The notes under the pieces are model-generated. The model was given only the letters and a program-made list of their open reading frames with translations. It made no database searches and was not told the origin of the DNA. Of a stretch of DNA of 64,000 nucleotides, positions 1-64,000 are shown in pieces (within the stretch, counting starts at the first letter, position 1; each line of letters begins with the position of its first letter). The translations under genes were made by a program, and so were the position numbers. The stretch is taken from NCBI RefSeq assembly GCF_000155595.1, contig NZ_DS989904.1, positions 3,986,786-4,050,785 of the forward strand, written 5' to 3'. This DNA is from Synechococcus sp. PCC 7335 (GTDB taxonomy: Bacteria; Cyanobacteriota; Cyanobacteriia; Phormidesmidales; Phormidesmidaceae).

Positions 1-111
1 TGCGACAAAGCCAACCATTGCCGCTCTACCATTGAGCTGCTCTGCATATTCGTTGAATCCTTTCTTTGGCCGCTTCATATTGGGCACTTTGGTCGGCTGA
101 AGATTAGCCAT
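1..111 (-). CDS. High-light-inducible (Hli/SCP) protein, 3' part cut by window edge
   Basis: Only the first 37 codons are present; the gene runs off the left edge. The visible product ends in ELNGRAAMVGFVA, the conserved start of the chlorophyll-binding helix of Hli (small CAB-like) proteins, which carries the E..N/R pigment-ligand pattern. It is preceded by a basic, soluble N-terminus. Family role: single-helix thylakoid proteins that bind chlorophyll and carotenoid, protecting photosystem assembly intermediates under excess light. The ATG at 109-111 has an AAGGA ribosome-binding site 6 nt upstream. The rest of the helix lies outside the window, so length and subtype cannot be judged. Confidence 0.85.
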   Translation of the reverse strand, partial: MANLQPTKVPNMKRPKKGFNEYAEQLNGRAAMVGFVA

Positions 112-611
112 GGCTGTCCTTTGAGATGTATTGCTCAACTATTGTCACCAGCGATCGCGTCCTCAGTCAATGGTTAATAATCCAGCCTTGCCATGAGTTT
201 AGGCTATTTGATATAGAAATGCGATGCTAGACACTACAGCACTTTGAGCTAGCAATCTAATAACTACACGTTGTAGGAATCAACCGTGCTTTAGAGCATA
301 ACTCTGAACTTAAAGATATGCTTTGTTGAGCCTTTCCCAGGGAAAATAGTTAGTTTGCTCTAGCTAGATAAGCATGGGTTGATAGCGCTCCTATCAGTTT
401 AACGCTCTGAATGTCCAAAATTTGTCATCCGCAGACTATAGCTCCGTGTGTTTATTCGTGTGATCTGTATGTTTGTCACGTTAGGCTATGGGGGCAATTA
501 ATGAATAGCGCTCTGCCCCTTGCCTTATCTAATCTGGGATAAGCTCTCATTAGGACACTTAGGCGATTAACAAAGTAACAAACGATATAGTGACAGGAGT
601 AGTTGGATTCT
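112..611. other. Intergenic region between divergent hli and PCP-reductase genes
   Basis: About 500 bp holding the two divergent promoters. I see no further convincing gene. A 6-bp GGGGCA/TGCCCC inverted repeat with an 18-nt loop lies near 490-513; its role is unknown. Confidence 0.5.
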
Positions 612-788
612 ATGGCCAGTTCAATAGAGTGGACAGCACAAGCAGAGGCGCTATTGAAGGAAATTCCTTTCTTTGTGAGACCGGCAGCACGCAAGAAGAT
701 TGAGAAGTTTGCGAGAGAGCGAGAGATCTCTGAGATCTCCGAGTCGGTATATAGAGAGGCCAAGCAGCAGTTTGGTCGCAAGCAATAG
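612..788 (+). CDS. Stand-alone PCP-reductase (PCP_red) domain protein
   Basis: A 58-residue protein that is essentially one PCP_red domain, the C-terminal module of the ChlB/BchB subunits of light-independent protochlorophyllide reductase. The hallmark stretch IPFFVRPAARKKIEKFA is present, followed by the usual E..I.E....A second half. In DPOR this module helps close the substrate pocket; here there is no catalytic nitrogenase-like part, so a protochlorophyllide- or chlorophyll-related binding role is inference. The ATG at 612 was chosen over an in-frame TTG at 603 because AGGAG lies 12 nt before it. A strong hairpin follows directly. Confidence 0.8.
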   Translation: MASSIEWTAQAEALLKEIPFFVRPAARKKIEKFAREREISEISESVYREAKQQFGRKQ

Positions 789-792
789 AAAA

Positions 793-829
793 ACCCACTA
801 GTGGAGTAAACCAAGCTCTACTAGTGGGT
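793..829. terminator. Bidirectional hairpin terminator
   Basis: Inverted repeat ACCCACTAGTGGAG / CTCTACTAGTGGGT (one mismatch) with a 9-nt loop. It lies between two convergent genes and is preceded by an A-run that would give a U-tract for the minus-strand transcript. Confidence 0.75.
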
Positions 830-872
830 CAAAGCTATACAAGAGTAGATAGCGCGTGAGCAATCAGAAAGC

Positions 873-1463
873 TTAGTTGATGACTTTGCTATCCACTTCA
901 ATGACGGTCGCTGTTTGCGATGGGACATCGGTGATATCTTCAGTAGCAACACTGCTGGCAGCTACTTTAGAGGTGTTAATCCAGGCGTAAACCTGTCCGA
1001 AGCGATCTTTGAAAGTGATGTATTGCTCACCGTAGCGATCGCCTAGTAAATCGTCTAATCTACTAGCCTGTTTTTGAGTCTGAACTTTGATCTGGGGAAA
1101 CAGTTTTGCCTTGGTAGTACTGGCGACGGATTTGAGGACGTTAATCAAGCGCTCCGTAAAGTCTGGAGTGCTGTCTTCTTCTTGCCATGCTTGGTTAACG
1201 ACTTCGGCAGCCTGTTGGCTTTTTGATTTAAAGGTAGAGACAGCTTCTGCAGTGACTTCTTTTGCAATAGGGCTAATCACAGTGCGTCCAGCTTGAAACT
1301 CTTCACGAGTCTCCGAGAAAGCTTGTTTGAGAATACTAGAAATCCGCTGAGCCCGCTGAGAGCTTTCTTTAGCAAGTGTCTTTAGTTTCTCAGCGGTAGT
1401 CGGTTGCGAGCTAATAGAACGGTCAGAAAGATCTGAGAGATTTGTTTCTGGCATGTAAGTCAT
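873..1463 (-). CDS. Uncharacterised cyanobacterial protein, helical with basic middle
   Basis: 196 residues, no family recognised. The N-terminal two thirds are rich in Ala, Ser, Lys and Glu with heptad-like spacing, suggesting long amphipathic helices. The last third contains an ordered-looking segment (GEQYITFKDRFGQVYAWIN) before a Val/Ser-rich tail. No signal peptide or membrane helix is visible. The ATG has a GAGGA ribosome-binding site 7 nt upstream, which supports the start. It is convergent with the PCP-reductase gene, sharing the hairpin at 793-829. It sits just downstream of the DUF1232 gene on the same strand, so the two could be co-transcribed, though 144 bp separate them. Confidence 0.75.
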   Translation of the reverse strand: MTYMPETNLSDLSDRSISSQPTTAEKLKTLAKESSQRAQRISSILKQAFSETREEFQAGRTVISPIAKEVTAEAVSTFKSKSQQAAEVVNQAWQEEDSTPDFTERLINVLKSVASTTKAKLFPQIKVQTQKQASRLDDLLGDRYGEQYITFKDRFGQVYAWINTSKVAASSVATEDITDVPSQTATVIEVDSKVIN

Positions 1464-1607
1464 AGTTTATTCCTCGGGTAAAAAACGATTAGGCGAAAAT
1501 AGCTAGATATTGTGAAAGACGGTTTATACGAGAGGTCTAGCGGTCCTCTTGCCCTTCAAGACCGGCTTGTGCGGAAGAGGCAATTAGAGAAAATTCTTAT
1601 CTGACTT

Positions 1608-1928
1608 CTAGCTGACAGTGACAGCATCTACTGTGATAGTTTTTACGTTGTCAGTATCGATGATGGTTTCAAGCTCTGTCTTGATAGTGTCGTTGAAGAG
1701 TTGTTTCTTCTTTAGCGCTTCAGTGACAAGCTGACTGACTTCTGAAATCAAAAGACTAACAATAATACCGTCGTCAATCCAGCCAACCAAAGGAAATGCA
1801 TCCGGCGAGATATCTATTGGACTGACCAGATAAAGCATGGTTCCAAGGATCACAAGCCAACGGTATTTAGTGTGCTTAAGAGCTTTGCGATACCAGCTAT
1901 GGAGGACACTAGAGAAATGTTGTTTCAT
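1608..1928 (-). CDS. DUF1232 (YkvA-family) small membrane protein, copy 1
   Basis: 106 residues from the chosen ATG at 1928. The diagnostic DUF1232 core is present: WYRKALKHTKYRW, then LVSPIDISPDAFPLVGWIDD. The family consists of small membrane-associated proteins of unknown function. The open frame continues upstream to 2159, but that extra stretch is Cys/Arg/Thr-rich, has no resemblance to the family and would run into the moaB end, so the internal ATG is preferred; no strong ribosome-binding site is seen. A close paralogue lies at 13168-13464 with the same WYR...SPIDISPD...GW.DDG pattern. The C-terminus ends in a Thr/Val-rich acidic tail similar in style to the paralogue. Confidence 0.8.
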   Translation of the reverse strand: MKQHFSSVLHSWYRKALKHTKYRWLVILGTMLYLVSPIDISPDAFPLVGWIDDGIIVSLLISEVSQLVTEALKKKQLFNDTIKTELETIIDTDNVKTITVDAVTVS

Positions 1929-2168
1929 CTGTTGTTTAAACGAGGGCTTTTCAACACTTCTATACTCGCAGATGTAACGAGGGGTGTCAGGTGTGGAAGA
2001 TACGCCGAACAACGGACGGACGGTCGTTGAAACGTGGGCGGTTTTCCGTATGCAAGGAGTTCGGTCAATCTGTATGGCTGTGTAGTCCCTACAATATGGC
2101 AGCGTAGTCTCTGTGGCTTTTTTAGCCTGCCAGAAATCGCTCAAGGAAGAGCTGCGCACAGCTAGCAG

Positions 2169-2666
2169 CTATCTCAAGAGATTGGTCAGGTGCTGTAGTT
2201 CTGGAAGGATGAGTTTTTCTAGTGCGAGGCCGACCGCCTTGGTAGACCCTGGAAGAGAAAAGATCAGAGTTTGGCCGCGAGTGCCGGCGATCGCCCGAGA
2301 AGCCATTGCCCGCGACCCGATTTCTAGGTAGCTGAGGTGGCGAAAGAGTTCGCCAAAGCCTGGAAGTTCTTTGTCAAGCAGAGGGGTGATCGCATCAAAA
2401 GTCGTATCGCGAGCAGCGATGCCCGTCCCCCCATTCAGCAAAATAGCCTGAACGTCGAGGCGGTTCGCCAAAGTGATCACTAACGCCGCAATTTGTTTAG
2501 GCTCGTCTTTGACAATCTGATAGGAGCTGATGGTGTGCCCCGAGTTAATGAGCTGCGATCGCATCAGCTGACCGCTTCTATCGGTAGTTTCATCTCTAGT
2601 ATCGCTGACGGTAATCACTGCGCAGCAAACACTCAGCGATGTTTGATCGGCATGAGGCGTTAGCAT
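2169..2666 (-). CDS. moaB: Molybdenum cofactor biosynthesis protein MoaB/MogA family
   Basis: 165 residues, full length for MoaB. The MPT-binding fold motifs are visible: [17 protein letters not shown] near residues 16-32, [14 protein letters not shown] around residue 76-89 and the FSLPGS turn near residue 142. The family adenylates molybdopterin or acts in an equivalent step of molybdenum cofactor assembly in the cytosol, serving nitrate reductase and similar enzymes. No other mo-gene is in the window. The ATG at 2664-2666 is the only sensible start. It ends 10 nt before the frame that extends the downstream DUF1232 gene, but that extension is probably not coding. Confidence 0.9.
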
Positions 2667-2745
2667 GAGTAGTCAGCCTGAGACATCAAAATGAGGTGTC
2701 AATATCGAGCATCGCTTGCAGTGATCTTGCTCAAGTTTTGGCTAC

Positions 2746-3078
2746 TCAGTTTTGAGTTAACCCTAAACCGTGATCAGCGGCGTAGCGATCCATAAAGCGC
2801 ATAAAGCGATCCCATTCATCTTGTCCGCGCATGACGAAAACGGCCTCAATGCCAGAAGGTTCGCCATTGACGAACTTACCGTTGACATCGCGAGTGCTTA
2901 GCTCACCTTCTTCGTCAACCATGTACATACCAGTGACTTCGCCGCCTTCTTCTACGAGGGCCTTAGGCTTATCAAAGTAAAAGGTGGCGGTGCCATCGGA
3001 AAGATCTTTAGCACGGGTAAGCCGAATATCAGGGACAACTTCTTCTTTAACACCGCGAGAGAATTGAATTTCAGCCAT
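2746..3078 (-). CDS. psb28: Photosystem II assembly factor Psb28
   Basis: 110 residues, the usual Psb28 length. Typical features: [19 protein letters not shown] at the N-terminus, the ATFYFDKP strand and the MYMVDEEGE turn. The C-terminal part carries the [10 protein letters not shown] helix. Psb28 binds transiently to the CP47 side of PSII assembly intermediates on the cytoplasmic face and protects them before water-oxidation is active. The ATG is unambiguous. The stop codon sits in a degenerate 15-bp duplication (about 2730-2759), part of a window-wide pattern described in the findings. Confidence 0.95.
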
Positions 3079-3426
3079 GATAAAAGTGATTATGAATACT
3101 TAAAATCAGTTTCCCATTTTATTGATCCATTAGTCGAGTTTTGTTGAGCAAAGTAGGCTACTAGGAGCTAACTTGGTCGTAGAGAGGTAGAGAAGAAAGG
3201 TGATCTCGAATACGTGATGATACGGTTTTCCAGTTCTAGATCTTCCACGAACCCTTAGCAATGTCTATTATCTCGTCAGTTTTGGCTGTTTTGTCCGGAT
3301 AAGCTCAAATAAATGTCATATATCACGGCTATCTCAGCAATCCATTTCACTCCGTTCGCTATCACAGTAGAATAGAGTCGTTTGGAAATAGCGTTCAAAA
3401 CAACCTTTGTACAAGCAGAAAATTCT
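3079..3426. other. Intergenic region between psb28 and SRPBCC gene
   Basis: About 350 bp containing the divergent promoters. It is AT-rich; I see no gene or clear hairpin. An in-frame TTG at 3382 extends the SRPBCC frame but is not a likely start. Confidence 0.5.
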
Positions 3427-3894
3427 ATGGCTGAGTGGCTAGAGCATACCGTACATGTAGAGGTAGATCGACCCATTGAGGCAGTGTGGGGGCTATGGTC
3501 GGATATTGCTCAGATGCCTAACTGGATGAAATGGATTAGTTCCGTAGAGGTGCTAGAGGAGGATCCGGCGCTCTCAAGATGGAAGCTAGAAACGACTGGG
3601 CTTTCTTTTTCGTGGCTATCGCGCATAGTGAAGGTAGTCCCTGAGCAGGTAATTCAGTGGGAGTCAGTAGATGGGTTGCCCAATCGAGGGGCGATTCGGT
3701 TCTATGCTCACAAGAATGGCACAAGCACGGTAAAGATGAGTATTGCCTATGCGCTGCCGTCAATCCTGGCCCGGCTGATGATGAGTAGCTCTTTTGTAGA
3801 CCGAGTGGTGACTTCGACCCTGCAGGCTGATCTCGATCGCTTTAGAGAATATGCTCTCACTCATACGGGTCAATCTGTCTCCGTAGAAGGTTAA
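3427..3894 (+). CDS. SRPBCC-family (cyclase/dehydrase-like) lipid-binding-fold protein
   Basis: 155 residues. The START-like pattern is clear: HTVHVEVDRPIEAVWGLWSD at the N-terminus, then MPNWMKWISSVEVL, VIQWESVDGLPNRGAI in the middle strands, and a long C-terminal helix. SRPBCC proteins bind hydrophobic ligands in a deep cavity; cyanobacterial members of this branch are annotated as cyclase/dehydrase but their ligands are mostly unknown. ATG at 3427 preferred over TTG at 3382. The gene ends 8 nt before a GTG start of a DNA-methyltransferase-like gene, so the two are probably co-transcribed; I see no obvious functional link. Confidence 0.85.
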   Translation: MAEWLEHTVHVEVDRPIEAVWGLWSDIAQMPNWMKWISSVEVLEEDPALSRWKLETTGLSFSWLSRIVKVVPEQVIQWESVDGLPNRGAIRFYAHKNGTSTVKMSIAYALPSILARLMMSSSFVDRVVTSTLQADLDRFREYALTHTGQSVSVEG

Positions 3895-3902
3895 CGCTAG
3901 CT

Positions 3903-6350
3903 GTGGTAGATTTAGCGACGGCTAGAGAGCAGTTGCGATCGCATAACCTTAGCGATCTATTCGTTCAAGCTCTAGGCTGGTCTGCTCCTCATACTTTTAT
4001 CGACCCAATTAGTCCTTTAAATCAGCGCTGCGTGCCCATAGCTGAGCGCGATCGCCCCGTGGGGTCGCAGACTGTTTGGCAAGTGATTCTTACTGAGAAA
4101 ACTCGCTATACTTCAACGTTGCGCTCTCAGCTTTACAAGGCTATTTGCACCCACGAAAACCCGCTGAACTCATCGTTGGGGTCAGCTTCTAAAAACTTAC
4201 CTTTGCTAATCATTGTAGCTACCGAGAAAACTCGTAGCCTGTGGTGTTCTTTGTTTGAAAGCGCCCTTTATGTAGTGAGTCAGCCTACGGCAGTATGGGA
4301 CTATCGGCTTCGACGGTTAGCAATAGGCGGTGAATTGTTTCCAGCTTTCGATCCTAAACGGGAAAGCGGAGAGCGTTTTGAGCACCTGTTAACACAGCTG
4401 GAAACGGGGGTGAATGGTATCGAGGATATCTCTCATAAACAGACGTATGCGGCGCTAACGTTAAGGCGGCTAATGCTGATTCAGCAAATTCAGCAGAAGG
4501 GTTGGCTAGCTGGCGATATTTGGTACTTACAGTCTCGATTTAGCGCATTTGTTCAACGCGGTGAGAGATTCTTTTTTAAAAACCATTTACAGCCGCTCTT
4601 TCAAAGTCTATCCCTGCCGGAAATTGAGCGGCCGGTTGCTTTGGAAAATAAAGTAGGAAAAGTACCGTTCCTAGGTGGATTGTTTGATATTCATCGATTA
4701 GAGACTACGTATTCTGGTATCTCGATCGAGGATGCTGCGATAGAAGAGGGCTTGGGCTGGCTAAGCGAGCAAGCAAGCACCGATGGGCTAAACCCTTGGA
4801 TGAGCGGAGTCGCAGGGTATTGGCTAGCACGATCTGTAGAGGAAAATGGTGTGAAAGCGACCCTGGGTAGGGAGTTCGGTGATCGCGCACTAGATACCCT
4901 GATTCAACAGCGATTAGAACAGATTCCAGTGGTGGCTTTTCAAAGAACTTCGATGCAGGCCACAGAGCTATTCACCCAAAATCCCAAGGCCCCGACCCTT
5001 AACGATCAGCTATTCAACGCGGATACCCGCATGTGCCGCCGACTGATTCAAGAGATTTTGCCAGCACTTCGAGTGCTCGATCCAGCTTGTGGTTGCGGTT
5101 ATTTGCTCAGCGCGTTTCTGCGTCGGCTAACAGAAATATTTAGTATCTTGACAGGCTATATTCAACAAAACCAAGACGCGCAGTTAAAGATATGGCGTTC
5201 GGGTTTAGTAGAAATGCCAGAAGATACTCACGATTCAAGGCATACCCAAAACTTCGTTCAAACTATCCAACAGCGTATTCTTAAAAATGCGCTCTACGGT
5301 GTTGACTTTTCGGAAGACGCTGTAGAAAGCGCTCGTCTATATCTGGCGATGCATCTCGTTGAGACGGCGATAGAGCCAGCGGAGATAGAGCCTTTAATCG
5401 ACTTGGATTTTAATCTACTCTCTGGTAATGCTCTAGTCGGCTTTATCACCGTTGATGAGGAGCGATTTGACCAGATTAACCGAGCAGGCGACGAGATAGC
5501 TTTCCAGGGCAATCTGTTGCAACCTTTGGCTGCCGACAGCTATCAGATGATTTTAAGAGAAAAAAACATTTCCCTAGAACATTACCAGTCTCGCACTAAG
5601 ATGCTGGCTAGTGCCCACAACGTACCAAGCTATGCAAGGGCATCACTGCTAAAAGAAGAGATCCTAGCCTTAGACCAAAAGGCGCAGGGGAAGCTAGATA
5701 GGCTGCTATTAAACTACATGAGCCAGCAGCTAGGCATTCACTACCGAGGGACTCAGCTAACGGATATCCCCCGGCATCGCCCACTTACCCAACAGGATAT
5801 TGAAAGGCTACGACCTTTTCACTTTGGCTATCATTTCAATACGATTATCAAACGGGGCGGTTTCAATCTAGTTGCCTGCAGCCCGCCCGAGGGCATCTTC
5901 CGTCCGACTGTTGCTGAGTTTATTCAACAGTTCCCAACACTTACCCAAAGAGAAAATATTAATGAAGAGACGTTTAAAACTTCTAAACCTGCGCTAAGAA
6001 AAGCTAATTCTGAGGTGACTGCTGCTTGGATGAGCTACCGAGACCAGTATGCCTATGCAACTGATTATTTTCTGCGGAGTGACCTGTATGCTTATCAGAG
6101 GTTGGATACAGCAAGTAAAACGCGTTCACAGCTGACCAGAGAGCGATTGTTTGTAGAGCGGTGTCTGCGTTTGCTCAGTTCTGATGGGCTAGGAATAGTC
6201 ACGGTACCGATAGGCAGTTTTCAAGATCCCAAAGCGGCCTTACTTTATAGTCGGCTGCAAACATCGAAGTGGTTTGGAGAGTTTAGGTGTGGTGCTGAAG
6301 CGCTAGAAAGAGAGGTAGTCGTTTGGATAAAGGATCGAGAAGAACGCTAG
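3903..6350 (+). CDS. Type IIG/Eco57I-like DNA methyltransferase, catalytic motif altered
   Basis: 815 residues. The N-terminal third resembles the nuclease/helical part of Type IIG enzymes, and the PFLGGLFDIHRLE stretch corresponds to the family's P(F/Y)LNGGLFE segment. SAM-binding motif I (LDPACGCGYLL) is intact near residue 391. The later NALYGVDFSEDAVESARLYL matches the acidic second strand. Motif IV, normally (N/D/S)PP(Y/F/W), reads CSPPEG around residue 657: the aromatic residue that stacks on the flipped base is Glu. A clean nuclease motif is not visible to me. Start is GTG at 3903, 8 nt after the SRPBCC stop. No specificity subunit or separate nuclease gene is adjacent. It may be an orphan, inactive or repurposed enzyme. 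Confidence 0.75.
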   Translation: MVDLATAREQLRSHNLSDLFVQALGWSAPHTFIDPISPLNQRCVPIAERDRPVGSQTVWQVILTEKTRYTSTLRSQLYKAICTHENPLNSSLGSASKNLPLLIIVATEKTRSLWCSLFESALYVVSQPTAVWDYRLRRLAIGGELFPAFDPKRESGERFEHLLTQLETGVNGIEDISHKQTYAALTLRRLMLIQQIQQKGWLAGDIWYLQSRFSAFVQRGERFFFKNHLQPLFQSLSLPEIERPVALENKVGKVPFLGGLFDIHRLETTYSGISIEDAAIEEGLGWLSEQASTDGLNPWMSGVAGYWLARSVEENGVKATLGREFGDRALDTLIQQRLEQIPVVAFQRTSMQATELFTQNPKAPTLNDQLFNADTRMCRRLIQEILPALRVLDPACGCGYLLSAFLRRLTEIFSILTGYIQQNQDAQLKIWRSGLVEMPEDTHDSRHTQNFVQTIQQRILKNALYGVDFSEDAVESARLYLAMHLVETAIEPAEIEPLIDLDFNLLSGNALVGFITVDEERFDQINRAGDEIAFQGNLLQPLAADSYQMILREKNISLEHYQSRTKMLASAHNVPSYARASLLKEEILALDQKAQGKLDRLLLNYMSQQLGIHYRGTQLTDIPRHRPLTQQDIERLRPFHFGYHFNTIIKRGGFNLVACSPPEGIFRPTVAEFIQQFPTLTQRENINEETFKTSKPALRKANSEVTAAWMSYRDQYAYATDYFLRSDLYAYQRLDTASKTRSQLTRERLFVERCLRLLSSDGLGIVTVPIGSFQDPKAALLYSRLQTSKWFGEFRCGAEALEREVVVWIKDREER

Positions 6351-6375
6351 AACGGGGATGATATGCTAGCTGGCT

Positions 6376-6999
6376 TTAAACTTCGTTTTGATAGGTTTCA
6401 TTTTGATGGGTATTGTCACCCATTATTCGATCTATTCGAGCAAACAAACTTTCTTTTGTTGTGGAGTTATCAAGCACATAGTCCGCCCTTTCGCACTTTT
6501 GCCTAAGATCCATTTGGGAATTTATTCTAGCGACAGCTTCTGTCTCTAAAAGCTGATTACGCTGAGTTAACCGCTGCTTCTGCTGGGCAGGCTGACAATA
6601 AACGACCCATACTTCTGTGACAAGATGAGTCAAATTAGCTTCAAACAGCAAGGGGATAGAATACACCAGCACTTGATCTGGTGAGTAAGTTTTAGCTACT
6701 TTTGCAAACTGTGCTCTCACAAAAGGATGAATCTGCGCTTCTACCCACTGTTTTTCAGCGGCGTTTTGGAAGATGATGCTGCCTAGCTGTTTTCGATCGA
6801 GCGAACCATCAGGTAACAACATCTTTTGGCCATAGCGATGTGCGATCGCATCCAAAATCCTACCGCCTTTCTCTACTGCCTTTCGCGCATAGATGTCCGC
6901 ATCCAAAACTGGCAGCCCATACTGACTTGATAGATAGCTAGATACAGTGCTCTTTCCAGTTGCAATTCCACCGGTCAAGCCAATAATTCGTCTTTTCAC
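6376..6999 (-). CDS. coaE: Dephospho-CoA kinase
   Basis: 207 residues from the GTG at 6997-6999. It catalyses the last step of coenzyme A synthesis, phosphorylating the ribose 3'-OH of dephospho-CoA. The P-loop GLTGGIATGKST opens the protein, followed by the LDADIYAR substrate motif. The GTG overlaps the cobA-hemD stop as GTGA, giving translational coupling and the standard family N-terminus (MKRRIIGLTGG). An upstream ATG at 7032 would add 11 residues and is less likely. The last residues are a duplicated block (THQNE-TYQNE-V), produced by a 15-bp tandem duplication abutting the stop. Confidence 0.93.
   Translation of the reverse strand: MKRRIIGLTGGIATGKSTVSSYLSSQYGLPVLDADIYARKAVEKGGRILDAIAHRYGQKMLLPDGSLDRKQLGSIIFQNAAEKQWVEAQIHPFVRAQFAKVAKTYSPDQVLVYSIPLLFEANLTHLVTEVWVVYCQPAQQKQRLTQRNQLLETEAVARINSQMDLRQKCERADYVLDNSTTKESLFARIDRIMGDNTHQNETYQNEV
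6382..6411. repeat. 15-bp tandem duplication at the 3' end of coaE
   Basis: Two 15-bp units, 6382-6396 and 6397-6411, differing at 3 positions (TTCGTTTTGATAGGT and TTCATTTTGATGGGT). It is in frame and encodes T(Y/H)QNE twice just before the final Val and the stop. Confidence 0.85.
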
Positions 7000-8552
7000 T
7001 CGATTGTTGATTGCTTTTGTTGCTTCGCCCATCCTTCTAAGCCCGCTATTAATCCAGCCAATGTATACTCTTTGGCCTCTAAAGTGACTCTACCTAGCAG
7101 TTGCTGACAGCCTCTAGATGTTTGCGGGCCGATAGATGCGATCGCTACCCTATTTAGTCGATCTAACCATTCATTCCCAAATGTTCTTTCCATTAGCTGA
7201 GTAAAGTGGCGCACTGTTTTAGAACTAGCAAATGTAATCGCATCGACTGTACCATTCTCTAAGACTAGTTTTGCAGCAGGCGGAATACTATCAGGACAGG
7301 CCGATTCATACGCCGCCACCTCGATCACAACGGCCCCTCTTTGCGACATCTCCTTTACCAATACATCTCTGCCGCCTTTCTCCACGCGTGGAAACAACAG
7401 CTTTTTGTCAATAGGAGCTTCAGGGAAATGTTCAACCAATGAATCTGCTACAAAACTTGGCGGAATAAAATCGGCAGCTAGACCTCGCTGTTTCAAAAAA
7501 CCATTGGTCTTTTTGCCAACGACCGCAATCTTGAGATGTGCTAGCGATCGCAAATCTAAGCCGTGATGTAGCAGTCGATCTAGAAAGTAGTTGACTGCAT
7601 TGGGCGAAGTCAGCACCAACCAGTCAAATGTGCGTAAAGCCATGATTGCATAATCCATTTCCTTCCAGCTCTTTGGCTCACGAATCTCTAGGGCAGGCAG
7701 ATCAATTACCTGCGCGCCTTTCTTCATCAGCATCTGGCTAAACTGGCTCGCCTGACTCGCGGCTCTAGTCACCAGAATAGTCTTGCCAGATAGCGGTTTG
7801 GGCTGCCCCAGCGATGGGTTTAGCTGCGGACTGAGATACTGGCGCAGCGCTACCACTTCGCCAATCACAATGACACAAGGTGAAAGTTTAGCCGGGCCGA
7901 CAATTTGGGCAATACTTAGCAGCGTGCCTTGCCAAATCTGCTGCTGCGGCTGACCTGCCCAGCGAATGATAGCGATCGGTGTTTCGGGGCGTTTTTGCTG
8001 CGCAAGCAGGCGATCGCAAATCGCTTTTAGCTGTCGACCCCCCATTAGAAATACTATAGTCTGGAGGTGGGCGATCGCACCCCAGTTCAACGCATCTAAA
8101 TCATGTGCTGTAAACACGCCAAATCCACGGCTTAGCACCGGATCGGTGAGTGGAATACTGGCCAGTAGCGGTGCCACTAGCGCCGAAGATAGCCCTGGCA
8201 CCACTTCAAACTCACAATTTGCGGCCTGTAGTGCCTGAATTTCCGCCGCTGCTCGCCCAAACACAAACGGATCGCCTGCTTTTAGCCGCACTACCTGTTT
8301 TTGCTGTTGACACAACTCCACTAATAGTTGATTGATCTGAGTCTGCGAGGTGCTAGGGCGCCCACCTCGTTTACCCACATGCCAAAGCTCACAGTCTGTC
8401 GGCAGCCTTTGTAGCAGTGAACTACTCACTAGCGCGTCATACACTAGCGCATCCGCACGCGATAACAGCGCTTCTGCCCGACAAGTTAGATAGTCAATAC
8501 TGCCTGGGCCCGCACCTAGTAGATAAACTTTGCCATCTTTGGATTCAAACAT
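6996..8552 (-). CDS. cobA-hemD: Fused uroporphyrinogen-III C-methyltransferase / uroporphyrinogen-III synthase
   Basis: 518 residues, two enzymes in one chain. Residues 1 to about 245 are SUMT (CobA): VYLLGAGPGSIDYLT, the VGKRGGR loop, the VVRLKAGDPFVFGR motif and the VVPGLSS segment; it methylates uroporphyrinogen III twice to precorrin-2, the branch to sirohaem and B12. From about 260, ILVTRAASQASQF starts the HemD fold, which closes the linear tetrapyrrole to uroporphyrinogen III, feeding haem and chlorophyll as well. The conserved VLTSPNAV and ITFASSKTV stretches of HemD are present. Fusion of these neighbours is known in several bacteria. Its stop overlaps the coaE GTG. Confidence 0.93.
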   Translation of the reverse strand: MFESKDGKVYLLGAGPGSIDYLTCRAEALLSRADALVYDALVSSSLLQRLPTDCELWHVGKRGGRPSTSQTQINQLLVELCQQQKQVVRLKAGDPFVFGRAAAEIQALQAANCEFEVVPGLSSALVAPLLASIPLTDPVLSRGFGVFTAHDLDALNWGAIAHLQTIVFLMGGRQLKAICDRLLAQQKRPETPIAIIRWAGQPQQQIWQGTLLSIAQIVGPAKLSPCVIVIGEVVALRQYLSPQLNPSLGQPKPLSGKTILVTRAASQASQFSQMLMKKGAQVIDLPALEIREPKSWKEMDYAIMALRTFDWLVLTSPNAVNYFLDRLLHHGLDLRSLAHLKIAVVGKKTNGFLKQRGLAADFIPPSFVADSLVEHFPEAPIDKKLLFPRVEKGGRDVLVKEMSQRGAVVIEVAAYESACPDSIPPAAKLVLENGTVDAITFASSKTVRHFTQLMERTFGNEWLDRLNRVAIASIGPQTSRGCQQLLGRVTLEAKEYTLAGLIAGLEGWAKQQKQSTIE

Positions 8553-9082
8553 ACGAGCTTAGATAGCTAAGACATCAGCGACTACTTCTACTGCAAGTTC
8601 TTTAGAAATTTATGATCCAGTTTTGTTTTGCTTTGTTTGAAGGTAAGCTACAAAACCTTGTATGCAAGTCCTGCGTACTCTAGGAGACTTAAGGTATCAC
8701 AAATTGCTCCTAATCCTATCCTGCTATTTCTCTGGACTGTGTCAATTGTAAAACAGCGACTGTTGGCTCACGCAGCGAGGAAACAGGAATACATGTTGAC
8801 TCATGCGTCGACTCATGCGTCACCAGAATACAGCTAGCCTCCGATTCACTAACTAAAGGGACATAGACCAGAGCAACCGGAATAGGCAACCAAGAGCAGA
8901 TAGCACCTAGTCTTGATAGCATCAGCTCAAATAGCAAAGTTTCTTCAAGAGTCTATACGAACTATGTATCAAAATCTATAGACTCATAAAGAATTCTCAG
9001 TTGGGTTCACTGCGACCAACGGTAGCTCGCTAGGATAATTTTAGTATCCGACTTTTCTCGAACACTCTAGGAGATTCAGGTC
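8553..9082. other. Intergenic region upstream of cobA-hemD
   Basis: About 530 bp without a convincing gene; open frames here are short and lack homology cues. It contains a perfect 12-bp tandem duplication (8798-8821) and the promoter of the small protein at 9083. Confidence 0.45.
8798..8821. repeat. Perfect 12-bp tandem duplication
   Basis: GACTCATGCGTC twice in direct succession in non-coding DNA. Same style as the stop-codon duplications elsewhere in the window, but not next to a recognised gene end. Confidence 0.8.
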
Positions 9083-9235
9083 ATGACTATTTTCCGATCG
9101 CTCAACGAGGCATTTAACTTCCTAGCCGAAGCTGTCTACAGAATCTTCAGTCCCCACGACGATGCTTATCCTGCTACAGGAATGCAGCCTTTCCTTGGTC
9201 GTCCTTACACGAAGCGGGCACGCGCTAGATATTAA
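9083..9235 (+). CDS. Small uncharacterised 50-residue protein
   Basis: 50 codons from an ATG preceded by a strong TAGGAGATTCAGGTC ribosome-binding site. The product begins with an amphipathic helix (MTIFRSLNEAFNFLAEAVYRI), continues through a turn-rich part with PHDDAYPATG, and ends in a basic tail (RPYTKRARARY). The helix-then-turn-then-basic layout and good codon use argue for a real small protein. No family recognised. It stands alone between a long leader region and the convergent NADH dehydrogenase gene, with a hairpin at 9302-9324 as candidate terminator. A thylakoid or complex-associated accessory role would be a guess. Confidence 0.65.
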   Translation: MTIFRSLNEAFNFLAEAVYRIFSPHDDAYPATGMQPFLGRPYTKRARARY

Positions 9236-9301
9236 TGTCCTGCGCCTTGCTTTAAACACCTGCCTTTATAGAACTGCAAAGCTTTCAGGTTCTACTCTTC
9301 T

Positions 9302-9324
9302 CAGGTTCTACCCTATAGAACCTG
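9302..9324. terminator. Hairpin between convergent genes
   Basis: Perfect 9-bp stem CAGGTTCTA/TAGAACCTG with a 5-nt loop, about 70 nt past the small ORF stop. It lacks a clear U-tract. A second short inverted repeat (GCATAG/CTATGC, 9362-9381) overlaps the stop of the NADH dehydrogenase gene. Confidence 0.45.
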
Positions 9325-9375
9325 AGGGCTTTGTGAGCATAGACCAATTTGTGAAGGGAAGGCATAGAATTCTTA

Positions 9376-10776
9376 CTATGCTTCTGCCATCTCGGATGGG
9401 TTCTTTTTCTCACCCATGGTCATTTCTTCTATGACTAGTGCGGAAAGAGCAGGAATAGAATCATCACCTGTAATCAGTCTTGCACCGCGCTGACTAGTGA
9501 AATAGTGCCATCCCCACTGGAGTAAAACGAGCAGCTTATTGTCAAATTCTACTAAGTAGTAGATATGAACGAAAATCCATAAGAACCAGGCGGGAAACCC
9601 AGACATCTTGGCAAACCCTAGGTCGGCCACTGCTTCGTTACGACCGATGACAGCCATGCTCCCTTTGTTCTTGTACTCAAAAGGGCTAACCGACTGGCCC
9701 TCTAAGCGGCGCTGAATAGAGTCTGCTAGGTAGCTGCCTTGCTGCATAGCGGTCGAAGCTGTACCCGGAAGTGGACTTTCGCTGTTGTGTGCGTAGTGGG
9801 CTAGATCGCCTGCAATATAGATGTTAGAGCAGCCTGGAACACTGAGATCTGGCCCTACGATGATACGGCCGATGCGGTCAAGTTCTGCGCCAGTTTGATC
9901 GGCGATCGCCTTACCCATTGGCGATGCCTTGATGCCGGCTGCCCACAGCACCGTAAACGCCTGTACCTTCTCGATTGAATCACCATTTTTCAGGGTAACA
10001 ATATCACCTTCGATGTTGGTAACCAGCGTATTAGTGCGAACTTCTACCCCTAGTTTCTCTAGAGAATTCTTAGCTGAGGCTGACAGATCGCCTGGATAGG
10101 GTGGCAGTACTCTATCCATTCCTTCTAGTAAAACGACCTTGGTCTCACCCGGATTAATGCTGCGAAAGTCCTCTCTAAGCGTCTCATAGGCCAGCTCAGC
10201 CAAGGCACCCGCTAGCTCAACCCCAGTTGGGCCACCGCCTACAATAAAGAATGTCAAGAGCGCCTCACGCCGAACCGGGTCGCTCTCTTTCTCAGCTGCT
10301 TCAAAGGCCAAGAAGATCCTACGACGAACTTCTAGCGCATCTTCAATCGTTTTCATGCCAGGGGCAATATCAGACCACTCATCTTTACCAAAATAGTGGT
10401 GACTAGAGCCTGTAGCTACAATCAAGCTATCGTAGCTAACGGTTTCACCGTTCTTGAGGGTAACTATCTGAGTCGTTGGCTCTATGCCAGTGACTTCGCC
10501 CATCAGCACCTGAACATTTTTCTGCTTGCTAAGGACTGAGCGCAAAGGAGAGGAGATATCGCCAGCCGATAGGCCACCTGTGGCTACTTGATACAGCAGA
10601 GGCTGAAATAGGTGGAAGTTGCGCTTGTCGATTAGGGTAACTTTCACATTGGCTTTGCCTAGTGCCTTTGCTGCATAGAGACCACCAAACCCCCCACCTA
10701 CAATAACAACGTGATGCGGCGATTTCTTTCCAGTTGCGGCTGAGGAGGAGACGGGCCGTTGCAAGACTGCTGTCAT
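9376..10776 (-). CDS. ndb: Type II NAD(P)H dehydrogenase (NDH-2)
   Basis: 466 residues, a full-length FAD-dependent NDH-2. The FAD site VIVGGGFGGLYAAKALG lies near the N-terminus, the NAD(P)H site FIVGGGPTGVELAGALAE near residue 172, and the C-terminal FAD contact NIYIAGDLAH around residue 318. The C-terminal part (WFLWIFVHIYYLVEF) is hydrophobic and fits the amphipathic membrane anchor of the family. It oxidises NAD(P)H and reduces membrane quinone without pumping protons, at thylakoid or plasma membrane; in cyanobacteria such enzymes are also thought to sense redox state. The ATG is well placed; the ribosome-binding site is weak. Confidence 0.92.
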   Translation of the reverse strand: MTAVLQRPVSSSAATGKKSPHHVVIVGGGFGGLYAAKALGKANVKVTLIDKRNFHLFQPLLYQVATGGLSAGDISSPLRSVLSKQKNVQVLMGEVTGIEPTTQIVTLKNGETVSYDSLIVATGSSHHYFGKDEWSDIAPGMKTIEDALEVRRRIFLAFEAAEKESDPVRREALLTFFIVGGGPTGVELAGALAELAYETLREDFRSINPGETKVVLLEGMDRVLPPYPGDLSASAKNSLEKLGVEVRTNTLVTNIEGDIVTLKNGDSIEKVQAFTVLWAAGIKASPMGKAIADQTGAELDRIGRIIVGPDLSVPGCSNIYIAGDLAHYAHNSESPLPGTASTAMQQGSYLADSIQRRLEGQSVSPFEYKNKGSMAVIGRNEAVADLGFAKMSGFPAWFLWIFVHIYYLVEFDNKLLVLLQWGWHYFTSQRGARLITGDDSIPALSALVIEEMTMGEKKNPSEMAEA

Positions 10777-11031
10777 GGGTAGCTGCCATTGGTTTATGTA
10801 AACTTAATTAAAGTTTATATCCCTGATGGCATTTTTTTGCCAGTAGTATTCCATGACTTTATGAAAAATTTTTGGATTACCGGCCGTGTGATCTGTATAT
10901 CTTATGTATTCTATCGGGCTAAATCAAGATGTAGCGGTAGGATTGTCTCGGATGCAGCGATGGCCTAACTCTGAGTAGCAAACAGTAGGTGTCCAGACAA
11001 ACGGCTAAGCAGCAGGGAGAGGAAATGGATC

Positions 11032-12864
11032 ATGGGGCTAATCGTTCAAAAGTACGGCGGCACTTCGGTAGGAGATGTCGAGCGCATTCAGGCGGTAGCT
11101 AAGCGGGTGCATGAAACGGCGTTAGCAGGACATTCGGTGATTGCTGTGGTGTCGGCTATGGGAAAAAGCACCGACGTACTAGTGCAGCTAGCGGACGGAA
11201 TTACTAGCAACCCTAGTCGTCGGGAAATGGATATGTTGCTCTCGACTGGTGAGCAAGTAACGATCGCGTTGCTAAGTATGGCGCTGCATGAACGAGGGCA
11301 GGCGGCGATCTCTTTGACTGGCGCTCAAGTAGGAATCGTCACTGAGGCAGAACATACGCGAGCGCGCATCCTTGAGATTCGCACCGAGCGATTAGAGCGG
11401 CATCTAAACGAAGGCAAAGTCATAGTGGTCGCTGGCTTTCAGGGCACTAGCGGCGGCACTGGCAGTCGGCTAGGCGGCGGTGATCTAGAGATTACAACGC
11501 TTGGCCGAGGCGGTTCGGATACATCGGCGGTAGCTCTAGCCGCGGCGATGCAGGCAGAACGCTGCGAGATCTATACCGATGTCCCTGGCATTTTGACAGC
11601 GGACCCGCGCATTGTCCCTGATGCGCAGCTAATGGATGAGATTACTTGTGATGAAATGCTTGAGCTAGCAAGCTTAGGCGCAAGTGTTCTGCATCCTCGG
11701 GCGGTAGAAATTGCCCGCAATTATGGCATTCCGCTGGTGGTGAGATCTAGCTGGACCGATCAGCCTGGAACTAGAGTGACCGGTCCAATGCCGCAGCCTA
11801 GAGCGCTAGAAGGATTAGAGATTGCTCATCCAGTAGATGCGGTAGAGTTTGATGCGGATCAAGCGAAGGTAGCGCTACTGCGGGTGCCGGATCGACCTGG
11901 GGTGGCAGCTAGGCTGTTTGGCGAACTGGCAGACCAGTCGTTGAATGTGGATCTGGTGATTCAGTCTATTCATGAGGGCAATTCTAATGACATTGCCTTT
12001 ACAGTGCGATCGCATGTCCTCAACCAAGCTGAAAGCGTTGCCGAGCACATCGCGCCCATACTTCGCAGCCAGCCAAATGCGACTGATGAAGCCGAAGTTC
12101 GCTCGTCAGGTAATATTGCCAAAATCAGCATTGCTGGAGCAGGGATGATCGGTCGGCCTGGCGTCGCAGCCGGGATGTTCTCAGCGCTAGCAGCAGCGAA
12201 TGTAAACATTCAAATGATTGCGACCTCCGAGGTGAAAGTAAGCTGTACGGTGGCTCAGTCAGACTGTGATCGAGCGATCGCCACCTTGTGCGAGCACTTT
12301 GATGTGAGTAGCTCTCCCGCTCGAATTGAGCAAAATCAAGTTGATTTGGCTAATTTACGTTCTGTTAGAGGCGCGGCCTTAGATCTTGAACAGTCACAGC
12401 TTGCTATCCGCTACGTACCTGATAAGCCTGGACTAGCCGCTAAAATCTTTCAGATTTTGGCTGATCGCGGTATCAGCGTAGATATGATCATTCAGTCTCA
12501 GCGCAGTCGTCTCTGTCGAGGACAGATGACTCGAGATATTGCCTGTACAGTGGCCCAAGCGGATGCAGATTTGGCTAAAGATGTCCTACAGACGGCGGCA
12601 GCAGAGCTGAACTGTGGAGAGGTGATGGTTGATCATGCGATCGCCAAAGTGAGTATCGTCGGCATTGGCATGATTCATCGCCCAGGAATTGCAGCGGCGA
12701 TGTTTAAAGCACTCTCAGCAGCCAACATTAATATTCAAATGATTGCAACTTCGGAGATAAAAATTAGCTGTGTAGTCGCTCAAGACAAAGGGATTCAAGC
12801 GCTAAAGGTTGTTCATGCAGCTTTCGATCTAGCTGCTAATGAAGTCGTAGAGCTTTTAGTATGA
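11032..12864 (+). CDS. lysC: Aspartate kinase with four ACT domains
   Basis: 610 residues, the long cyanobacterial form. The kinase domain begins VQKYGGTSVGD and includes the GRGGSDTSA phosphate loop and the YTDVPGILTADPR segment, ending near residue 250. Two tandem ACT pairs follow, each unit having a (V/I)P.(R/K)PG(V/L)AA.(L/I)F start; the repeats KISIAGAGMIGRPG and KVSIVGIGMIHRPG are internal copies. It phosphorylates aspartate, the committed step to lysine, threonine, methionine and diaminopimelate; ACT domains give feedback control by end products. A GGAGAGGAAA ribosome-binding site precedes the ATG. The last codon overlaps the start of a 40-residue ORF. Confidence 0.95.
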   Translation: MGLIVQKYGGTSVGDVERIQAVAKRVHETALAGHSVIAVVSAMGKSTDVLVQLADGITSNPSRREMDMLLSTGEQVTIALLSMALHERGQAAISLTGAQVGIVTEAEHTRARILEIRTERLERHLNEGKVIVVAGFQGTSGGTGSRLGGGDLEITTLGRGGSDTSAVALAAAMQAERCEIYTDVPGILTADPRIVPDAQLMDEITCDEMLELASLGASVLHPRAVEIARNYGIPLVVRSSWTDQPGTRVTGPMPQPRALEGLEIAHPVDAVEFDADQAKVALLRVPDRPGVAARLFGELADQSLNVDLVIQSIHEGNSNDIAFTVRSHVLNQAESVAEHIAPILRSQPNATDEAEVRSSGNIAKISIAGAGMIGRPGVAAGMFSALAAANVNIQMIATSEVKVSCTVAQSDCDRAIATLCEHFDVSSSPARIEQNQVDLANLRSVRGAALDLEQSQLAIRYVPDKPGLAAKIFQILADRGISVDMIIQSQRSRLCRGQMTRDIACTVAQADADLAKDVLQTAAAELNCGEVMVDHAIAKVSIVGIGMIHRPGIAAAMFKALSAANINIQMIATSEIKISCVVAQDKGIQALKVVHAAFDLAANEVVELLV

Positions 12865-12983
12865 TCGATCAAGATATTGTTTTCTTTATACTGGGCGTGC
12901 TGTTGCTCATTTCCTATCTAGTGTTCTCTGCAAAGACGGAAATGGGCACTCAGATACATCTTAAATGGCCCTGGAAAAAGTGA
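12861..12983 (+). CDS. Tiny single-pass membrane protein overlapping lysC
   Basis: 40 codons starting at an ATG that overlaps the lysC stop as ATGA, a classic translational-coupling arrangement. The product has a short acidic N-terminus (MIDQDIV), one hydrophobic segment of about 18 residues (FFILGVLLLISYLVFSA) and a cationic, Trp-containing C-terminus (KWPWKK). That is the layout of a small membrane protein with the C-terminus outside the helix on a negatively charged surface. No family recognised. Expression is expected to follow lysC, since no separate ribosome-binding site is needed. It could be a chance frame, but overlap, composition and clean stop favour a real gene. Confidence 0.55.
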   Translation: MIDQDIVFFILGVLLLISYLVFSAKTEMGTQIHLKWPWKK

Positions 12984-13167
12984 GCTATTGTCCATAGCTT
13001 TGCTATCACATAGCGATTCGTAGTTTTTGTAGTACGTAATTCTATGGAGGGATATCCTCACTGGGACGCAGTGGTTAAACTTGCCATATTAGAGATGCGA
13101 GATGGCGATAGTTACTACCATAGTGAGCACGTCGCTTGCGTACGCTTCGTCTACACGGTAACTCCTC

Positions 13168-13464
13168 ATGAGCAATCCAAACAATAATCTAATCGAGTCG
13201 TTTTACAACTGGTATCGTGGCGCACTACGTCATCCAAAGTGGCGTTGGGCTATCATTCTAGGTACCGCCTTTTATCTCATCAGTCCAATCGATATTTCGC
13301 CTGATCTAATTCCTATTGTCGGCTGGCTAGATGACGGCATTTTAGCGACTTTACTGGTGACTGAGCTTTCCTCTCTAGCAATGGACTATCTCAAGAAGGG
13401 CAAAGACGATGCCACAGTGGCTGATGCTGAAGACCCAATTGAGGTAGATGCGGAAGTTGTCTAG
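13168..13464 (+). CDS. DUF1232 (YkvA-family) small membrane protein, copy 2
   Basis: 98 residues, paralogue of the gene at 1608-1928. The shared core is YNWYRGALRHPKWRW then LISPIDISPDLIPIVGWLDDG, followed by a hydrophobic helix and an acidic, Val-rich tail. The family is membrane-associated with unknown function. The ATG follows a stretch with cyanobacterial palindromic sequence (CGTCGCTTGCGTACGCTTCG, 13128-13147) and no strong ribosome-binding site. The stop codon lies inside a 10-bp tandem duplication, and a strong hairpin at 13560-13594 separates the gene from the convergent peptide-binding protein gene. Confidence 0.87.
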   Translation: MSNPNNNLIESFYNWYRGALRHPKWRWAIILGTAFYLISPIDISPDLIPIVGWLDDGILATLLVTELSSLAMDYLKKGKDDATVADAEDPIEVDAEVV

Positions 13465-13477
13465 AGCTGCCTAGAGC
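13458..13477. repeat. 10-bp tandem duplication covering the stop codon
   Basis: TGTCTAGAGC and TGCCTAGAGC in direct succession (9 of 10 identical). The TAG of the DUF1232 gene (13462-13464) lies inside the first unit. Confidence 0.7.
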
Positions 13478-13559
13478 GATTTCCCGCCAACGGTTTTAGC
13501 TGATGAGTATGTCCTAAAAACGCTACGAAACCTATAGAATTCTAGAACTATAGACTTCT

Positions 13560-13594
13560 AGAAACAGCAGGCATGTGATATGTCTGCTGTTTCT
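13560..13594. terminator. Strong bidirectional hairpin terminator
   Basis: Perfect 11-bp stem AGAAACAGCAG / CTGCTGTTTCT with a 13-nt loop that can pair further. It sits between two convergent genes. Confidence 0.75.
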
Positions 13595-13642
13595 GTTATC
13601 TACCTATTCTGCTATTGATTGATTTGTTTATCTACTTTGTGG

Positions 13643-15433
13643 CTATGGCTGTTCCGTTTGGGAAGTTTCAGGTTCTGTGGGTAGTTCTGTCAGCGTCCAG
13701 GTTCCAATATCCCAGGTGCTGGTATCCCATGGGGTGGGATCTACGCCGGTGATGCGATCGCTAACTCCATTGGTCACTGCTCGTCGCACCAGTGGAATCA
13801 CAATGGCATCTTGAATCAAAATCGTATTCATCTGCTGAAATAGCTGCGATCGCTTTTCGGGATCTAGCTCTTTGGTCGCTTGAGTCCAAACTTTGTCATA
13901 TTCGGGATTACAATAGCGAGCGTTATTAGGCTTTTGCCATCTATTTTCTAGCGAAGCAATCTCGTCACACAGCCACCAGCTCATGTAGATTGATGGATCA
14001 GGTGTGTCGCTACCGGCGTTATATTCTTGCATATCTGCGTAGAAGTGATTGAGGCTACGGGTCTGAGCAGGATTTGCCGAAAAGAAATCATCAACGATCA
14101 CGCGGCGGTTTTCCACCTCTATGCCAACTACTGCAAGACTATCTTTAACAAAGCTTTGAGTCTGCTGACGAACCGGATTAATTGGCGTTTGAAAAACCAC
14201 ACGCATTTCGATACCGTCTTTGTCACGAATCCCGTTGCCGTTGGTATCTTTCCAACCAGCTTCATCGAGTAGCACGTTGGCTCTATCGACATCGTACCGG
14301 TAGGGCAAGTTGGGATTAACGTAGGTGCGTGGAAACGGCAATAGCTGATTGGTCCGCTGACCTGCATTACCGTAGATCTCGTCGGCGATCGCCGTCTGGT
14401 CAATCGCATAATCGATCGCCTGACGCACTCGCACATCACTCAAAAAGGGGTGCGGGCTCTCTACACTCGACTTCTCTCCATCCGAGGTCGCTTTGTTGGG
14501 GTCAGTTGGGTTGAGCATGATCCGTTCTACAAAGGCACCGAAGGTTGCCATCACTCGGCCTTCACTATCTGCGGCCAGCGCCAAACGATCATCTATTCCT
14601 ATCTGCAGGTTGTGAGCAAAGTCCGCTGTTCCGTCACGCAGTACCTCGCGCGCCGCTACTAAAGGGGTTACTCCGCCTTCTAGCTCTACTAATGTAAAAG
14701 CGGGTAGACCATCTCGAAATTGTTCGTTGGCCGCATAAGTCCAGCTACCATCGGTTTCGGTAATAAATCGATACGGCCCGGTACCTACAGGTTGAAGATT
14801 TTCTGGGGCCTGTCGCACGTTACTCCCTTGTACTTTCTCAAAGACGTGCTTCGGCAGAATCATACCGTTTTGTCCTGTGAAAGGGAGCGCCCAAGAAGGA
14901 TTTGGCTCTTTAAACGTAACCTTGACCGTCAGCGGATCGACTGCCTCGACTTTCTCAATCGCCTGATAATATTTTTCGGTGACTGCCGCCACCTGCGGAT
15001 CGCTAACAAAATTGTAGGTAAAGACTACATCATCAGCTGTAAACGGCTGACCATCTGACCAGCGGACATCTGGCTTCAGTCGCCAGGTGATAGAGCGGCC
15101 ATCCGCTGCTATTCCTCCGTTCTCCGGGGTTGGAATTACAAGAGCCAATACCGGTAGCATACTGCCGTCTGCTGCGTACGTTGCTAGGGGTTCGTAGACG
15201 ATCCGTGCGGCCTCAAAATCCTGAAAACCGCTGGCTAAGTGGGGATTGAGCGTTGTTGGCGTGCGGCTATACAGTAACCTGAGTACCGAATCACGACGTA
15301 GAGTTTCAGAGTCGTCAGCGACTGTAGGCACGCGTGAGCAGCTCGATAGTGCGACTAGACCTGTTGACAGCAGTCCCATAGATAGCTTCAGCGCAAACTT
15401 CTTCAACCTATGGCTAGACATTGAAAATTTCAT
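13643..15433 (-). CDS. ABC-transporter peptide/nickel-type substrate-binding lipoprotein (SBP_bac_5)
   Basis: 596 residues from ATG 15433 (a GTG lies one codon earlier). A lipoprotein signal peptide ends in VALSSC with Cys at residue 32. The mature part follows the family-5 solute-binding pattern: LLYSRTPTTLNPHLA, the ITWRLKPDVRWSDGQPFTADDV segment split over conserved strands, the KDSLAVVGIEV region and a WYL-like C-terminal domain. Such proteins capture peptides, nickel complexes or similar ligands in the periplasm and pass them to membrane permeases. No permease or ATPase gene is adjacent, so the partner transporter is elsewhere and the ligand unknown. Confidence 0.9.
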   Translation of the reverse strand: MKFSMSSHRLKKFALKLSMGLLSTGLVALSSCSRVPTVADDSETLRRDSVLRLLYSRTPTTLNPHLASGFQDFEAARIVYEPLATYAADGSMLPVLALVIPTPENGGIAADGRSITWRLKPDVRWSDGQPFTADDVVFTYNFVSDPQVAAVTEKYYQAIEKVEAVDPLTVKVTFKEPNPSWALPFTGQNGMILPKHVFEKVQGSNVRQAPENLQPVGTGPYRFITETDGSWTYAANEQFRDGLPAFTLVELEGGVTPLVAAREVLRDGTADFAHNLQIGIDDRLALAADSEGRVMATFGAFVERIMLNPTDPNKATSDGEKSSVESPHPFLSDVRVRQAIDYAIDQTAIADEIYGNAGQRTNQLLPFPRTYVNPNLPYRYDVDRANVLLDEAGWKDTNGNGIRDKDGIEMRVVFQTPINPVRQQTQSFVKDSLAVVGIEVENRRVIVDDFFSANPAQTRSLNHFYADMQEYNAGSDTPDPSIYMSWWLCDEIASLENRWQKPNNARYCNPEYDKVWTQATKELDPEKRSQLFQQMNTILIQDAIVIPLVRRAVTNGVSDRITGVDPTPWDTSTWDIGTWTLTELPTEPETSQTEQP

Positions 15434-15522
15434 CACAAATATATAGGTTAGTAGACGCTATAAACCAAACCTAGCAAGGACTGGTAGGACATAGAAAGGC
15501 AGGTCTATTCCCCTTGTTTTTC

Positions 15523-16035
15523 CTATTCGTTCGCCGATAAAAACGATAGCTTTTCAGCGATTGGATCGGCTACGGATGTTCCTGATAGACGCGCCCAGTA
15601 TTCACTAAGAAAGTGAATTTGCCGCAGTCCAACGACTAAATTCAAACCTGGCACAATGATCCACCAAGATACCAAAGGCGGTTGCCAGCCTTGTGCTATA
15701 TACAGCCGATTAATTTCCCGGTACAGCCGAAACTGCACGATGTAGATCCACAGCACCCCTAAGCAGGCGAATCGAGCAAACCAACCAGGTACATCAGGAT
15801 CAAAGACCGTTAACAGCAAAGGGACAGCAATACCTAATACAAAAGGAACTAAACAAAACGCACCAGACCACACCTTTTGACTATGTGCTTTTAGCTCATC
15901 TTGAATTATCCACTTATAGTAGCCATAGTACAGAAGGCCGGTGAGCGCTGAGAATAAGATAACCCGCGTCGTTGGTCGAGGTTTACCTAAAGTCGACTCG
16001 GAGGGTGACGCAGCTGTAGAAGTCACTGTGGTCAT
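15523..16035 (-). CDS. Uncharacterised integral membrane protein
   Basis: 170 residues with about four hydrophobic segments: around VILFSALTGLLYYGYY, AFCLVPFVLGIAVPLLLTV, FACLGVLWIYIVQF and VSWWIIVPGLNLVVGL. The arrangement (short loop with YREINRLY, then PW/SWW...VPGLN and a QIHFLSEYW end) resembles the DUF4234-type membrane proteins, but this is a weak likeness. A Ser/Thr-rich soluble N-terminus precedes the first helix. The gene lies downstream of nothing obvious on its strand and is followed by the substrate-binding protein gene 86 bp away on the same strand, so co-transcription is possible. Confidence 0.75.
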   Translation of the reverse strand: MTTVTSTAASPSESTLGKPRPTTRVILFSALTGLLYYGYYKWIIQDELKAHSQKVWSGAFCLVPFVLGIAVPLLLTVFDPDVPGWFARFACLGVLWIYIVQFRLYREINRLYIAQGWQPPLVSWWIIVPGLNLVVGLRQIHFLSEYWARLSGTSVADPIAEKLSFLSANE

Positions 16036-16424
16036 AGAAAGAAGAATGAGGTTTTGGATATAAAAGTTAACACGTTAATGGCAACACGACTTAGCTGGTA
16101 TCTAATAGTCGCGTTTCCTTAGTGTCCGCATTCTTTGCATCTTTTGAATACTTTTGTCCTGACCGTCAGCTTCACCGTAGAAGAGATGATTGGTAGATGC
16201 ACCCAATCGTTCCCTGATTCTCTTGTGAAGCTTTCACCCAAGAATTGGGGAATTTTTTTGAAAAGATTTGTTCATATAGAAAAGTAAGGATGCATTCTTA
16301 CTTTGCGGGAAGAGTTAACTGTTGCTCTGTAACAGTTTTAGCCGACAAGAATGTCCTAAGCAACTTTTTAAAAGCTGTAGCTACTGCCGAAAGTAGTCCA
16401 AAAGTACAGTTAACTCCAATAGAA
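16036..16424. other. Intergenic region upstream of the four-helix membrane protein
   Basis: About 390 bp. A TTG-initiated frame (16245-16454) exists but has Cys/Val-poor patterning, runs through the terminator hairpin and is not convincing. Otherwise only promoter sequence is expected. Confidence 0.45.
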
Positions 16425-16449
16425 AAAAGGCCACTTATAGTGACCTTTT
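16425..16449 (-). terminator. Rho-independent terminator of the RG-rich protein gene
   Basis: On the minus strand AAAAGGTCACT-ATA-AGTGGCCTTTT (one mismatch) followed by a T-rich tail. It is about 50 nt after the stop of the 147-residue gene. Confidence 0.75.
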
Positions 16450-16499
16450 CCTAGTACCTGGTGGTCTGTAAGAACAGATTTGGCCCCACTAATACGAGC

Positions 16500-16943
16500 T
16501 TAGACTTCGTTAGTAGCCATGGCTTCAGGCTCAGTCGTATCGACGTTCGTATTTTGAGCGATTGTCTCTTCGGCGGCAGTCTCTTCGGTGGCTGTCTCCT
16601 CGGCGGCAGTCTCTTCAGTAGCGGTATCCTCAGGAATAGTTTCTTCAGCGGCGGCTTCGACTACTTCTTCTACTTTCTTAGTAGGCTTTGGACCGCGCAT
16701 CAAGGCGGGATTCATAGGGGTCCTAGGTGCATTATCCTTACCACGGCCGCGACCTTTTCCTTTTCCTTTACCACCCCGGCCGCGATCATCACGGTCCTCG
16801 CGCTTACTGCTTGTTCCCCCATCAGTGCGGTCGGCTTTTTTAATTGGCTTGGGGATATCTCGTGCTGCCTTTGGCTGGTCGTCACTAGGATTTGTCTGCT
16901 GAGCTGCTTCGCGATCGCTCTTCTTGATAGGACGATCTACCAT
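16500..16943 (-). CDS. Low-complexity RG/KG-rich, acidic-tailed protein
   Basis: 147 residues with three compositional blocks. The N-terminal part is charged and Pro-containing (VDRPIKKSDREAAQQ, ARDIPKPIKKADR). The middle is a basic Arg/Gly/Lys run (DRGRGGKGKGKGRGRGK) followed by PRTPMNPALMRGPKP. The C-terminal 60 residues are an acidic TEETA/AEETA repeat array. No fold is expected; RG/KG runs often contact RNA, and the acidic tail could balance or autoinhibit that, both inference. The strand has a proper terminator, ATG with no clear ribosome-binding site, and codon use in line with neighbours. Long opposite-strand frames here are shadows of the repeat composition. Confidence 0.75.
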   Translation of the reverse strand: MVDRPIKKSDREAAQQTNPSDDQPKAARDIPKPIKKADRTDGGTSSKREDRDDRGRGGKGKGKGRGRGKDNAPRTPMNPALMRGPKPTKKVEEVVEAAAEETIPEDTATEETAAEETATEETAAEETIAQNTNVDTTEPEAMATNEV

Positions 16944-17074
16944 GGAATTATCCGCCTATATATAGATTGCAAACCAATCGTATCACGATGAGATATTGTC
17001 TTAGCGCTTGCAGAGGAGGAGTCAGTCCAGTGTGGAGTCCTAAGCCGACTGACTAATGTGCAGCTAGCTTACAC

Positions 17075-17101
17075 CTAGTGAGTACACAACTAGTGAGTAC
17101 A
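17075..17101. repeat. 12-bp direct repeat (15-bp period) after a minus-strand gene end
   Basis: CTAGTGAGTACA at 17075-17086 and 17090-17101. It lies 13-39 bp downstream of the stop of the 127-residue minus-strand gene. Confidence 0.7.
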
Positions 17102-17113
17102 TAGATCGCCTGC

Positions 17114-17497
17114 TTAATTAGGTGGCCAGGCGTCCATATCTTTATCAATTGGCGGTTCGCTTTCTAGTAAAGGTGGATTTCCCTCTGACGAAGCATCGAT
17201 TGTCTTACCAACTTCGCCGTTGTCCAGTACGGCCTCTGGATCAAAGTTCAACCCCAAGACATCTATCAGTGCATCCTCATCAGAATTCAGCTGATAAAAT
17301 GGCACCATCAAGTTTGACAGTTTGGGCTCTAAAGCATTGACAACGCCCAAAATGAGAAAAGAAGACGGTCTGCGTCCCCCTTCGGGCGTGCGTACAGAAG
17401 TCGTGCCCATCTGTACTTCTAGCCAGGTGCGGTTAGCGCGAAAGTAATCTAACCATTTGTCTCGAATAACAGAGGTGAAGTTCTCAAAGAAGGCCAT
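17114..17497 (-). CDS. Uncharacterised cyanobacterial protein (DUF5331-like)
   Basis: 127 residues. It resembles the cyanobacterial DUF5331 family from memory: FFENFTSVIRDKWLDYFRANR, then TPEGGRRPSSFLILGV and NALEPKLSNLM, with the C-terminal part NSDEDALIDVLGLNFDPE. The last 25 residues are acidic and Pro-rich, probably disordered. The family function is unknown; no membrane segment is seen. The ATG at 17497 is clear. A 130-bp two-hairpin element lies 45 bp upstream of the start and may include or modify the promoter. Confidence 0.75.
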   Translation of the reverse strand: MAFFENFTSVIRDKWLDYFRANRTWLEVQMGTTSVRTPEGGRRPSSFLILGVVNALEPKLSNLMVPFYQLNSDEDALIDVLGLNFDPEAVLDNGEVGKTIDASSEGNPPLLESEPPIDKDMDAWPPN

Positions 17498-17851
17498 TGT
17501 TCAACCTGTAAGGAATCGTTGAAAAGTCAGTAAGCCACACATATAGTAATGGCCAGATGCGTACTCTGCGAGCAGGCAAAGCCTACGGTCATTGCCGACC
17601 ACTTAGCTCTTCATGCATCAAGGGTTTCCAGCCCTAGAAAATGTGTGGAGCCAAGTGGCGAAAGCTATAGTTTGGCTGATGAGCGGGCACAAACAAATTA
17701 AGGCCAGTGCAACTGCCCAGATATCGCAGCAATCTAGCACCCTTCAGGCGAGTTGACTAGGGCTTATCAAACTATTTTTATTAATAAGTTCTTACTGTGT
17801 TTGTATCGGTACCGCGTTTGAGCAGTGAACTGACGCTTGACGAGTTATCAG
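17498..17851. other. Intergenic region with dispersed element copy 1
   Basis: Contains the two-hairpin element at 17542-17671 and, beyond it, about 180 bp of AT-rich sequence without a gene. Confidence 0.5.
17542..17671 (+). repeat. Dispersed two-hairpin element, copy 1
   Basis: About 130 bp, roughly 87% identical by eye to the reverse complement of 39509-39637. It starts TATAGTAATGG and ends GAAAGCTATAG. First hairpin: AATGGCC with GGTCATT. Second: CCACTTAGCTC with GAGCCAAGTGG around a small AGGG/CCCT hairpin. Both hairpins are also formed by copy 2. It may be a small non-autonomous mobile element or a structured RNA/DNA repeat. Confidence 0.75.
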
Positions 17852-18742
17852 CTAACTGAAGAATGGACTGGAGACTTGCAAGTCTCCTGTTAGAATCCCT
17901 TTGGTCAAGTCGATATCTGTTTTGTGGCGCGCTTTGAAGGCTTCAACCGCCCGGTGTACGCCTACCGCTATCTGTTCATGACTTTTGGTTGTGATTGGAT
18001 CGGCTTCTAGTAGCTGAAACTTGTAGTACAGCATTTGAGAGAAATCGCTTAGATCACCTGACATAAATTCGGAAGCAGAGACGTTCATTGGCCCTTCCTT
18101 CATTATTTGCTCAATGAGTTGCGGGCTTAAGATCGACTGAAACTGCTGAACATAGGCCCAAGCAATTGATTGAAGCTCTGCCTGTAGCTTTCCTCTCTCG
18201 AGGTAGCTTGCAATCCGCTGTGCTAGCGCTATCCACTCTGGCGCCACCCAATGACTTAACGCCTTCTCTACATCAAAAGAAGCGATCGCCCGCCTGACTA
18301 ACGCTTTACTGCCAGAGCGACTCAGCGAGCCATCGTTTAGGGTGGCGATGATGGTTTGAGCCAGTCCAACGGTGTCGCTAGTTTGCCAATCCATATCCTT
18401 GGGGGCAAATCGCTGCAAGTAAGCATTCATGATGTTACGAACAGCCGTTTCTTGCTCTTTTAACCATATAGATGCTTTTTCGGCTAGCAGCTGCGCCCCT
18501 GTCTCAACGACCAAGGCATCTGGCTCCAGAGTGCGGTAGGCGACGATTACCCTGTCAATAAATAGCTCTAGCTTCCTATTTTCAATCGATACGGTAGCTA
18601 CACTAGCAGCGATCGCACCTACTATTGCCCGTAGCTCTAGCTCATCATCTGGCTGACCAAAGGTAGTCGTGTACGCCTGCAGAACGGTGGCGACTTGCTT
18701 GATATCTTCAATTTGAGAGTCTAATGAGGATCGAGTAGTCAC
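17852..18742 (-). CDS. Uncharacterised helical protein
   Basis: 296 residues, GTG start at 18742. Mostly alpha-helical in composition with repeated aliphatic/Ala spacing and no signal peptide or membrane helix: SQIEDIKQVATVLQAY at the start, and LVRRAIASFDVEKALSHW near the middle. The C-terminal third has SHEQIAVGVHRAVEAFKARHK. No family is recognised. It is expressed in the same direction as its downstream neighbour at 17114-17497 but 354 bp away, so probably separate. Confidence 0.7.
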   Translation of the reverse strand: MTTRSSLDSQIEDIKQVATVLQAYTTTFGQPDDELELRAIVGAIAASVATVSIENRKLELFIDRVIVAYRTLEPDALVVETGAQLLAEKASIWLKEQETAVRNIMNAYLQRFAPKDMDWQTSDTVGLAQTIIATLNDGSLSRSGSKALVRRAIASFDVEKALSHWVAPEWIALAQRIASYLERGKLQAELQSIAWAYVQQFQSILSPQLIEQIMKEGPMNVSASEFMSGDLSDFSQMLYYKFQLLEADPITTKSHEQIAVGVHRAVEAFKARHKTDIDLTKGILTGDLQVSSPFFS

Positions 18743-18810
18743 AGCGATGTCCGCGAAATATCTTCTCTCTTCTGTTGAATTCTTCTAAGCACTACCTACC
18801 TTGAGTATTG

Positions 18811-18860
18811 GCTTATTTGCACTAGCTTATTTGCACCGGCAATGTGGCTATTTTGCACTG
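18811..18860. repeat. 14-bp repeats immediately after the HDAC-like gene stop
   Basis: GCTTATTTGCACTA (18811-18824), GCTTATTTGCACCG (18825-18838) and GCTATTTTGCACTG (18847-18860). The last unit touches the stop codon at 18861-18863 of the minus-strand gene. Confidence 0.75.
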
Positions 18861-19919
18861 TCAAGAATGGCTTTGTAAAGCAGCGCAGATCGTAACCGCA
18901 ATCGATTCGGATAAGGCAGCATAATCATATCCTCCTTCTAATCCAAATAGCACAGCAGGTGTTAATGCCTGACACGCTTGAGTAAACCAGCCATAGTCAC
19001 TAGGCTGTAGACACACGCTGGCTAAAGGATCAGCTTGATTTGCATCGTAGCCTGCGCTGACTATCAGCAGATCTGCATCAAAGTTAGCCAAGAAAGGATA
19101 GGCATACTCATGCCAAAGCTTTTGATAATCCTTAAGCTGAGCGCCAGGTGGAACTGGCAAGTTCAATACATTGTCAAATTGACCCGTTTCGCTGGCTTGC
19201 CCTGTTCCTGGGTAGGCAGGAGATTGGTGGAAAGAGCAGTAGGCGAGCTGTGGATTTGATTCGATCAGGTGCTGGGTGCCGTTACCGTGATGAACGTCCC
19301 AGTCTAGAACAGCTACTTTATCGATATGCGCTCTGTTGAGGCTTGGTCTGTCGCTGTCCGGTCTATGAGTGTCTTTGATAGAGTTCAACGAACTAGAACT
19401 GGCTAAATGAGTGGTTTTTGCGGACGGGCTAACGGCATTCGTGTTGATTGCATAGTGAGCCGTGATCGCCGCATTGCTTAGTAAGCAAAACCCCATTCCT
19501 CTGTCTCTTTCAGCGTGGTGCCCTGGCGGACGAACAAGTGCGAAAGCCGGAGCGCGGTGCTGCCATACCCAGTCAATACCATCTAACCAGGCAGCGACGG
19601 CTAATATCGCAGCGTCGTAGCTTTGAGCACTGACCACCGTATCACTATCAATCTGACCGCCCCCCTCATCCGCAAAATTCTTCAGCGCTTGAAGGTAACT
19701 TTCATCGTGTACTCGATAGACATGCTCTAGCACAGGCCGCGAGGATGGCTCAATCCACTTTATTCTCTTAGCCCAGGTATAGTCCTTTGATGCCGGCTGT
19801 TGACATTTTCGCAGGTAATCAACCGCCGCCCTTAGGCGTCCGGCGTTCTCAGGATGTCCAGCACCCGTATTGTGACGTGTAAATAGACTGCTATAGAAGA
19901 TAGGAAACGACTGTTTCAT
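18861..19919 (-). CDS. Histone deacetylase-family (acetylpolyamine amidohydrolase-like) hydrolase
   Basis: 352 residues with the arginase/deacetylase catalytic set: HPENAGRL near residue 22, the active-site pair in VRPPGHHAERDRG, the metal ligands in LDWDVHHGNGTQ and the third metal Asp in GYDANQADPLAS. The family removes acetyl or related acyl groups from lysine or polyamines in a zinc-dependent way. Bacterial members likely act on small molecules or non-histone proteins. An insert of roughly 35 Ser/Thr/His-rich residues separates the HH part from the DWDVHH strand. Stop is followed by three 14-bp repeats. Confidence 0.92.
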   Translation of the reverse strand: MKQSFPIFYSSLFTRHNTGAGHPENAGRLRAAVDYLRKCQQPASKDYTWAKRIKWIEPSSRPVLEHVYRVHDESYLQALKNFADEGGGQIDSDTVVSAQSYDAAILAVAAWLDGIDWVWQHRAPAFALVRPPGHHAERDRGMGFCLLSNAAITAHYAINTNAVSPSAKTTHLASSSSLNSIKDTHRPDSDRPSLNRAHIDKVAVLDWDVHHGNGTQHLIESNPQLAYCSFHQSPAYPGTGQASETGQFDNVLNLPVPPGAQLKDYQKLWHEYAYPFLANFDADLLIVSAGYDANQADPLASVCLQPSDYGWFTQACQALTPAVLFGLEGGYDYAALSESIAVTICAALQSHS

Positions 19920-20088
19920 AAATATCGCCTAAGGAATTCGTAGAATAGCTAGAGGCCCGGATAGAAAGACGAGAAGAAACCGCCAAATGACGACCGTTTC
20001 AGACTCGAAAATATAGCTCAAATATGATAGAATAATTACTTAAACTAAGCACCATTCTCAGCCTATTAGCTGTATAAAAACTGCAAAA

Positions 20089-20102
20089 AAACCAAAAGGT
20101 TT
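20089..20102 (-). terminator. Possible weak terminator, minus strand
   Basis: AAACC-TTTT-GGTTT followed by more T residues when read on the minus strand. The stem is only 5 bp; it would fit the end of a transcript coming from the gyrA-upstream region. Confidence 0.3.
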
Positions 20103-20266
20103 CATCTCATCTTTGTTGTTTAGCTTTCGAAGCTTACTTGTGTGGAGCTACTTTTTTAGTGGAGATTTAGTGGAGAGCAGGTAGATAGAGAAAAGACAAA
20201 TAGAAAAAGCTAGAGGTCTATTCGTATTCTTTTATTATTTTGTTTTCTAGTATCTAATTTAGTTTC

Positions 20267-20629
20267 TTAGTCCATTCTGTTCTTATTGCGATCTCTTGCT
20301 ACTGGACTTGTTCTAGATGATATGTTTAACCGTACATTTTTGCTGATGTTAAACTCTTCTGATTGAGGCGTTTTAGGCTTTATGCTATCGAGCTTCATTG
20401 GTATATATTTGCTGGCCAAAGCACCTTTTAAGAGTCTCTCTCTGGCTTGTTCATAATTGTAAGTGTTTAAAATGTTGTAAGTGTCGAAAAGTAAGTGCGA
20501 TGAAACGACGTATCGGCTGTAGAACAATGATACGAAGCTAATACAAGACAAAAGGTTTTGAAGTAGAATTTCACTTCTGTTGTAATTCGGTTTTGAGTTT
20601 TTCCATAGAGAATTCCTGGAGTTATCCAT
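20267..20629 (-). CDS. Doubtful divergent ORF in AT-rich gyrA leader
   Basis: A 120-codon frame from an ATG at 20629, abutting the gyrA ATG at 20630. The product is Ser/Asn/Lys-rich with protein-like segments such as [17 protein letters not shown]. No family recognised, no ribosome-binding site, and the gyrA promoter should lie inside it. Its length in AT-rich DNA is unusual for chance, and a weak terminator follows at 20089-20102. It may be a decayed gene or chance. Confidence 0.25.
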
Positions 20630-23365
20630 ATGAGTAGTCCCCAAGAGCGGATCGTGCCAACTGATCTGCGCAATGAGATGTCTCGGTCTTACCTTGAATA
20701 CGCCATGAGCGTGATCGTAGGACGAGCGCTCCCAGATGCCAGGGACGGCCTTAAGCCAGTGCATCGACGCATTTTGTATGCTATGCACGAACTTGGACTA
20801 ACTGCTGATCGCCCTTTCAGGAAATGCGCTCGCGTGGTGGGTGAAGTACTCGGTAAGTATCATCCCCATGGGGATACGGCAGTATACGATGCGCTGGTGC
20901 GGATGGCCCAAGACTTTTCCATGCGGCACCCGCTCATTAATGGTCATGGGAACTTTGGCTCGATTGATAACGACCCGCCAGCAGCAATGCGTTACACAGA
21001 GTCGCGCTTACAGGCGCTTACAGGTGCGGCGCTACTACAGGATATCGAATCAGAAACGGTTGATTTTGCCGATAACTTTGACGGCTCGCAGCAAGAGCCC
21101 GTCGTACTGCCTGCTCGTATTCCCCAGCTATTGATCAATGGCTCATCTGGAATTGCGGTGGGTATGGCCACCAATATTCCGCCTCACAACTTGGGTGAGG
21201 TGATTGATGGTGTGGTGGCACTGATTGATAATCCCGCGCTCACAAGTATGGAGCTCATGGAGTATATCCCTGGGCCAGATTTTCCGACAGGTGCCCAGAT
21301 CATTGGCAGCAGGGGCATTCGCGAGGCCTATGCGACTGGTCGAGGCTCTGTGACCATGCGAGGGGTGGCAACAATTGAAACCCAAGAAACTCGCGGTCGC
21401 CCCGATCGAGAGACCATCATCATCACCGAGCTGCCATACCAGACAAATAAGGCCGCTCTGATTGAGAAGATCGCCGATATGGTGAATGAGCATCGGTTAG
21501 AAGGAATTTCTGACCTGCGCGATGAGAGTGACAGAGACGGTATGCGGATTGTCATTGAGCTGAAGCGTGACGCCTACCCCAAAGTTGTGCTCAACAATCT
21601 CTACAAGCAAACGCCCTTGCAAAATAATTTCGGCGTCAACATGTTGGGATTGGTCAATAGCGAACCTCAGCTATTATCTCTACTCGACTTTCTACAGGTA
21701 TTTTTAGACTTTCGAATTGAAACCATCACTCGCCGCACTCAGTACGAGTTGCGAAAGGCGCAAGAGCGCGATCACCTTTTGCAGGGCTATCTGATTGCGT
21801 TAGACAATCTAGATGCAGTGATTGCACTGATTCGAGGGTCTGCGGATGCGGCGAGTGCGAAAGAAGAGCTAATTGAATCCTATGGATTTTCGGCGACTCA
21901 GGCCGATGCAATTTTGCAAATGCAGCTGCGTCGATTGACTGCGCTAGAAGCTGAGAAGATTCAGCAAGAGCATGAAGCACTAACCGAGAAGATTGCAGAC
22001 TTAGAAGATATTCTGGCAAATCGCGATCGCATTCTTGCCATTATCAAAGAAGAAGTCATTCAGATCCGTAATGCCTATGCTAACGAGCGGCGCACGCTAA
22101 TTAAGGCCGACGAAAATGATCTCTCAGATATTTCACTGATTGCCAACGAGCAAGTGGCGATTCTAGTCACGGAGCAAGGCTACATTAAGCGGATGCTAGT
22201 CGACACTTTTGAAGCCCAAAACCGCGCTACTAGGGGCAAATCAGGTACTCGCATGAAAGATGATGATGGCATCGAGCATTTCATCACTTGCTGTAGCCAC
22301 GATCATGTTTTGTTCTTTAGCGATCGCGGTGTTGCCTATTCCTTGCGAGCTTACCAGATTCCCGAAAGCTCACGCACTGCCAAAGGCTATCCGCTTGTGC
22401 AGATGCTGCCCATTCCCAAGGAGGAAAAGGTAACCTCCGTGATTGGTGTAAGTGAGTTCAGCGAAGACGACTATCTAGTGATGCTGACTCAAGGCGGTTT
22501 TATCAAGAAAACGGCGCTCTCTGCGTTTAATCGCATTCGCACGAATGGTTTAATTGCCATCTCTTTAGAAGATGGCGATGAGCTGCGCTGGGTACGGATG
22601 GCCACTGCTGATGATAGTGTCCTGATCGGCTCTCAGCGAGGAATGACCATCCACTTCAAAGCCGATCACGCACAGCTGCGTCCTCTAGGTCGACCGACAA
22701 AAGGGGTCAAATCGATGTCCTTAAGAGAAGGCGATCAGCTGATTAGTATGGACATTTTGCCTTCGCAAGTAGTGGAAGAGGTCGAAGGTGCTATAGACGA
22801 TTCGGACGAAGATGCGGATGAATTGGCTAACGCTGATCAAGGCCCTTGGGTGCTGGTTGTTTCTTCAGGCGGATTGGGTAAGCGAGTGCCCGTCTCAAAC
22901 TTCCGTTTGCAAAATCGTGCTGGTATGGGCTTGGTGGCTATGAAGTTTCGTAAGGATGGTGATGAGCTAGTAGCGCTACGGATCGCAGGACCCGACGATG
23001 AGCTGATGATTGTTAGTCAGCGAGGAATTATCATGCGTCAGTCAGTAGATGCAATTTCGGTGCAGTCGCGGATGGCAACAGGCGTGCAGTTGCAGCGATT
23101 AGATAGTGATGATGCGATCGCCGCTGTTGCCCTGGTGCCTCATTTAGACGAGTCGGATAACGAGATGCCCTCTGAGGATATTGCTTCGGCAGTGGCCGAA
23201 ACCACTGCCGAAGCCCAAGTGGTTTCAGTATTAGAGGCAGAAGATCAGGTGGTTGATCTTGTCTCTTCCAACACTGATGCGTCAATAGCGGTAGATCCTT
23301 TTGCTGATCCTCTTATTGCAGTTAGCACCGATACCGATGAAGAGGCTAATGGCGAAGTCCTCTAG
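20630..23365 (+). CDS. gyrA: DNA gyrase/topoisomerase IV subunit A
   Basis: 911 residues. The catalytic Tyr is residue 122 in AAMRYTE, the same number as in E. coli. The quinolone-region positions read [10 protein letters not shown], giving Thr83 and Asp87. The C-terminal pinwheel blades are present (LVSQRG-type strands and the [12 protein letters not shown] segment). The usual GyrA-box QRRGG(K/R)G is replaced near residue 540 by ATRGKSG, which makes the gyrA versus parC call less certain, though similar boxes occur in cyanobacteria. The last 80 residues are an acidic, Val/Ala-rich tail. Start: ATG with GGAG 9 nt upstream. Confidence 0.9.
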
Positions 23366-23399
23366 TGAAAGTCATCTAATGGAAGTCTTCTAATGAGGA
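23361..23399. repeat. 14-bp repeats covering the gyrA stop
   Basis: TCTAGTGAAAGTCA, TCTAATGGAAGTCT and a partial TCTAATGAGGA in succession. The gyrA TAG (23363-23365) lies in the first unit. Confidence 0.75.
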
Positions 23400-23466
23400 T
23401 AGGTTGAAAAAGGGTAGTCAGGTTACTTTCTATACAAGGTCAACTGCCCTGCGGTAGAGATATACG

Positions 23467-23496
23467 GATAGTTTTTGTTAACAAACAAAGACTATC
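23467..23496. terminator. Hairpin after gyrA
   Basis: GATAGTTTTTGTT paired with AACAAAGACTATC-like sequence (12-13 bp with one wobble), small loop. Likely gyrA terminator, though a long U-tract is missing. Confidence 0.5.
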
Positions 23497-23542
23497 TACA
23501 TAGTTTCTTTCTGGAAACAACCACGAAGGGGTAATCTTATCT

Positions 23543-23571
23543 CAATTATCAACAAGATTTGTTGATAATTG
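23543..23571. promoter_or_regulatory. Perfect 13-bp inverted repeat at a start codon
   Basis: CAATTATCAACAA-GAT-TTGTTGATAATTG, perfect over 13 bp, ending one base before the ATG at 23572. It could be an operator or an mRNA hairpin hiding the start region, or it may mean translation starts later (ATG at 23614). Confidence 0.6.
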
Positions 23572-25371
23572 ATGCTAGCTAAGTTTAAGACCCTTCAAGA
23601 AGTTACAGAAATTATGATTCATCTAATACCTCCTGTCAGTACAGGTATTAGCTTAGTCCGGCACGGTGGCATACCTCCCACCCTCGCTCAAGCTAGTACC
23701 GATAGCAGATCAATCAGCGGCGTTACCCAGAATCTCGGAAACAGCTTCACTAGCGCCCTACCTAGTGTGATTGGGGCTATCATCATTGGTTTGATAGGTC
23801 TAGTTGTTGCTTTTGTAGCAGCCTGGATAGTCCGGAGAATTCTCGAAAGCACTCGCATTGACGATAATATTGCTGCGCGCCTAACCGGACAATCGGCCGA
23901 AAATCTATCCGTAGCCAAGTGGGTTGGCAGCGCCGTCTTTTGGATAGTGATTGTCCTTACTGTGATTGCGGTTCTACAGCGGCTAGAGCTTACGGCTGTT
24001 TCGGAGCCGCTAAGTAGGCTACTAGACACTGTCTTTGAATATATTCCTCGTATTCTTAGCGCCGTCGTCTTGTTGGCAGCTGCTTGGTTGGTTGCAACGA
24101 TTGTCAAAACGATAGTTGTTAAAGGGTTAGAAGCCTTTAATCTAGACGATAGATTAGCCGAAAACACAGGCGTTGATCCTCGTCAGAACTCAATTAAAAT
24201 CAATGAGACCTTAGGCAACGCGCTCTACTGGTTCATCTTTCTACTGTTCTTGCCGCCGATTCTAGATGCACTGCAGCTAAATGGTCTATTATCGCCCGTA
24301 CAGAACCTGATCGATCAGTTCCTAGCGGCTATTCCTAAGATTATCTTAGCGGCTATCATCTTCGCAGCAGGCTGGGTATTAGCCAAAGTCGTACGCGGCA
24401 TCGTTACTAACTTACTATCTGCTACCGGTGTTGATAACTTGGGTCGCCGGGTCGGGCTAACGACGGGTGCAAATCAGGTTTCTTTGTCTAGTCTAGCAGG
24501 CACAATTGTCTATGTTTTAATTCTGATCCCAGCCGCGATCGCAGCGCTCAATGCATTAGATATTGACGCCATCTCCGATCCTGCGATCAGCATGCTTGAG
24601 CAGATCTTAAACTTCATCCCGTTGCTACTAGCCGCCGGCATTGTCCTGACGGTCTTCTATTTTGTTGGTCGCTTCATTGGTGAACTAGTGACTAACTTAC
24701 TCTCTAGTGCTGGCTTCGATAACGTACTAGAAGTGCTGGGATTGCCTGATATCTCTTCTCCTGAGCCAGCAACACCTAGCGCTTATCCAGATCCTGCCAC
24801 TGGCGTTGTTGACCCTGGTATGACCACCATTCAACCCCCCACAACCATTCAAACCCCCACAACCACTCAAACCCCCACAAGTCCACTATCTACCGACCAA
24901 CCCTCTATAGGTCAACCTTCTACAAGAAGAGGAAAAACGCCTTCTGAAGTAGTGGGACTGATTGTGCTCGTTGCCGTCGTGCTATTTGGCGCGGTCACTG
25001 CTACCGAAATTCTTCAGCTCGAGCAGCTGACGTTGATTGTTCGAGCGGTGATGGAAATTGCCGGACAGGTTCTCATCGGTGTCTTGATCTTTGGTATTGG
25101 AATCTACATTGCTAACCTGGCTTTCCGCTTGATTAAAAGTAGCAGTGGTTCTGCTTCCAATACACTAGCTCAGGCCGCTCGAGTGGCAATTTTAGCCTTC
25201 GTCGGTGCGATGGCACTAGGGCAGATGGGTGTCGCTCCCAATATTGTCAACCTAGCCTTTGGTTTGCTCTTGGGTGCAGTCGCCATTGCGATCGCGATCG
25301 CCTTTGGTTTAGGTGGCCGCGAGGTCGCTGGCGCTCAGCTCAAGGATTGGCTTAATGAGCTGAAGCGTTAA
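23572..25371 (+). CDS. MscS-like channel-family membrane protein with repeated TM-helix units
   Basis: 599 residues from ATG 23572 (alternative ATG 23614). The protein is built of repeated ~120-residue units, each with GG/AA-rich hydrophobic helices and a matching NLG/DNI/RL.ENTG motif: three earlier copies, then a linker, then a last block. This is the layout of the conserved-TM-helix (PF05552) proteins classed with mechanosensitive channels. The linker (residues about 400-450) is a low-complexity TTIQTPTTTQTPT stretch. Role in osmotic or tension response in the cell membrane is inferred from family. A strong terminator follows. Confidence 0.85.
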   Translation: MLAKFKTLQEVTEIMIHLIPPVSTGISLVRHGGIPPTLAQASTDSRSISGVTQNLGNSFTSALPSVIGAIIIGLIGLVVAFVAAWIVRRILESTRIDDNIAARLTGQSAENLSVAKWVGSAVFWIVIVLTVIAVLQRLELTAVSEPLSRLLDTVFEYIPRILSAVVLLAAAWLVATIVKTIVVKGLEAFNLDDRLAENTGVDPRQNSIKINETLGNALYWFIFLLFLPPILDALQLNGLLSPVQNLIDQFLAAIPKIILAAIIFAAGWVLAKVVRGIVTNLLSATGVDNLGRRVGLTTGANQVSLSSLAGTIVYVLILIPAAIAALNALDIDAISDPAISMLEQILNFIPLLLAAGIVLTVFYFVGRFIGELVTNLLSSAGFDNVLEVLGLPDISSPEPATPSAYPDPATGVVDPGMTTIQPPTTIQTPTTTQTPTSPLSTDQPSIGQPSTRRGKTPSEVVGLIVLVAVVLFGAVTATEILQLEQLTLIVRAVMEIAGQVLIGVLIFGIGIYIANLAFRLIKSSSGSASNTLAQAARVAILAFVGAMALGQMGVAPNIVNLAFGLLLGAVAIAIAIAFGLGGREVAGAQLKDWLNELKR

Positions 25372-25437
25372 GCAGGTCGAGTACTTAAGCCTATGGATAG
25401 CTAGTTTGCTTACGTAGGCGGCCATACCATGTGATAT

Positions 25438-25474
25438 AACCCGCAGCCGAAGGGAATCTTCCCGGTTGCGGGTT
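25438..25474 (+). terminator. Rho-independent terminator of the channel-like gene
   Basis: AACCCGCAGCCG / CGGTTGCGGGTT stem (one G-T pair), followed by TCATTTTTAT. Confidence 0.8.
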
Positions 25475-25601
25475 CATTTTTATCAGACAGCAAGCCGGTC
25501 TTCGTTGCTTGCTCTACACCTAACGGATTAAGCGCCCTCGCAGATGCTCATATATAATCAGCACTGAAGCCAAAGAACTGAAAAAAACAGAAGAAGACTG
25601 C

Positions 25602-25808
25602 ATGGATAGTGGAGCACTCGCTAGATACATAGAAGCTACCGATGGCATAAGTAAACCCTGGCTATTAATTCAGCTTCGGCTTGCTAAGCTAAAAGAGCGA
25701 CGCCATACCATGAGTGTAGAAGCATTCAATAGCGAGCTTGCTGGACTGCATGAAGAGCTAATGCAGCTAGGCGAATGGTGGGTAGGTCAAGAAAGAGATG
25801 TCTTTTAG
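25602..25808 (+). CDS. Small uncharacterised soluble protein
   Basis: 68 residues. Rich in Leu, Glu and charged residues with helical spacing: KPWLLIQLRLAKLKERR and FNSELAGLHEELMQLGEWW. No membrane helix or cysteine motif. ATG with an AGAAGA-type purine stretch upstream. Family unrecognised. The TAG stop is inside an 18-bp period duplication, and the polyphosphate kinase gene starts 218 bp downstream. Confidence 0.65.
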   Translation: MDSGALARYIEATDGISKPWLLIQLRLAKLKERRHTMSVEAFNSELAGLHEELMQLGEWWVGQERDVF

Positions 25809-25838
25809 TTCACTTTAGCCTTTTAGTTCACTTCAATA
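25803..25838. repeat. 18-bp tandem duplication covering the stop
   Basis: TTTTAGTTCACTTTAGCC and TTTTAGTTCACTTCAATA in succession. The TAG at 25806-25808 is in the first unit and an in-frame TAG recurs in the second. Confidence 0.75.
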
Positions 25839-25886
25839 GATGTCCTTTAGGGAACGTGCGACTACTTAAAGGATGCTCGGTGAATC

Positions 25887-25975
25887 ACTATCAGAGAGTC
25901 TTTAACTATCAGAGAGTCTTTAACTAAACGTTCTGAAGTAGAGAATTTTGAAGTAAAGAGTTCTACAGTAAAGAA
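25887..25975. repeat. Tandem repeat block upstream of ppk
   Basis: Perfect 18-bp duplication (25887-25904, 25905-25922), then three imperfect 15-bp units (25931-25945, 25946-25960, 25961-25975) each reading TT(C/T)T..AGTA.AGA. Located 52-140 bp before the ppk ATG. Confidence 0.75.
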
Positions 25976-26026
25976 CCGTAAGTCAAAAATCACCCATCTA
26001 TCTAAGGAGTCGTAGATTAAAGCGCT

Positions 26027-28237
26027 ATGAGTAAACCTGCTAGTTCTCAATCTGCAAGTCGCTCCAAGGAAAAGCCTACGGCTAAAAAGGACAGCGTTCA
26101 AAAAAAAGATCAGACTAAGGATCGATCGACTGACTCTACTCCAGTTCTATTGCAGCCGGATGATTCGCAATGGTACATCAGTCGAGAACTAAGCTGGTTA
26201 GAGTTTAACCGCCGCGTACTACACGAAGCTGTAGATAAACGCACGCCGCTGCTAGAAAGGCTGAAATTTCTAGCGATCTTTAGCTCTAACCTAGACGAGT
26301 ACTTTATGGTACGAGTTGCTGCAACCAAACAGCAAATCGAAGCCAATGTTTATAAGCGTACCCCAGATGGCCGTACCCCATCTGAGCAGCTTGAGGCAAT
26401 CGGTCAGCGCCTGCGCCCTATGATCGATCAGGTACACAGCTATTTTCAGAACGTGCTTAGAGGTGAGCTGATCGCTAATGATATTCGCTTACTAAACTAC
26501 GAAGAGCTCTCCGCAGAACAGACCGACTATTTAGACCAGTACTTCAAAGATCAGATCTTTCCGGTTTTGACCCCCCTTGCGGTTGATCCAGGACATCCCT
26601 TTCCCTACATATCAAACCTTAGTATCAATCTCGCAGTCGAAATCCAGGATCAAGCCTCCGCTGAATCCCACTTCGCCCGAGTAAAAGTTCCTAAGGTATT
26701 ACCTAGATTTGTTCAGCTGCCTACATCGCTAGAGGGTGTTCAGCCTTGCCGTTGGACAGGCGTACCAATGGAGCAAATTATCTCTCATAACATTGCGGCC
26801 CTATTCCCAGGCATGAGCGTCAAGGACTGTTATACCTTTCGAATTACGCGCAATGCAGACTTGTCGGTGGAAGAAGATGAGGCCGATGATTTGATGCTGG
26901 CTATTGAACAGGAGCTGCGTAAGCGACGGCTAGGCGGGTCAGTTGTCCGAATGGAAATTGAAAAAGGGATGAAAGGCACGATGAGAGCAACGCTGCTAGA
27001 CCAGCTTTCTCTCTCTGAGAAAGATGTCTACGATGTTGAAGGACTCTTAGGCCTGACTGACCTGATGAGCTTCATGGGACTGCCTATCAGTGAGCTCAAA
27101 GATGTCCGCTGGAAGCCAGTAACGCCTGCTCCTTGGAAGTTAGCTGCTCAGCAAGAAGGAGAAGATGTCTTTTCGCTGATTAAGCGGCGCGATCGCCTCG
27201 TTCATCACCCCTACCAAGCGTTCTCAGGCACGGTACAAACTTTTATTACCCAAGCTGCGACCGATCCAGACGTTCTAGCCATTAAAATGACACTGTATCG
27301 AACGTCGGGTGATTCTCCGATTGTCAACGCTTTAATTAAAGCTGCCGAAAACGATAAGCAAGTCGTAGCATTAGTAGAGCTCAAAGCCAGGTTTGACGAA
27401 GAAAACAACATTAACTGGGCAAGGGCACTAGAGCGCGCTGGGGTGCATGTTGTCTACGGATTAATTGGCCTAAAAACACACACCAAAGTAGCTTTAGTCG
27501 TGCGAAGAGAAACCGATGTTATTCGCCGCTACGTACATATCGGCACTGGCAACTACAACCCCAAAACAGCCAAACTCTATACCGACTTAGGACTACTAAG
27601 CTGCCGGGAAGATCTAGGCAAAGATCTGACTGATTTATTCAACTATCTAACAGGATATTCTCGGCAGCAGTCCTACAAAAAGCTACTGATTGCGCCTGTA
27701 GATTTGCGATCGCGTATGACCCAGTTCATTCAGCAAGAAACTAAACATGCTAAAGAAGGTAAGCGAGGCCACATCATTGCCAAGATGAACGCCTTAGTCG
27801 ATGCCGACATCATCACCGAACTCTATAAAGCTTCTCAAGCAGGTGTCAAAATTGAACTCATTATCCGTGGCATCTGCTGCCTGCGCCCAGGTATTAAGGG
27901 GCTAAGCGATAATATTAATGTCGTTAGCATTATTGGACGATTTTTAGAACACTCTCGCATCTTTTACTTTCATAATGATGACGATGAGCTATTCTATATC
28001 GGCTCAGCAGACTGGATGCCTCGGAACCTAGATCGCCGAGTAGAAGCTTTAGTACCCATTGAAGATCCACCGCTGCGTTCAGAGCTAGCAGCGATACTAG
28101 AAACCTGCTTGCAGGACAACCGCCAGGCTTGGAAAATGAAATCAGATGGCACTTACGTGCAGCTACAGCCTCAAAAGGGCGAAGCCGAGGTTAGCACGCA
28201 TAGTATCCTGATGGAAAAAGCACTTAGTCAGAGCTAG
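26027..28237 (+). CDS. ppk: Polyphosphate kinase 1
   Basis: 736 residues, full-length PPK1. A charged, low-complexity N-terminal extension of about 40 residues precedes the N-domain (RELSWLEFNRRVLHEA and SSNLDEYFMVRVA). The kinase core contains LYRTSGDSPIV and the His segment YVHIGTGNYNP around residue 505; the second catalytic His region is FLEHSRIFYFHND, then IGSADWMPRNLDRRVE. PPK1 reversibly polymerises the ATP gamma-phosphate into polyphosphate in the cytoplasm. AAGGAG lies 16 nt before the ATG. Upstream tandem repeats might carry regulatory sites, but do not match the cyanobacterial Pho-box spacing. Confidence 0.95.
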   Translation: MSKPASSQSASRSKEKPTAKKDSVQKKDQTKDRSTDSTPVLLQPDDSQWYISRELSWLEFNRRVLHEAVDKRTPLLERLKFLAIFSSNLDEYFMVRVAATKQQIEANVYKRTPDGRTPSEQLEAIGQRLRPMIDQVHSYFQNVLRGELIANDIRLLNYEELSAEQTDYLDQYFKDQIFPVLTPLAVDPGHPFPYISNLSINLAVEIQDQASAESHFARVKVPKVLPRFVQLPTSLEGVQPCRWTGVPMEQIISHNIAALFPGMSVKDCYTFRITRNADLSVEEDEADDLMLAIEQELRKRRLGGSVVRMEIEKGMKGTMRATLLDQLSLSEKDVYDVEGLLGLTDLMSFMGLPISELKDVRWKPVTPAPWKLAAQQEGEDVFSLIKRRDRLVHHPYQAFSGTVQTFITQAATDPDVLAIKMTLYRTSGDSPIVNALIKAAENDKQVVALVELKARFDEENNINWARALERAGVHVVYGLIGLKTHTKVALVVRRETDVIRRYVHIGTGNYNPKTAKLYTDLGLLSCREDLGKDLTDLFNYLTGYSRQQSYKKLLIAPVDLRSRMTQFIQQETKHAKEGKRGHIIAKMNALVDADIITELYKASQAGVKIELIIRGICCLRPGIKGLSDNINVVSIIGRFLEHSRIFYFHNDDDELFYIGSADWMPRNLDRRVEALVPIEDPPLRSELAAILETCLQDNRQAWKMKSDGTYVQLQPQKGEAEVSTHSILMEKALSQS

Positions 28238-28261
28238 TATCAGCTAATATTAGCTAGCTTT
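28232..28261. repeat. 10-bp triplication covering the ppk stop
   Basis: AGCTAGTATC, AGCTAATATT and AGCTAGCTTT in succession. The TAG (28235-28237) is in the first unit. Confidence 0.75.
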
Positions 28262-28284
28262 CGCCGATTCAGGGCCTGATTCTA

Positions 28285-28323
28285 CCTAGTGGGTGACTTG
28301 AGATCTTCAGGTTTGTCACTAGG
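28285..28323. terminator. Possible hairpin after ppk
   Basis: CCTAGTG / CACTAGG 7-bp stem with a long loop. Weak; no U-tract. Confidence 0.35.
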
Positions 28324-28450
28324 CAGATTTATCACGGTGCTAGCTAGGGTCCAGTTTTCTAACTAAAAGTCCAGCGACAAAAGCAGGCTAAGCGATTTAC
28401 GCTCCTTCTAAGAGCTTTTCTGCGGAGTATGCATCCGAGAAGCACTACCT

Positions 28451-28666
28451 CTATTCAAATTTCTCTAACTGCTCTAGCTTTAGCCACACATTAGGCGTAG
28501 GTACCCGGCCAAACTTGACTAAGCCATAATCGTCACGAACATCTAGAATCTCACCCTTGGTATCAAATACATAGCTAGAAAGACGGGTATCGCTCGCTTT
28601 AGCCTCTACGCTATTTTCAAACTTCTCTTTGACCAAACGGACGAAGTCTCCTTTCTTTACTGGCAT
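28451..28666 (-). CDS. ndhO: NDH-1 complex subunit NdhO
   Basis: 71 residues, typical size. [19 protein letters not shown], then the [11 protein letters not shown] strand and [18 protein letters not shown] at the end match NdhO. It is a peripheral subunit of the cyanobacterial photosynthetic NDH-1 complex on the thylakoid, which takes part in cyclic electron flow and CO2 uptake; NdhO is thought to restrain complex activity by competing with ferredoxin-type donors. Downstream of mutM on the same strand, 145 bp away. Confidence 0.95.
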
Positions 28667-28811
28667 AGCTCTCTCACGTAATCAAGTATTAGTAGTCTAT
28701 TAGTAATCAGGTATCAGCAATGGGTTCTTAGCCAGTTGCTTAAGGACCGCCACTGTGAGCTGCTATTGCTAGCAGCCTCGTCTGCTACAGCTTATTGTAT
28801 CGTCATCAAGA

Positions 28812-29669
28812 CTATCGCTGACATTTTGGACAATAGTGGGCAGAGCGGCCAGCTAGTTTTATCCGCAAAATCCCTACACCACATTTCCGACAGGGTTCTC
28901 CCTCTCGATCATAGACCCAAGCCACTCCGCCGTAGTTTCCGTTGGTGCCGTGTACGTCTCTAAAGTCACTAAAGGTAGTACCGCCAGATTCGATGCTAGT
29001 TGTGAGTACGTCTCGAATTGCCTGATGCAGTTTGGTAATTTTTCGGCGAGTCAGGCGATCGCACACAACCGTAGGCCGAATTCCACTCAAGAACAGCGCC
29101 TCGTCCGCATAGATATTACCAATACCTGCTACCAAGCGCTGATCTAGCAATGCATTCTTAATCGGACGCTGCCTTCCCTTCAAGGCGGAAGCTAGATAGT
29201 CTATCGAAAATTCTTCAGAAAACGGCTCTGGTCCTAGCTTTTGCAAGCCGGTCATTACCGAATCTATCGCTCTATCGGGCGGAACCCACCACAGTCGTCC
29301 AAATGTACGCTGGTCTACGTATCGCAGCTCATTGTCACCATCAAAAAAAAGTCTTACCCGGCAATGCGTCTGCATGGGCTCATTTTTGGGAACCCACAGT
29401 AATTGCCCAGTCATTCGTAAATGGACCCCTAGCCAGCCTGCCGGTTCTAGCTCAAGTCGACGCCTTTGGCATAGCGTTGCCAATAGGTATTTACCACGCC
29501 GGTGCCAGCTCGTGATCTGTACACTACTCATTGCCTCTAAAAAGGCATCAGCCAGTTCAGGGTAGGCAATTGTACGCGCTAAGCGCACCTCTCCCCCTCG
29601 AACTGGCTGATTAAGTGAGACTCGATTAAGACCCCGACGAACGGTTTCTACCTCAGGAAGCTCAGGCAC
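28812..29669 (-). CDS. mutM: Formamidopyrimidine-DNA glycosylase
   Basis: 285 residues. After the initiator, PELPEVETVRRGL gives the catalytic Pro and Glu; the C-terminal zinc finger is CRKCGVG....YCPKCQR. The protein removes oxidised purines such as 8-oxoguanine and nicks the strand. Start is a GTG at 29669, 9 nt after the psaE TAG, so the two are probably one transcript with short spacing. Pairing a photosystem gene with a repair enzyme for oxidative lesions is a plausible logic but remains inference. Confidence 0.95.
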   Translation of the reverse strand: MPELPEVETVRRGLNRVSLNQPVRGGEVRLARTIAYPELADAFLEAMSSVQITSWHRRGKYLLATLCQRRRLELEPAGWLGVHLRMTGQLLWVPKNEPMQTHCRVRLFFDGDNELRYVDQRTFGRLWWVPPDRAIDSVMTGLQKLGPEPFSEEFSIDYLASALKGRQRPIKNALLDQRLVAGIGNIYADEALFLSGIRPTVVCDRLTRRKITKLHQAIRDVLTTSIESGGTTFSDFRDVHGTNGNYGGVAWVYDREGEPCRKCGVGILRIKLAGRSAHYCPKCQR

Positions 29670-29678
29670 TACGCTTCT

Positions 29679-29894
29679 CTATTTTTTAGCAGCCTTCTTT
29701 GGAGGTGCTTCTACTTCTACTAGCTCTGCTTCAGAAAAGTTGTTTGTGTTCACACCGGCATAGTTAACTTTGCTAAAGCGCACCACAACAGGATACTTGA
29801 TACCGCTTTGGTCGACTGAAGCAACGGAGCCTACTTCCCGAAACCAGTAAGACTCTGGGCGAAGAATTCTAACTTTAGAACCACGCTGAACCAT
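29679..29894 (-). CDS. psaE: Photosystem I subunit IV (PsaE)
   Basis: 71 residues with the SH3-like core [21 protein letters not shown], then [20 protein letters not shown]. It lies on the cytoplasmic side of PSI and aids ferredoxin docking and cyclic flow. The C-terminus is a short Lys/Ala/Pro-rich extension (PPKKAAKK). The start has no strong ribosome-binding site visible. First gene of the psaE-mutM pair. Confidence 0.97.
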
Positions 29895-30153
29895 GAATAC
29901 TAACCCTCTTACAAAATGCTAGACATACAGTAGGTTGTTAACAGACGCTACCTATCTCTCAACATTACTACTCTGTTGCTTCTAAACTTCACTTTTTAAG
30001 TTTTGTTGCTACAAAGCGATAACTTTTGCAAAGTACGAAGTTGATATACGAGCTGTAACGTAGTGAGTTTCAATTAGCCTATTGAGTACACATCAATTTG
30101 AGTACTCAGCTACGGCCAGGCTAGCTGTAGGATAGAACCGTTAGCGGTAGCGC

Positions 30154-30177
30154 TGCAATGGGTTATGCAATGGGTTC
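30154..30177. repeat. 12-bp tandem duplication covering a stop codon
   Basis: TGCAATGGGTTA and TGCAATGGGTTC in succession (11 of 12). The stop of the 276-residue minus-strand gene (30163-30165) is in the first unit. Confidence 0.8.
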
Positions 30178-30993
30178 AGTAGTCTCTTCTGTAGGTGCCT
30201 CAGTCTCCGCCGTGCCACTACTGACTGGTCGCGTCACCTTGATACCATTTTCTTCGAAAATGACTTTTGGTTCGTAGGCTAGCATATCGATATGTATGAC
30301 CTGAACGCTGCCACTGCCAATGCGATCGCCTACCTTGACATACCGCTCCGGCTCGTCGCCCGCTTGAACAATCGCGTAAGAGGTCCCGTCTAGCTGAATA
30401 ACACCAGAAACCGCAACGGTTTGTGCAACGACGGTCTGGGGAATAGAAGGTTCTTCTACTACTGATGGTTCTACTACTACTGGAGGTTCTACTACCGGTT
30501 CTTCTTTCACCTGCACTGCCGGCTGAGTTGGGTTCGCGGGTGTAGAAAAGTCTGAAGGGTTAATTGTTATGCTCTCACTCGCGTTATTCGCACTTGCAGT
30601 TATCTCGTCTGGTAGCTCAATAGGTTCAGGGGCTAATGGAATTGGCAAAGTCGCAAATGGATCAACACGAGATCTAGAGACTGCCTGGGCCCTCGCTGAG
30701 GGATCAGTCGACTGAATTAAGTCTGCTGTTACAGTCGGTAGTGCGTCTAGCAAAGGGTCTTCAAATGCGTCTTCATCATCGAGCGCAATAGCAGCCTCTT
30801 GGTCCGCTTCAACTGCTTGCTTTCGCGTTTCGATAGTAGTCGCTATCGGATCAATAATTTCGATATCTTCTCCAGCACTTAGATACTGACAGCCGGTCAA
30901 TGGAACCGTTGCTACTAAGATTAGGAGCCATTGCCACGCGGATTGATTTTGCATAGGACACAGCAGTCGAAAGTTTTGATTTAGCGGGGTCAT
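30163..30993 (-). CDS. Putative lipoprotein with Pro/Val/Glu-rich linker
   Basis: 276 residues. A signal segment ends in PLTGC (Cys35 from the first ATG; an internal ATG at 30954 gives a shorter signal). The middle is disordered and rich in Pro, Glu and Val (VKEEPVVEPPVVVEPSVVEE). The C-terminal 85 residues form an ordered domain: VSGVIQLDGTSYAIVQAG, RYVKVGDRIG, MLAYEPKVIFEENGIKVTRP. This resembles small beta domains of pilus or secretion accessory proteins, but I cannot name the family. It lies next to sigF on the same strand, a sigma factor tied to pilus/motility genes in other cyanobacteria. Confidence 0.7.
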   Translation of the reverse strand: MTPLNQNFRLLCPMQNQSAWQWLLILVATVPLTGCQYLSAGEDIEIIDPIATTIETRKQAVEADQEAAIALDDEDAFEDPLLDALPTVTADLIQSTDPSARAQAVSRSRVDPFATLPIPLAPEPIELPDEITASANNASESITINPSDFSTPANPTQPAVQVKEEPVVEPPVVVEPSVVEEPSIPQTVVAQTVAVSGVIQLDGTSYAIVQAGDEPERYVKVGDRIGSGSVQVIHIDMLAYEPKVIFEENGIKVTRPVSSGTAETEAPTEETTEPIA

Positions 30994-31059
30994 CGCGGGC
31001 GTTTTTGAGACGTTTGCACGAACCTGTGCTCTCTTAAAGTAGACAGAAAGGAGTAAAAC

Positions 31060-31097
31060 TAACAGGTTGGGTCTGTACTAATAGGTTTGATCTGTTC
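31060..31097. repeat. Degenerate 19-bp tandem duplication after sigF
   Basis: TAACAGGTTGGGTCTGTAC and TAATAGGTTTGATCTGTTC (about 14 of 19) lie 13-50 bp downstream of the sigF stop. Confidence 0.55.
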
Positions 31098-31109
31098 TGC
31101 CGCGACTTT

Positions 31110-31889
31110 TTACCCTTCTCTAGCGGGACGCATAATTGCCTGTAGATGTTGCAGCCCTTTTCTTACGCGGCGAGAGACCGTCACAGAACTAATTCCTAAT
31201 TTCTTAGCGGTTTCTTTTTGAGTAAGATCCTGTAAAAAGACAAACTCTAATACTTCGCGAGTCCGTTTTTCTAGTTGCTCCAACGCCTGTTGAAGTCGAA
31301 TCCTATCCTCTTGGGCGAGTTGAAAGCTACGGTACCTAGCATCTGGTAAGAGTTCCCCCAAAGAAGAGGCACCATTCCTATCTTCTCTAATCGGAGCGTC
31401 TAGGCTTAATAGGTGACGGTTGCTGCTAGCTAGTTTTACTTGCTGCCACTCTTCTACAGTAACGTTGAGCCTTGCTGCAACTTCATAGTCGTTAGGCTTA
31501 CGATTAAGCTCATTTTGCAGATGTCGGATAGCCTGCGCTGCTTGATTCTGCAGAGCTTGCCATTTTCTAGGGATTCGGACAACCGTACCCTTATCTCTAA
31601 GATAGTGCTGAATCTCACCACGGATATAGGGAATCGCAAAAGAGCTAAATGCATACCCTTTTTCTAGATCAAATCGTTCGATGGCGTTGATCAAGCCGAG
31701 ACTGCCGATTTGCATTAAATCGTCAAAGGTCTCACCAGAATACCCTAACCAACGGTATGCTTCCTGACGAACCAATCCAATATTGAGCTGAACTAAGCGA
31801 TTACGTAGCTGAAGCGAACGGTCTTTTTGGTAGAGGCTGAGGAGCTCAAAAGATTGATTTTTTAGAACTTGGTGAGGTGAAGCGTGCAT
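31110..31889 (-). CDS. sigF: Group 3 sigma factor SigF-type
   Basis: 259 residues from ATG 31889; this matches SigF length, and an upstream ATG (31922) is in frame. Regions: FDDLMQIGSLGLINAIERFD (2.2), AFSSFAIPYIRGEIQHYLRD (2.3-2.4), a region-3 helix with RKPNDYEVAARLNVT, and the 4.2 helix-turn-helix DLTQKETAKKLGISSVTVSRR. No region 1.1. In Synechocystis the SigF family drives pili and phototaxis genes. No anti-sigma gene is adjacent. A tandem duplication follows its stop. Confidence 0.9.
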   Translation of the reverse strand: MHASPHQVLKNQSFELLSLYQKDRSLQLRNRLVQLNIGLVRQEAYRWLGYSGETFDDLMQIGSLGLINAIERFDLEKGYAFSSFAIPYIRGEIQHYLRDKGTVVRIPRKWQALQNQAAQAIRHLQNELNRKPNDYEVAARLNVTVEEWQQVKLASSNRHLLSLDAPIREDRNGASSLGELLPDARYRSFQLAQEDRIRLQQALEQLEKRTREVLEFVFLQDLTQKETAKKLGISSVTVSRRVRKGLQHLQAIMRPAREG

Positions 31890-32223
31890 ACAAGAAAAAC
31901 CTGTCGGATTCTCACTTAGCATCCTTAGGCTAATGAAGAAAGAGAACTATTAGCGCTCGAACTAGAGTACTAAGTCAAACAACCTAGAGGTAGTTTGACC
32001 ACAGCGCTAACAAGGACAGCCTAATTAGGTCCACCTTCTATCGCAATTGGGTTTTTACGGAATCGAGAGTCTGAAACAACAAAAAAAGGACACCCCAAAG
32101 GATGTCCTCTTCAATCAATGTTTGGTAATAGATAAAGGCAACTAGAGCAAATCGAATTCTAGGCTAAGCCACTTTAGTTAGCAAGCTGCAGCTTAGCCGA
32201 GTGACCAACGTTATAGAACGGCT
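31890..32223. other. Intergenic region between psbO and sigF
   Basis: About 330 bp holding the psbO terminator and the sigF promoter; no gene seen. Confidence 0.5.
32087..32108 (-). terminator. psbO terminator
   Basis: Minus strand AGGACATCC-TTTG-GGGTGTCCT (one wobble) followed by TTTTTTTGTTGTTT. Confidence 0.8.
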
Positions 32224-33060
32224 TTAGGCATCGAAATCGGGTTCAATTCGGCCATAGAAAACACCTTGTAAGCGAACATCGTCCGCAGCGGCGGTTCCCA
32301 TATCAGTATCAGAAGGCTGTTCTGAGATGAATGTACCGCCTATTTCCCCTGTATTACTATCTACCTTAGAAATCTGTAGGGAAATAGTTCCACTGCCAAC
32401 ATCGAAGGCTTTGACATTCTCTCTAGCCAAATCGTTAGAATCAGCGCGAGCAGGTAGCGCTACTGCATTATCATAGCCAGTCGTCAGGCCTCTTGCCTTG
32501 GGATCGAGAAAGTTGGAAGTGCGATAGGAAGGTACCCGGAAAGAGCCTTCAAAGTCAGTAGAGGTAGTGATTGCATTTAGACCAGGCTGAGAGCGAGCTT
32601 CGAGTCCCTTGATGGTAAATAGGAAAGGAATCTGATCGCCACCAGGTAGAAGTACGGTGATAGGCTGGAAATCCATCCCTAGCTTCTCGTCAAAAACCAG
32701 ACTACCGTCGTCTTGAAGGTTGATATCGCCGCTTACCTGCTCAATAGAAGTGGTGTAGCGAGTGAGGGATTTTCCGGCGACAAATTCAGCTTCTTTTCGC
32801 TTGTTAGGAGATTCCTGTTTAACAAAGAAGCTCGTAGGCTCCAGGCATAGATCAACTAGCTTGTAGGTAGTGCCTTCTTCGATGGGAATTTGTCCACGGC
32901 GAGTTTCGTCTACCTGAGGGCAGCTATTGGCAAGTCCAGTGTTGCGAATTTGGTCGTAGGTGAGCGGAATTTCGCTGGTGGCGGAAGGAGCTTCACTACA
33001 GGCTGTCAAAACGCCTAAGCAAAGGGCAAAAAACGCAGCGAGCAGAGCGCGATACCTCAT
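32224..33060 (-). CDS. psbO: Photosystem II manganese-stabilising protein
   Basis: 278 residues. The mature part begins after a signal peptide; key family segments LTYDQIRNTGLANSCPQ, DFQPITVLLPGGDQIPFLF, STDFEGSFRVPSYRTSNF and QGVFYGRIEPDFDA are all there, with the two Cys that form the conserved disulphide (NSCPQ and LVDLCLEP). It shields and stabilises the oxygen-evolving cluster on the lumen side. A lipobox-like LTAC (Cys21) ends the signal segment, so it may be lipid-anchored. ATG 33060 is chosen over an in-frame TTG because the TTGAGG that would encode that start is the ribosome-binding site. Confidence 0.97.
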   Translation of the reverse strand: MRYRALLAAFFALCLGVLTACSEAPSATSEIPLTYDQIRNTGLANSCPQVDETRRGQIPIEEGTTYKLVDLCLEPTSFFVKQESPNKRKEAEFVAGKSLTRYTTSIEQVSGDINLQDDGSLVFDEKLGMDFQPITVLLPGGDQIPFLFTIKGLEARSQPGLNAITTSTDFEGSFRVPSYRTSNFLDPKARGLTTGYDNAVALPARADSNDLARENVKAFDVGSGTISLQISKVDSNTGEIGGTFISEQPSDTDMGTAAADDVRLQGVFYGRIEPDFDA

Positions 33061-33223
33061 GGGTAACCTCAAGATTATTAGATGTTAAAGGGTATTTAGT
33101 ACATAAGTTTACACCGCCTCTGTCCAGTTTTGGAGCTGGTTTTGAGAGGCGGAGTGCTTGCACTAGCGACTAGCGATCGCGTAGGCTCAGTCAAGCTAGT
33201 CACGATAGAAACGCCAAGGTATA

Positions 33224-33284
33224 GGGCAAACAGGGTTTTCGCCTTCGCTAGAAAACCGCGCCAGTGTTACTGAACGCCTTGCCC
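33224..33284 (+). other. Possible structured RNA leader (three-way junction)
   Basis: An outer stem GGGCAA/TTGCCC encloses a hairpin GGTTTTC/GAAAACC and a second hairpin GCGC-CAGT-GTT-ACTG-AA-CGC. It ends 38 nt before the start of the next gene on the same strand. No known riboswitch class was recognised; could also be a degenerate palindromic repeat. Confidence 0.4.
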
Positions 33285-33321
33285 ATATTGTCCCAACCAA
33301 CAGGTTACAAAATTTAAAACG

Positions 33322-33654
33322 GTGAGCAATTCTACGTCTTCTCAAGACTCTAATGACCTGAACGAGTTAGTCCAAGCGGTGCAGTCTGTTGCACAGCGTA
33401 GGGAGGGTAACTGTCTGGCTTTGCTGGAATTGCTAAGGCAGTTAGAGCGACTACATAACGATATTCGCGACACCTTGTTTAGAGATGCATTGCCTGACAA
33501 CCGACAGCGGCTATACCGGCTATTAAGAGATATTGAACAAGCGGGTGGGTGGCCTTATATCCAGAGGATGCAGTTGCTGTCTTTAATAGAAAACTTGGAG
33601 AAAGCGGAACAAGCATTTGGGTATGCTGAAGAAGATGCTGATGAACCAAGCTAG
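33322..33654 (+). CDS. Small uncharacterised helical protein
   Basis: 110 residues from a GTG. Strongly helical and Leu/Arg-rich: LLELLRQLERLHNDIRDTLF and LIENLEKAEQAFGYAEED. A WPYIQRMQL segment divides two helices; it ends acidic. No membrane helix, no Cys. The family is not recognised but the pattern looks like a conserved cyanobacterial protein. It is divergent from psbO and preceded by a possible structured leader. Confidence 0.7.
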   Translation: MSNSTSSQDSNDLNELVQAVQSVAQRREGNCLALLELLRQLERLHNDIRDTLFRDALPDNRQRLYRLLRDIEQAGGWPYIQRMQLLSLIENLEKAEQAFGYAEEDADEPS

Positions 33655-34275
33655 GTACGGAGACTAACTCTATAGCTTCCTTATTAATGCTCTTTCTATA
33701 TTCATAGGTTCTTCATCAGTCACTAATCCTCTAAGCGTCTTCGCGTTCTAAATTGTTATGACATGGAGTTATAGCGGATTCGTATCGTTACGAACGTATT
33801 GTCTATGAATTGAGAGCGTTCTTAGTACAAAATCGTTTTTGTAACAGTAACAGCCAAAGATAGAGATACTTGATCAGATTCACTTTGACTAAATCACAAT
33901 AGCTAGCCTTTTGAGATTCCTACTCCGGATCTAGACGTCTTCGGTTCGCTTTGAAACAATGTTTTTTGTTTCCATCCATCTCTACCGAGTTCTCTACTTC
34001 GTAAAATCCTCTGTCCAAAGAAACTCGAATAGTTAGGGCTCTAGATAGTTAGGACTCTGTGGGTAGCCACTAGGGCGAGCAGATTGGACGGTGGCTGCAT
34101 ATCCTAATCTCATAGAAGTGGAAGACCTAAAGTGGAAGATTTCGACTGATGTTCGTAGTAGATCGCCCACGTCGGGTGTCACAGGTAGCTAGCTACACCA
34201 TAGATAGAAAAAAGTAGGATAGCCAGAGTATTGATGAAAGTTTTGTTGACAAAGCAACTGATTAAGTAGGCAGCT
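33655..34275. other. Intergenic region of about 620 bp
   Basis: No gene recognised. Contains a 16-bp period duplication (34031-34057: AGTTAGGGCTCTAGAT, AGTTAGGACTCTG) and presumably the promoter of the hydrolase-like gene. Confidence 0.45.
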
Positions 34276-35895
34276 ATGGTCTCAAGAGAAAAAGAAACAG
34301 TTAAAGAGCTTCGCCAAACGTGGCTACCTAGGCTGCTAAGGCATAGGTGGCTGCGAAGTGCTGTGCTGAGTTGTTTCTTACTGGTGTCAATGCATTCTAT
34401 GACGGCGCAGCCTGCTACGGCTAGCATGAATCGATTCTGTCAGATCACTGATGCCGAGGTGCAGAGTAAGGAGTCGTTACGTCTAGCGGGATTGCAGGGA
34501 GACGAAGCCTCACAAAGAGAGTACGAGGAGCGATCGCGTCAGCATGCAGCGGCAGTACATAGCTGTCGTCGGACCCAGTGGCCAGAGAATCAGGCTGTTT
34601 GGCTACGATTGTACCCTTGTGATCTGCGCCCAGGCGGGCTAGATACACTCATGGACCGGATTGTGAATCTTGGCTACAACCAAGTTTACATCGAGGCATT
34701 TTCCAATGGTCAGGTACTGCTGCCTAAGAATGACAATCCGACAGTGTGGCCAAGTGTCGTTCAGTCTGAAGAATTCGCTGATCGCGATCTATTAGCAGAA
34801 GCGATCGCCGCGGCACGTGAACGAAGTCTATCTGCCTACGCTTGGATGTTCACTTTGAACTTTGGCTATTCTTACGGGCAGCGGTCTGATCGACGGCAGG
34901 TACTGGCTCAAAATGGCAGAGGCTCAGATACTTTGGACTATGCCAACAACGGTAAGAGTGGCACATCTGAAGAGGTGTTTATCGATCCTTACAACCGGGT
35001 TGCTCAACAGGACTATCAGCAGATGGTGCAGGCAGTACTAGCGCGAAAGCCAGACGGAGCGCTATATGACTATGTACGCTATCCCCGCTTAGTCGGTAGC
35101 AATTCGGTGGCAAGTGGGGTAAAAGATCTCTGGATCTACGGCCCGGCAGCTAGCCAAGCTTTGGTTCAACGAGGCACTAATGGTAAGGGGCGAGCGCTAA
35201 TTCAGCGGTTTCTGCAGCAAGGCTATTTGACGGACCGAGATGTCGTCCAAACGGATAATCTTTACCCGGATGAGGGCGAGCCGCTTTGGCAGAGTCGGAC
35301 CCCTGCCCCAGTAGCTCCAGACGACTTAGCACCAGCCTCTCAAAGGCGACCTGGGCTACAAGCTGAGCTATGGCGCCTAAGTGTTGCCCATGCAATTCAA
35401 GGCGTAGTCGATTTTCTACAGGCAGGGGCAACGTCCGCTAGGCAAGTAGGTATCCCAGCCGGAGCAGTTTTTTTCCCATATGGTAATCGATCAATTGGCA
35501 ACGGCTATGATTCTCGTTTGCAGCATTGGAATCGCTTTCCTCAGTGGCTGGACTTTCATCCGATGGCCTATGCAGTTTGTGGAAATACGAGTTGCATTGT
35601 AGATGAGGTCAGGCGAGTGCTAAATGAGCGCCGTAACCCTGCGACTGTGAAGCCTGCACTGGCAGGAGCTTGGGGTATTACCGAGCGAGAAAGACCGTCC
35701 CTAGAAGCGCAAATGGATGCGCTGCAGCGGTCCCTTCCCCAGCTGAAAACAGTTAGCCACTTCGCTTTTGACTGGCAAGATCCTGAGTTCAATCGGTCGC
35801 GAAAATTCTGCTCAACACCGAGTCGGCGGATAAATCTTCAGACGCTGTTTGAATCAAAAGACAGGGATCTTCAGAGCGAAGACTTTACTAGATAA
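34276..35895 (+). CDS. Family-10-like glycosyl hydrolase (GHL10) protein
   Basis: 539 residues. After a basic N-terminus a hydrophobic segment (AVLSCFLLVSMHSMTA) fits a signal anchor. The (beta/alpha)8-like part has WLRLYPCDLR at the first strand, YNQVYIEAFSNGQVL, LSAYAWMFTLNFGYSYG, EVFIDPYNRVAQQDY, ALYDYVRYPR and FHPMAYAVCG, the sequence of strands expected for GHL10 proteins. These are putative cell-wall or exopolysaccharide hydrolases, substrate unknown. Its 3' end overlaps that of the convergent cbiG-cobJ gene by 8 bp. Confidence 0.82.
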   Translation: MVSREKETVKELRQTWLPRLLRHRWLRSAVLSCFLLVSMHSMTAQPATASMNRFCQITDAEVQSKESLRLAGLQGDEASQREYEERSRQHAAAVHSCRRTQWPENQAVWLRLYPCDLRPGGLDTLMDRIVNLGYNQVYIEAFSNGQVLLPKNDNPTVWPSVVQSEEFADRDLLAEAIAAARERSLSAYAWMFTLNFGYSYGQRSDRRQVLAQNGRGSDTLDYANNGKSGTSEEVFIDPYNRVAQQDYQQMVQAVLARKPDGALYDYVRYPRLVGSNSVASGVKDLWIYGPAASQALVQRGTNGKGRALIQRFLQQGYLTDRDVVQTDNLYPDEGEPLWQSRTPAPVAPDDLAPASQRRPGLQAELWRLSVAHAIQGVVDFLQAGATSARQVGIPAGAVFFPYGNRSIGNGYDSRLQHWNRFPQWLDFHPMAYAVCGNTSCIVDEVRRVLNERRNPATVKPALAGAWGITERERPSLEAQMDALQRSLPQLKTVSHFAFDWQDPEFNRSRKFCSTPSRRINLQTLFESKDRDLQSEDFTR

Positions 35896-37804
35896 CCTCT
35901 GGCAAACGTTCTTGTGGACGGCTATCTAGATAGCCTCTAGGCGTGATAAACCAACCTTTGTAGTTCTGGCTACTGCGGTTACCGATAATTACTGTTGTGA
36001 GCATATCGATTGGGTGGTTGAACATTTCTTGAAGGTTAGTGAGGATGATATGTTCGTCCGGGCGGTAGAGCGATCGCGCTAAGGCTACTGGCGTTTCGGG
36101 ATCTCTGTGCTGCAAGAAGTAATCACGAGCAAAGACAATCTGCTGGGTTCTAATTTTGGACTTAGGGTTGTAGAGCGCAACAACGAAGTCAGCTTCAGCC
36201 GCTACCTGAAGTCTTCTTTGAATCACAGGCCAAGGGGTAAGCAAGTCGCTTAGGCTAATCGCACAAAAATCATGCATAAGAGGGGCTCCTACCTTGGCAG
36301 CGGCGGATTGTAAAGCGCTGATCCCAGGGAAGACCTGAACTTTTGGGGTGCTTCCATTCCAGCCGGTAGCCTGTAGCTGCTCTAGAACAAGCCCAGCCAT
36401 TCCATAAATGCCACAGTCACCGGAGGAGATGACAGCGACAGTGAGCCCCCATCTAGCTAGAGCGATTGCTCTTTCAGCGCGCTGTCGCTCTTGAGTAATA
36501 GGCAGGCTTTCGACAATCTGGTTAGGACGCAGCAGCGGACGAATCAGATCAATATAGAGTGCGTAGCCGATGACAACATCAGCGTTGGTGATTGCCGCTT
36601 TAGCCGCGGGAGAAATCTGGCTGAGGCTACCTGGACCTGTGCCAACAAGCTCAAGTTTGCCATCGCGTCCGGTATATTCACTCTGGGCTTGAGCAATCGC
36701 GATAGTGACCGCACCGGTCAGACCCGCTTTCTTAACGACTTGCTTTTGAACTTGGAGTTGTGTAGAATCTGCAGCCGTAAGCGCGGCGGCTTCGGCTACG
36801 CTAGGTGTCTGAACAACTTGTTCAACGACCTTAGATGGATTAGGAACATTAACTGTCTTTAAAGTAGCGGCGTCGAAGCACTTCAGCGGCCAGTTTTGGT
36901 CTTGTGTTAGTTCGAGCAGGCCGACTTCGTCTGCTTTTAGAGATAGGGTCGCTACGCCTGCGATCGCATCTACTGAATAATGATTTTCTGTACAAACTTT
37001 CTCAATCGCATGGGCAATCAGCGCTTTATCTGTGCCACGCTCACAGCCAATGCCAAGCCATAGAACGCGAGGATGCCACTGCACTTTGGGTATGAGTGCG
37101 TCCGCACTGAAAGTTCGCACAGTGGGACTAATCCAGATCCGCGCTTGAGGAGCTAACTGACGGTTTCGATCTTCAAATTCAGGAAAGTCAAATTGAAAGG
37201 GATGGAGCTCAGGCAATTGTTTTCGCCAAAGGTCTGTACCGGCCTCTTGAATAACTTGAACAGGTGCTTGCCGGGCGATCGCGCTACTGACCCCCAACCA
37301 GTCTCCTGTTCCTTTTTTCCATCCAAACGGCTCACCTAAAGTATCGACGGCGGGCAATGCCAAATCATTGGTTGCACCCGTTAGTATAGGTTGTGCATCA
37401 AGCAGCCGACTGATGCGCTGGGTAAGGCGATCCCCGCCTCCTTGATGCCCACCACAAAGACTGATGGCAACCTTTCCGCCCTGGTCGACGACAACGATGG
37501 CAGGATCGATTGATTTGTCGGTAAGCAATGGCGCAATCAGGCGAACGACCGCGCCACTAGCTAGACAAAAAACGAATCCGTCATACGCTTGCCAATGCGC
37601 TTGCAAAAAAGCTGACAAAGAAGTTTCATAAACGCGATAGCTAAGGCCTAAAGTGGCCGCTTCCTGCTGTAGGCTAGGTGAAATCCATAGCTGCGCTAGC
37701 CGCGTCCCCCCCCTATTAGCTGCTTCTGGTAACGGCCCTTCACATAGCGGGGCTAGGCAGCGCAAACCCGAAGGCGTCGTCGTGATGGCGGCAATAGATG
37801 ACAT
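35888..37804 (-). CDS. cbiG-cobJ: Fused CbiG / precorrin-3B C17-methyltransferase (CobJ)
   Basis: 638 residues. Residues 1 to about 345 are CbiG: FVFCLASGAVVRLIAPLL, VVVDQGGKVAISLCGGHQGG and LWLGIGCERGT, which opens the delta-lactone of cobalt-precorrin-5A. From about 380, LELVGTGPGSLSQISPAAK starts CobJ, with the YALYIDLI, VISSGDCGIYGMAG and VVALYNPKSKIR segments of tetrapyrrole methyltransferases. The fusion puts two steps of ring contraction in one chain. A small SMR-like transporter gene precedes it on the same strand (59-bp gap). No cobalamin riboswitch box was seen upstream. Confidence 0.92.
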   Translation of the reverse strand: MSSIAAITTTPSGLRCLAPLCEGPLPEAANRGGTRLAQLWISPSLQQEAATLGLSYRVYETSLSAFLQAHWQAYDGFVFCLASGAVVRLIAPLLTDKSIDPAIVVVDQGGKVAISLCGGHQGGGDRLTQRISRLLDAQPILTGATNDLALPAVDTLGEPFGWKKGTGDWLGVSSAIARQAPVQVIQEAGTDLWRKQLPELHPFQFDFPEFEDRNRQLAPQARIWISPTVRTFSADALIPKVQWHPRVLWLGIGCERGTDKALIAHAIEKVCTENHYSVDAIAGVATLSLKADEVGLLELTQDQNWPLKCFDAATLKTVNVPNPSKVVEQVVQTPSVAEAAALTAADSTQLQVQKQVVKKAGLTGAVTIAIAQAQSEYTGRDGKLELVGTGPGSLSQISPAAKAAITNADVVIGYALYIDLIRPLLRPNQIVESLPITQERQRAERAIALARWGLTVAVISSGDCGIYGMAGLVLEQLQATGWNGSTPKVQVFPGISALQSAAAKVGAPLMHDFCAISLSDLLTPWPVIQRRLQVAAEADFVVALYNPKSKIRTQQIVFARDYFLQHRDPETPVALARSLYRPDEHIILTNLQEMFNHPIDMLTTVIIGNRSSQNYKGWFITPRGYLDSRPQERLPEVI

Positions 37805-37863
37805 TAATCCAGTTGACTTAGTTTAGTAGCGGCTTTGGCGGAAAATCTCTCTGCCAGATTGTT

Positions 37864-38229
37864 TCACTTTGAGACGACTAGAACGACACCGCAGGCAATC
37901 AAGAATATTCCGAACATTCTGAGTAACGATACCGGCTCTTTGAAAACAAATATGCCTATGAAAACAGAAAGAATGTAGATAGAAGCTGAACCTGGGGCAG
38001 CGACGCTAAGCTTTACCCGAGAGAGCAAAAGAATGTAGGCGATCGCACCTATCCCATAGAAAGCCAGTCCCGCAATTAACTCAGGAATCAGGATAGCCCC
38101 AACAATACGTCCTACCAAAGTTGGCGCGACAACTGACTCAATCTTCAAAGCACCTAGCTTGAGCAGTAGTTGACCACCAGCAGCCATCATTACCGAAAAC
38201 AGAAGCAGAAGGAATTCGTACAAAGTCAC
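37864..38229 (-). CDS. Small multidrug-resistance/EamA-type transporter
   Basis: 121 residues with four hydrophobic helices: FLLLLFSVMMAAGGQLLLKLG, ILIPELIAGLAFYGIGAIAYILLL split over helices, the ASIYILSVFIGIFVFKE turn and FGIFLIACGVVLVV. The G.LLLKLG and P(G)S.(I)Y segments are those of the DMT superfamily's 4-helix members. GTG start. Substrate unknown; proximity to cbiG-cobJ does not settle it. Confidence 0.8.
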   Translation of the reverse strand: MTLYEFLLLLFSVMMAAGGQLLLKLGALKIESVVAPTLVGRIVGAILIPELIAGLAFYGIGAIAYILLLSRVKLSVAAPGSASIYILSVFIGIFVFKEPVSLLRMFGIFLIACGVVLVVSK

Positions 38230-38493
38230 AGCGATATCAGTATGCGGCGTAGGTATGACCCTAGGGGCGCTACTACGTCAAAAGCGTAGCCTCTGTATCT
38301 AGAGTCAAGCATCCGCACGCTGTGATTCGACTTGCTAGTTGCCGCACACCCCCAAGAGCGCTAACAGTGTACTTTAGCAAAGCGATACATGCATAGCGAC
38401 AAGCACTATATTGAGGCAAGCTCATACCAGCGACCCCTCAAGCCAAGATTGCTAAGAGATTCTGTGGCAAACTGACAGACAAGTTACTGTTCA

Positions 38494-39447
38494 TCAGCCT
38501 GCTAGATATTCACGCATATCGCTTTGTCGCTTACGTAGCTTTGTCAAAGCCTCTCGTTCGATTTGACGAACCCGCTCGCGGCTGATATCTAGCATCGCAC
38601 CAATCTTAGCTAGCGTCATATTTTTGCCATCTTCTAACCCGAAACGCAAAGCAATCACCTGTTGCTGCTGCGGTGTTAGATCAGCCATGATCCGCTTTAG
38701 ATCGCTCTTGAGCGAGGACGCAGTAGCATAATCATCTGGCGTTTGGCCGTCATCTTCCAATAGATCGCCTAGCTGAGTATCTTGATTGTCACCTACTTTT
38801 AGATCTAAAGACAGAGGCTGACGAGATCTGTCTAGGTACTCACGCACCTGCTTAATTGTAAAACCGGTGGCCTGGGCAATTTCGCTAGCAGTCGGCGTGC
38901 GTCCATGTTGCTGAGTAAATTGACGCTGAGCCTTTTTGATTTTGTTGAGCTTCTCAGTAATGTGAATAGGTAAGCGAATAGTCCGGCTTTTTTCGGCGAT
39001 CGCCCGCGTGATTGCCTGACGAATCCACCAATAGGCATAGGTACTAAACCGGTAGCCTTTTGAAGGATCAAACTTTTCTACGCCTCGCTGCATGCCAATT
39101 GTGCCTTCTTGGATCAAATCCAGTAGATCTACGTTGCGCTTGATGTATTTTTTTGCAACAGAAACAACCAGCCGCAGGTTCGCTTCCACCATTCTGTGTT
39201 TGGCCTGTTCACCTGCTGTAACAATAGCTGCTAGCTCGGCTTCAGAAATCCCTCCTGCTGCTGCCCACTCAGTGCGAGTGGGTTCACGATCCAAGGTGTC
39301 GACTAAGCTGCTATGAATCGCTATGAGCGACATCAGCTTCTGGACTTGCTTACCAAGAAGAATTTCTTCTTCGTGGGTTAGCAATGGCACACGACCAATT
39401 TCTTTGAGGTACGAACGAACGGGGTCCCTAGACGAATTAGCTTTCAT
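38494..39447 (-). CDS. Group 2 sigma-70 factor
   Basis: 317 residues. No region 1.1; regions 1.2 ([17 protein letters not shown]), 2 ([19 protein letters not shown] and [17 protein letters not shown]), 3 ([17 protein letters not shown]) and 4 ([18 protein letters not shown]) are intact. This is the group 2 (SigB/C/D/E-like) class of cyanobacteria, used for stress and light/dark adjustment; I cannot decide which of the four. ATG at 39447. A dispersed two-hairpin element lies 61 bp upstream, inside the probable promoter region. Confidence 0.92.
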
Positions 39448-39508
39448 TATAAAAATCGCACGGCAGTAAGATAGAGCAGCAATACTAGGAACTAGAACAC
39501 GAAACCTA

Positions 39509-39637
39509 CTATAGCTTTCGCCACTTAGCTCTACACATTCTCCAGGGCTGAAATCCTCGATGAATAAAGAGCTAATTGGTCAGCAATGACCGTAGGCTTT
39601 GCCTTCTCGCAGAGTATGCATCCGGTCATTGCTATAG
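39509..39637 (-). repeat. Dispersed two-hairpin element, copy 2
   Basis: Reverse-complement copy of 17542-17671. Ends in 7-bp inverted repeats CTATAGC / GCTATAG. Internal stem AGCAATGACCG / CGGTCATTGCT is perfect over 11 bp, and the second stem pairs AGAGCTAA with TTAGCTCT. Lies 61 bp upstream of the group 2 sigma factor start. Confidence 0.75.
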
Positions 39638-39907
39638 AAGAGCACATCTATGGGTTTGACCACTGGTCTTGACCACTTCGCTCTAGAGGTCTTTGATCGG
39701 CCAAGAACCCTCATCATCAACAAGCAATGTAGTCCAGCTATGTTGCTAAAAAACGATACAAAGCCTTTAGCACGCTTTATCGTCTGATCAATAGTAACAA
39801 AATGTAACGTAGATGAGAAAGCATTATGTTCTCTCTATCGAAGTATGTTTGCACTCTTCTTATGTATCGACCTAGCGAGTAAGACTTCGAATCTCTCTGA
39901 AAGCTTC

Positions 39908-39934
39908 TGAGCGCGGTAAGTTGAGCGCGGTAAG
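39908..39934. repeat. 13-bp direct repeat
   Basis: TGAGCGCGGTAAG at 39908-39920 and 39922-39934, about 110 bp after the end of the HD-domain gene. Confidence 0.75.
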
Positions 39935-40041
39935 CGACAAGAGCTAACTAGGCTAGTCAGGTAAGGATGCGTCTTTGTTTTGCGATATTTATGTCATCTC
40001 TATGTTGCGCAGAACTATCGGGCTAAGCATTGCTAGCTGGG

Positions 40042-42771
40042 CTAGACCACCGCATTCTTTGGATATTCAATTCGTTTGTGGTTGTGCTGTTGCCAGACCT
40101 GAATGAAAACGCTCGCAATCACATCCATATCACCTCGGCTCAAACCACTGTCTATGAGCTGACGACTGCGCCAACGGGCTCGAAGAATTCGATTGACTAG
40201 AGTATAGGCTTCATCCATAGACGCTTCTGGCTTTAGCGATCGCAGCGCCGCTTCACAGGAATCAGCTAGCATCGTAATTCCCGTTTCGGGACTCTGCGGA
40301 GTCGGACCATCGTAGCTAAAGTCTGCGTCGTTAATCACTAGCGACGGTTCTTTTTCCTGGCGCTGCTTAGCCTGCTGATAGAAATAGCTAATTTTCATAT
40401 CGCCCTGATGCTCAGGGATAAATGCCTGTACTGCCTGGGGTAGTCGATACTTTCTAGCCATGACGAGTCCCTGAGTCACATGCTTTTTGATGATGCCTGC
40501 ACTAATCCACGGATCGTTAATCTCGTCATGCTTGTTGGGGCCTCCCATTTGATTCTCGATGAAGCTTTGTGGGTCGTGCATTTTGCCAATGTCATGGTAA
40601 AGCGTTCCAGCCCTGACTAGTTCTACATTGCGTCCTAACGCGCGAGCGCCAGCTTCTGCCAGATTAGCCACGAACATCGTATGTTGAAATGTTCCAGGAG
40701 CCTCAGCAGCTAACCGCTTTAACAAAGGTCGATTAGGATTAGCGAGCTCCGCCAGTCGGATGGGTGTGACGACGTCAAAAAAATGTTCTAGATAGGGACT
40801 CACCCCAAGTGCTAGTACACTCCAAGCTATGCCATATACTCCATGCATAGCAGAGCCGATAAAAATAGATTTCCATAACGGCGCAGCTACCGTTAGGCGC
40901 ATCAAAGTCAAGATAAAGTGGACGATCGCCTGACTAAGCCCAACAAAACCACCTAGTAGCGCAAACTCCTCGCGCGATCGCAGCTGTGGTGCAATCCAAG
41001 TCCCTACCAGTGCGGCCGACGCCCCTGCCAGTAATGGAATGATACTTACCGTTGTACCAATCGGTAGCATCAGCGTTAAGAGTCCTACGACTGTTACGCC
41101 AAGAGCATTACCATAAAAGCTGCCGACTAGCAGCCCTACTGCAGGCAGACCGATCGTTGGTACCTTCAGTGCTGCTAGTACCGATACGCATAAACACAGC
41201 AATAGAACTAGCAGATGATCTCGCTGATTGAGTCGATTTATCTGAAGATGATCCACCCACAGATAAAAAGCTACGGCAAAGGCAGTCAGTACACTAAAGC
41301 CACACAGACCAACCCAGTTGAAATAGCGATTCGTCAATCCGAAATAGTCCAGCAACACAAAGTCAGAGGCGTCAATCGGCTCACCCGCACGAACAATCAA
41401 ATCACCCTGTTCTACAGAAAGCATTACGGGATCGATTTGACGGACTGCTCGCTCTGCCTGCTGACGAGTACGAGCTTCATCAACCACTAAATTAGGCGTA
41501 AGTGAAGCTGCCAAAAAACCTGCTGTCAGTTCCTTTATGTCTGCGTTAGGCTCGCTTGCAACACGCGACTTGATGGCCTTACGTAACAAATCGTCTGGAG
41601 TTCCAACACTGATACCTTGCAGCATCATCTCGTTAAACAGTCTCCGAGAGGTTGTTTCCAGTCTGTTCCACTGCTCCTCAGATAGTTTAAACAGCTGATA
41701 GTTGTCTAGCAGTTGCCCCTCTGTACGGGCTGTGGCTGCCAAGGCCTCTATATTGTTTTGATACTGCTGCCTACGATCTTCCAAGCGAACCTGTAGCTGC
41801 ACCAATCCTGGTAAGTCGTATAGTTCGCGATAGGCAAGTAGCTCTTGCAAAGCCAGCCTTTGTGGCGGTGTTAGAGAGTCTAGTTCGCTACCTACTTCAC
41901 CTAGGGCTGCTTCAGTTAGGGCTGCTTCAGTTTGCTCTTCAGCGGCGTTTGTAAGAGCCTGGATCTGAGCGGTCGAAAGATCAGGTTTCTTTGCTAAGCG
42001 CCAGACTACCTGCCATTGCTCTTCAGTTGTCTGAAAGAGAAAGCCTTGAGTTGTTTGTGATAGTGTTTCTAGATCAAGGAGAGGAAGGTTTCCAGCCTGG
42101 TCTCGAAGCTTGCGGCCCTGCCGTAAGAGGGTATTAAGCGATCGCCTAGCTGTGGCTGTCTTTTCAGAATCTATCTGTAATACCTGAACTAGACCGCTTC
42201 GAGCCGCCTCGCGGCGACTTTCAGTCTCTTTCTTGTCCTCAATCTGAGCAGGCGCGGGCGCATAAAAAGTCTGTGGCGCAATCGAACGAACATCTAAAGC
42301 AGGTTGCCGATAGAAGCGCTGACCAAAACAGGTGGCTAAGAGCAGAACCGCAAGCAGAGTTACTGTCCAAATCCGTTTAGAGCCGATTGGCGAGCGAATT
42401 AGAGTGTGCCCTGTAGAGGGTCGGGCACTAGAGCGCCGACTGTTGGGAGGCCATTGGGGAGTAACAGATCGAGAGCGAACGGAATCGCCGATGCTATTAG
42501 GGATTTTAGCCTGCGCGGTAGAATGACTGCCAGTACTAGTACTAACAGTATCGATATTCGGTTTAAGAGAGGACTGCGTTTCTGGGTGAGTCTCTTCTAA
42601 CAGCAAAAAATCTTGAGCGCCGTTAACTAAGGGGAAACATCGGCGAGCAATCTTCTTTCTCAAAGCTCGACTAGATGGCTTCAGTCGGTCGATTAGTCTA
42701 TTAACGAAGGCAGGAACAACCCTTTTCCAGAGCCGACGTAGCCGATTGGCAATATGACGAAGAGCACCCAT
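40042..42771 (-). CDS. 7TM-HD (HDIG) membrane phosphohydrolase, PgpH-like
   Basis: About 909 residues from ATG 42771 (GTG at 42780 also possible). Layout: charged N-terminus, one hydrophobic helix (VTLLAVLLLATCF), a ~300-residue outside domain, seven TM helices (for example FSVLTAFAVAFYLW and LLPIGTTVSIIPLLAG), then an HD domain with LYHDIGKM near residue 727 and ISAGIIKKHVTQGL. PgpH proteins hydrolyse c-di-AMP; the HD motif here is intact, so c-di-AMP phosphodiesterase activity is a reasonable inference. No partner synthase is next to it. Confidence 0.92.
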   Translation of the reverse strand: MGALRHIANRLRRLWKRVVPAFVNRLIDRLKPSSRALRKKIARRCFPLVNGAQDFLLLEETHPETQSSLKPNIDTVSTSTGSHSTAQAKIPNSIGDSVRSRSVTPQWPPNSRRSSARPSTGHTLIRSPIGSKRIWTVTLLAVLLLATCFGQRFYRQPALDVRSIAPQTFYAPAPAQIEDKKETESRREAARSGLVQVLQIDSEKTATARRSLNTLLRQGRKLRDQAGNLPLLDLETLSQTTQGFLFQTTEEQWQVVWRLAKKPDLSTAQIQALTNAAEEQTEAALTEAALGEVGSELDSLTPPQRLALQELLAYRELYDLPGLVQLQVRLEDRRQQYQNNIEALAATARTEGQLLDNYQLFKLSEEQWNRLETTSRRLFNEMMLQGISVGTPDDLLRKAIKSRVASEPNADIKELTAGFLAASLTPNLVVDEARTRQQAERAVRQIDPVMLSVEQGDLIVRAGEPIDASDFVLLDYFGLTNRYFNWVGLCGFSVLTAFAVAFYLWVDHLQINRLNQRDHLLVLLLCLCVSVLAALKVPTIGLPAVGLLVGSFYGNALGVTVVGLLTLMLPIGTTVSIIPLLAGASAALVGTWIAPQLRSREEFALLGGFVGLSQAIVHFILTLMRLTVAAPLWKSIFIGSAMHGVYGIAWSVLALGVSPYLEHFFDVVTPIRLAELANPNRPLLKRLAAEAPGTFQHTMFVANLAEAGARALGRNVELVRAGTLYHDIGKMHDPQSFIENQMGGPNKHDEINDPWISAGIIKKHVTQGLVMARKYRLPQAVQAFIPEHQGDMKISYFYQQAKQRQEKEPSLVINDADFSYDGPTPQSPETGITMLADSCEAALRSLKPEASMDEAYTLVNRILRARWRSRQLIDSGLSRGDMDVIASVFIQVWQQHNHKRIEYPKNAVV

Positions 42772-42869
42772 AATTTTCACCGGGCAACCTATCTAATCAA
42801 CCGCTGTAGCAAAGCTACAAGCAGAAACACACGAGAACCAAAGAAAATTACGTAGGGGTAGCGAATAGT

Positions 42870-43808
42870 TCATCTAGATATTATAGTGTGCGACTTTCTT
42901 ACGACACCTGCCCATTGGTCAAATAGACGATTGGCTAAGCTAACCACTTGGCATAGTCTCCAATCATACCTAGTATGATTTTTCCCTAGAGTGCTTTTTT
43001 GTAGGTAATGCTGCTCGTTGTAAGCATGCATCTGCCATAGCACAGGCAACGATGTCCTACCGCCTATAGCGCCTGCAACTATGCCTGCAACCATTCCAGA
43101 GACCGCCAGCGCATTAGAAGTAGCTGTAGAAGTATCATCAGCGCTCCATGTTCTTTGATTCATACAGTGAGCCATACAGACCGCTGCAGAATAGTGGTTC
43201 GCATGAGTAATTGCGATCGCAATCCCCTCTATGACCTCATCTGCCATGACAGACGAACCATGCAGGACGCGATCACTTAACAACTGCCACAGAGCTTCAT
43301 AGTCGCGACGTTGTAAAGACGATAGCCCCCAGTTTGATCCGCTTGCTCTCAAAGTAGATAAAGAAGGAAAGTAGGCTGGCAAAGCTGAAGCATTCAAAGC
43401 CATTGACAAAACGTCACCTAATACCAGAACCTGTATCAGGCGCTGAGAGTTCTGCTCTAGCATTCCCTCAGCTAGCATCTCGAAAACGACACTACATCGC
43501 CTCTTGTCATCGCTGCTATAGCGTAAAAGTAAAGGTAAACTACTGAGCACAAGATCTGACTTTGATGCCGATAGTTTGAAGCTTTGAGGGTCATGTAAAA
43601 AGGCATCAATCTGAGTTAGGTGGCCAGCAATCTCATCTGTAAGAGCCGCTAGCCCACAGCCATCCACAAACGGCTTAGCATCTACAGACGGCTTTGACTG
43701 AGAATATCTCCCAAAATTTTTCGACTCCAATGCCATAGGTAGCATCCAAAGCCCCATCACAGCACCCTGGAACCGATCTCGCACCAAACCGTCATCAGAT
43801 AAGATCAA
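42870..43808 (-). CDS. ADP-ribosylglycohydrolase-like protein, degenerate
   Basis: 312 residues, TTG start at 43808 (other in-frame starts such as GTG 43784 possible). The start DRFQGAVMGLWMLP and the late VAGIVAGAIGGRTSLPVLW look like the F.GA..G and G..AGA..G...IP segments of ADP-ribosylglycohydrolases. The metal-binding DD/D pattern of active members is not evident, so it may be a non-catalytic relative, as occurs in cyanobacteria. No partner ADP-ribosyltransferase is seen. Confidence 0.55.
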   Translation of the reverse strand: MILSDDGLVRDRFQGAVMGLWMLPMALESKNFGRYSQSKPSVDAKPFVDGCGLAALTDEIAGHLTQIDAFLHDPQSFKLSASKSDLVLSSLPLLLRYSSDDKRRCSVVFEMLAEGMLEQNSQRLIQVLVLGDVLSMALNASALPAYFPSLSTLRASGSNWGLSSLQRRDYEALWQLLSDRVLHGSSVMADEVIEGIAIAITHANHYSAAVCMAHCMNQRTWSADDTSTATSNALAVSGMVAGIVAGAIGGRTSLPVLWQMHAYNEQHYLQKSTLGKNHTRYDWRLCQVVSLANRLFDQWAGVVRKSHTIISR

Positions 43809-43915
43809 CTTTCGCCATCACCTTTACACTGTCCATTGTCTCTGTATATTTGATTGTCTCTGTATAGATTGATATGGCTTAATGGAGACTACACGCAAAG
43901 TTAAGGAAACCCACA

Positions 43916-44674
43916 ATGGTAATCAAACCCTTCTTTCGGTATTCAAAAACCAAGGTAATACTGGCGTCTATCGTATTATTCGGCACTACGATTGGCGTAT
44001 CCGCAGACGCGCTTGAAGATAGGGACACGCCACAACTTACTACCAGGACATACTCTCAAATCTCGCAACGCCAGATTGCTCAAGCTTCAACCGTTATCTA
44101 CCCAACTTTGCGCAACGGTAGCGTGGGCGAATCTGTCAGTAGACTTCAAGCTACCTTGAAGTTATTAGGATTCTATCAAGGTGAGGTCAACGGAACCTAC
44201 AACGAGCTAACGCAGCAAGCTGTCGCTTCATTTCAAAGTGCCGTAAACCTCTCCGCTGACGGCATTACTGGGCCAGCTACCTGGCGTAAGCTACTTCCTG
44301 CACCAAACGACGTAGCCAGTGATAGCGTAGCTAGCAATACAGACGCTACTAGCACAACTGACAATGCAGACGCGAATAGCAATACAGATGCTACTAGCGA
44401 AGAGACACCTGTAGAGTCTACGCCTGAACAAAGTGCCACTGAAGCAGACGAACCTAGTCCGCCAGTTCTTCGTCCTAGTGCTGAAGGTCCTGCTGTATCA
44501 CAGCTGCAAAGAGAACTCCAGACACTGGGCTACTACGACGGCACTATCGACGGTAAATACGGAGCGCTAACAGAAGCCGCTGTCCGAGCGTTCCAAGCCG
44601 ACCAACAGCTAATAGTCGATGCCATTGTTGGCCCCTCTACTTGGACAGCACTGACTAGAGAACTACAAAACTAG
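43916..44674 (+). CDS. Peptidoglycan-binding protein with two PGB_1 domains
   Basis: 252 residues. A signal peptide (TKVILASIVLFGTTIGVSA) is followed by a PGB_1 domain near residues 62-124 (VSRLQATLKLLGFYQGEVNG...GITGPATWRKLL) and a second near 185-250 (VSQLQRELQTLGYYDGTIDG...IVGPSTWTALT). The linker between them is Thr/Asn/Asp-rich. Probably exported and bound to the cell wall. Stop falls in a degenerate 16-17-bp repeat array. Confidence 0.9.
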   Translation: MVIKPFFRYSKTKVILASIVLFGTTIGVSADALEDRDTPQLTTRTYSQISQRQIAQASTVIYPTLRNGSVGESVSRLQATLKLLGFYQGEVNGTYNELTQQAVASFQSAVNLSADGITGPATWRKLLPAPNDVASDSVASNTDATSTTDNADANSNTDATSEETPVESTPEQSATEADEPSPPVLRPSAEGPAVSQLQRELQTLGYYDGTIDGKYGALTEAAVRAFQADQQLIVDAIVGPSTWTALTRELQN

Positions 44675-44766
44675 CTATGCCAAACTGTCTAACTATGTTT
44701 AGATCTGACTATGCTCAGGTCTAACTCTATCTAGGCTCTAGTCTAGCCACTGTCCTAGTCTAGCCA
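44671..44766. repeat. Degenerate 16-17-bp repeat array filling a convergent gap
   Basis: Units start near 44671, 44689, 44705, 44721, 44738 and 44755, most reading CTA(A/G)(C/T)... The last pair is a perfect 12-bp repeat CTAGTCTAGCCA (44738-44749, 44755-44766). Both stop codons of the convergent genes lie inside the array. Confidence 0.7.
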
Positions 44767-45009
44767 TAAAGGAAACTCACTACTACCCATCATAGCTGTA
44801 TCGTAGCCATCAAATGCAGTACTAGTATGAGTAATAAAGGTCATGTAATCGCTCATCAAAAAGTAGATACCGATAATTGCAGCAGCGGAAGAAGCCACCA
44901 GAAACCCTGCTAACATCAGCGAAAACTCTTGGTTTTCAACCGCCCTATCCATTAAGCGTAACGCCCAGAAAACTAGGCAGGTAACTATAACAAGAATCAA
45001 TAAAATCAT
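44755..45009 (-). CDS. Small two-helix membrane protein
   Basis: 84 residues with two hydrophobic segments (ILLILVIVTCLVFWALRL and FLVASSAAAIIGIYFLM) and a Thr/Asp/Met-rich C-terminus (THTSTAFDGYDTAMMG). No family recognised. The ATG is clear. Its TAG stop lies inside a repeat unit shared with the convergent gene's end. Confidence 0.65.
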   Translation of the reverse strand: MILLILVIVTCLVFWALRLMDRAVENQEFSLMLAGFLVASSAAAIIGIYFLMSDYMTFITHTSTAFDGYDTAMMGSSEFPLWLD

Positions 45010-45381
45010 TGAAGAGGATTGAACCCAAGTTGGACTTTTGCTAAAGAACTGACCTATTCAAGAGCTAGAAGTCCCAAGCATTAGCTTTTTGTACTAGCCC
45101 ATAGGACTTTCTAGTAAGAGATTTATAGAAACCGTTCTGCAACAGTGGCAAATTCTTTTGTTTTCAGAACCTTCACATAGCTTAACATAGCTACTCATAA
45201 TTAGCTAAGGACAAATGCATAAAACGTACAATATTTCAGTATCTTGAGAAAAGCCTAGTATATTAGGCTTTCTATAAACAGGCCTGACTTTGCTCAACTA
45301 GCTAAGACATGGCTTGAACTGTAGCCCAACAATACGATCTATTTAAGAAAAGTCAGAAATTCATAAGGTTTTGTAAACATT
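45010..45381. other. Intergenic region downstream of hisF
   Basis: About 370 bp holding a strong hairpin at 45250-45271; no gene seen. Confidence 0.5.
45250..45271 (-). terminator. hisF terminator
   Basis: Perfect AAAGCCTA-GTATAT-TAGGCTTT stem, T-rich on the minus strand. A near-identical AGCCTA-GTAT-TAGGCT hairpin lies at 61091-61106. Confidence 0.65.
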
Positions 45382-46152
45382 CTAGCGCCGGATGATCAGG
45401 CCTTGCTGAACCAAATAGTCCTTAATTTCACTGACGCTTAGTTGACCATAGTGAAGTAGGGAGGCTAGCAGCGCAGCTTCGGCTTTGCCCGTAGTCAGGG
45501 CCTGGTAGATATGCTCGCAGGTCCCTGCCCCACCAGAAGCAATTACGGGTACGTTGACTTTGCTTGCGATCGCCTCTGTTAAAGTGAGGTCATACCCAGC
45601 TTTTGTTCCATCTGCGTCCATGCTAGTAACTAGCAGCTCTCCCGCGCCTCTATTGACAACATCACAGGCCCATTCCACTGCATCTAGGCCGGTGTTTTCT
45701 CTGCCGCCTCGAACGAACACATCCCATCCTAGTTGAGGCGATGGCCCAGGCCGTCGCTTTGCATCTATAGCGACAACGATGCACTGATTGCCAAAGCGAT
45801 CGCTAGCTCTATTAATCAGATCTGGGTCTCGCACGGCTGCTGAATTGATACTTACCTTGTCAGCTCCGGCTCGAAGTAGCTTTTTGATGGTGTCCAGTGT
45901 GCTAATGCCACCGCCTACTGTCAGAGGAATGAACACCTGTTCTGCTGTGCGATATACCACATCGTAGATGACGTCTCTGTCTTCGTGAGTAGCGGTAATA
46001 TCTAGAAAGACGAGTTCGTCAGCGCCTGCTTCGTTATAAAGTTTGGCTAGTTCGACTGGATCACCTGCATCCTTTAGATCAACAAAGTTAACTCCCTTCA
46101 CTACGCGGCCTGCTTTGACATCGAGGCAAGGAAGAATTCTTTTGGCGAGCAT
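45382..46152 (-). CDS. hisF: Imidazole glycerol phosphate synthase cyclase subunit HisF
   Basis: 256 residues, typical. [52 protein letters not shown] and [10 protein letters not shown] mark the barrel strands and phosphate loops; the catalytic Asp residues near 11 and 131 are there. It uses ammonia from HisH to make imidazole glycerol phosphate in histidine synthesis. hisH is not in the window. Confidence 0.97.
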
Positions 46153-46286
46153 AGAGCTTTCCTTTAGTACTTTGTGATCAGTCTACGGGACTTCTCGTTA
46201 ACGAAAACTCTCCAGGTGAGTCCGGGTCGCTGATAGACTGTTTAGTGGCCTCGAGGTAGACACTAGTAAGGATACAGTCTTTCAAC

Positions 46287-46493
46287 ATGGATTTAGAAGT
46301 AGGACAGCGGGTTCAGGTTCGTCGCATGCGTGATCGCGTCGACAAAAAACTCGCGGCTCGTCTAGGAGAAACTGCTGTTATTCAAGACTTCAAGGTTCTA
46401 GACGGTCAAAACATTGGAGCTCTGGTAAGTTTTGAATCTGATGACTTTACTACCTGGTTCTTTGAAGACGAACTACGTCCTGTAGCTGATTAA
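46287..46493 (+). CDS. petP: Cytochrome b6f subunit PetP
   Basis: 68 residues with the DUF2862/PetP pattern: LEVGQRVQVRRMRDRVDKKLA, then ETAVIQDFKVLDGQNIGALV and TWFFEDEL near the end. PetP is a peripheral cyanobacterial cytochrome b6f subunit on the cytoplasmic side affecting complex stability and electron flow. The next gene starts 1 nt after its stop, so transcription and probably translation are coupled. Confidence 0.85.
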   Translation: MDLEVGQRVQVRRMRDRVDKKLAARLGETAVIQDFKVLDGQNIGALVSFESDDFTTWFFEDELRPVAD

Positions 46494-46494
46494 T

Positions 46495-47640
46495 ATGACG
46501 CTTATTCTCACATTTCTAGGTAAAGGGGGTACTGGACGCACAACAGTCGCGATCGCTGCTGCCCAAAAATTGACTAATGAAGGCAAACGGGTACTACTGA
46601 TTTCTCAAGAGGCCGGACCTGCGCTTTCCTTGCTTACTGGCTTTGATATTGGCACCACGCCCATACCCGTGAGCGTAGCTGAAAAATCATTTCAGGCTGT
46701 AAGGCTACAAACTACTCAACTCGTCGATGAGAACTGGGAAAAGCTTAAGCAGTTCGAGGCCCAGTATCTAAGAGATCCATTCTTTAAAGCGGTGTTTGGT
46801 CAAGAACTCAGCGTAGTTCCTGGTATGGACGACTTTTTAGCGCTTAACGCAATTCGCGAGTATACCGAAAGCAATCAATACGACGTGATTGTGCATGATG
46901 GGCCTGGCAACCAGGCTAGCTTAAGAATGTGGGGTGCGATTGGGGGTATCGACTGGTACTACCGTCGGTTTAAGCAAGTCTTTCAAGATTCGCAGTTCTA
47001 TCGTTCGATTTCGCCATTCATTGGCCCTGTTACAGGCGCAGTGTTTAGCAGTGGTTTGTCTGGAGATCTTTGGAATCGGCCTGAGACGCAGAATGTGGAA
47101 GCGATGGTGGCCAAAGGTAAAGCGATGGTCAAAGACCCTATGCAGCTGCGGGGTTATGTAGTGACCACTGAAGATGAGATTGCGATCGCGACTGGCAAAT
47201 ATCTTTGGAGCGCTGCCCAGCAAATTAGCCTTACCGTTGCTGGGGCTATTGTGACTGCGCCCTATGGCAAGCGGGCTGAATCTACAGCCGCAGCCGCAGC
47301 CTTCGAGCCGATTCCGGTGAGTACCTTAGATCATAGTCAGTTAGGCAATCGTTTAGATGGTGAACCAGGTGGCTGGCAACCTCTTATTGAGGCTCTACCT
47401 GCTCTGGTCGAGCCAGTATCTGTTCCTAGCCCGATGAGCGTAGATATTGCTAACAGTAGCGTCAAACTATTTTTGCCCGGCTTTGATAAGACCCAGGTAA
47501 AACTGACACAATATGGACCAGAAGTTACTGTAGAGGCAGGCGATCAGCGCCACAATCTCTCCTTGCCGTCAGCGCTTAAAGGCCGATCCGTTACGGGTGC
47601 TAAGTTCCAGTCAGGCTATCTAATCATCACGTTTGGCTAG
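46495..47640 (+). CDS. ArsA/Get3-like ATPase with HSP20-like C-terminal domain
   Basis: 381 residues. N-terminal deviant Walker motif GKGGTGRTT: the signature Lys is kept, the P-loop Lys is Arg. VIVHDGPG stands for the switch region. The last ~75 residues (SSVKLFLPGFDKTQVKLT...YGPEVTVEAGDQ) form the alpha-crystallin/HSP20-like domain of the ArsA_HSP20 branch. Metal-efflux or tail-anchored-protein roles of ArsA/Get3 should not be assumed; the cyanobacterial branch's client is unknown. Its tight link to petP hints at thylakoid or b6f biogenesis. Stop lies in a 12-bp duplication. Confidence 0.85.
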   Translation: MTLILTFLGKGGTGRTTVAIAAAQKLTNEGKRVLLISQEAGPALSLLTGFDIGTTPIPVSVAEKSFQAVRLQTTQLVDENWEKLKQFEAQYLRDPFFKAVFGQELSVVPGMDDFLALNAIREYTESNQYDVIVHDGPGNQASLRMWGAIGGIDWYYRRFKQVFQDSQFYRSISPFIGPVTGAVFSSGLSGDLWNRPETQNVEAMVAKGKAMVKDPMQLRGYVVTTEDEIAIATGKYLWSAAQQISLTVAGAIVTAPYGKRAESTAAAAAFEPIPVSTLDHSQLGNRLDGEPGGWQPLIEALPALVEPVSVPSPMSVDIANSSVKLFLPGFDKTQVKLTQYGPEVTVEAGDQRHNLSLPSALKGRSVTGAKFQSGYLIITFG

Positions 47641-47655
47641 ACTTTTGGTTAGACT
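47632..47655. repeat. 12-bp tandem duplication covering the arsA stop
   Basis: TTTGGCTAGACT and TTTGGTTAGACT in succession. The TAG (47638-47640) is in the first unit; an in-frame TAG recurs 12 nt later. Confidence 0.8.
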
Positions 47656-47694
47656 ACTTTGCTCCAGCGATGGTTTGATTCGGCAATTTAATCT

Positions 47695-47722
47695 AGAAAT
47701 TTCAACTGAGAAATTTCAACTT
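47695..47722. repeat. 14-bp tandem duplication upstream of chlG
   Basis: AGAAATTTCAACTG and AGAAATTTCAACTT in succession, followed by further degenerate TTTCGCGTG-type duplications up to 47775. Confidence 0.75.
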
Positions 47723-47799
47723 GGCCAACGTTACTTCGCGTGTTGTTTCGCGTGCTACTTCAGAGTGTTGTTTCAGTTCAGTAGGGACAAGAGCCTAAA

Positions 47800-48834
47800 A
47801 TGTCAGATAATATGCAATCTTCTACAGCACCGTTACCCGACTCTGCAGGAATGGAAACTGTAGGTGAGCCTCACGATCCTAAAAACAGTAAGGCTCGTCA
47901 GCTTCTGGGGATGAAAGGAGCAGAGGCCGGTGAAACTTCGATTTGGAAAATTCGCCTTCAGCTCATGAAAGCGATTACTTGGATCCCATTAATCTGGGGT
48001 GTCGTCTGTGGGGCGGCTTCTTCTGGAAAGTTTACCTGGACGGTTGAGAACGTTCTCATTTCAGCGGCCTGCATGCTGATGTCTGGTCCGCTCCTCACAG
48101 GCTACACCCAGACAATTAATGACTACTATGATCGTGACCTAGATGCAATTAATGAGCCCAATCGTCCCATCCCATCGGGGGCAATCTCGCTTAAGCAGGT
48201 CCAGGTACAAATCTGGGTGCTGCTATTGGCTGGGCTTGCAGTAGCCTACGGCCTAGACATTTGGGCCGGCCACGACTTTCCTACTTTATTCGTACTTGCC
48301 CTAGGCGGATCTTTTCTCTCTTATATCTACTCGGCACCACCGTTGAAGCTCAAACAAAATGGCTGGTTAGGCAACTATGCGCTAGGCGCTAGCTACATTG
48401 CACTGCCTTGGTGGGCTGGCCATGCTCTGTTTGGTGAACTGAATCCTACGGTGATTGTCCTGACGCTGATCTACAGTATGGCGGGTTTAGGAATTGCAAT
48501 CGTCAACGATTTCAAAGCGGTAGAAGGCGATCGCGAGCTAGGCCTCAAGTCCTTGCCGGTAATGTTCGGTGTACAAACAGCGGCCTGGATCTGTGTACTG
48601 ATGATTGATATTTTTCAGGGGGGAATGGCAGCCTACTTGATTGCTATTCACAAGAATCTGTACGCAGTGCTGCTGATTTTGCTAATCATTCCGCAAATTA
48701 CCTTTCAGGACATGTATTTCCTGCGTGACCCACTAGAAAACGATGTTAAATACCAGGCCAGTGCTCAGCCTTTTTTAGTGTTAGGAATGCTGGTCATGGC
48801 GATCGCACTTGGACATAGCGCTCTAGTAAGCTAG
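47800..48834 (+). CDS. chlG: Chlorophyll synthase
   Basis: 344 residues. UbiA-type prenyltransferase with NDYYDRDLDAINEPNRPIPSG as the first Asp-rich motif and IVNDFKAVEGDRELG as the second; about eight TM helices. It attaches the phytyl or geranylgeranyl chain to chlorophyllide in thylakoid membranes. A long soluble N-terminus precedes the core. Tandem repeats lie between arsA and chlG. The stop is followed by a 14-bp repeat array. Confidence 0.95.
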   Translation: MSDNMQSSTAPLPDSAGMETVGEPHDPKNSKARQLLGMKGAEAGETSIWKIRLQLMKAITWIPLIWGVVCGAASSGKFTWTVENVLISAACMLMSGPLLTGYTQTINDYYDRDLDAINEPNRPIPSGAISLKQVQVQIWVLLLAGLAVAYGLDIWAGHDFPTLFVLALGGSFLSYIYSAPPLKLKQNGWLGNYALGASYIALPWWAGHALFGELNPTVIVLTLIYSMAGLGIAIVNDFKAVEGDRELGLKSLPVMFGVQTAAWICVLMIDIFQGGMAAYLIAIHKNLYAVLLILLIIPQITFQDMYFLRDPLENDVKYQASAQPFLVLGMLVMAIALGHSALVS

Positions 48835-48882
48835 GCCCTGGCAAGTTAGCCCTGGTAAGTCAACCCGAACAAGTGAGCTGAG
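48826..48882. repeat. 14-bp repeats after and across the chlG stop
   Basis: GTAAGCTAGGCCCTG, GCAAGTTAGCCCTG, GTAAGTCAACCCGA and ACAAGTGAGCTGAG in succession, decaying. The TAG (48832-48834) is in the first unit. Confidence 0.7.
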
Positions 48883-49070
48883 CCATTGGCATAGCCTATG
48901 ATCCCCTCCTCTAAAACTTGACCTGCAAGATTCGGTTTCAAAAGCAACTTTGTCGCCCGTGGTAGCATTTAATAAATTTTGATAAGCAAATCAGCATCTT
49001 GATATTGCGACTCCTTCGCGTTTTGAAACGCGATTAGGAGAAAACGCTTCAATAACACTTCAATTTTGTT

Positions 49071-51542
49071 ATGGCGGTGATACCGTCTGGAGAGTTCGCT
49101 AACGTGGCTAACCTTTTCTCACAGATCAAACAATGGTCTACCCGACTCAAAGGGTCAAGCAGTCCACCACGTGGCTCCAGTCGTCTATCCTCTCGGCGTA
49201 AAAAACCAGTAGCTTTCGCAAACAGCCACTTAGAACAGACTCAATCATTACCATTACCAAGACTAGCTTACAAGCGAGTGAGGTTTTGGCTAATGCTGCT
49301 CATAGCCGCAGGCATTGCTGGTACCAGTGTGCGCCTATATCAAATCTGGCTAGACGTCTACGAAACCGTACCGGACGTCAGCAAGGCGTTGACCTTTGAG
49401 CGCACTGGCACCATTACGCTCAAAGCAGGTGACGGACAAATCTTGCAGAAGGTAGGCCCTACCGCCCAAGAGAGCCTAACCTTTGACGAGATTCCTAACG
49501 TTGTGGCCCAAGCCTTCATTGCTTCTGAAGACCGTCGGTTCTATGAGCACAATGGCGTAGATTATCGTTCAATTGGGCGAGCTGCCTTTGCAAATCTAAG
49601 TAGTGGTAGCGTGGTTGAAGGGGCTAGTACGATTACCCAGCAGCTTGCTCGTATCACATTCTTGAACCTGGATCAGAGCTTTCAGCGTAAGTTCAAAGAA
49701 GCTATCTTGGCGCGCCGACTAGAAGAAAAGCTAGGCAAAGACAAGGTACTAGAGCGCTATCTGAATCTGGTGTATTTGGGTGCAGGTGCCTACGGTGTTG
49801 CAGATGCCGCCTGGATCTACTTTGGGAAAACTGTCGATGAGCTTAGCGTTGCTGAGGTCGCTTTGATTGCAGGCATGGCTCCAGCGCCTAGCGTCTATTC
49901 GCCAGTCGTTAATCCTGCCGCCGCTAGACAACAGCGCAATCAAGTGATTAGACGGATGGAAGATAGCGGTGTGATTACCTCATCACAGGCGCAAACAGCT
50001 CGTCAGACTGAAATTGCTATAGAAGTCCAAGAGCCCAAGTACCTATATAGCGAGTTCCCATACTTCACGATCTATATCAAGAAGCAGCTAGCAGAGATTC
50101 TGACACCTGCAGAGCTTGAAGCCGGCGGTTTGGTTGTTGAAACTTCTTTGAATACCGAATGGCAGAAAGCCGCTGAGAAGACGGTTGAAGAAGTTATCGA
50201 AGAGTATGGTGCGTGGCAAGGATTTGAACAAGCGTCTTTGGTGGCAATCGATCCCAAAACGGGTGAAATCAAAGCCATGGTTGGCGGTACGGACTTTGAT
50301 GATAGTCAGTTTAATCGGGTCACTCAAGCTCAGCGTCAGCCAGGATCTACTTTCAAGGCTTTTGTCTATGCTGGGGCGATCGCCACTGGCATGTCACCCT
50401 ATAAAGCTTACGCAGACGCTCGCTATGTGATCGACGGCTACGAACCCAAAAACTACGGGGGTGGTTATAGCGGTAATGTCGATCTACGTCGTGCGCTTAC
50501 TAGCTCTATTAATATCGTTGCCGTTAAGCTACTAGTTGACGTTGGCTTTGATCCAGTCATCGCGCTTGCTCGTCGCATGGGCATTAAATCAGACCTACTA
50601 CCAGCTTATTCTTTGGCATTAGGGGCATCAGAAGTAAATTTGCTGGAGCTAACGAGCGCCTATGGCAGCTTTGCAGCAGCAGGCAAACACGTTGAGGCCC
50701 ACGGGATCACGCGTATCACTAATAGCCAAGGAGACGTGGTCTATGAGTTTAACGAAAAGCCTAGGCAAGCTATAGACGCAGATACCGCAGCGATTATGAC
50801 CTGGATGCTAGAAGGTGTGGTTAACGGTGGTACAGGTGGCAACGCCGCTATTCCTGGCAGACAGGTCGCTGGAAAAACAGGGACTTCTGAGAAAAATAGA
50901 GACCTTTGGTTTATTGGTTACATGCCCCAGCTAGTAACTGGTGTATGGATGGGCAATGACGACAGCAGCCCAACTGGCGGAGCTAGTAGAACGGCGGCGC
51001 TGGCTTGGTATAGATTTGTTGATCAGTTTGTAGATGATCTACCCATCGAAGAATTTCCTGAATTGCCGCGTCTAGGTGGCCGTGAAGGCTCTATTCAGGC
51101 CAAACCTGTTTCCCCAGGTCGAGTGATTGCCGATAAACCGGGGGCACGTAACTCTAGCGAGAGTGAACAACGCCGCTCTGAACCTAGCACTGCACTCAGC
51201 AATACAGACTATAGCGACTCATCAAGCGATTCAGCGGATACTGACTCAGCGCCAGCACCGGTTCCTCGGCCTTCGACTCCGGCGTCAGATCCAGCTCCAA
51301 CCCCAGCGCCTGCTCCTGTCTTCAGTAGCTCACCGGCCCCGGCGCCAGCGCCAGCACCGGCCCCTGCTCCAACCCCCGTCTTTAGTAGTTCTCCAGCACC
51401 TCCACCGACGCCAGCGCCAACGGCCCCTGCCCCCCCAACACCAGCACCGATTCCACTTCCGCCTACAGCTGTTCCGCCACCGCCAGCGCCAGCACCGGCC
51501 CCAGCTCCTGAACCCCCTCGACCTAGGGCCTTGGAAAACTAG
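49071..51542 (+). CDS. Class A penicillin-binding protein (PBP1a type)
   Basis: 823 residues. N-terminal cytoplasmic part, one TM helix (FWLMLLIAAGIAGTSVRL), GT51 glycosyltransferase (SEDRRFYEHNGVD and ASTITQQLARI), then transpeptidase motifs SxxK (PGSTFK), SxN (SSIN) and KTG (GKTGTSEKN). It polymerises and cross-links peptidoglycan in the periplasm. The C-terminal ~110 residues are a long Pro/Ala-rich repeat tail (SSPAPAPAPAPAPAP type), probably extended. mrdA follows 81 bp later. Confidence 0.95.
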   Translation: MAVIPSGEFANVANLFSQIKQWSTRLKGSSSPPRGSSRLSSRRKKPVAFANSHLEQTQSLPLPRLAYKRVRFWLMLLIAAGIAGTSVRLYQIWLDVYETVPDVSKALTFERTGTITLKAGDGQILQKVGPTAQESLTFDEIPNVVAQAFIASEDRRFYEHNGVDYRSIGRAAFANLSSGSVVEGASTITQQLARITFLNLDQSFQRKFKEAILARRLEEKLGKDKVLERYLNLVYLGAGAYGVADAAWIYFGKTVDELSVAEVALIAGMAPAPSVYSPVVNPAAARQQRNQVIRRMEDSGVITSSQAQTARQTEIAIEVQEPKYLYSEFPYFTIYIKKQLAEILTPAELEAGGLVVETSLNTEWQKAAEKTVEEVIEEYGAWQGFEQASLVAIDPKTGEIKAMVGGTDFDDSQFNRVTQAQRQPGSTFKAFVYAGAIATGMSPYKAYADARYVIDGYEPKNYGGGYSGNVDLRRALTSSINIVAVKLLVDVGFDPVIALARRMGIKSDLLPAYSLALGASEVNLLELTSAYGSFAAAGKHVEAHGITRITNSQGDVVYEFNEKPRQAIDADTAAIMTWMLEGVVNGGTGGNAAIPGRQVAGKTGTSEKNRDLWFIGYMPQLVTGVWMGNDDSSPTGGASRTAALAWYRFVDQFVDDLPIEEFPELPRLGGREGSIQAKPVSPGRVIADKPGARNSSESEQRRSEPSTALSNTDYSDSSSDSADTDSAPAPVPRPSTPASDPAPTPAPAPVFSSSPAPAPAPAPAPAPTPVFSSSPAPPPTPAPTAPAPPTPAPIPLPPTAVPPPPAPAPAPAPEPPRPRALEN

Positions 51543-51623
51543 AACGCTAGACAACTCTAAAGCTCAGAGTCGCTAATTAGTGGCTACTCTATAGAGTAGC
51601 TCTAGTTTACAGCCCCAAATATC

Positions 51624-53450
51624 ATGGCTTTTTCTCAGCGCACACAATCTAGCTTTAGCTCGCCTAGCTTCCGTGAAAAGAGAAGCGGACGCACCGTTGG
51701 CCGTCAGTACCAATCGATTGTGATCATGCTTTTGCTGAGCCTTTCGATGATAGGTGGTATTGGCAGTCGTCTGGCATACCTTCAAATCGTTCAAGGGGAG
51801 CGTAACCGAGAGCTAGCTGAAGACAACCGAGTTCTACTATTACCCAGGCGACCAGCCAGAGGGACTATCTTTGATCGAAATGGTGAAGTATTAGTCGGCT
51901 CGCGGCTGTCGCATTCTGTTTCCATTTGGCCAATCTCGCTACCCAAAGAAGAGGCTGCTAAGCAGGCAGTCATCGATCGCCTAGGTCAACTGTTGGACGT
52001 GCCAATTGAGGAAATTAGCGATCGCCTGGAGCAGAGTAGTTACAACCTCAATAAGTCTGTTCCCATTGCTCGGGGTTTAAGCTCTGCTCAAACGACTGCG
52101 CTCGCAGAATATGCTGCCCAGCTACCTGGCGTCCGTGTAGAGGCAGAAGCTGTCCGCAACTACCCACGTGGCGACCTAGCCGCTCACGTTTTGGGCTACA
52201 CAGGTGAGCTGGACGATGTTGAACTAGAAGGGCTGAAAGAAGATGGCTATCGGCTGGGGGATGTGATCGGCAAGATGGGGCTAGAAATGGCCCTAGAGTC
52301 CCAACTACGTGGAGAATGGGGCGGACAGCAGGTAGAAGTAGATAGTAGCGGCCGGGTGCTGAGTATTATCGGCGAAAAGCCTTCTATATCCGGTCAAGAC
52401 GTGCAGACCACACTGGACATAGAGCTGCAAAGAGCTGCTGAAGAAGCGCTGGGCGATCATATAGGCGCTATTGTTGCGATTGATCCGCGTGACGGTGGGG
52501 TTAGAGCCATGGTCAGCAGACCTACCTTTGATCCGAATATTTTTTCTACTCGGGTTACTCAAGCGCAATGGGAACAGATTACTAAGAACGGCTATCCCCT
52601 GGTGAACCGTGCCATGCGAGCTTATGCACCGGCGAGTACTTTCAAAGTGATTACTGCAACAGCAGGAATGGAGTCAGGTAAGTTTTCTCCTGATGTCGTG
52701 CTACCAACCTATCCGTTTTTGACGATTGGTGGCATCCAGTTTTGGGATTGGAATAATGCGGGCTTTGGACCTTTAGGATTTAGAGGGGCAATGGCGATGA
52801 GTAGTGACACCTTCTTCTATCAAATTGGTAGAGGGGTGGGGGAGAAGAGCTTACAAAAGTGGATGCGCCAGTATGGACTTGGAGAGCGAACTGGGATTGA
52901 ACTAGGTGTAGAGGAAGATAAAGGCCTAGTGCCTGACGAGGCATGGAAGCGCGAGATGTTGGATGAGCCCTGGTATCTAGGCGATACGATTAACTCTTCA
53001 ATTGGTCAGGGAAACGTACTGGCAACGCCTTTGCAAATAGCTGTGATGTTTGCAGCTGTCGCTAATGGGGGCGATCGCGTAACCCCGCATTTTGTACTGG
53101 ACGAGCGAACCCCTCAAGAATGGCGAACGTCTGTAGGGATGAAGCCTAGTACGATTAAAGTCTTGAAAGAGAGCCTACGCCAGGTAGTCACTGCTGGAAC
53201 GGGCACTGTGATGAACGACCCAGCACTTCCTCCTGTGGCGGGGAAGAGCGGAACAGCCGAGGCCCCCCCGGGAGAAAACCACACTTGGTTTGGAGCTTAT
53301 GCACCGTACGACAATCCTGAAATTGTTGTTGTCGCTTTTGGAGAGCACTCTGGGGGCGGTGGTAGCTCCTTCGCTGCACCGATGGTGAAAAAGGTATTGG
53401 AGCAGTATTTCGGTGTGAACCAAAAAGAATCCTCTAAAACGGCCCCCTGA
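51624..53450 (+). CDS. mrdA: Penicillin-binding protein 2 (class B)
   Basis: 608 residues. N-terminal TM segment, dimerisation domain, then transpeptidase with ASTFK, the SSD motif (GAMAMSSDTFF) and KSGTAE. The NSSIGQGNVLATPLQ segment is typical of MrdA/PBP2. It works with RodA for wall elongation. It follows the PBP1a gene, forming a wall-synthesis pair. Confidence 0.95.
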   Translation: MAFSQRTQSSFSSPSFREKRSGRTVGRQYQSIVIMLLLSLSMIGGIGSRLAYLQIVQGERNRELAEDNRVLLLPRRPARGTIFDRNGEVLVGSRLSHSVSIWPISLPKEEAAKQAVIDRLGQLLDVPIEEISDRLEQSSYNLNKSVPIARGLSSAQTTALAEYAAQLPGVRVEAEAVRNYPRGDLAAHVLGYTGELDDVELEGLKEDGYRLGDVIGKMGLEMALESQLRGEWGGQQVEVDSSGRVLSIIGEKPSISGQDVQTTLDIELQRAAEEALGDHIGAIVAIDPRDGGVRAMVSRPTFDPNIFSTRVTQAQWEQITKNGYPLVNRAMRAYAPASTFKVITATAGMESGKFSPDVVLPTYPFLTIGGIQFWDWNNAGFGPLGFRGAMAMSSDTFFYQIGRGVGEKSLQKWMRQYGLGERTGIELGVEEDKGLVPDEAWKREMLDEPWYLGDTINSSIGQGNVLATPLQIAVMFAAVANGGDRVTPHFVLDERTPQEWRTSVGMKPSTIKVLKESLRQVVTAGTGTVMNDPALPPVAGKSGTAEAPPGENHTWFGAYAPYDNPEIVVVAFGEHSGGGGSSFAAPMVKKVLEQYFGVNQKESSKTAP

Positions 53451-53477
53451 CTATATCTCTATCGTTCTCCTTACCCC

Positions 53478-53831
53478 CTACCCAAAGGTAGTCCCGTTCC
53501 AACCCCACATTGCCCCCTGAGAATCAGCGAAGTCGATATACGTACGATTAGGGGGAACGCCAAGGGCAGCTTGAACTTTAGCGCAAAAATCCTGACTCAT
53601 CGTCTGGGTCTTGCTACTACCCATAGTGCCCACGCTCTTTATTTGGATGTAGCAAGTAGGATCGCTTGTGCCACCGAAGGTCATTGCTGTATTTGGTTCA
53701 AACGCTGTCATTACATAAGACTCGGGCTTGTTTAAATGCTTTGCCAAGCTAGCTGATAGCTGTTTGAGTAGCGCTTCAACCGTGGTTTTAGCAGGTGCTT
53801 CTACTGAAGTTTGAACTTTGATTAAAGGCAT
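53478..53831 (-). CDS. MIF-family tautomerase-like protein
   Basis: 117 residues from ATG 53831. After Met removal the protein starts with Pro (MPLIKVQTSV), the catalytic residue of the MIF/tautomerase superfamily. The MIF core pattern PESYVMTAFE, TCYIQIKSVG and PPNRTYIDFADSQGAMWGWNGTTF is well kept. The open frame extends to 54011 but that part has no relation to the family and the Pro2 start is decisive. Eukaryotic MIF is a cytokine; the bacterial role is unknown, perhaps keto-enol tautomerisation. Confidence 0.9.
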   Translation of the reverse strand: MPLIKVQTSVEAPAKTTVEALLKQLSASLAKHLNKPESYVMTAFEPNTAMTFGGTSDPTCYIQIKSVGTMGSSKTQTMSQDFCAKVQAALGVPPNRTYIDFADSQGAMWGWNGTTFG

Positions 53832-54185
53832 AGGACGGCACGTTTTGTGGGGGACATAGCCACTGGACAAAGGCCTGCTCAAAGAAGTCATGCCTACGGG
53901 TAAATAGCTAACCAGTTGGCTTAACCCCTTTCGCTGAGCAGAACCACTGATGAGGCAGACTTTTGAGACAGGTAGAGGCAAGCGACCAAAGCTATAGAAT
54001 ACTTCTATCATCTCAAACTGTACTTAGATCGACAGAGCGACCGCCTATCGAATCACCTTTAGCTAACTTGACTAGGCGATCGCTCATGGTTGAGTTAAAA
54101 CTAGCCAGCTAATCAGCCAATAGAGAGACTTTCCAAAACAAACCGGAGAAGCCAGCTATTATAGAGAGAGTTTACACTTCTTCAC

Positions 54186-55628
54186 ATGACGGCGTCTTCG
54201 ACCACCCACCTTTCAGTAGGCCAAAAAATTAAAGGCTTCATTGAAAAGCGAATCTTGTTAGGTCAACCCCTGACGTTAGAGCTAAGCGCAATTCTAATTG
54301 TGTACTTTGTGCAGGGGATTTTGGGGCTCGCTCGTCTAGCAGTGAGTTTCTTTTTAAAAGACGATATTGCTTTATCACCAGCAGAGGTATCAGCACTGAT
54401 GGGAATCGCGGCGTTGCCGTGGACTATCAAGCCTGTGTTTGGCTTCATGTCGGATGGATTCCCACTATTTCGGTATCGGCGTCGGCCTTATTTGATCTTA
54501 GCTGGGATATTAGGGGCGATCACGTGGCTGTCTCTAGCGACCGTCGTTCATACTGGTCTAGCTGCTACGGTCGCTATTCTCTTGACCTCGCTCTCAGTGG
54601 CTATCTCAGATGTCATTGTTGATTCGCTGGTGGTAGAACGCGCCAGAGAAGAAGGGCAAGGGGGCATAGGTACACTACAATCTCTAGCCTGGGGAGCGTC
54701 AGCAGTCGGTGGACTGATCACCGCTTACCTTGGCGGGCTTTTGCTAGAGCGCACTAGCAATCAAGTCATTTTTGGTATCACCGCTACCTTTCCACTGGTT
54801 GTTTGTGGCGTTGCCTGGCTGATTACGGAAGATCCGGTTACGGAGAAATCAAATTTCAAGGTTGTCATCAATCAAGTCAAGCTGCTAAAGCAAGCTGTCT
54901 CTAAAAAGGTCATTTGGATGCCAGCTTTGTTCTTATTTTTGTGGCAAGCAACGCCTACCGCCGATTCAGCCTTTTTCTTTTTCTCGACGAATGAACTAGG
55001 TTTCGCACCCGAATTTCTCGGTCGAGTTAGACTCGTCACTAGCCTCGCATCACTCATTGGTATCTGGGTTTTTCAAAGGTTTCTTAAAGAAGTCTCCTTT
55101 CGTAAGATCTTTGGCTGGTCGACGGTGATATCAGCAGCACTCGGAATGACGACCCTTTTACTTGTTACCCACGTAAACCGCAGCCTAGGAATAGACGATC
55201 AATGGTTTAGCTTAGGCGATAGTTTGGTGCTGACCGTAGCTGGGCAAATTGCCTTCATGCCGGTGCTCGTACTCTCTGCTAGGCTGTGTCCTCCTGGCGT
55301 AGAAGCGACGTTGTTTGCACTGCTGATGTCTGTTGTCAATTTGGCCGGATTGCTCTCTCACGAACTTGGCGCACTGCTCACTCACCAGTTAGGAATCACT
55401 GAGACCAATTTTCAAAGCTTATGGCAGTTAGTCTTAATCACTAATTTGACAACGCTGTTACCGCTACCGCTATTAGGTTTGCTACCGTCAGCTTCTGCGA
55501 CGGGAGATAGAACGCTCAGCAATGATAAAGCAAGTAGCGACACAGCCACAGGCGCCGAATCGGTGCTAATTCTTGCTACTCCAGAAGTCACGGATGATGC
55601 GAATGTTCGCCTGGACATTTCGCTCTAG
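54186..55628 (+). CDS. Folate/biopterin transporter (BT1/FBT family)
   Basis: 480 residues, 12 predicted TM helices of the MFS type. ALMGIAALPWTIKPVFGFMSDG followed by RRRPYLILAG and ISDVIVDSLVVERAR are the FBT signatures. Cyanobacterial and plant members import folates or pterins across the membrane. Ends in an acidic, Thr/Ser-rich tail. Directly upstream of the carotenoid oxygenase gene, 109 bp. Confidence 0.92.
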   Translation: MTASSTTHLSVGQKIKGFIEKRILLGQPLTLELSAILIVYFVQGILGLARLAVSFFLKDDIALSPAEVSALMGIAALPWTIKPVFGFMSDGFPLFRYRRRPYLILAGILGAITWLSLATVVHTGLAATVAILLTSLSVAISDVIVDSLVVERAREEGQGGIGTLQSLAWGASAVGGLITAYLGGLLLERTSNQVIFGITATFPLVVCGVAWLITEDPVTEKSNFKVVINQVKLLKQAVSKKVIWMPALFLFLWQATPTADSAFFFFSTNELGFAPEFLGRVRLVTSLASLIGIWVFQRFLKEVSFRKIFGWSTVISAALGMTTLLLVTHVNRSLGIDDQWFSLGDSLVLTVAGQIAFMPVLVLSARLCPPGVEATLFALLMSVVNLAGLLSHELGALLTHQLGITETNFQSLWQLVLITNLTTLLPLPLLGLLPSASATGDRTLSNDKASSDTATGAESVLILATPEVTDDANVRLDISL

Positions 55629-55737
55629 CTAGCTTGCCTTAGGAAGCTGCATTTAGAACATTTCACCCTGATTTTCTGCTGATAGAGATTAATTCTCGTT
55701 CAAACTTATATCCACCTACTTCTCACCTTTTCAGCCC

Positions 55738-57222
55738 ATGCAAACGCTCGAAGCTCCTAACCAACCGCTTTCATACACTCGCGAAGATTGGACTAGTGGC
55801 TACCGCTCTCAGCCAGAAGAATTCGCCTATTGGATTGATGACGTAGAAGGAGAAATTCCTGCAGATCTAGAAGGCACGGTGTTTCGCAACGGTCCGGGCC
55901 TCACAGATATCAATGGCTATCGGCTAAAGCACCCTTTTGATGGTGACGGCATGATCAATTCGATTGCCTTCAAAGGTGGCAAAGCATTCTATCGAAACAA
56001 GTTCGTGAAAACTGAAGCGTTTATCGCCGAACAAAAGAGTGGTAAGCCGGAATATAGAGGCGTATTTGGGACACAAAAGCCAGGCGGTTGGCTAGCGAAT
56101 GCTTTTGATCTAAGACTAAAGAACATTGCAAATACGCATGTTGTGTATTGGGGCGGGAAGCTCTTGGCTTTGTGGGAAGCCGCAGAACCGCATAGATTAG
56201 ATCCGCGGACCCTAAAGACTATAGGAATAGACTCTCTAGATGGTTTGCTAAAAAAGGGGGATGCCTTTGCTGCACATCCGAAGTTTGATCCTGACTGTGA
56301 GGGGACACAGCGGATGGTTAACTTTGGAGTCAAAACCGGCCTCTCTAGCACCATTAGTCTGTATGAATTCACTCCAGACGGAAGGCTGGCTCATCAGCAT
56401 AGGCATAGCGTTCCGGGCTTTGCCTTTCTACATGACTTCGCCATTACGCCAAACTATTGCCTCTTTGTGCAAAACCCAGTGGGCTTTAATCCTTTGCCGT
56501 TTGTGTTCGGCTTCAAGGGCGCAGCAGAATGCATCCAATTCAATCCTAAGCAGCCTACGAAGATTGTTCTAATTCCTCGAGATGGAAAGGGTGAAGTTCG
56601 TTTCTTCGACACTGATTCCTGCTTTGTTTTTCATCACGCGAACGCATTTGAGCACGGAAACCAGCTAATTCTTGATTCAGTTTGTTATGACAGTTTCCCA
56701 ACTATAGACGATGCCGAAGACTACAGCACTGTAGATTTTGATCATGTCCCTGCTAGTCAGCTCTGGCGATTTTCAATTGATTTGAACACAGAGAACGTTG
56801 CTGTGGAAAAGATAATCGAGCGACCCTGTGAGTTCCCAGCACTCAACCCAAAGCAAGTGGGTAGAAATTACCGATATCTATTTATGGGAGCGACAGATGG
56901 CGCAATTAAAAATGCGCCACTTCAGGCCTTGATTAAAAGAGATATGCAGACTGGAGAAGAGCAGCTGTGGAGCGCCGCTCCTCGAGGATTTGGCGGAGAA
57001 CCATTATTTGTGGCCCGACCCGGGAGTAAGGCAGAAGATGATGGTTGGGTACTGCTGTGGATCTTTAACGCAGCAGGTGATCGCACTGAACTGACTATCT
57101 TTAATGCGCAAGATATTACCCCTGGTCCGATCGCGACGCTAAAGTTAAGACATCATATTCCTTATGGCTTGCACGGGAGCTTTGTATCGGAGTACTTTGG
57201 CCCAGAAACAAATCTAAGCTAA
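55738..57222 (+). CDS. Carotenoid/apocarotenoid oxygenase
   Basis: 494 residues. The four Fe ligands His180 (FAAHPKFDP), His232 (FLHDFAIT), His299 (FHHANAFE) and His479 (GLHGSF) sit at nearly the same spacing as the four of Synechocystis apocarotenoid oxygenase. FRNGPGL near residue 49 is the family start motif. Probably cleaves apocarotenoids to retinal or similar products, linked to thylakoids. Convergent with the Hsp70-like gene, ends 15 bp apart. Confidence 0.92.
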   Translation: MQTLEAPNQPLSYTREDWTSGYRSQPEEFAYWIDDVEGEIPADLEGTVFRNGPGLTDINGYRLKHPFDGDGMINSIAFKGGKAFYRNKFVKTEAFIAEQKSGKPEYRGVFGTQKPGGWLANAFDLRLKNIANTHVVYWGGKLLALWEAAEPHRLDPRTLKTIGIDSLDGLLKKGDAFAAHPKFDPDCEGTQRMVNFGVKTGLSSTISLYEFTPDGRLAHQHRHSVPGFAFLHDFAITPNYCLFVQNPVGFNPLPFVFGFKGAAECIQFNPKQPTKIVLIPRDGKGEVRFFDTDSCFVFHHANAFEHGNQLILDSVCYDSFPTIDDAEDYSTVDFDHVPASQLWRFSIDLNTENVAVEKIIERPCEFPALNPKQVGRNYRYLFMGATDGAIKNAPLQALIKRDMQTGEEQLWSAAPRGFGGEPLFVARPGSKAEDDGWVLLWIFNAAGDRTELTIFNAQDITPGPIATLKLRHHIPYGLHGSFVSEYFGPETNLS

Positions 57223-57237
57223 GACAGCGCGAAAGCC

Positions 57238-60200
57238 CTACTCTACTTCTACTGAAGCAGTTAGAGCATCTGTTGCCATTGGCCTATCCAATGACTGAGC
57301 TTTCGTTGTCAGCAGAGATTCCAGATAAGACCGCAACCTTTCACCTTGTGCAAAATCAGCGATATAGATTTGACCGCTTTGTTTTCTAAACAACGGAAAT
57401 TCAGCCAGTAGCCGATAGTTATCCACATCTGAGGTTTGAACGCTGATTAGAGGGCGATCGCCTTCAGTAGGAACCAGCCCTGGTGGCAAATGTCCCTCAA
57501 TTAATGCTAGTAGATGCGCCTGAGAGATCTGAATGTCCACTCCCCGTTCAGATAGCAGGTGCATAATGCCGCCAGCAGGTAAAGGCTGCTCTGGCAGAGT
57601 ACGTAATAGCTCTAATAACAAGAAATAGTCACTGTAGCGATGGCGAGCAGTGTCTAGAACAGTAGGATAGTGGCATAGATTTGCTAGGCCATAGGCAATA
57701 CGGCTACAGCTATTGGGATACTCGCCGCTGTAGGTGTCTTGAATGATGGTAGCGTTGGGAAACTGCTGTCTAAGCCAATCGGAGACGATAGCTAATGAGG
57801 CCATTCCTCCCGTGCAAACGACCTGTTTAATCGACTCAGGCAATAAGGCTTTCTGATTAAGTAGGGTGCTAGTCAGCCGGTTGATGCGCTGGACATAGGG
57901 GAAAAAGACCTTGGTTTCTAAGTCTCTACGAGTGATAACCCAATCACGATTGCCTAGCTGCACAGTTACCTCATCATTTTCTTGAAGCATCATCTTTAGA
58001 TCCCGAGCAGTTGCTAGGGCTTGCTGACCTAACGATGAATCATTCAATCGCTGAGCTAGGCGATGACGAGCGATCCGATTTGCCTCACCAGGGCGAGGAA
58101 GCTGAAGCTGATCGAGCTTTAAACTTTCCCAGTCGTCAGCTGACGGCTGGCCAGACTGTTGAGTGTTGGTACTTGTTTCATTTTGAAGAGGCAGATGGAG
58201 AAGTTGACAGATAATATCTTGATCTACACTATCGCCTGCATAGGTATAGCTACGTGAAGCGAAATCAGAATAGCTGAGTTGCGTGAGGTCTGTGGGCAAA
58301 TTGGCGATCGCAACTTCAGTTAGTGTCGCTCCTGCACTCAATACAACGCTACCTCCGCTCCAATTACAGTTGTACAGCCCCAGTTGCTGATTGTTGTTAG
58401 GCTCATCTATAGTCGATAGTGGCAAAGCAGATAACAAAGCGGCAATTGCATCTTCTACAAAAAAGACCTGATCGGGTGTCGCTACTAATCCAGATGATAG
58501 TGCTGCCTCTCGAATGTTGAAACTGTAGGTATCTGGCCAGTTAGTTGGATAGCCGATGATCACACCCTCTAAACTCGTCAACGCTCGGCGCAGAGTATCA
58601 TCTTCTATTCCTACGGCATGACAGCTCATATGATCAGCACTCAGCGTTCGGAATAGATCGCAAACGGCTCTTTGCAATGATAGTAGAGGGAGCGACATTC
58701 GCTCAGACCACTGTATCTGGGGTTCTCCTGAAACATCATCAGGAATGCCTGTTTTGAGCATTGTCTTAAGCGATCGCAGCAAAGGAGTATTCTCTTGCAA
58801 TGCTGCTGGACCTACCACCCCGATTCCTAGCTGCCCAGATACCTTTGAATCAACAGAAGCTACCGCTGGCAGACGAAACCGTTTAGCCTCACTATCACCT
58901 GAAACGCTCCAGTACAGCTCATACATACGATGGGTGTATCGCTCCATCAAGACTACTGATAAACCCGTTGTCCCCAGATCAATGCCTAGAAACCAAGCAG
59001 ACTTATCATCATCCTCAGGGGCAAAGCCTTCATTATCCGATAGTTGAAGGGCGCTCTCTTTTTTCTTCGAATGAGTCGGTTTAGATCGTCTAGTTTCAGT
59101 TGAATGATCTAGAGTAGACCGCACTGAGTTAGATTGCGCTAAACCAGATTGCTCAGCTAAAAGCTGTTGCGAATCGCCAGATTGCTGAGCACGCTCTGAC
59201 TGGTTAGAAGAATCGATTGATTCAGTCGCTTCAAAGAAGTTTGACTCGATATCCCCGTTTGACATTAGGCCATCTGTATCGGGCCGATCGGTTCTGACAA
59301 GTCTATCGCTCGACTCTATGTTGCCTGAATCAGCATCAATCAAATTGTCTTTGTTAACAGTTTCGGTTGGTTCGTCTGGGATCACCTTAGAGTCACTATT
59401 GACTGAGACATTAGGTGAGCTGGCGCGTGAGATCGAGGCATCCTCGGACCGCTCAGAAACAATTGGATCTTCCTCTACTATTGGCACTTCGAGCGCACTA
59501 ATAATCGATGCCTGATTGTTCTCTTTCAGCTCACCTTGTAGCTCTTTTGAAAGTGCCGAGTCGTTTCCTTCTGCTAAAGAAAACGTATCTGACATCTCTT
59601 TAGTATCGATTCCATCTGATTTTGGCGAAGACTCTATAACCCCGTTAGCGTTGTTTGATTCAACAGAGCTATCTCTGCGATCTCTTCCACCAGGCTCGAT
59701 CATATCGGCCAGATTGTTACGCTTGCCATCAGAATTGCTCTGATCAATTCCGTTCACCTGAGCGAGTTCATCCACAGGTGCTTCAATTGAAGAGTCGATC
59801 ATCATATGCTTAGCGTCGGTCAAATCAGAAATAGTCAGGTTGGCCAAAAAGACGGCATCTGCTGTAGGGGTTACTTTGGATTCAACATCGAGATCTTCCG
59901 CTTCCGCTTCGGCCACCTGTGTCTTTGCGATCACAGCATCCACCACACTGTCACTAGACTCTGCCTCAGCACGCTTGCTACTTTGATCAACATCCTGACT
60001 AGGTAAATCAACAGTGGTGGTGCTGTCTTCACCGATGAAAGTCGCCGATTCAGCTTCACCAACCTCGGATTCTAACCCGTCACCTTGGATTTCACGCGGC
60101 AGAATCTCATCGAGAGAAGCTACTGTATCTAGCTCATTTAGCTCTGCGTCACTTTCGACAATCGGTAGCACCGAAACATCGCCATGTGATGAAGCAGAAT

Positions 60201-61029
60201 CAGAGACACTTGTTTGATCAAGCGTTTGTTCAAGTTGTGCAGTCAAATGATCAATCAGCGATCGCATGCTTTTCTTGCCCTGACGACCTAGACTATGAAT
60301 ACTTTCAATCCCTTCGTTGATAGAGGCTTGATATTTACTGATGTTGCTTTGGAGCGTTTCAAACGTCTGCTGCAAAGTCGAGTCGATATCGATCAGTAGC
60401 TGTTCAGATTTAGACTGAAGCTGCTGTATCTTTTCTAGCTGCTCGTGACTAGGTTGTAAATTTGATTGACCTGACTCTGTAGCTGCTGACGGCGCTGAGG
60501 CTACAGCCGTATGGTCCAAGTTAGTTTGAGTTAGCTGCTGCTTCACCAGCACAGACAAATTCTCTTGAAAACGTTCCGTCAGCACAACTAAAAACTGATT
60601 GAGCTGCGCTTCGTCTATCTGCGAGTGACTATCTTTGCTATGAGGATCATCAGCCTGCTCAGCCATACTTTGAGTAATATGCGATCGTTGTCTTTCTAAT
60701 GCTTCCACTTCGTGACGTAAAGCCTCTTTAGCCGACTGCAAATTATCTATCTCTAGGCGCAGTGGTCGCAGTGCATTCGACTTCAAAAAAGTCATTTCGG
60801 TCCGTAGCGTCCGTAGTAAATCTTCAGTAGATTCGCCTGATTCTTGCCCTTCTGATGCTTCAAACAACTGGTCTAGTGACTTTAAATAGGTTTGTGCTTG
60901 CACTAAAACCTGTCGCTGTGACTCGACTTCACTAGCTTTTATCCATAGAGTTTTTGGCTTTTTCACCGCTAAAGCCTGCTCTATATCAGCAATCAGTGAT
61001 TGAATTTGTTCCTTCTGAGAAGTCACCAT
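57238..61029 (-). CDS. Giant coiled-coil protein with Hsp70-like ATPase domain
   Basis: 1263 residues from ATG 61029. N-terminal 300 residues are coiled coil (for example LRLEIDNLQSAKEALRHEVE). Then about 370 residues of acidic, Ser/Asp/Glu-rich sequence. The C-terminal ~570 residues have an actin/Hsp70 fold: WFLGIDLGTTGLSVVLM (phosphate 1), VIIGYPTNWPDTYSF, FFVEDAIAALLSAL and CTGGMASLAIVSDWL (adenosine). The phosphate-2 motif, usually DLGGGT, reads NWSGGSV, so the Asp is changed. Unlike chaperone DnaK, no substrate-binding domain is seen. Confidence 0.85.
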   Translation of the reverse strand: MVTSQKEQIQSLIADIEQALAVKKPKTLWIKASEVESQRQVLVQAQTYLKSLDQLFEASEGQESGESTEDLLRTLRTEMTFLKSNALRPLRLEIDNLQSAKEALRHEVEALERQRSHITQSMAEQADDPHSKDSHSQIDEAQLNQFLVVLTERFQENLSVLVKQQLTQTNLDHTAVASAPSAATESGQSNLQPSHEQLEKIQQLQSKSEQLLIDIDSTLQQTFETLQSNISKYQASINEGIESIHSLGRQGKKSMRSLIDHLTAQLEQTLDQTSVSDSASSHGDVSVLPIVESDAELNELDTVASLDEILPREIQGDGLESEVGEAESATFIGEDSTTTVDLPSQDVDQSSKRAEAESSDSVVDAVIAKTQVAEAEAEDLDVESKVTPTADAVFLANLTISDLTDAKHMMIDSSIEAPVDELAQVNGIDQSNSDGKRNNLADMIEPGGRDRRDSSVESNNANGVIESSPKSDGIDTKEMSDTFSLAEGNDSALSKELQGELKENNQASIISALEVPIVEEDPIVSERSEDASISRASSPNVSVNSDSKVIPDEPTETVNKDNLIDADSGNIESSDRLVRTDRPDTDGLMSNGDIESNFFEATESIDSSNQSERAQQSGDSQQLLAEQSGLAQSNSVRSTLDHSTETRRSKPTHSKKKESALQLSDNEGFAPEDDDKSAWFLGIDLGTTGLSVVLMERYTHRMYELYWSVSGDSEAKRFRLPAVASVDSKVSGQLGIGVVGPAALQENTPLLRSLKTMLKTGIPDDVSGEPQIQWSERMSLPLLSLQRAVCDLFRTLSADHMSCHAVGIEDDTLRRALTSLEGVIIGYPTNWPDTYSFNIREAALSSGLVATPDQVFFVEDAIAALLSALPLSTIDEPNNNQQLGLYNCNWSGGSVVLSAGATLTEVAIANLPTDLTQLSYSDFASRSYTYAGDSVDQDIICQLLHLPLQNETSTNTQQSGQPSADDWESLKLDQLQLPRPGEANRIARHRLAQRLNDSSLGQQALATARDLKMMLQENDEVTVQLGNRDWVITRRDLETKVFFPYVQRINRLTSTLLNQKALLPESIKQVVCTGGMASLAIVSDWLRQQFPNATIIQDTYSGEYPNSCSRIAYGLANLCHYPTVLDTARHRYSDYFLLLELLRTLPEQPLPAGGIMHLLSERGVDIQISQAHLLALIEGHLPPGLVPTEGDRPLISVQTSDVDNYRLLAEFPLFRKQSGQIYIADFAQGERLRSYLESLLTTKAQSLDRPMATDALTASVEVE

Positions 61030-61667
61030 GAATGCCTTGAATGTAGTCAAATAATTATGTGCTCGAAAGCTGCTAGCGTTAAGCAACAGCAAAAGCCTAG
61101 TATTAGGCTATGTATGGCTGCTATGTACGGCTATAGAGGGAACGGATTTAGTGAGCTTACAGAGCACCGTCATAAGATCATCAGAATTTTACCGCCTAAA
61201 GCCGGAATGTAAGTGCATAGGATGCAAACCCAAAACATAAGCGCTTAGGCCTAAGCGAGCTTCGTCCCCCAAAAATAGCTTTCTATAGAAATAGCTCTAG
61301 GCCAGCTCTGCCACATAGATTCTATATTTCTATATATAGAGATTGAGTCAACGAGTAGCCTTGATAGCAGCTCTAGAAACGCAAGCGAATGTCTCGAAAA
61401 ATATACTATCTCTGTCGTTTTTGCAATGACCCCAAACAATAGAAGAGGATGCTATAAGTTATAAACCTTCCGTTAGGCCCTCGTGCTATTTAGGACTGTT
61501 CCGATACCAGGATCGATAGCTCTTTTGGACAGAACCCGTTCCTCTATCTCGTTCCTCTATGTAGACAGCACCGATGTAAGCCTTTAAAACTTTGCCTTTT
61601 TATTTTGATCGACTCTTATCGACTCTTAATTCTTGACTCTTAAATATATGCCATCTAGCAGCTGATT
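61030..61667. other. Intergenic region upstream of the CRP-type regulator
   Basis: About 640 bp. A perfect AGCCTA-GTAT-TAGGCT hairpin lies at 61091-61106 and a 10-bp duplication ATCGACTCTT at 61608-61627. No gene seen. Confidence 0.5.
61608..61627. repeat. 10-bp tandem duplication
   Basis: ATCGACTCTT twice, then a partial copy TTGACTCTT (61633-61641), 27 bp before the regulator ATG. Confidence 0.75.
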
Positions 61668-62357
61668 ATGGACGGACACTCTCGCAATACCCGTGACCTT
61701 ATCCGCATGACTCCTTTTTTTTGTGAGCTCGATCCAGTTTTAGCCGCAGAAGCTGCTGCTCAAGTAGTCACTCACCATCATCCTGCTAACCATGCGATTC
61801 TGCTAGAAGACGACTGGGGTAGTTCTGTCTACTTTGTTCTAGAAGGCTGGGCGAAGATACGGACTTATAATATAGATGGCAAAGAAGTCACGCTTAACAT
61901 GTTAGGAAAGGGCGAAATGTTCGGCGAGATGGCTCCTTTAGAGGAAACCCCACGTTCTACTGACGTTATTTCTTTGACACCAACTGTCATCGGCAGTATG
62001 CCTGCGCCGCATTTCGTTAAACTAATCCGTACAGAGCCTATGGCTGGTCTGTATATAGCAAAGCTGATCGCTAAACGTCTAAGACAAGTCAATCGCCGTC
62101 TGCGCCTGCGCGAATCAGACAGTCAGTCTCGAGTTGCCGATGTCCTACTGTTCTTAGCCGAAGGTCAGGGGAAGGTCGCTGGTGAAGGGATGGTAATCCC
62201 TAAATTACCTCACAAAGAACTTGGTGGACTTAGCGGACTTGCCAGAGAAACGGTTACTAGAGCGCTGAGTAAGTTAGAGAAAAGAGGCATCATTCAGCGC
62301 GATCATAATATTCTTAAAATTACTGATATTGAAGCTCTTGAACAACTTCTGGTATAG
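61668..62357 (+). CDS. CRP/FNR-family transcription regulator
   Basis: 229 residues. N-terminal cyclic-nucleotide fold (FVLEGWAKIRTYN), phosphate cassette FGEMAPLEETPRSTDV that keeps the Gly-Glu and Arg-Ser pair used by CRP for cAMP, long C-helix, and helix-turn-helix GLARETVTRALSKLEKRG. Likely a cAMP-responsive regulator in the SyCRP style; target genes unknown. ATG at 61668. Followed 12 nt later by the DUF2232 gene, so probably co-transcribed. Confidence 0.9.
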   Translation: MDGHSRNTRDLIRMTPFFCELDPVLAAEAAAQVVTHHHPANHAILLEDDWGSSVYFVLEGWAKIRTYNIDGKEVTLNMLGKGEMFGEMAPLEETPRSTDVISLTPTVIGSMPAPHFVKLIRTEPMAGLYIAKLIAKRLRQVNRRLRLRESDSQSRVADVLLFLAEGQGKVAGEGMVIPKLPHKELGGLSGLARETVTRALSKLEKRGIIQRDHNILKITDIEALEQLLV

Positions 62358-62369
62358 CAATTCTCGCCT

Positions 62370-63206
62370 ATGACCGAGCCCAACCACGACCCGATACCAG
62401 AGCAACTAAACGACGAGCCTTGGATATCCGATTCTTCATTACCTACCGCTCACGCTGCTGATCGCTACTCTGTTCAGTCCATCGATGCTGAGCGGAAAGT
62501 CGATACTGAAGGCACAGTCGATTCCTATAACTCTCCTCTGCTATCGACTATGCCTGCTCGTTCCTTACCGCCTTCACCTTTGCCTCTAGTCGAAACCGCC
62601 TTTCTAGCTAGCGCTGCTAGTCTTATGTGGCTAGTCAACGTATACTTTCCGCCCGGTCCACTACTACGAATACTCTTCCCGTTACCTATTACGCTGGTTT
62701 ACTTGCGGTGGAATGCTCGTGCAGCTTGGATGGGAGCGACGGTATCAGGGTTGCTGCTTACCATCCTGTTAGGCCCTACTCGTAGTGTTTTGTTTGTGAT
62801 GCCCTATGGCATCTTGGGTGTGCAGCTGGGGTATCTATGGCGTAGAAAAGCCGGATGGGGTATTTCTATTTTGACGGGAGGATTGCTAGTTACGTTTGGA
62901 ACGTTTTTCCGAATTTGGCTGCTTTCTATCTTAGCGGGTGAAGATCTGTGGGGCTATCTAATTGCGCAGATCACTCAGTTTATAGATTGGAGCGTAAGAT
63001 TGCTGACAAACTGGGGCTTGATCGGACTAGGAAGATTTGGACAGCCAGATATGGAAATCATCGCGATCGCCGCTGTCTCTATGACCGTTTTTGCTAGCGT
63101 TGTCTACCTATTTACCGTACATCTTGCTGCGTGGCTCATTCTAGAGCGTCTTGGTATTGTCATGTCAGAACCTCCAAACTGGGTACAGGTGCTCATAGAC
63201 GAATAG
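62370..63206 (+). CDS. DUF2232 membrane protein
   Basis: 278 residues. Soluble acidic N-terminus of about 70 residues, then six or so hydrophobic helices with LLRILFPLPITLVYLRW and MPYGILGVQLGYLWRR, the DUF2232 pattern. Function unknown. The next gene starts 1 nt after its stop. Confidence 0.85.
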   Translation: MTEPNHDPIPEQLNDEPWISDSSLPTAHAADRYSVQSIDAERKVDTEGTVDSYNSPLLSTMPARSLPPSPLPLVETAFLASAASLMWLVNVYFPPGPLLRILFPLPITLVYLRWNARAAWMGATVSGLLLTILLGPTRSVLFVMPYGILGVQLGYLWRRKAGWGISILTGGLLVTFGTFFRIWLLSILAGEDLWGYLIAQITQFIDWSVRLLTNWGLIGLGRFGQPDMEIIAIAAVSMTVFASVVYLFTVHLAAWLILERLGIVMSEPPNWVQVLIDE

Positions 63207-63207
63207 G

Positions 63208-64000
63208 ATGATCAGACTTTGTGCTGAGACCAGTCCAGGAGCGAGTTACCGATGGCTCAACCACTACCGAGGTAAAAAGCCCCTATTCGTTTGCGTTCTT
63301 AGCTTTACAGAAACTGCGCTTATTCCTGGCATTTCAGCTGCTGGGGACAGCCAACAAGATCGACTGGGCGTCGCCGCCGCCGACGCTAACTACTTGCTCG
63401 CAGGAACCTCTCTCGTTCCTTTATCGGCTGGAATTTCTCCTGCTGTGATTACCAGGTCTATCTTGTGTGGACAGACTATTGACTGTCAGCTAATTAGCAC
63501 TGGGCTGCCAAAAGCGCTTAGCGTTCCTCATCTATCGCTACCTCAAACCATTGCCAAACCTATTCAAACAGGGCAGGCGATGACGATTGCCGAAGCGAAT
63601 ATGCTTTTTCGCCTAGGTCGAGATCTAGGCTGCCAGCTAGCTGATCAGCTAGCTAAGCAATGTCAAGCTAGCTACTTGGTTATTGGAGAATGTGTGGTCG
63701 GTGGCACGACGACTGCACAGGCCATCCTCACTGGCCTAGGCTATACCGTAATTAACCAGATGAGTAGCAGTTTGCGACTAGGCAATCACTTGAAAAAGCA
63801 AACCTTAGTCAAACAGGGACTAGCTAATTGGAAAACCCGTTGGAACCAGCCACAGGAGGCGTCAGCGATAGGGTTAGTCGCAGCTGTAGGCGATCCGATG
63901 CAGATTGTGGCAACAGGAATAGCACTATCGGCCAGTCAATCGTGCGGAGTACTTTTGGCAGGTGGCTCACAGATGCTAGCGGTCTATAGTCTGTGTAAGG
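63208..64000 (+). CDS. CobT-like nicotinate-nucleotide phosphoribosyltransferase, 3' end cut
   Basis: 264 codons visible, running off the right edge. It is the cyanobacterial/archaeal CobT-like group (TIGR00303-type): YLVIGECVVGGTTTAQAILTGLGY and the MSSSLRLGNHLKKQTLV stretch around residue 190, with ADANYLLAGTSLVPL earlier. It would activate dimethylbenzimidazole or another base for the lower axial ligand of cobamides. It begins right after the DUF2232 stop, so it belongs to the CRP-DUF2232 transcript. The true length is not known from this window. Confidence 0.85.
   Translation, partial: MIRLCAETSPGASYRWLNHYRGKKPLFVCVLSFTETALIPGISAAGDSQQDRLGVAAADANYLLAGTSLVPLSAGISPAVITRSILCGQTIDCQLISTGLPKALSVPHLSLPQTIAKPIQTGQAMTIAEANMLFRLGRDLGCQLADQLAKQCQASYLVIGECVVGGTTTAQAILTGLGYTVINQMSSSLRLGNHLKKQTLVKQGLANWKTRWNQPQEASAIGLVAAVGDPMQIVATGIALSASQSCGVLLAGGSQMLAVYSLCK

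Follow-up and report, generated by a model that had tools for sequence, protein, structure and literature searches.

The question raised by this locus is to what kind of element a two-hairpin sequence of about 130 bp belongs, which lies within the window, i.e., the whole stretch of 64,000 nucleotides (64 kb) analysed here. A first-pass annotation had described the sequence as present twice, in inverted orientation and with no open reading frame inside. Both copies were recovered by BLASTN and by a covariance model, at most two bases off the positions given for them: copy 1 (130-nt form, TATAG...GCTATA) occupies positions 17541-17670 on the plus strand, and copy 2 (likewise of the 130-nt form, with a loop insert at 39592-39615) positions 39509-39637 on the minus strand, such that the inverted orientation holds according to the covariance model. 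Their identity, estimated by eye at about 87%, amounts to 88% by BLASTN, both stems are retained in the two copies, and no gene is found within the element. However, the window contains four copies rather than two. Copy 3 (16274-16380, plus strand; 107-nt form without the loop insert) and copy 4 (28321-28450, minus strand; a diverged 130-nt form) were detected by covariance model, at E=1.8e-9 and E=4.5e-6, respectively, when model R1 (built from 27 copies) was run on the window, and at E=3.6e-18 and E=0.00098 when the wider model R2 (built from 85 diverse copies) was applied without filters. Copy 2 lies upstream of a sigma-70-family gene (38494-39447, minus strand), at a distance of 62 bp. An NsiR1-like small RNA (Rfam RF02399, 42.4 bits at a cut-off of 39) is matched at 16191-16259 of the window and ends near a run of T; copy 3 begins 14 bases 3' of this match.

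The core of the element is 107 nt long. It begins with TATAGC and ends with GCTATA, and between these it contains hairpin I and, after a short joint, hairpin II, whose inner sequence is conserved. In this core form the hairpin I loop reads GGATGCATTC, and the 130-nt form of the window corresponds to the core with about 22-24 nt more in that loop. In copy 1, on the plus strand, the arms of hairpin I (P2) are situated at 17546..17554 (5' arm, GTAATGGCC) and 17587..17595 (3' arm, GGTCATTGC), those of hairpin II (P3) at 17599..17607 (5' arm, CCACTTAGC) and 17650..17658 (3' arm, GCCAAGTGG), and the right terminus GCTATA at 17664..17669, with its outer TA as the presumed target duplication. Among 172 copies (207 distinct matches minus short or gapped rows, with the subfamily of genomes G074 and G075 mostly left out because its hairpin I aligns with gaps), the termini TATAGC and GCTATA are conserved at 87-98% per position, and the inverted repeat that they form comprises six bases only.

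Concerning the additional part of the hairpin I loop, a small repeat is found at 17563..17586 of copy 1 by pattern matching without mismatch; its minus-strand reading starts with GTAGGCTTTGCC, and the window's insert as a whole reads GTAGGCTTTGCCT(T/G)CTCGCAGAGT on that strand. It is missing from the 107-nt copies, and in subfamilies of other genomes this loop position is occupied by inserts that differ from it but resemble it. The insert of 24-25 bases also stands alone in six loci of two other genera (L097, L098, L099, L100, L101, and L102), in five of them identical to that of copy 2 and in the sixth with one change. Since it occurs there by itself and in hairpins of another kind, with the arms GTTGGGTT/AACCCAAC or close variants, it is a small repeat in its own right that has nested within the element and that prefers or tolerates hairpin loops. 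Elhai et al. reportedly described in 2008 very small mobile repeated elements of cyanobacteria that are nested in other repeats; the insert fits that class in size and nesting, whereas the complete element has about four times that length and ends of its own. In size and look the 24-nt insert also matches the GTAG-tagged repeats of cyanobacteria, as far as these are treated in the parts consulted of PMC3733652.

This likeness bears on the idea that the element itself belongs to the REP/REPIN or IS200/IS605 type and is mobilised by a Y1 tyrosine transposase (RAYT), which we hold to be very improbable. According to the sections consulted of PMC3733652, REPs measure 20-40 bp and bear a GTAG or CGTC tag, and GTAG-tagged REPs and REPINs are high-copy intergenic hairpins that cyanobacteria possess as well, in most cases located between open reading frames in unidirectional or convergent arrangement. 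Hairpins at both ends and an insert resembling such a small repeat would agree with this, as would a tyrosine transposase of the REP-associated type in the genus (L164:1108-1878 in genome G003, a locus in which no copy of the element lies; 256 aa, 69.5 bits at a cut-off of 80). However, the element ends in TATAGC and GCTATA with neither tag, and only its loop insert starts with GTAG; unlike the REPs of that source, its 107-nt core thus lacks a terminal tag, and no link to Y1 transposases appeared here: among 20 Y1 loci scanned (from 25 Y1 hits in seven genomes), a single one has a copy nearby, and this is a decayed fragment. For an IS200/IS605 element neither inverted termini nor a target duplication would be expected, whereas the element possesses inverted TATAGC termini, and its abutting pairs (see below) favour a duplication.

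As conditions that would refute its reading, the first-pass annotation had named a lack of further copies in the genome and a lack of stem covariation among relatives; neither applies. Concerning the former, the sequence occurs at more than 100 places of its own genome (5.97 Mb, 11 contigs). BLASTN yielded at least 30 copies (E<=0.001; 40 of 59 candidates scored), and model R1 gave 133 matches at E<=0.1, 118 of which remain at E<=0.001, a count based on rough E-values and including a few opposite-strand hits on one place. Within the family, R1 found matches in 26 of 63 genomes at E<=0.01 and R2 in 34 of the same 63 at E<=0.001. With 62 candidates scored per genome, R2 detected at least 62 copies each in the own genome, G002, and G004 and at least 61 in G003, followed by 57 in G075, 55 in G046, 52 in G074, 49 in G045, and 38 in G047. 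The element thus accounts for a repeat in about half of the family genomes searched, one that Rfam as searched leaves uncovered: at the gathering threshold the window contained NsiR1 alone, outside the element, and six loci at E<=5 gave one chance-level hit, also outside it.

An exact motif pattern matched 12 stretches of named genomes, all from Phormidesmis sp. RL_2_1 or cf. Phormidesmis sp. LEGE 11477, which both belong to the genus of the window's genome. Across the phylum, a screen with a coarse first filter and 10 candidates scored per genome found matches in three of 386 genomes, the own one included. The remaining two, G437 and G268, are from other families and contain distant relatives, with one match in G437 and 16 in G268 at E<=1 (15 of these 17 were viewed). 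A strict pattern of the hairpin II motif hit two of the 386 genomes, i.e., G218, from a further family, and G268, and gave no match in the own genome. Plasmids, searched with one copy as query, and viral contigs, searched with two exact patterns, yielded no match, and in the open-licence literature the family was not found described. Subfamilies mostly differ between genomes, one cluster mixing two of them. The recent spread that had been suggested for the element is evident for some clusters only, e.g., for 11 near-identical copies in G003; copies 1 and 2 of the window are 88% alike.

As for the second point, the stems covary far above both controls, i.e., shuffled alignments and versions with slid pairing partners. 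In an alignment of 27 copies, 94.7% of the pair cells are standard, and 12 of 26 pairs have changed on both sides (57 cells compared with 15.9 in shuffles); the covariation score was reached by none of 500 shuffles and is destroyed when partners are slid. The 85 diverse copies show the same in larger numbers (93.7% standard cells, changes in both partners of 19 of 26 pairs, 400 cells versus 114.3 in shuffles, and a score of 0.476 versus 0.125, with none of 500 shuffles as high and slid versions at 0.057 or less); this alignment was fitted to the structure, such that its counts lean towards it, although the raw arms are plainly complementary nonetheless. Folding energy is more equivocal, with z-values against shuffles of -2.25 (plus strand) and -1.90 (minus strand) for copy 1, of -3.71 and -4.34 for copy 2, and of only -1.28 and -2.08 for a further copy, L025. 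For some copies the energy departs only moderately from that of shuffles; it is covariation that carries the argument for structure.

The two hairpins behave differently. Hairpin I is nearly free in sequence and mostly keeps its pairing: it occurs with 23 distinct perfect stems and is perfect in 48 of the 172 copies, compared with nine distinct perfect stems and 84 perfect copies for hairpin II. It diverges faster than hairpin II in all of seven clusters (85 copies), with values for hairpin I and II, respectively, of 0.091 and 0.050, 0.105 and 0.026, 0.083 and 0.045, 0.035 and 0.005, 0.093 and 0.031, 0.229 and 0.000 (the extreme case), and 0.033 and 0.011 in the seven clusters. The outer helix is as fast or nearly as fast as hairpin I in three clusters (0.086, 0.109, and 0.050), in two of which it even exceeds it (0.109 versus 0.083 and 0.050 versus 0.033). 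Double changes to another Watson-Crick pair were counted 28 times in hairpin I and not once in hairpin II, numbers that reflect few independent events. Matched changes of both arms, as in structural RNAs, suggest that folding matters for the spread of the element. Hammerhead-, retron-, and group II-like folds were dropped after consideration by eye only.

Under selection for folding of every single copy on one strand, G-T rather than A-C pairs would be expected to result from private mutations. Private single changes in pairs amount to 30 G-T versus 24 A-C over the three helices (12 versus 9 in hairpin I, 13 versus 6 in hairpin II, and 5 versus 9 in the outer helix), which gives no clear sign of selection for pairing on individual copies in these helices. 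The selection on structure that the first-pass annotation had considered is therefore supported by the compensatory changes of the stems but not visible at the level of single copies. Given no clear G-T excess, the constraint would act on lineages rather than on single copies, and it probably concerns those lineages that spread. Read most simply, lineages retain pairing as they spread, and copies lose it neutrally once they have been inserted.

The same numbers bear on the possibility that the element is a regulatory RNA of the host or serves to stabilise transcripts, its function accounting for its retention at each site. Its covariation is RNA-like, and it is mostly intergenic: of the 78 own matches that were inspected, 71 share at most 20 bases with any open reading frame of at least 90 aa. 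For 65 of these 71 both neighbours were called, and both flanking genes point towards the element in 30 of them (convergent, +,-, i.e., upstream gene sense and downstream gene antisense relative to the element), compared with 16 arrangements with both genes antisense (-,-), 12 divergent ones (-,+), and 7 with both genes sense (+,+), counts that refer to mechanically called neighbouring frames and come without a baseline. Nevertheless, the orientation to genes is not consistent, the private mutations do not favour pairing, the subfamilies are mostly genome-specific apart from the one mixed cluster, and Rfam gave no match, such that a host function at each site appears highly unlikely.

Concerning the insertion target, the flanks of the 172 copies follow the pattern A-T-n-TATA-n-A-T, with G at 61% immediately to the right of the element. 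Four pairs of abutting copies, each sharing one TATA, were read (L063, L070, L118, and L223). In all four an outer end reads TATATA (TACATA in L118), as a duplication of TA predicts, whereas such outer ends occur at a base rate of 18 of 172 on the left and 10 of 172 on the right. In L063, L070, and L223 it is ambiguous which copy arrived second, and the extra TA could also be plain flank. Duplication of TATA and insertion without duplication were considered as well; L118 favours TA most clearly, the other pairs being ambiguous. No orthologous empty site was found. The abutting copies and the flanks fit an insertion at TA as known for IS630/Tc1-type transposons; by these signs, an insertion of the element at TA with duplication of TA, the unit then being TAGC...GCTA, is supported but not proven.

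Elements of the IS630 family are indeed present in the own genome, as five near-identical copies (99.8-100%) of about 1.2 kb (L302, L305, L308, L310, and L312). They are bounded by TATAGCCATCC...GGATGGCTATA, with the ends TATAGC...GCTATA, and contain two overlapping open reading frames near a run of A, which, searched apart, score 65.6 and 98.5 bits against a model of the IS630 transposase (cut-off 100). This IS630 was probably active recently. Related multi-copy IS end in TATAGTCATCC...CGCTATA in G048 and in TATAGCAATCC...TGCTATA in G050; in G005, TATAGCCATCC and GGATGGCTATA are situated at the expected places, and in G045 and G039 the right end has GCTATA where it is expected. In this comparison, which excludes a pair from G021 that gave no anchor and covers other IS630 groups with only part of their inner ends, the terminal repeats common to the element and the IS630 group comprise the outer six bases only. 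The left end of the element weakly resembles IS630 ends (33 of 152 versus 13 of 760 shuffled, with copies that are not independent). Its right end beyond TATAGC is unlike them, given that none of 141 reached a score reached by 39 of 705 shuffled sequences.

The distributions of both do not coincide either: this IS630 was found in 12 of 60 genomes but not in the element-rich G002 and G003, and it has five copies in G050, a genome without any match to the element. Among 739 stop-to-stop frames in the neighbourhood of copies (155 loci reaching 1-1.5 kb to each side, some of them the same place under two identifiers), none of the 15 largest clusters was transposase-like as judged by eye; the top cluster, from 10 loci, looks like signalling proteins, also by eye. 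A transposase of the IS630 type is the likeliest kind of driver, suggested by the shared ends and the TA target but not demonstrated. The unlike right end and the mismatch of genome distributions count against an IS630 driver, and since the terminal repeats, as tested against one IS630 group, are not shared beyond the outer bases, the element is not filed among the IS630-derived MITEs.

With 107-130 nt, no gene, terminal inverted repeats, and many dispersed, mostly intergenic copies in either orientation, the element has several features of a MITE. The family is real and structured and appears to be mobile, and its kind is MITE-like; it is best read as a family of non-autonomous elements that is new, structured, and similar to MITEs. 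We consider it rather probable that each copy is such a non-autonomous element, inserting at TA, served in trans by a transposase of the IS630/Tc1-mariner type, and with pairing kept in the source lineages. Acting in trans, such a transposase (most likely of that type) would move the element as DNA, copies with paired hairpins would spread better, such that source lineages would retain the pairing, and each inserted copy would then decay without visible selection on pairing. Some points count against this explanation: hairpin I is perfect in no more than 48 of 172 copies, the outer helix is as variable in some clusters, and the abutting pairs are few and not complemented by an orthologous empty site. 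Moreover, pairing of hairpin I would be unnecessary for a transposase binding to double-stranded DNA.

The last point leads to the alternative that the element depends on its structure for mobilisation, i.e., that one strand folds as single-stranded DNA or RNA and is mobilised by, e.g., an unknown nuclease or a reverse transcriptase, the IS630-like ends being secondary. We regard this as unlikely, yet as considerably less so than a REP or a host RNA. Recognition of double-stranded DNA does not explain why hairpin I, nearly free in sequence, is yet mostly paired, and changes shared among copies point in the same direction for hairpin I, with 23 G-T versus 4 A-C on the plus strand. Those of hairpin II lean opposite, with 3 versus 15; both counts represent few independent events without a consistent strand, and by cells the mismatches amount to 117 G-T versus 41 A-C in hairpin I and to 56 versus 53 in hairpin II. 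Against a single-stranded intermediate, the palindromic flanks and the signs of a TA duplication point to double-stranded insertion. Concerning a route by reverse transcription, three of 30 aligned own copies are clearly truncated (L015, L023, and L021), of which two are shortened on the 3' side and one on the 5' side; target-primed reverse transcription would lead one to expect a 5' bias, which is not seen. An improbable, though not negligible, combination is that spread requires the element's own fold, such that a hairpin I constrained in pairing and nearly free in sequence would be recognised together with the sequence-conserved hairpin II as single-stranded DNA or RNA during transposition, while insertion takes place at TA as in Tc1/mariner.

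As regards size, number of copies, and target, the element comes closest to RUP, the repeat unit of pneumococcus, with 107 bp, 108 intergenic copies, and TA targets according to the parts of PMC2229807 consulted, where mobilisation in trans by the transposase of IS630-Spn1 is proposed. Whereas RUP is reported to share its terminal repeats with IS630-Spn1, the element shares just TATAGC with its IS630, and no structural motif is reported for RUP in those parts of PMC2229807, whereas both hairpins of the element covary. Nezha, named in passages of PMC3733652 and PMC10969869, is a cyanobacterial MITE, the kind that the element resembles. The portions consulted of PMC10969869, a 2024 review of prokaryotic MITEs, mention stem-loops in transcripts and contain nothing on compensatory change.

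The unusual part of the present family is its hairpin I, which covaries, has an almost free sequence, and for the most part retains its pairing in lineages that spread; the interior of the element covaries as strongly as structured RNAs do. MITEs are usually explained by their ends alone. Nezha has terminal repeats of about 23 bp and a parent of the IS630 type. What reads the fold during transposition is a directly testable question, for which many natural variants exist.

Two minor observations concern the build of single copies and their surroundings. At L139:1001-1079, a copy lacks hairpin II and retains its ends and hairpin I, as if the hairpin had been deleted during replication. In Phormidesmis sp. 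RL_2_1, tandem short repeats adjoin copies of the element (L044, reverse strand, around 1350-1400; L032, reverse strand, around 1375-1420), with the units ATCTAGCGGTTTGC and AAATGGCCAAAGCTT, whose bases resemble the first or last ones of the element.
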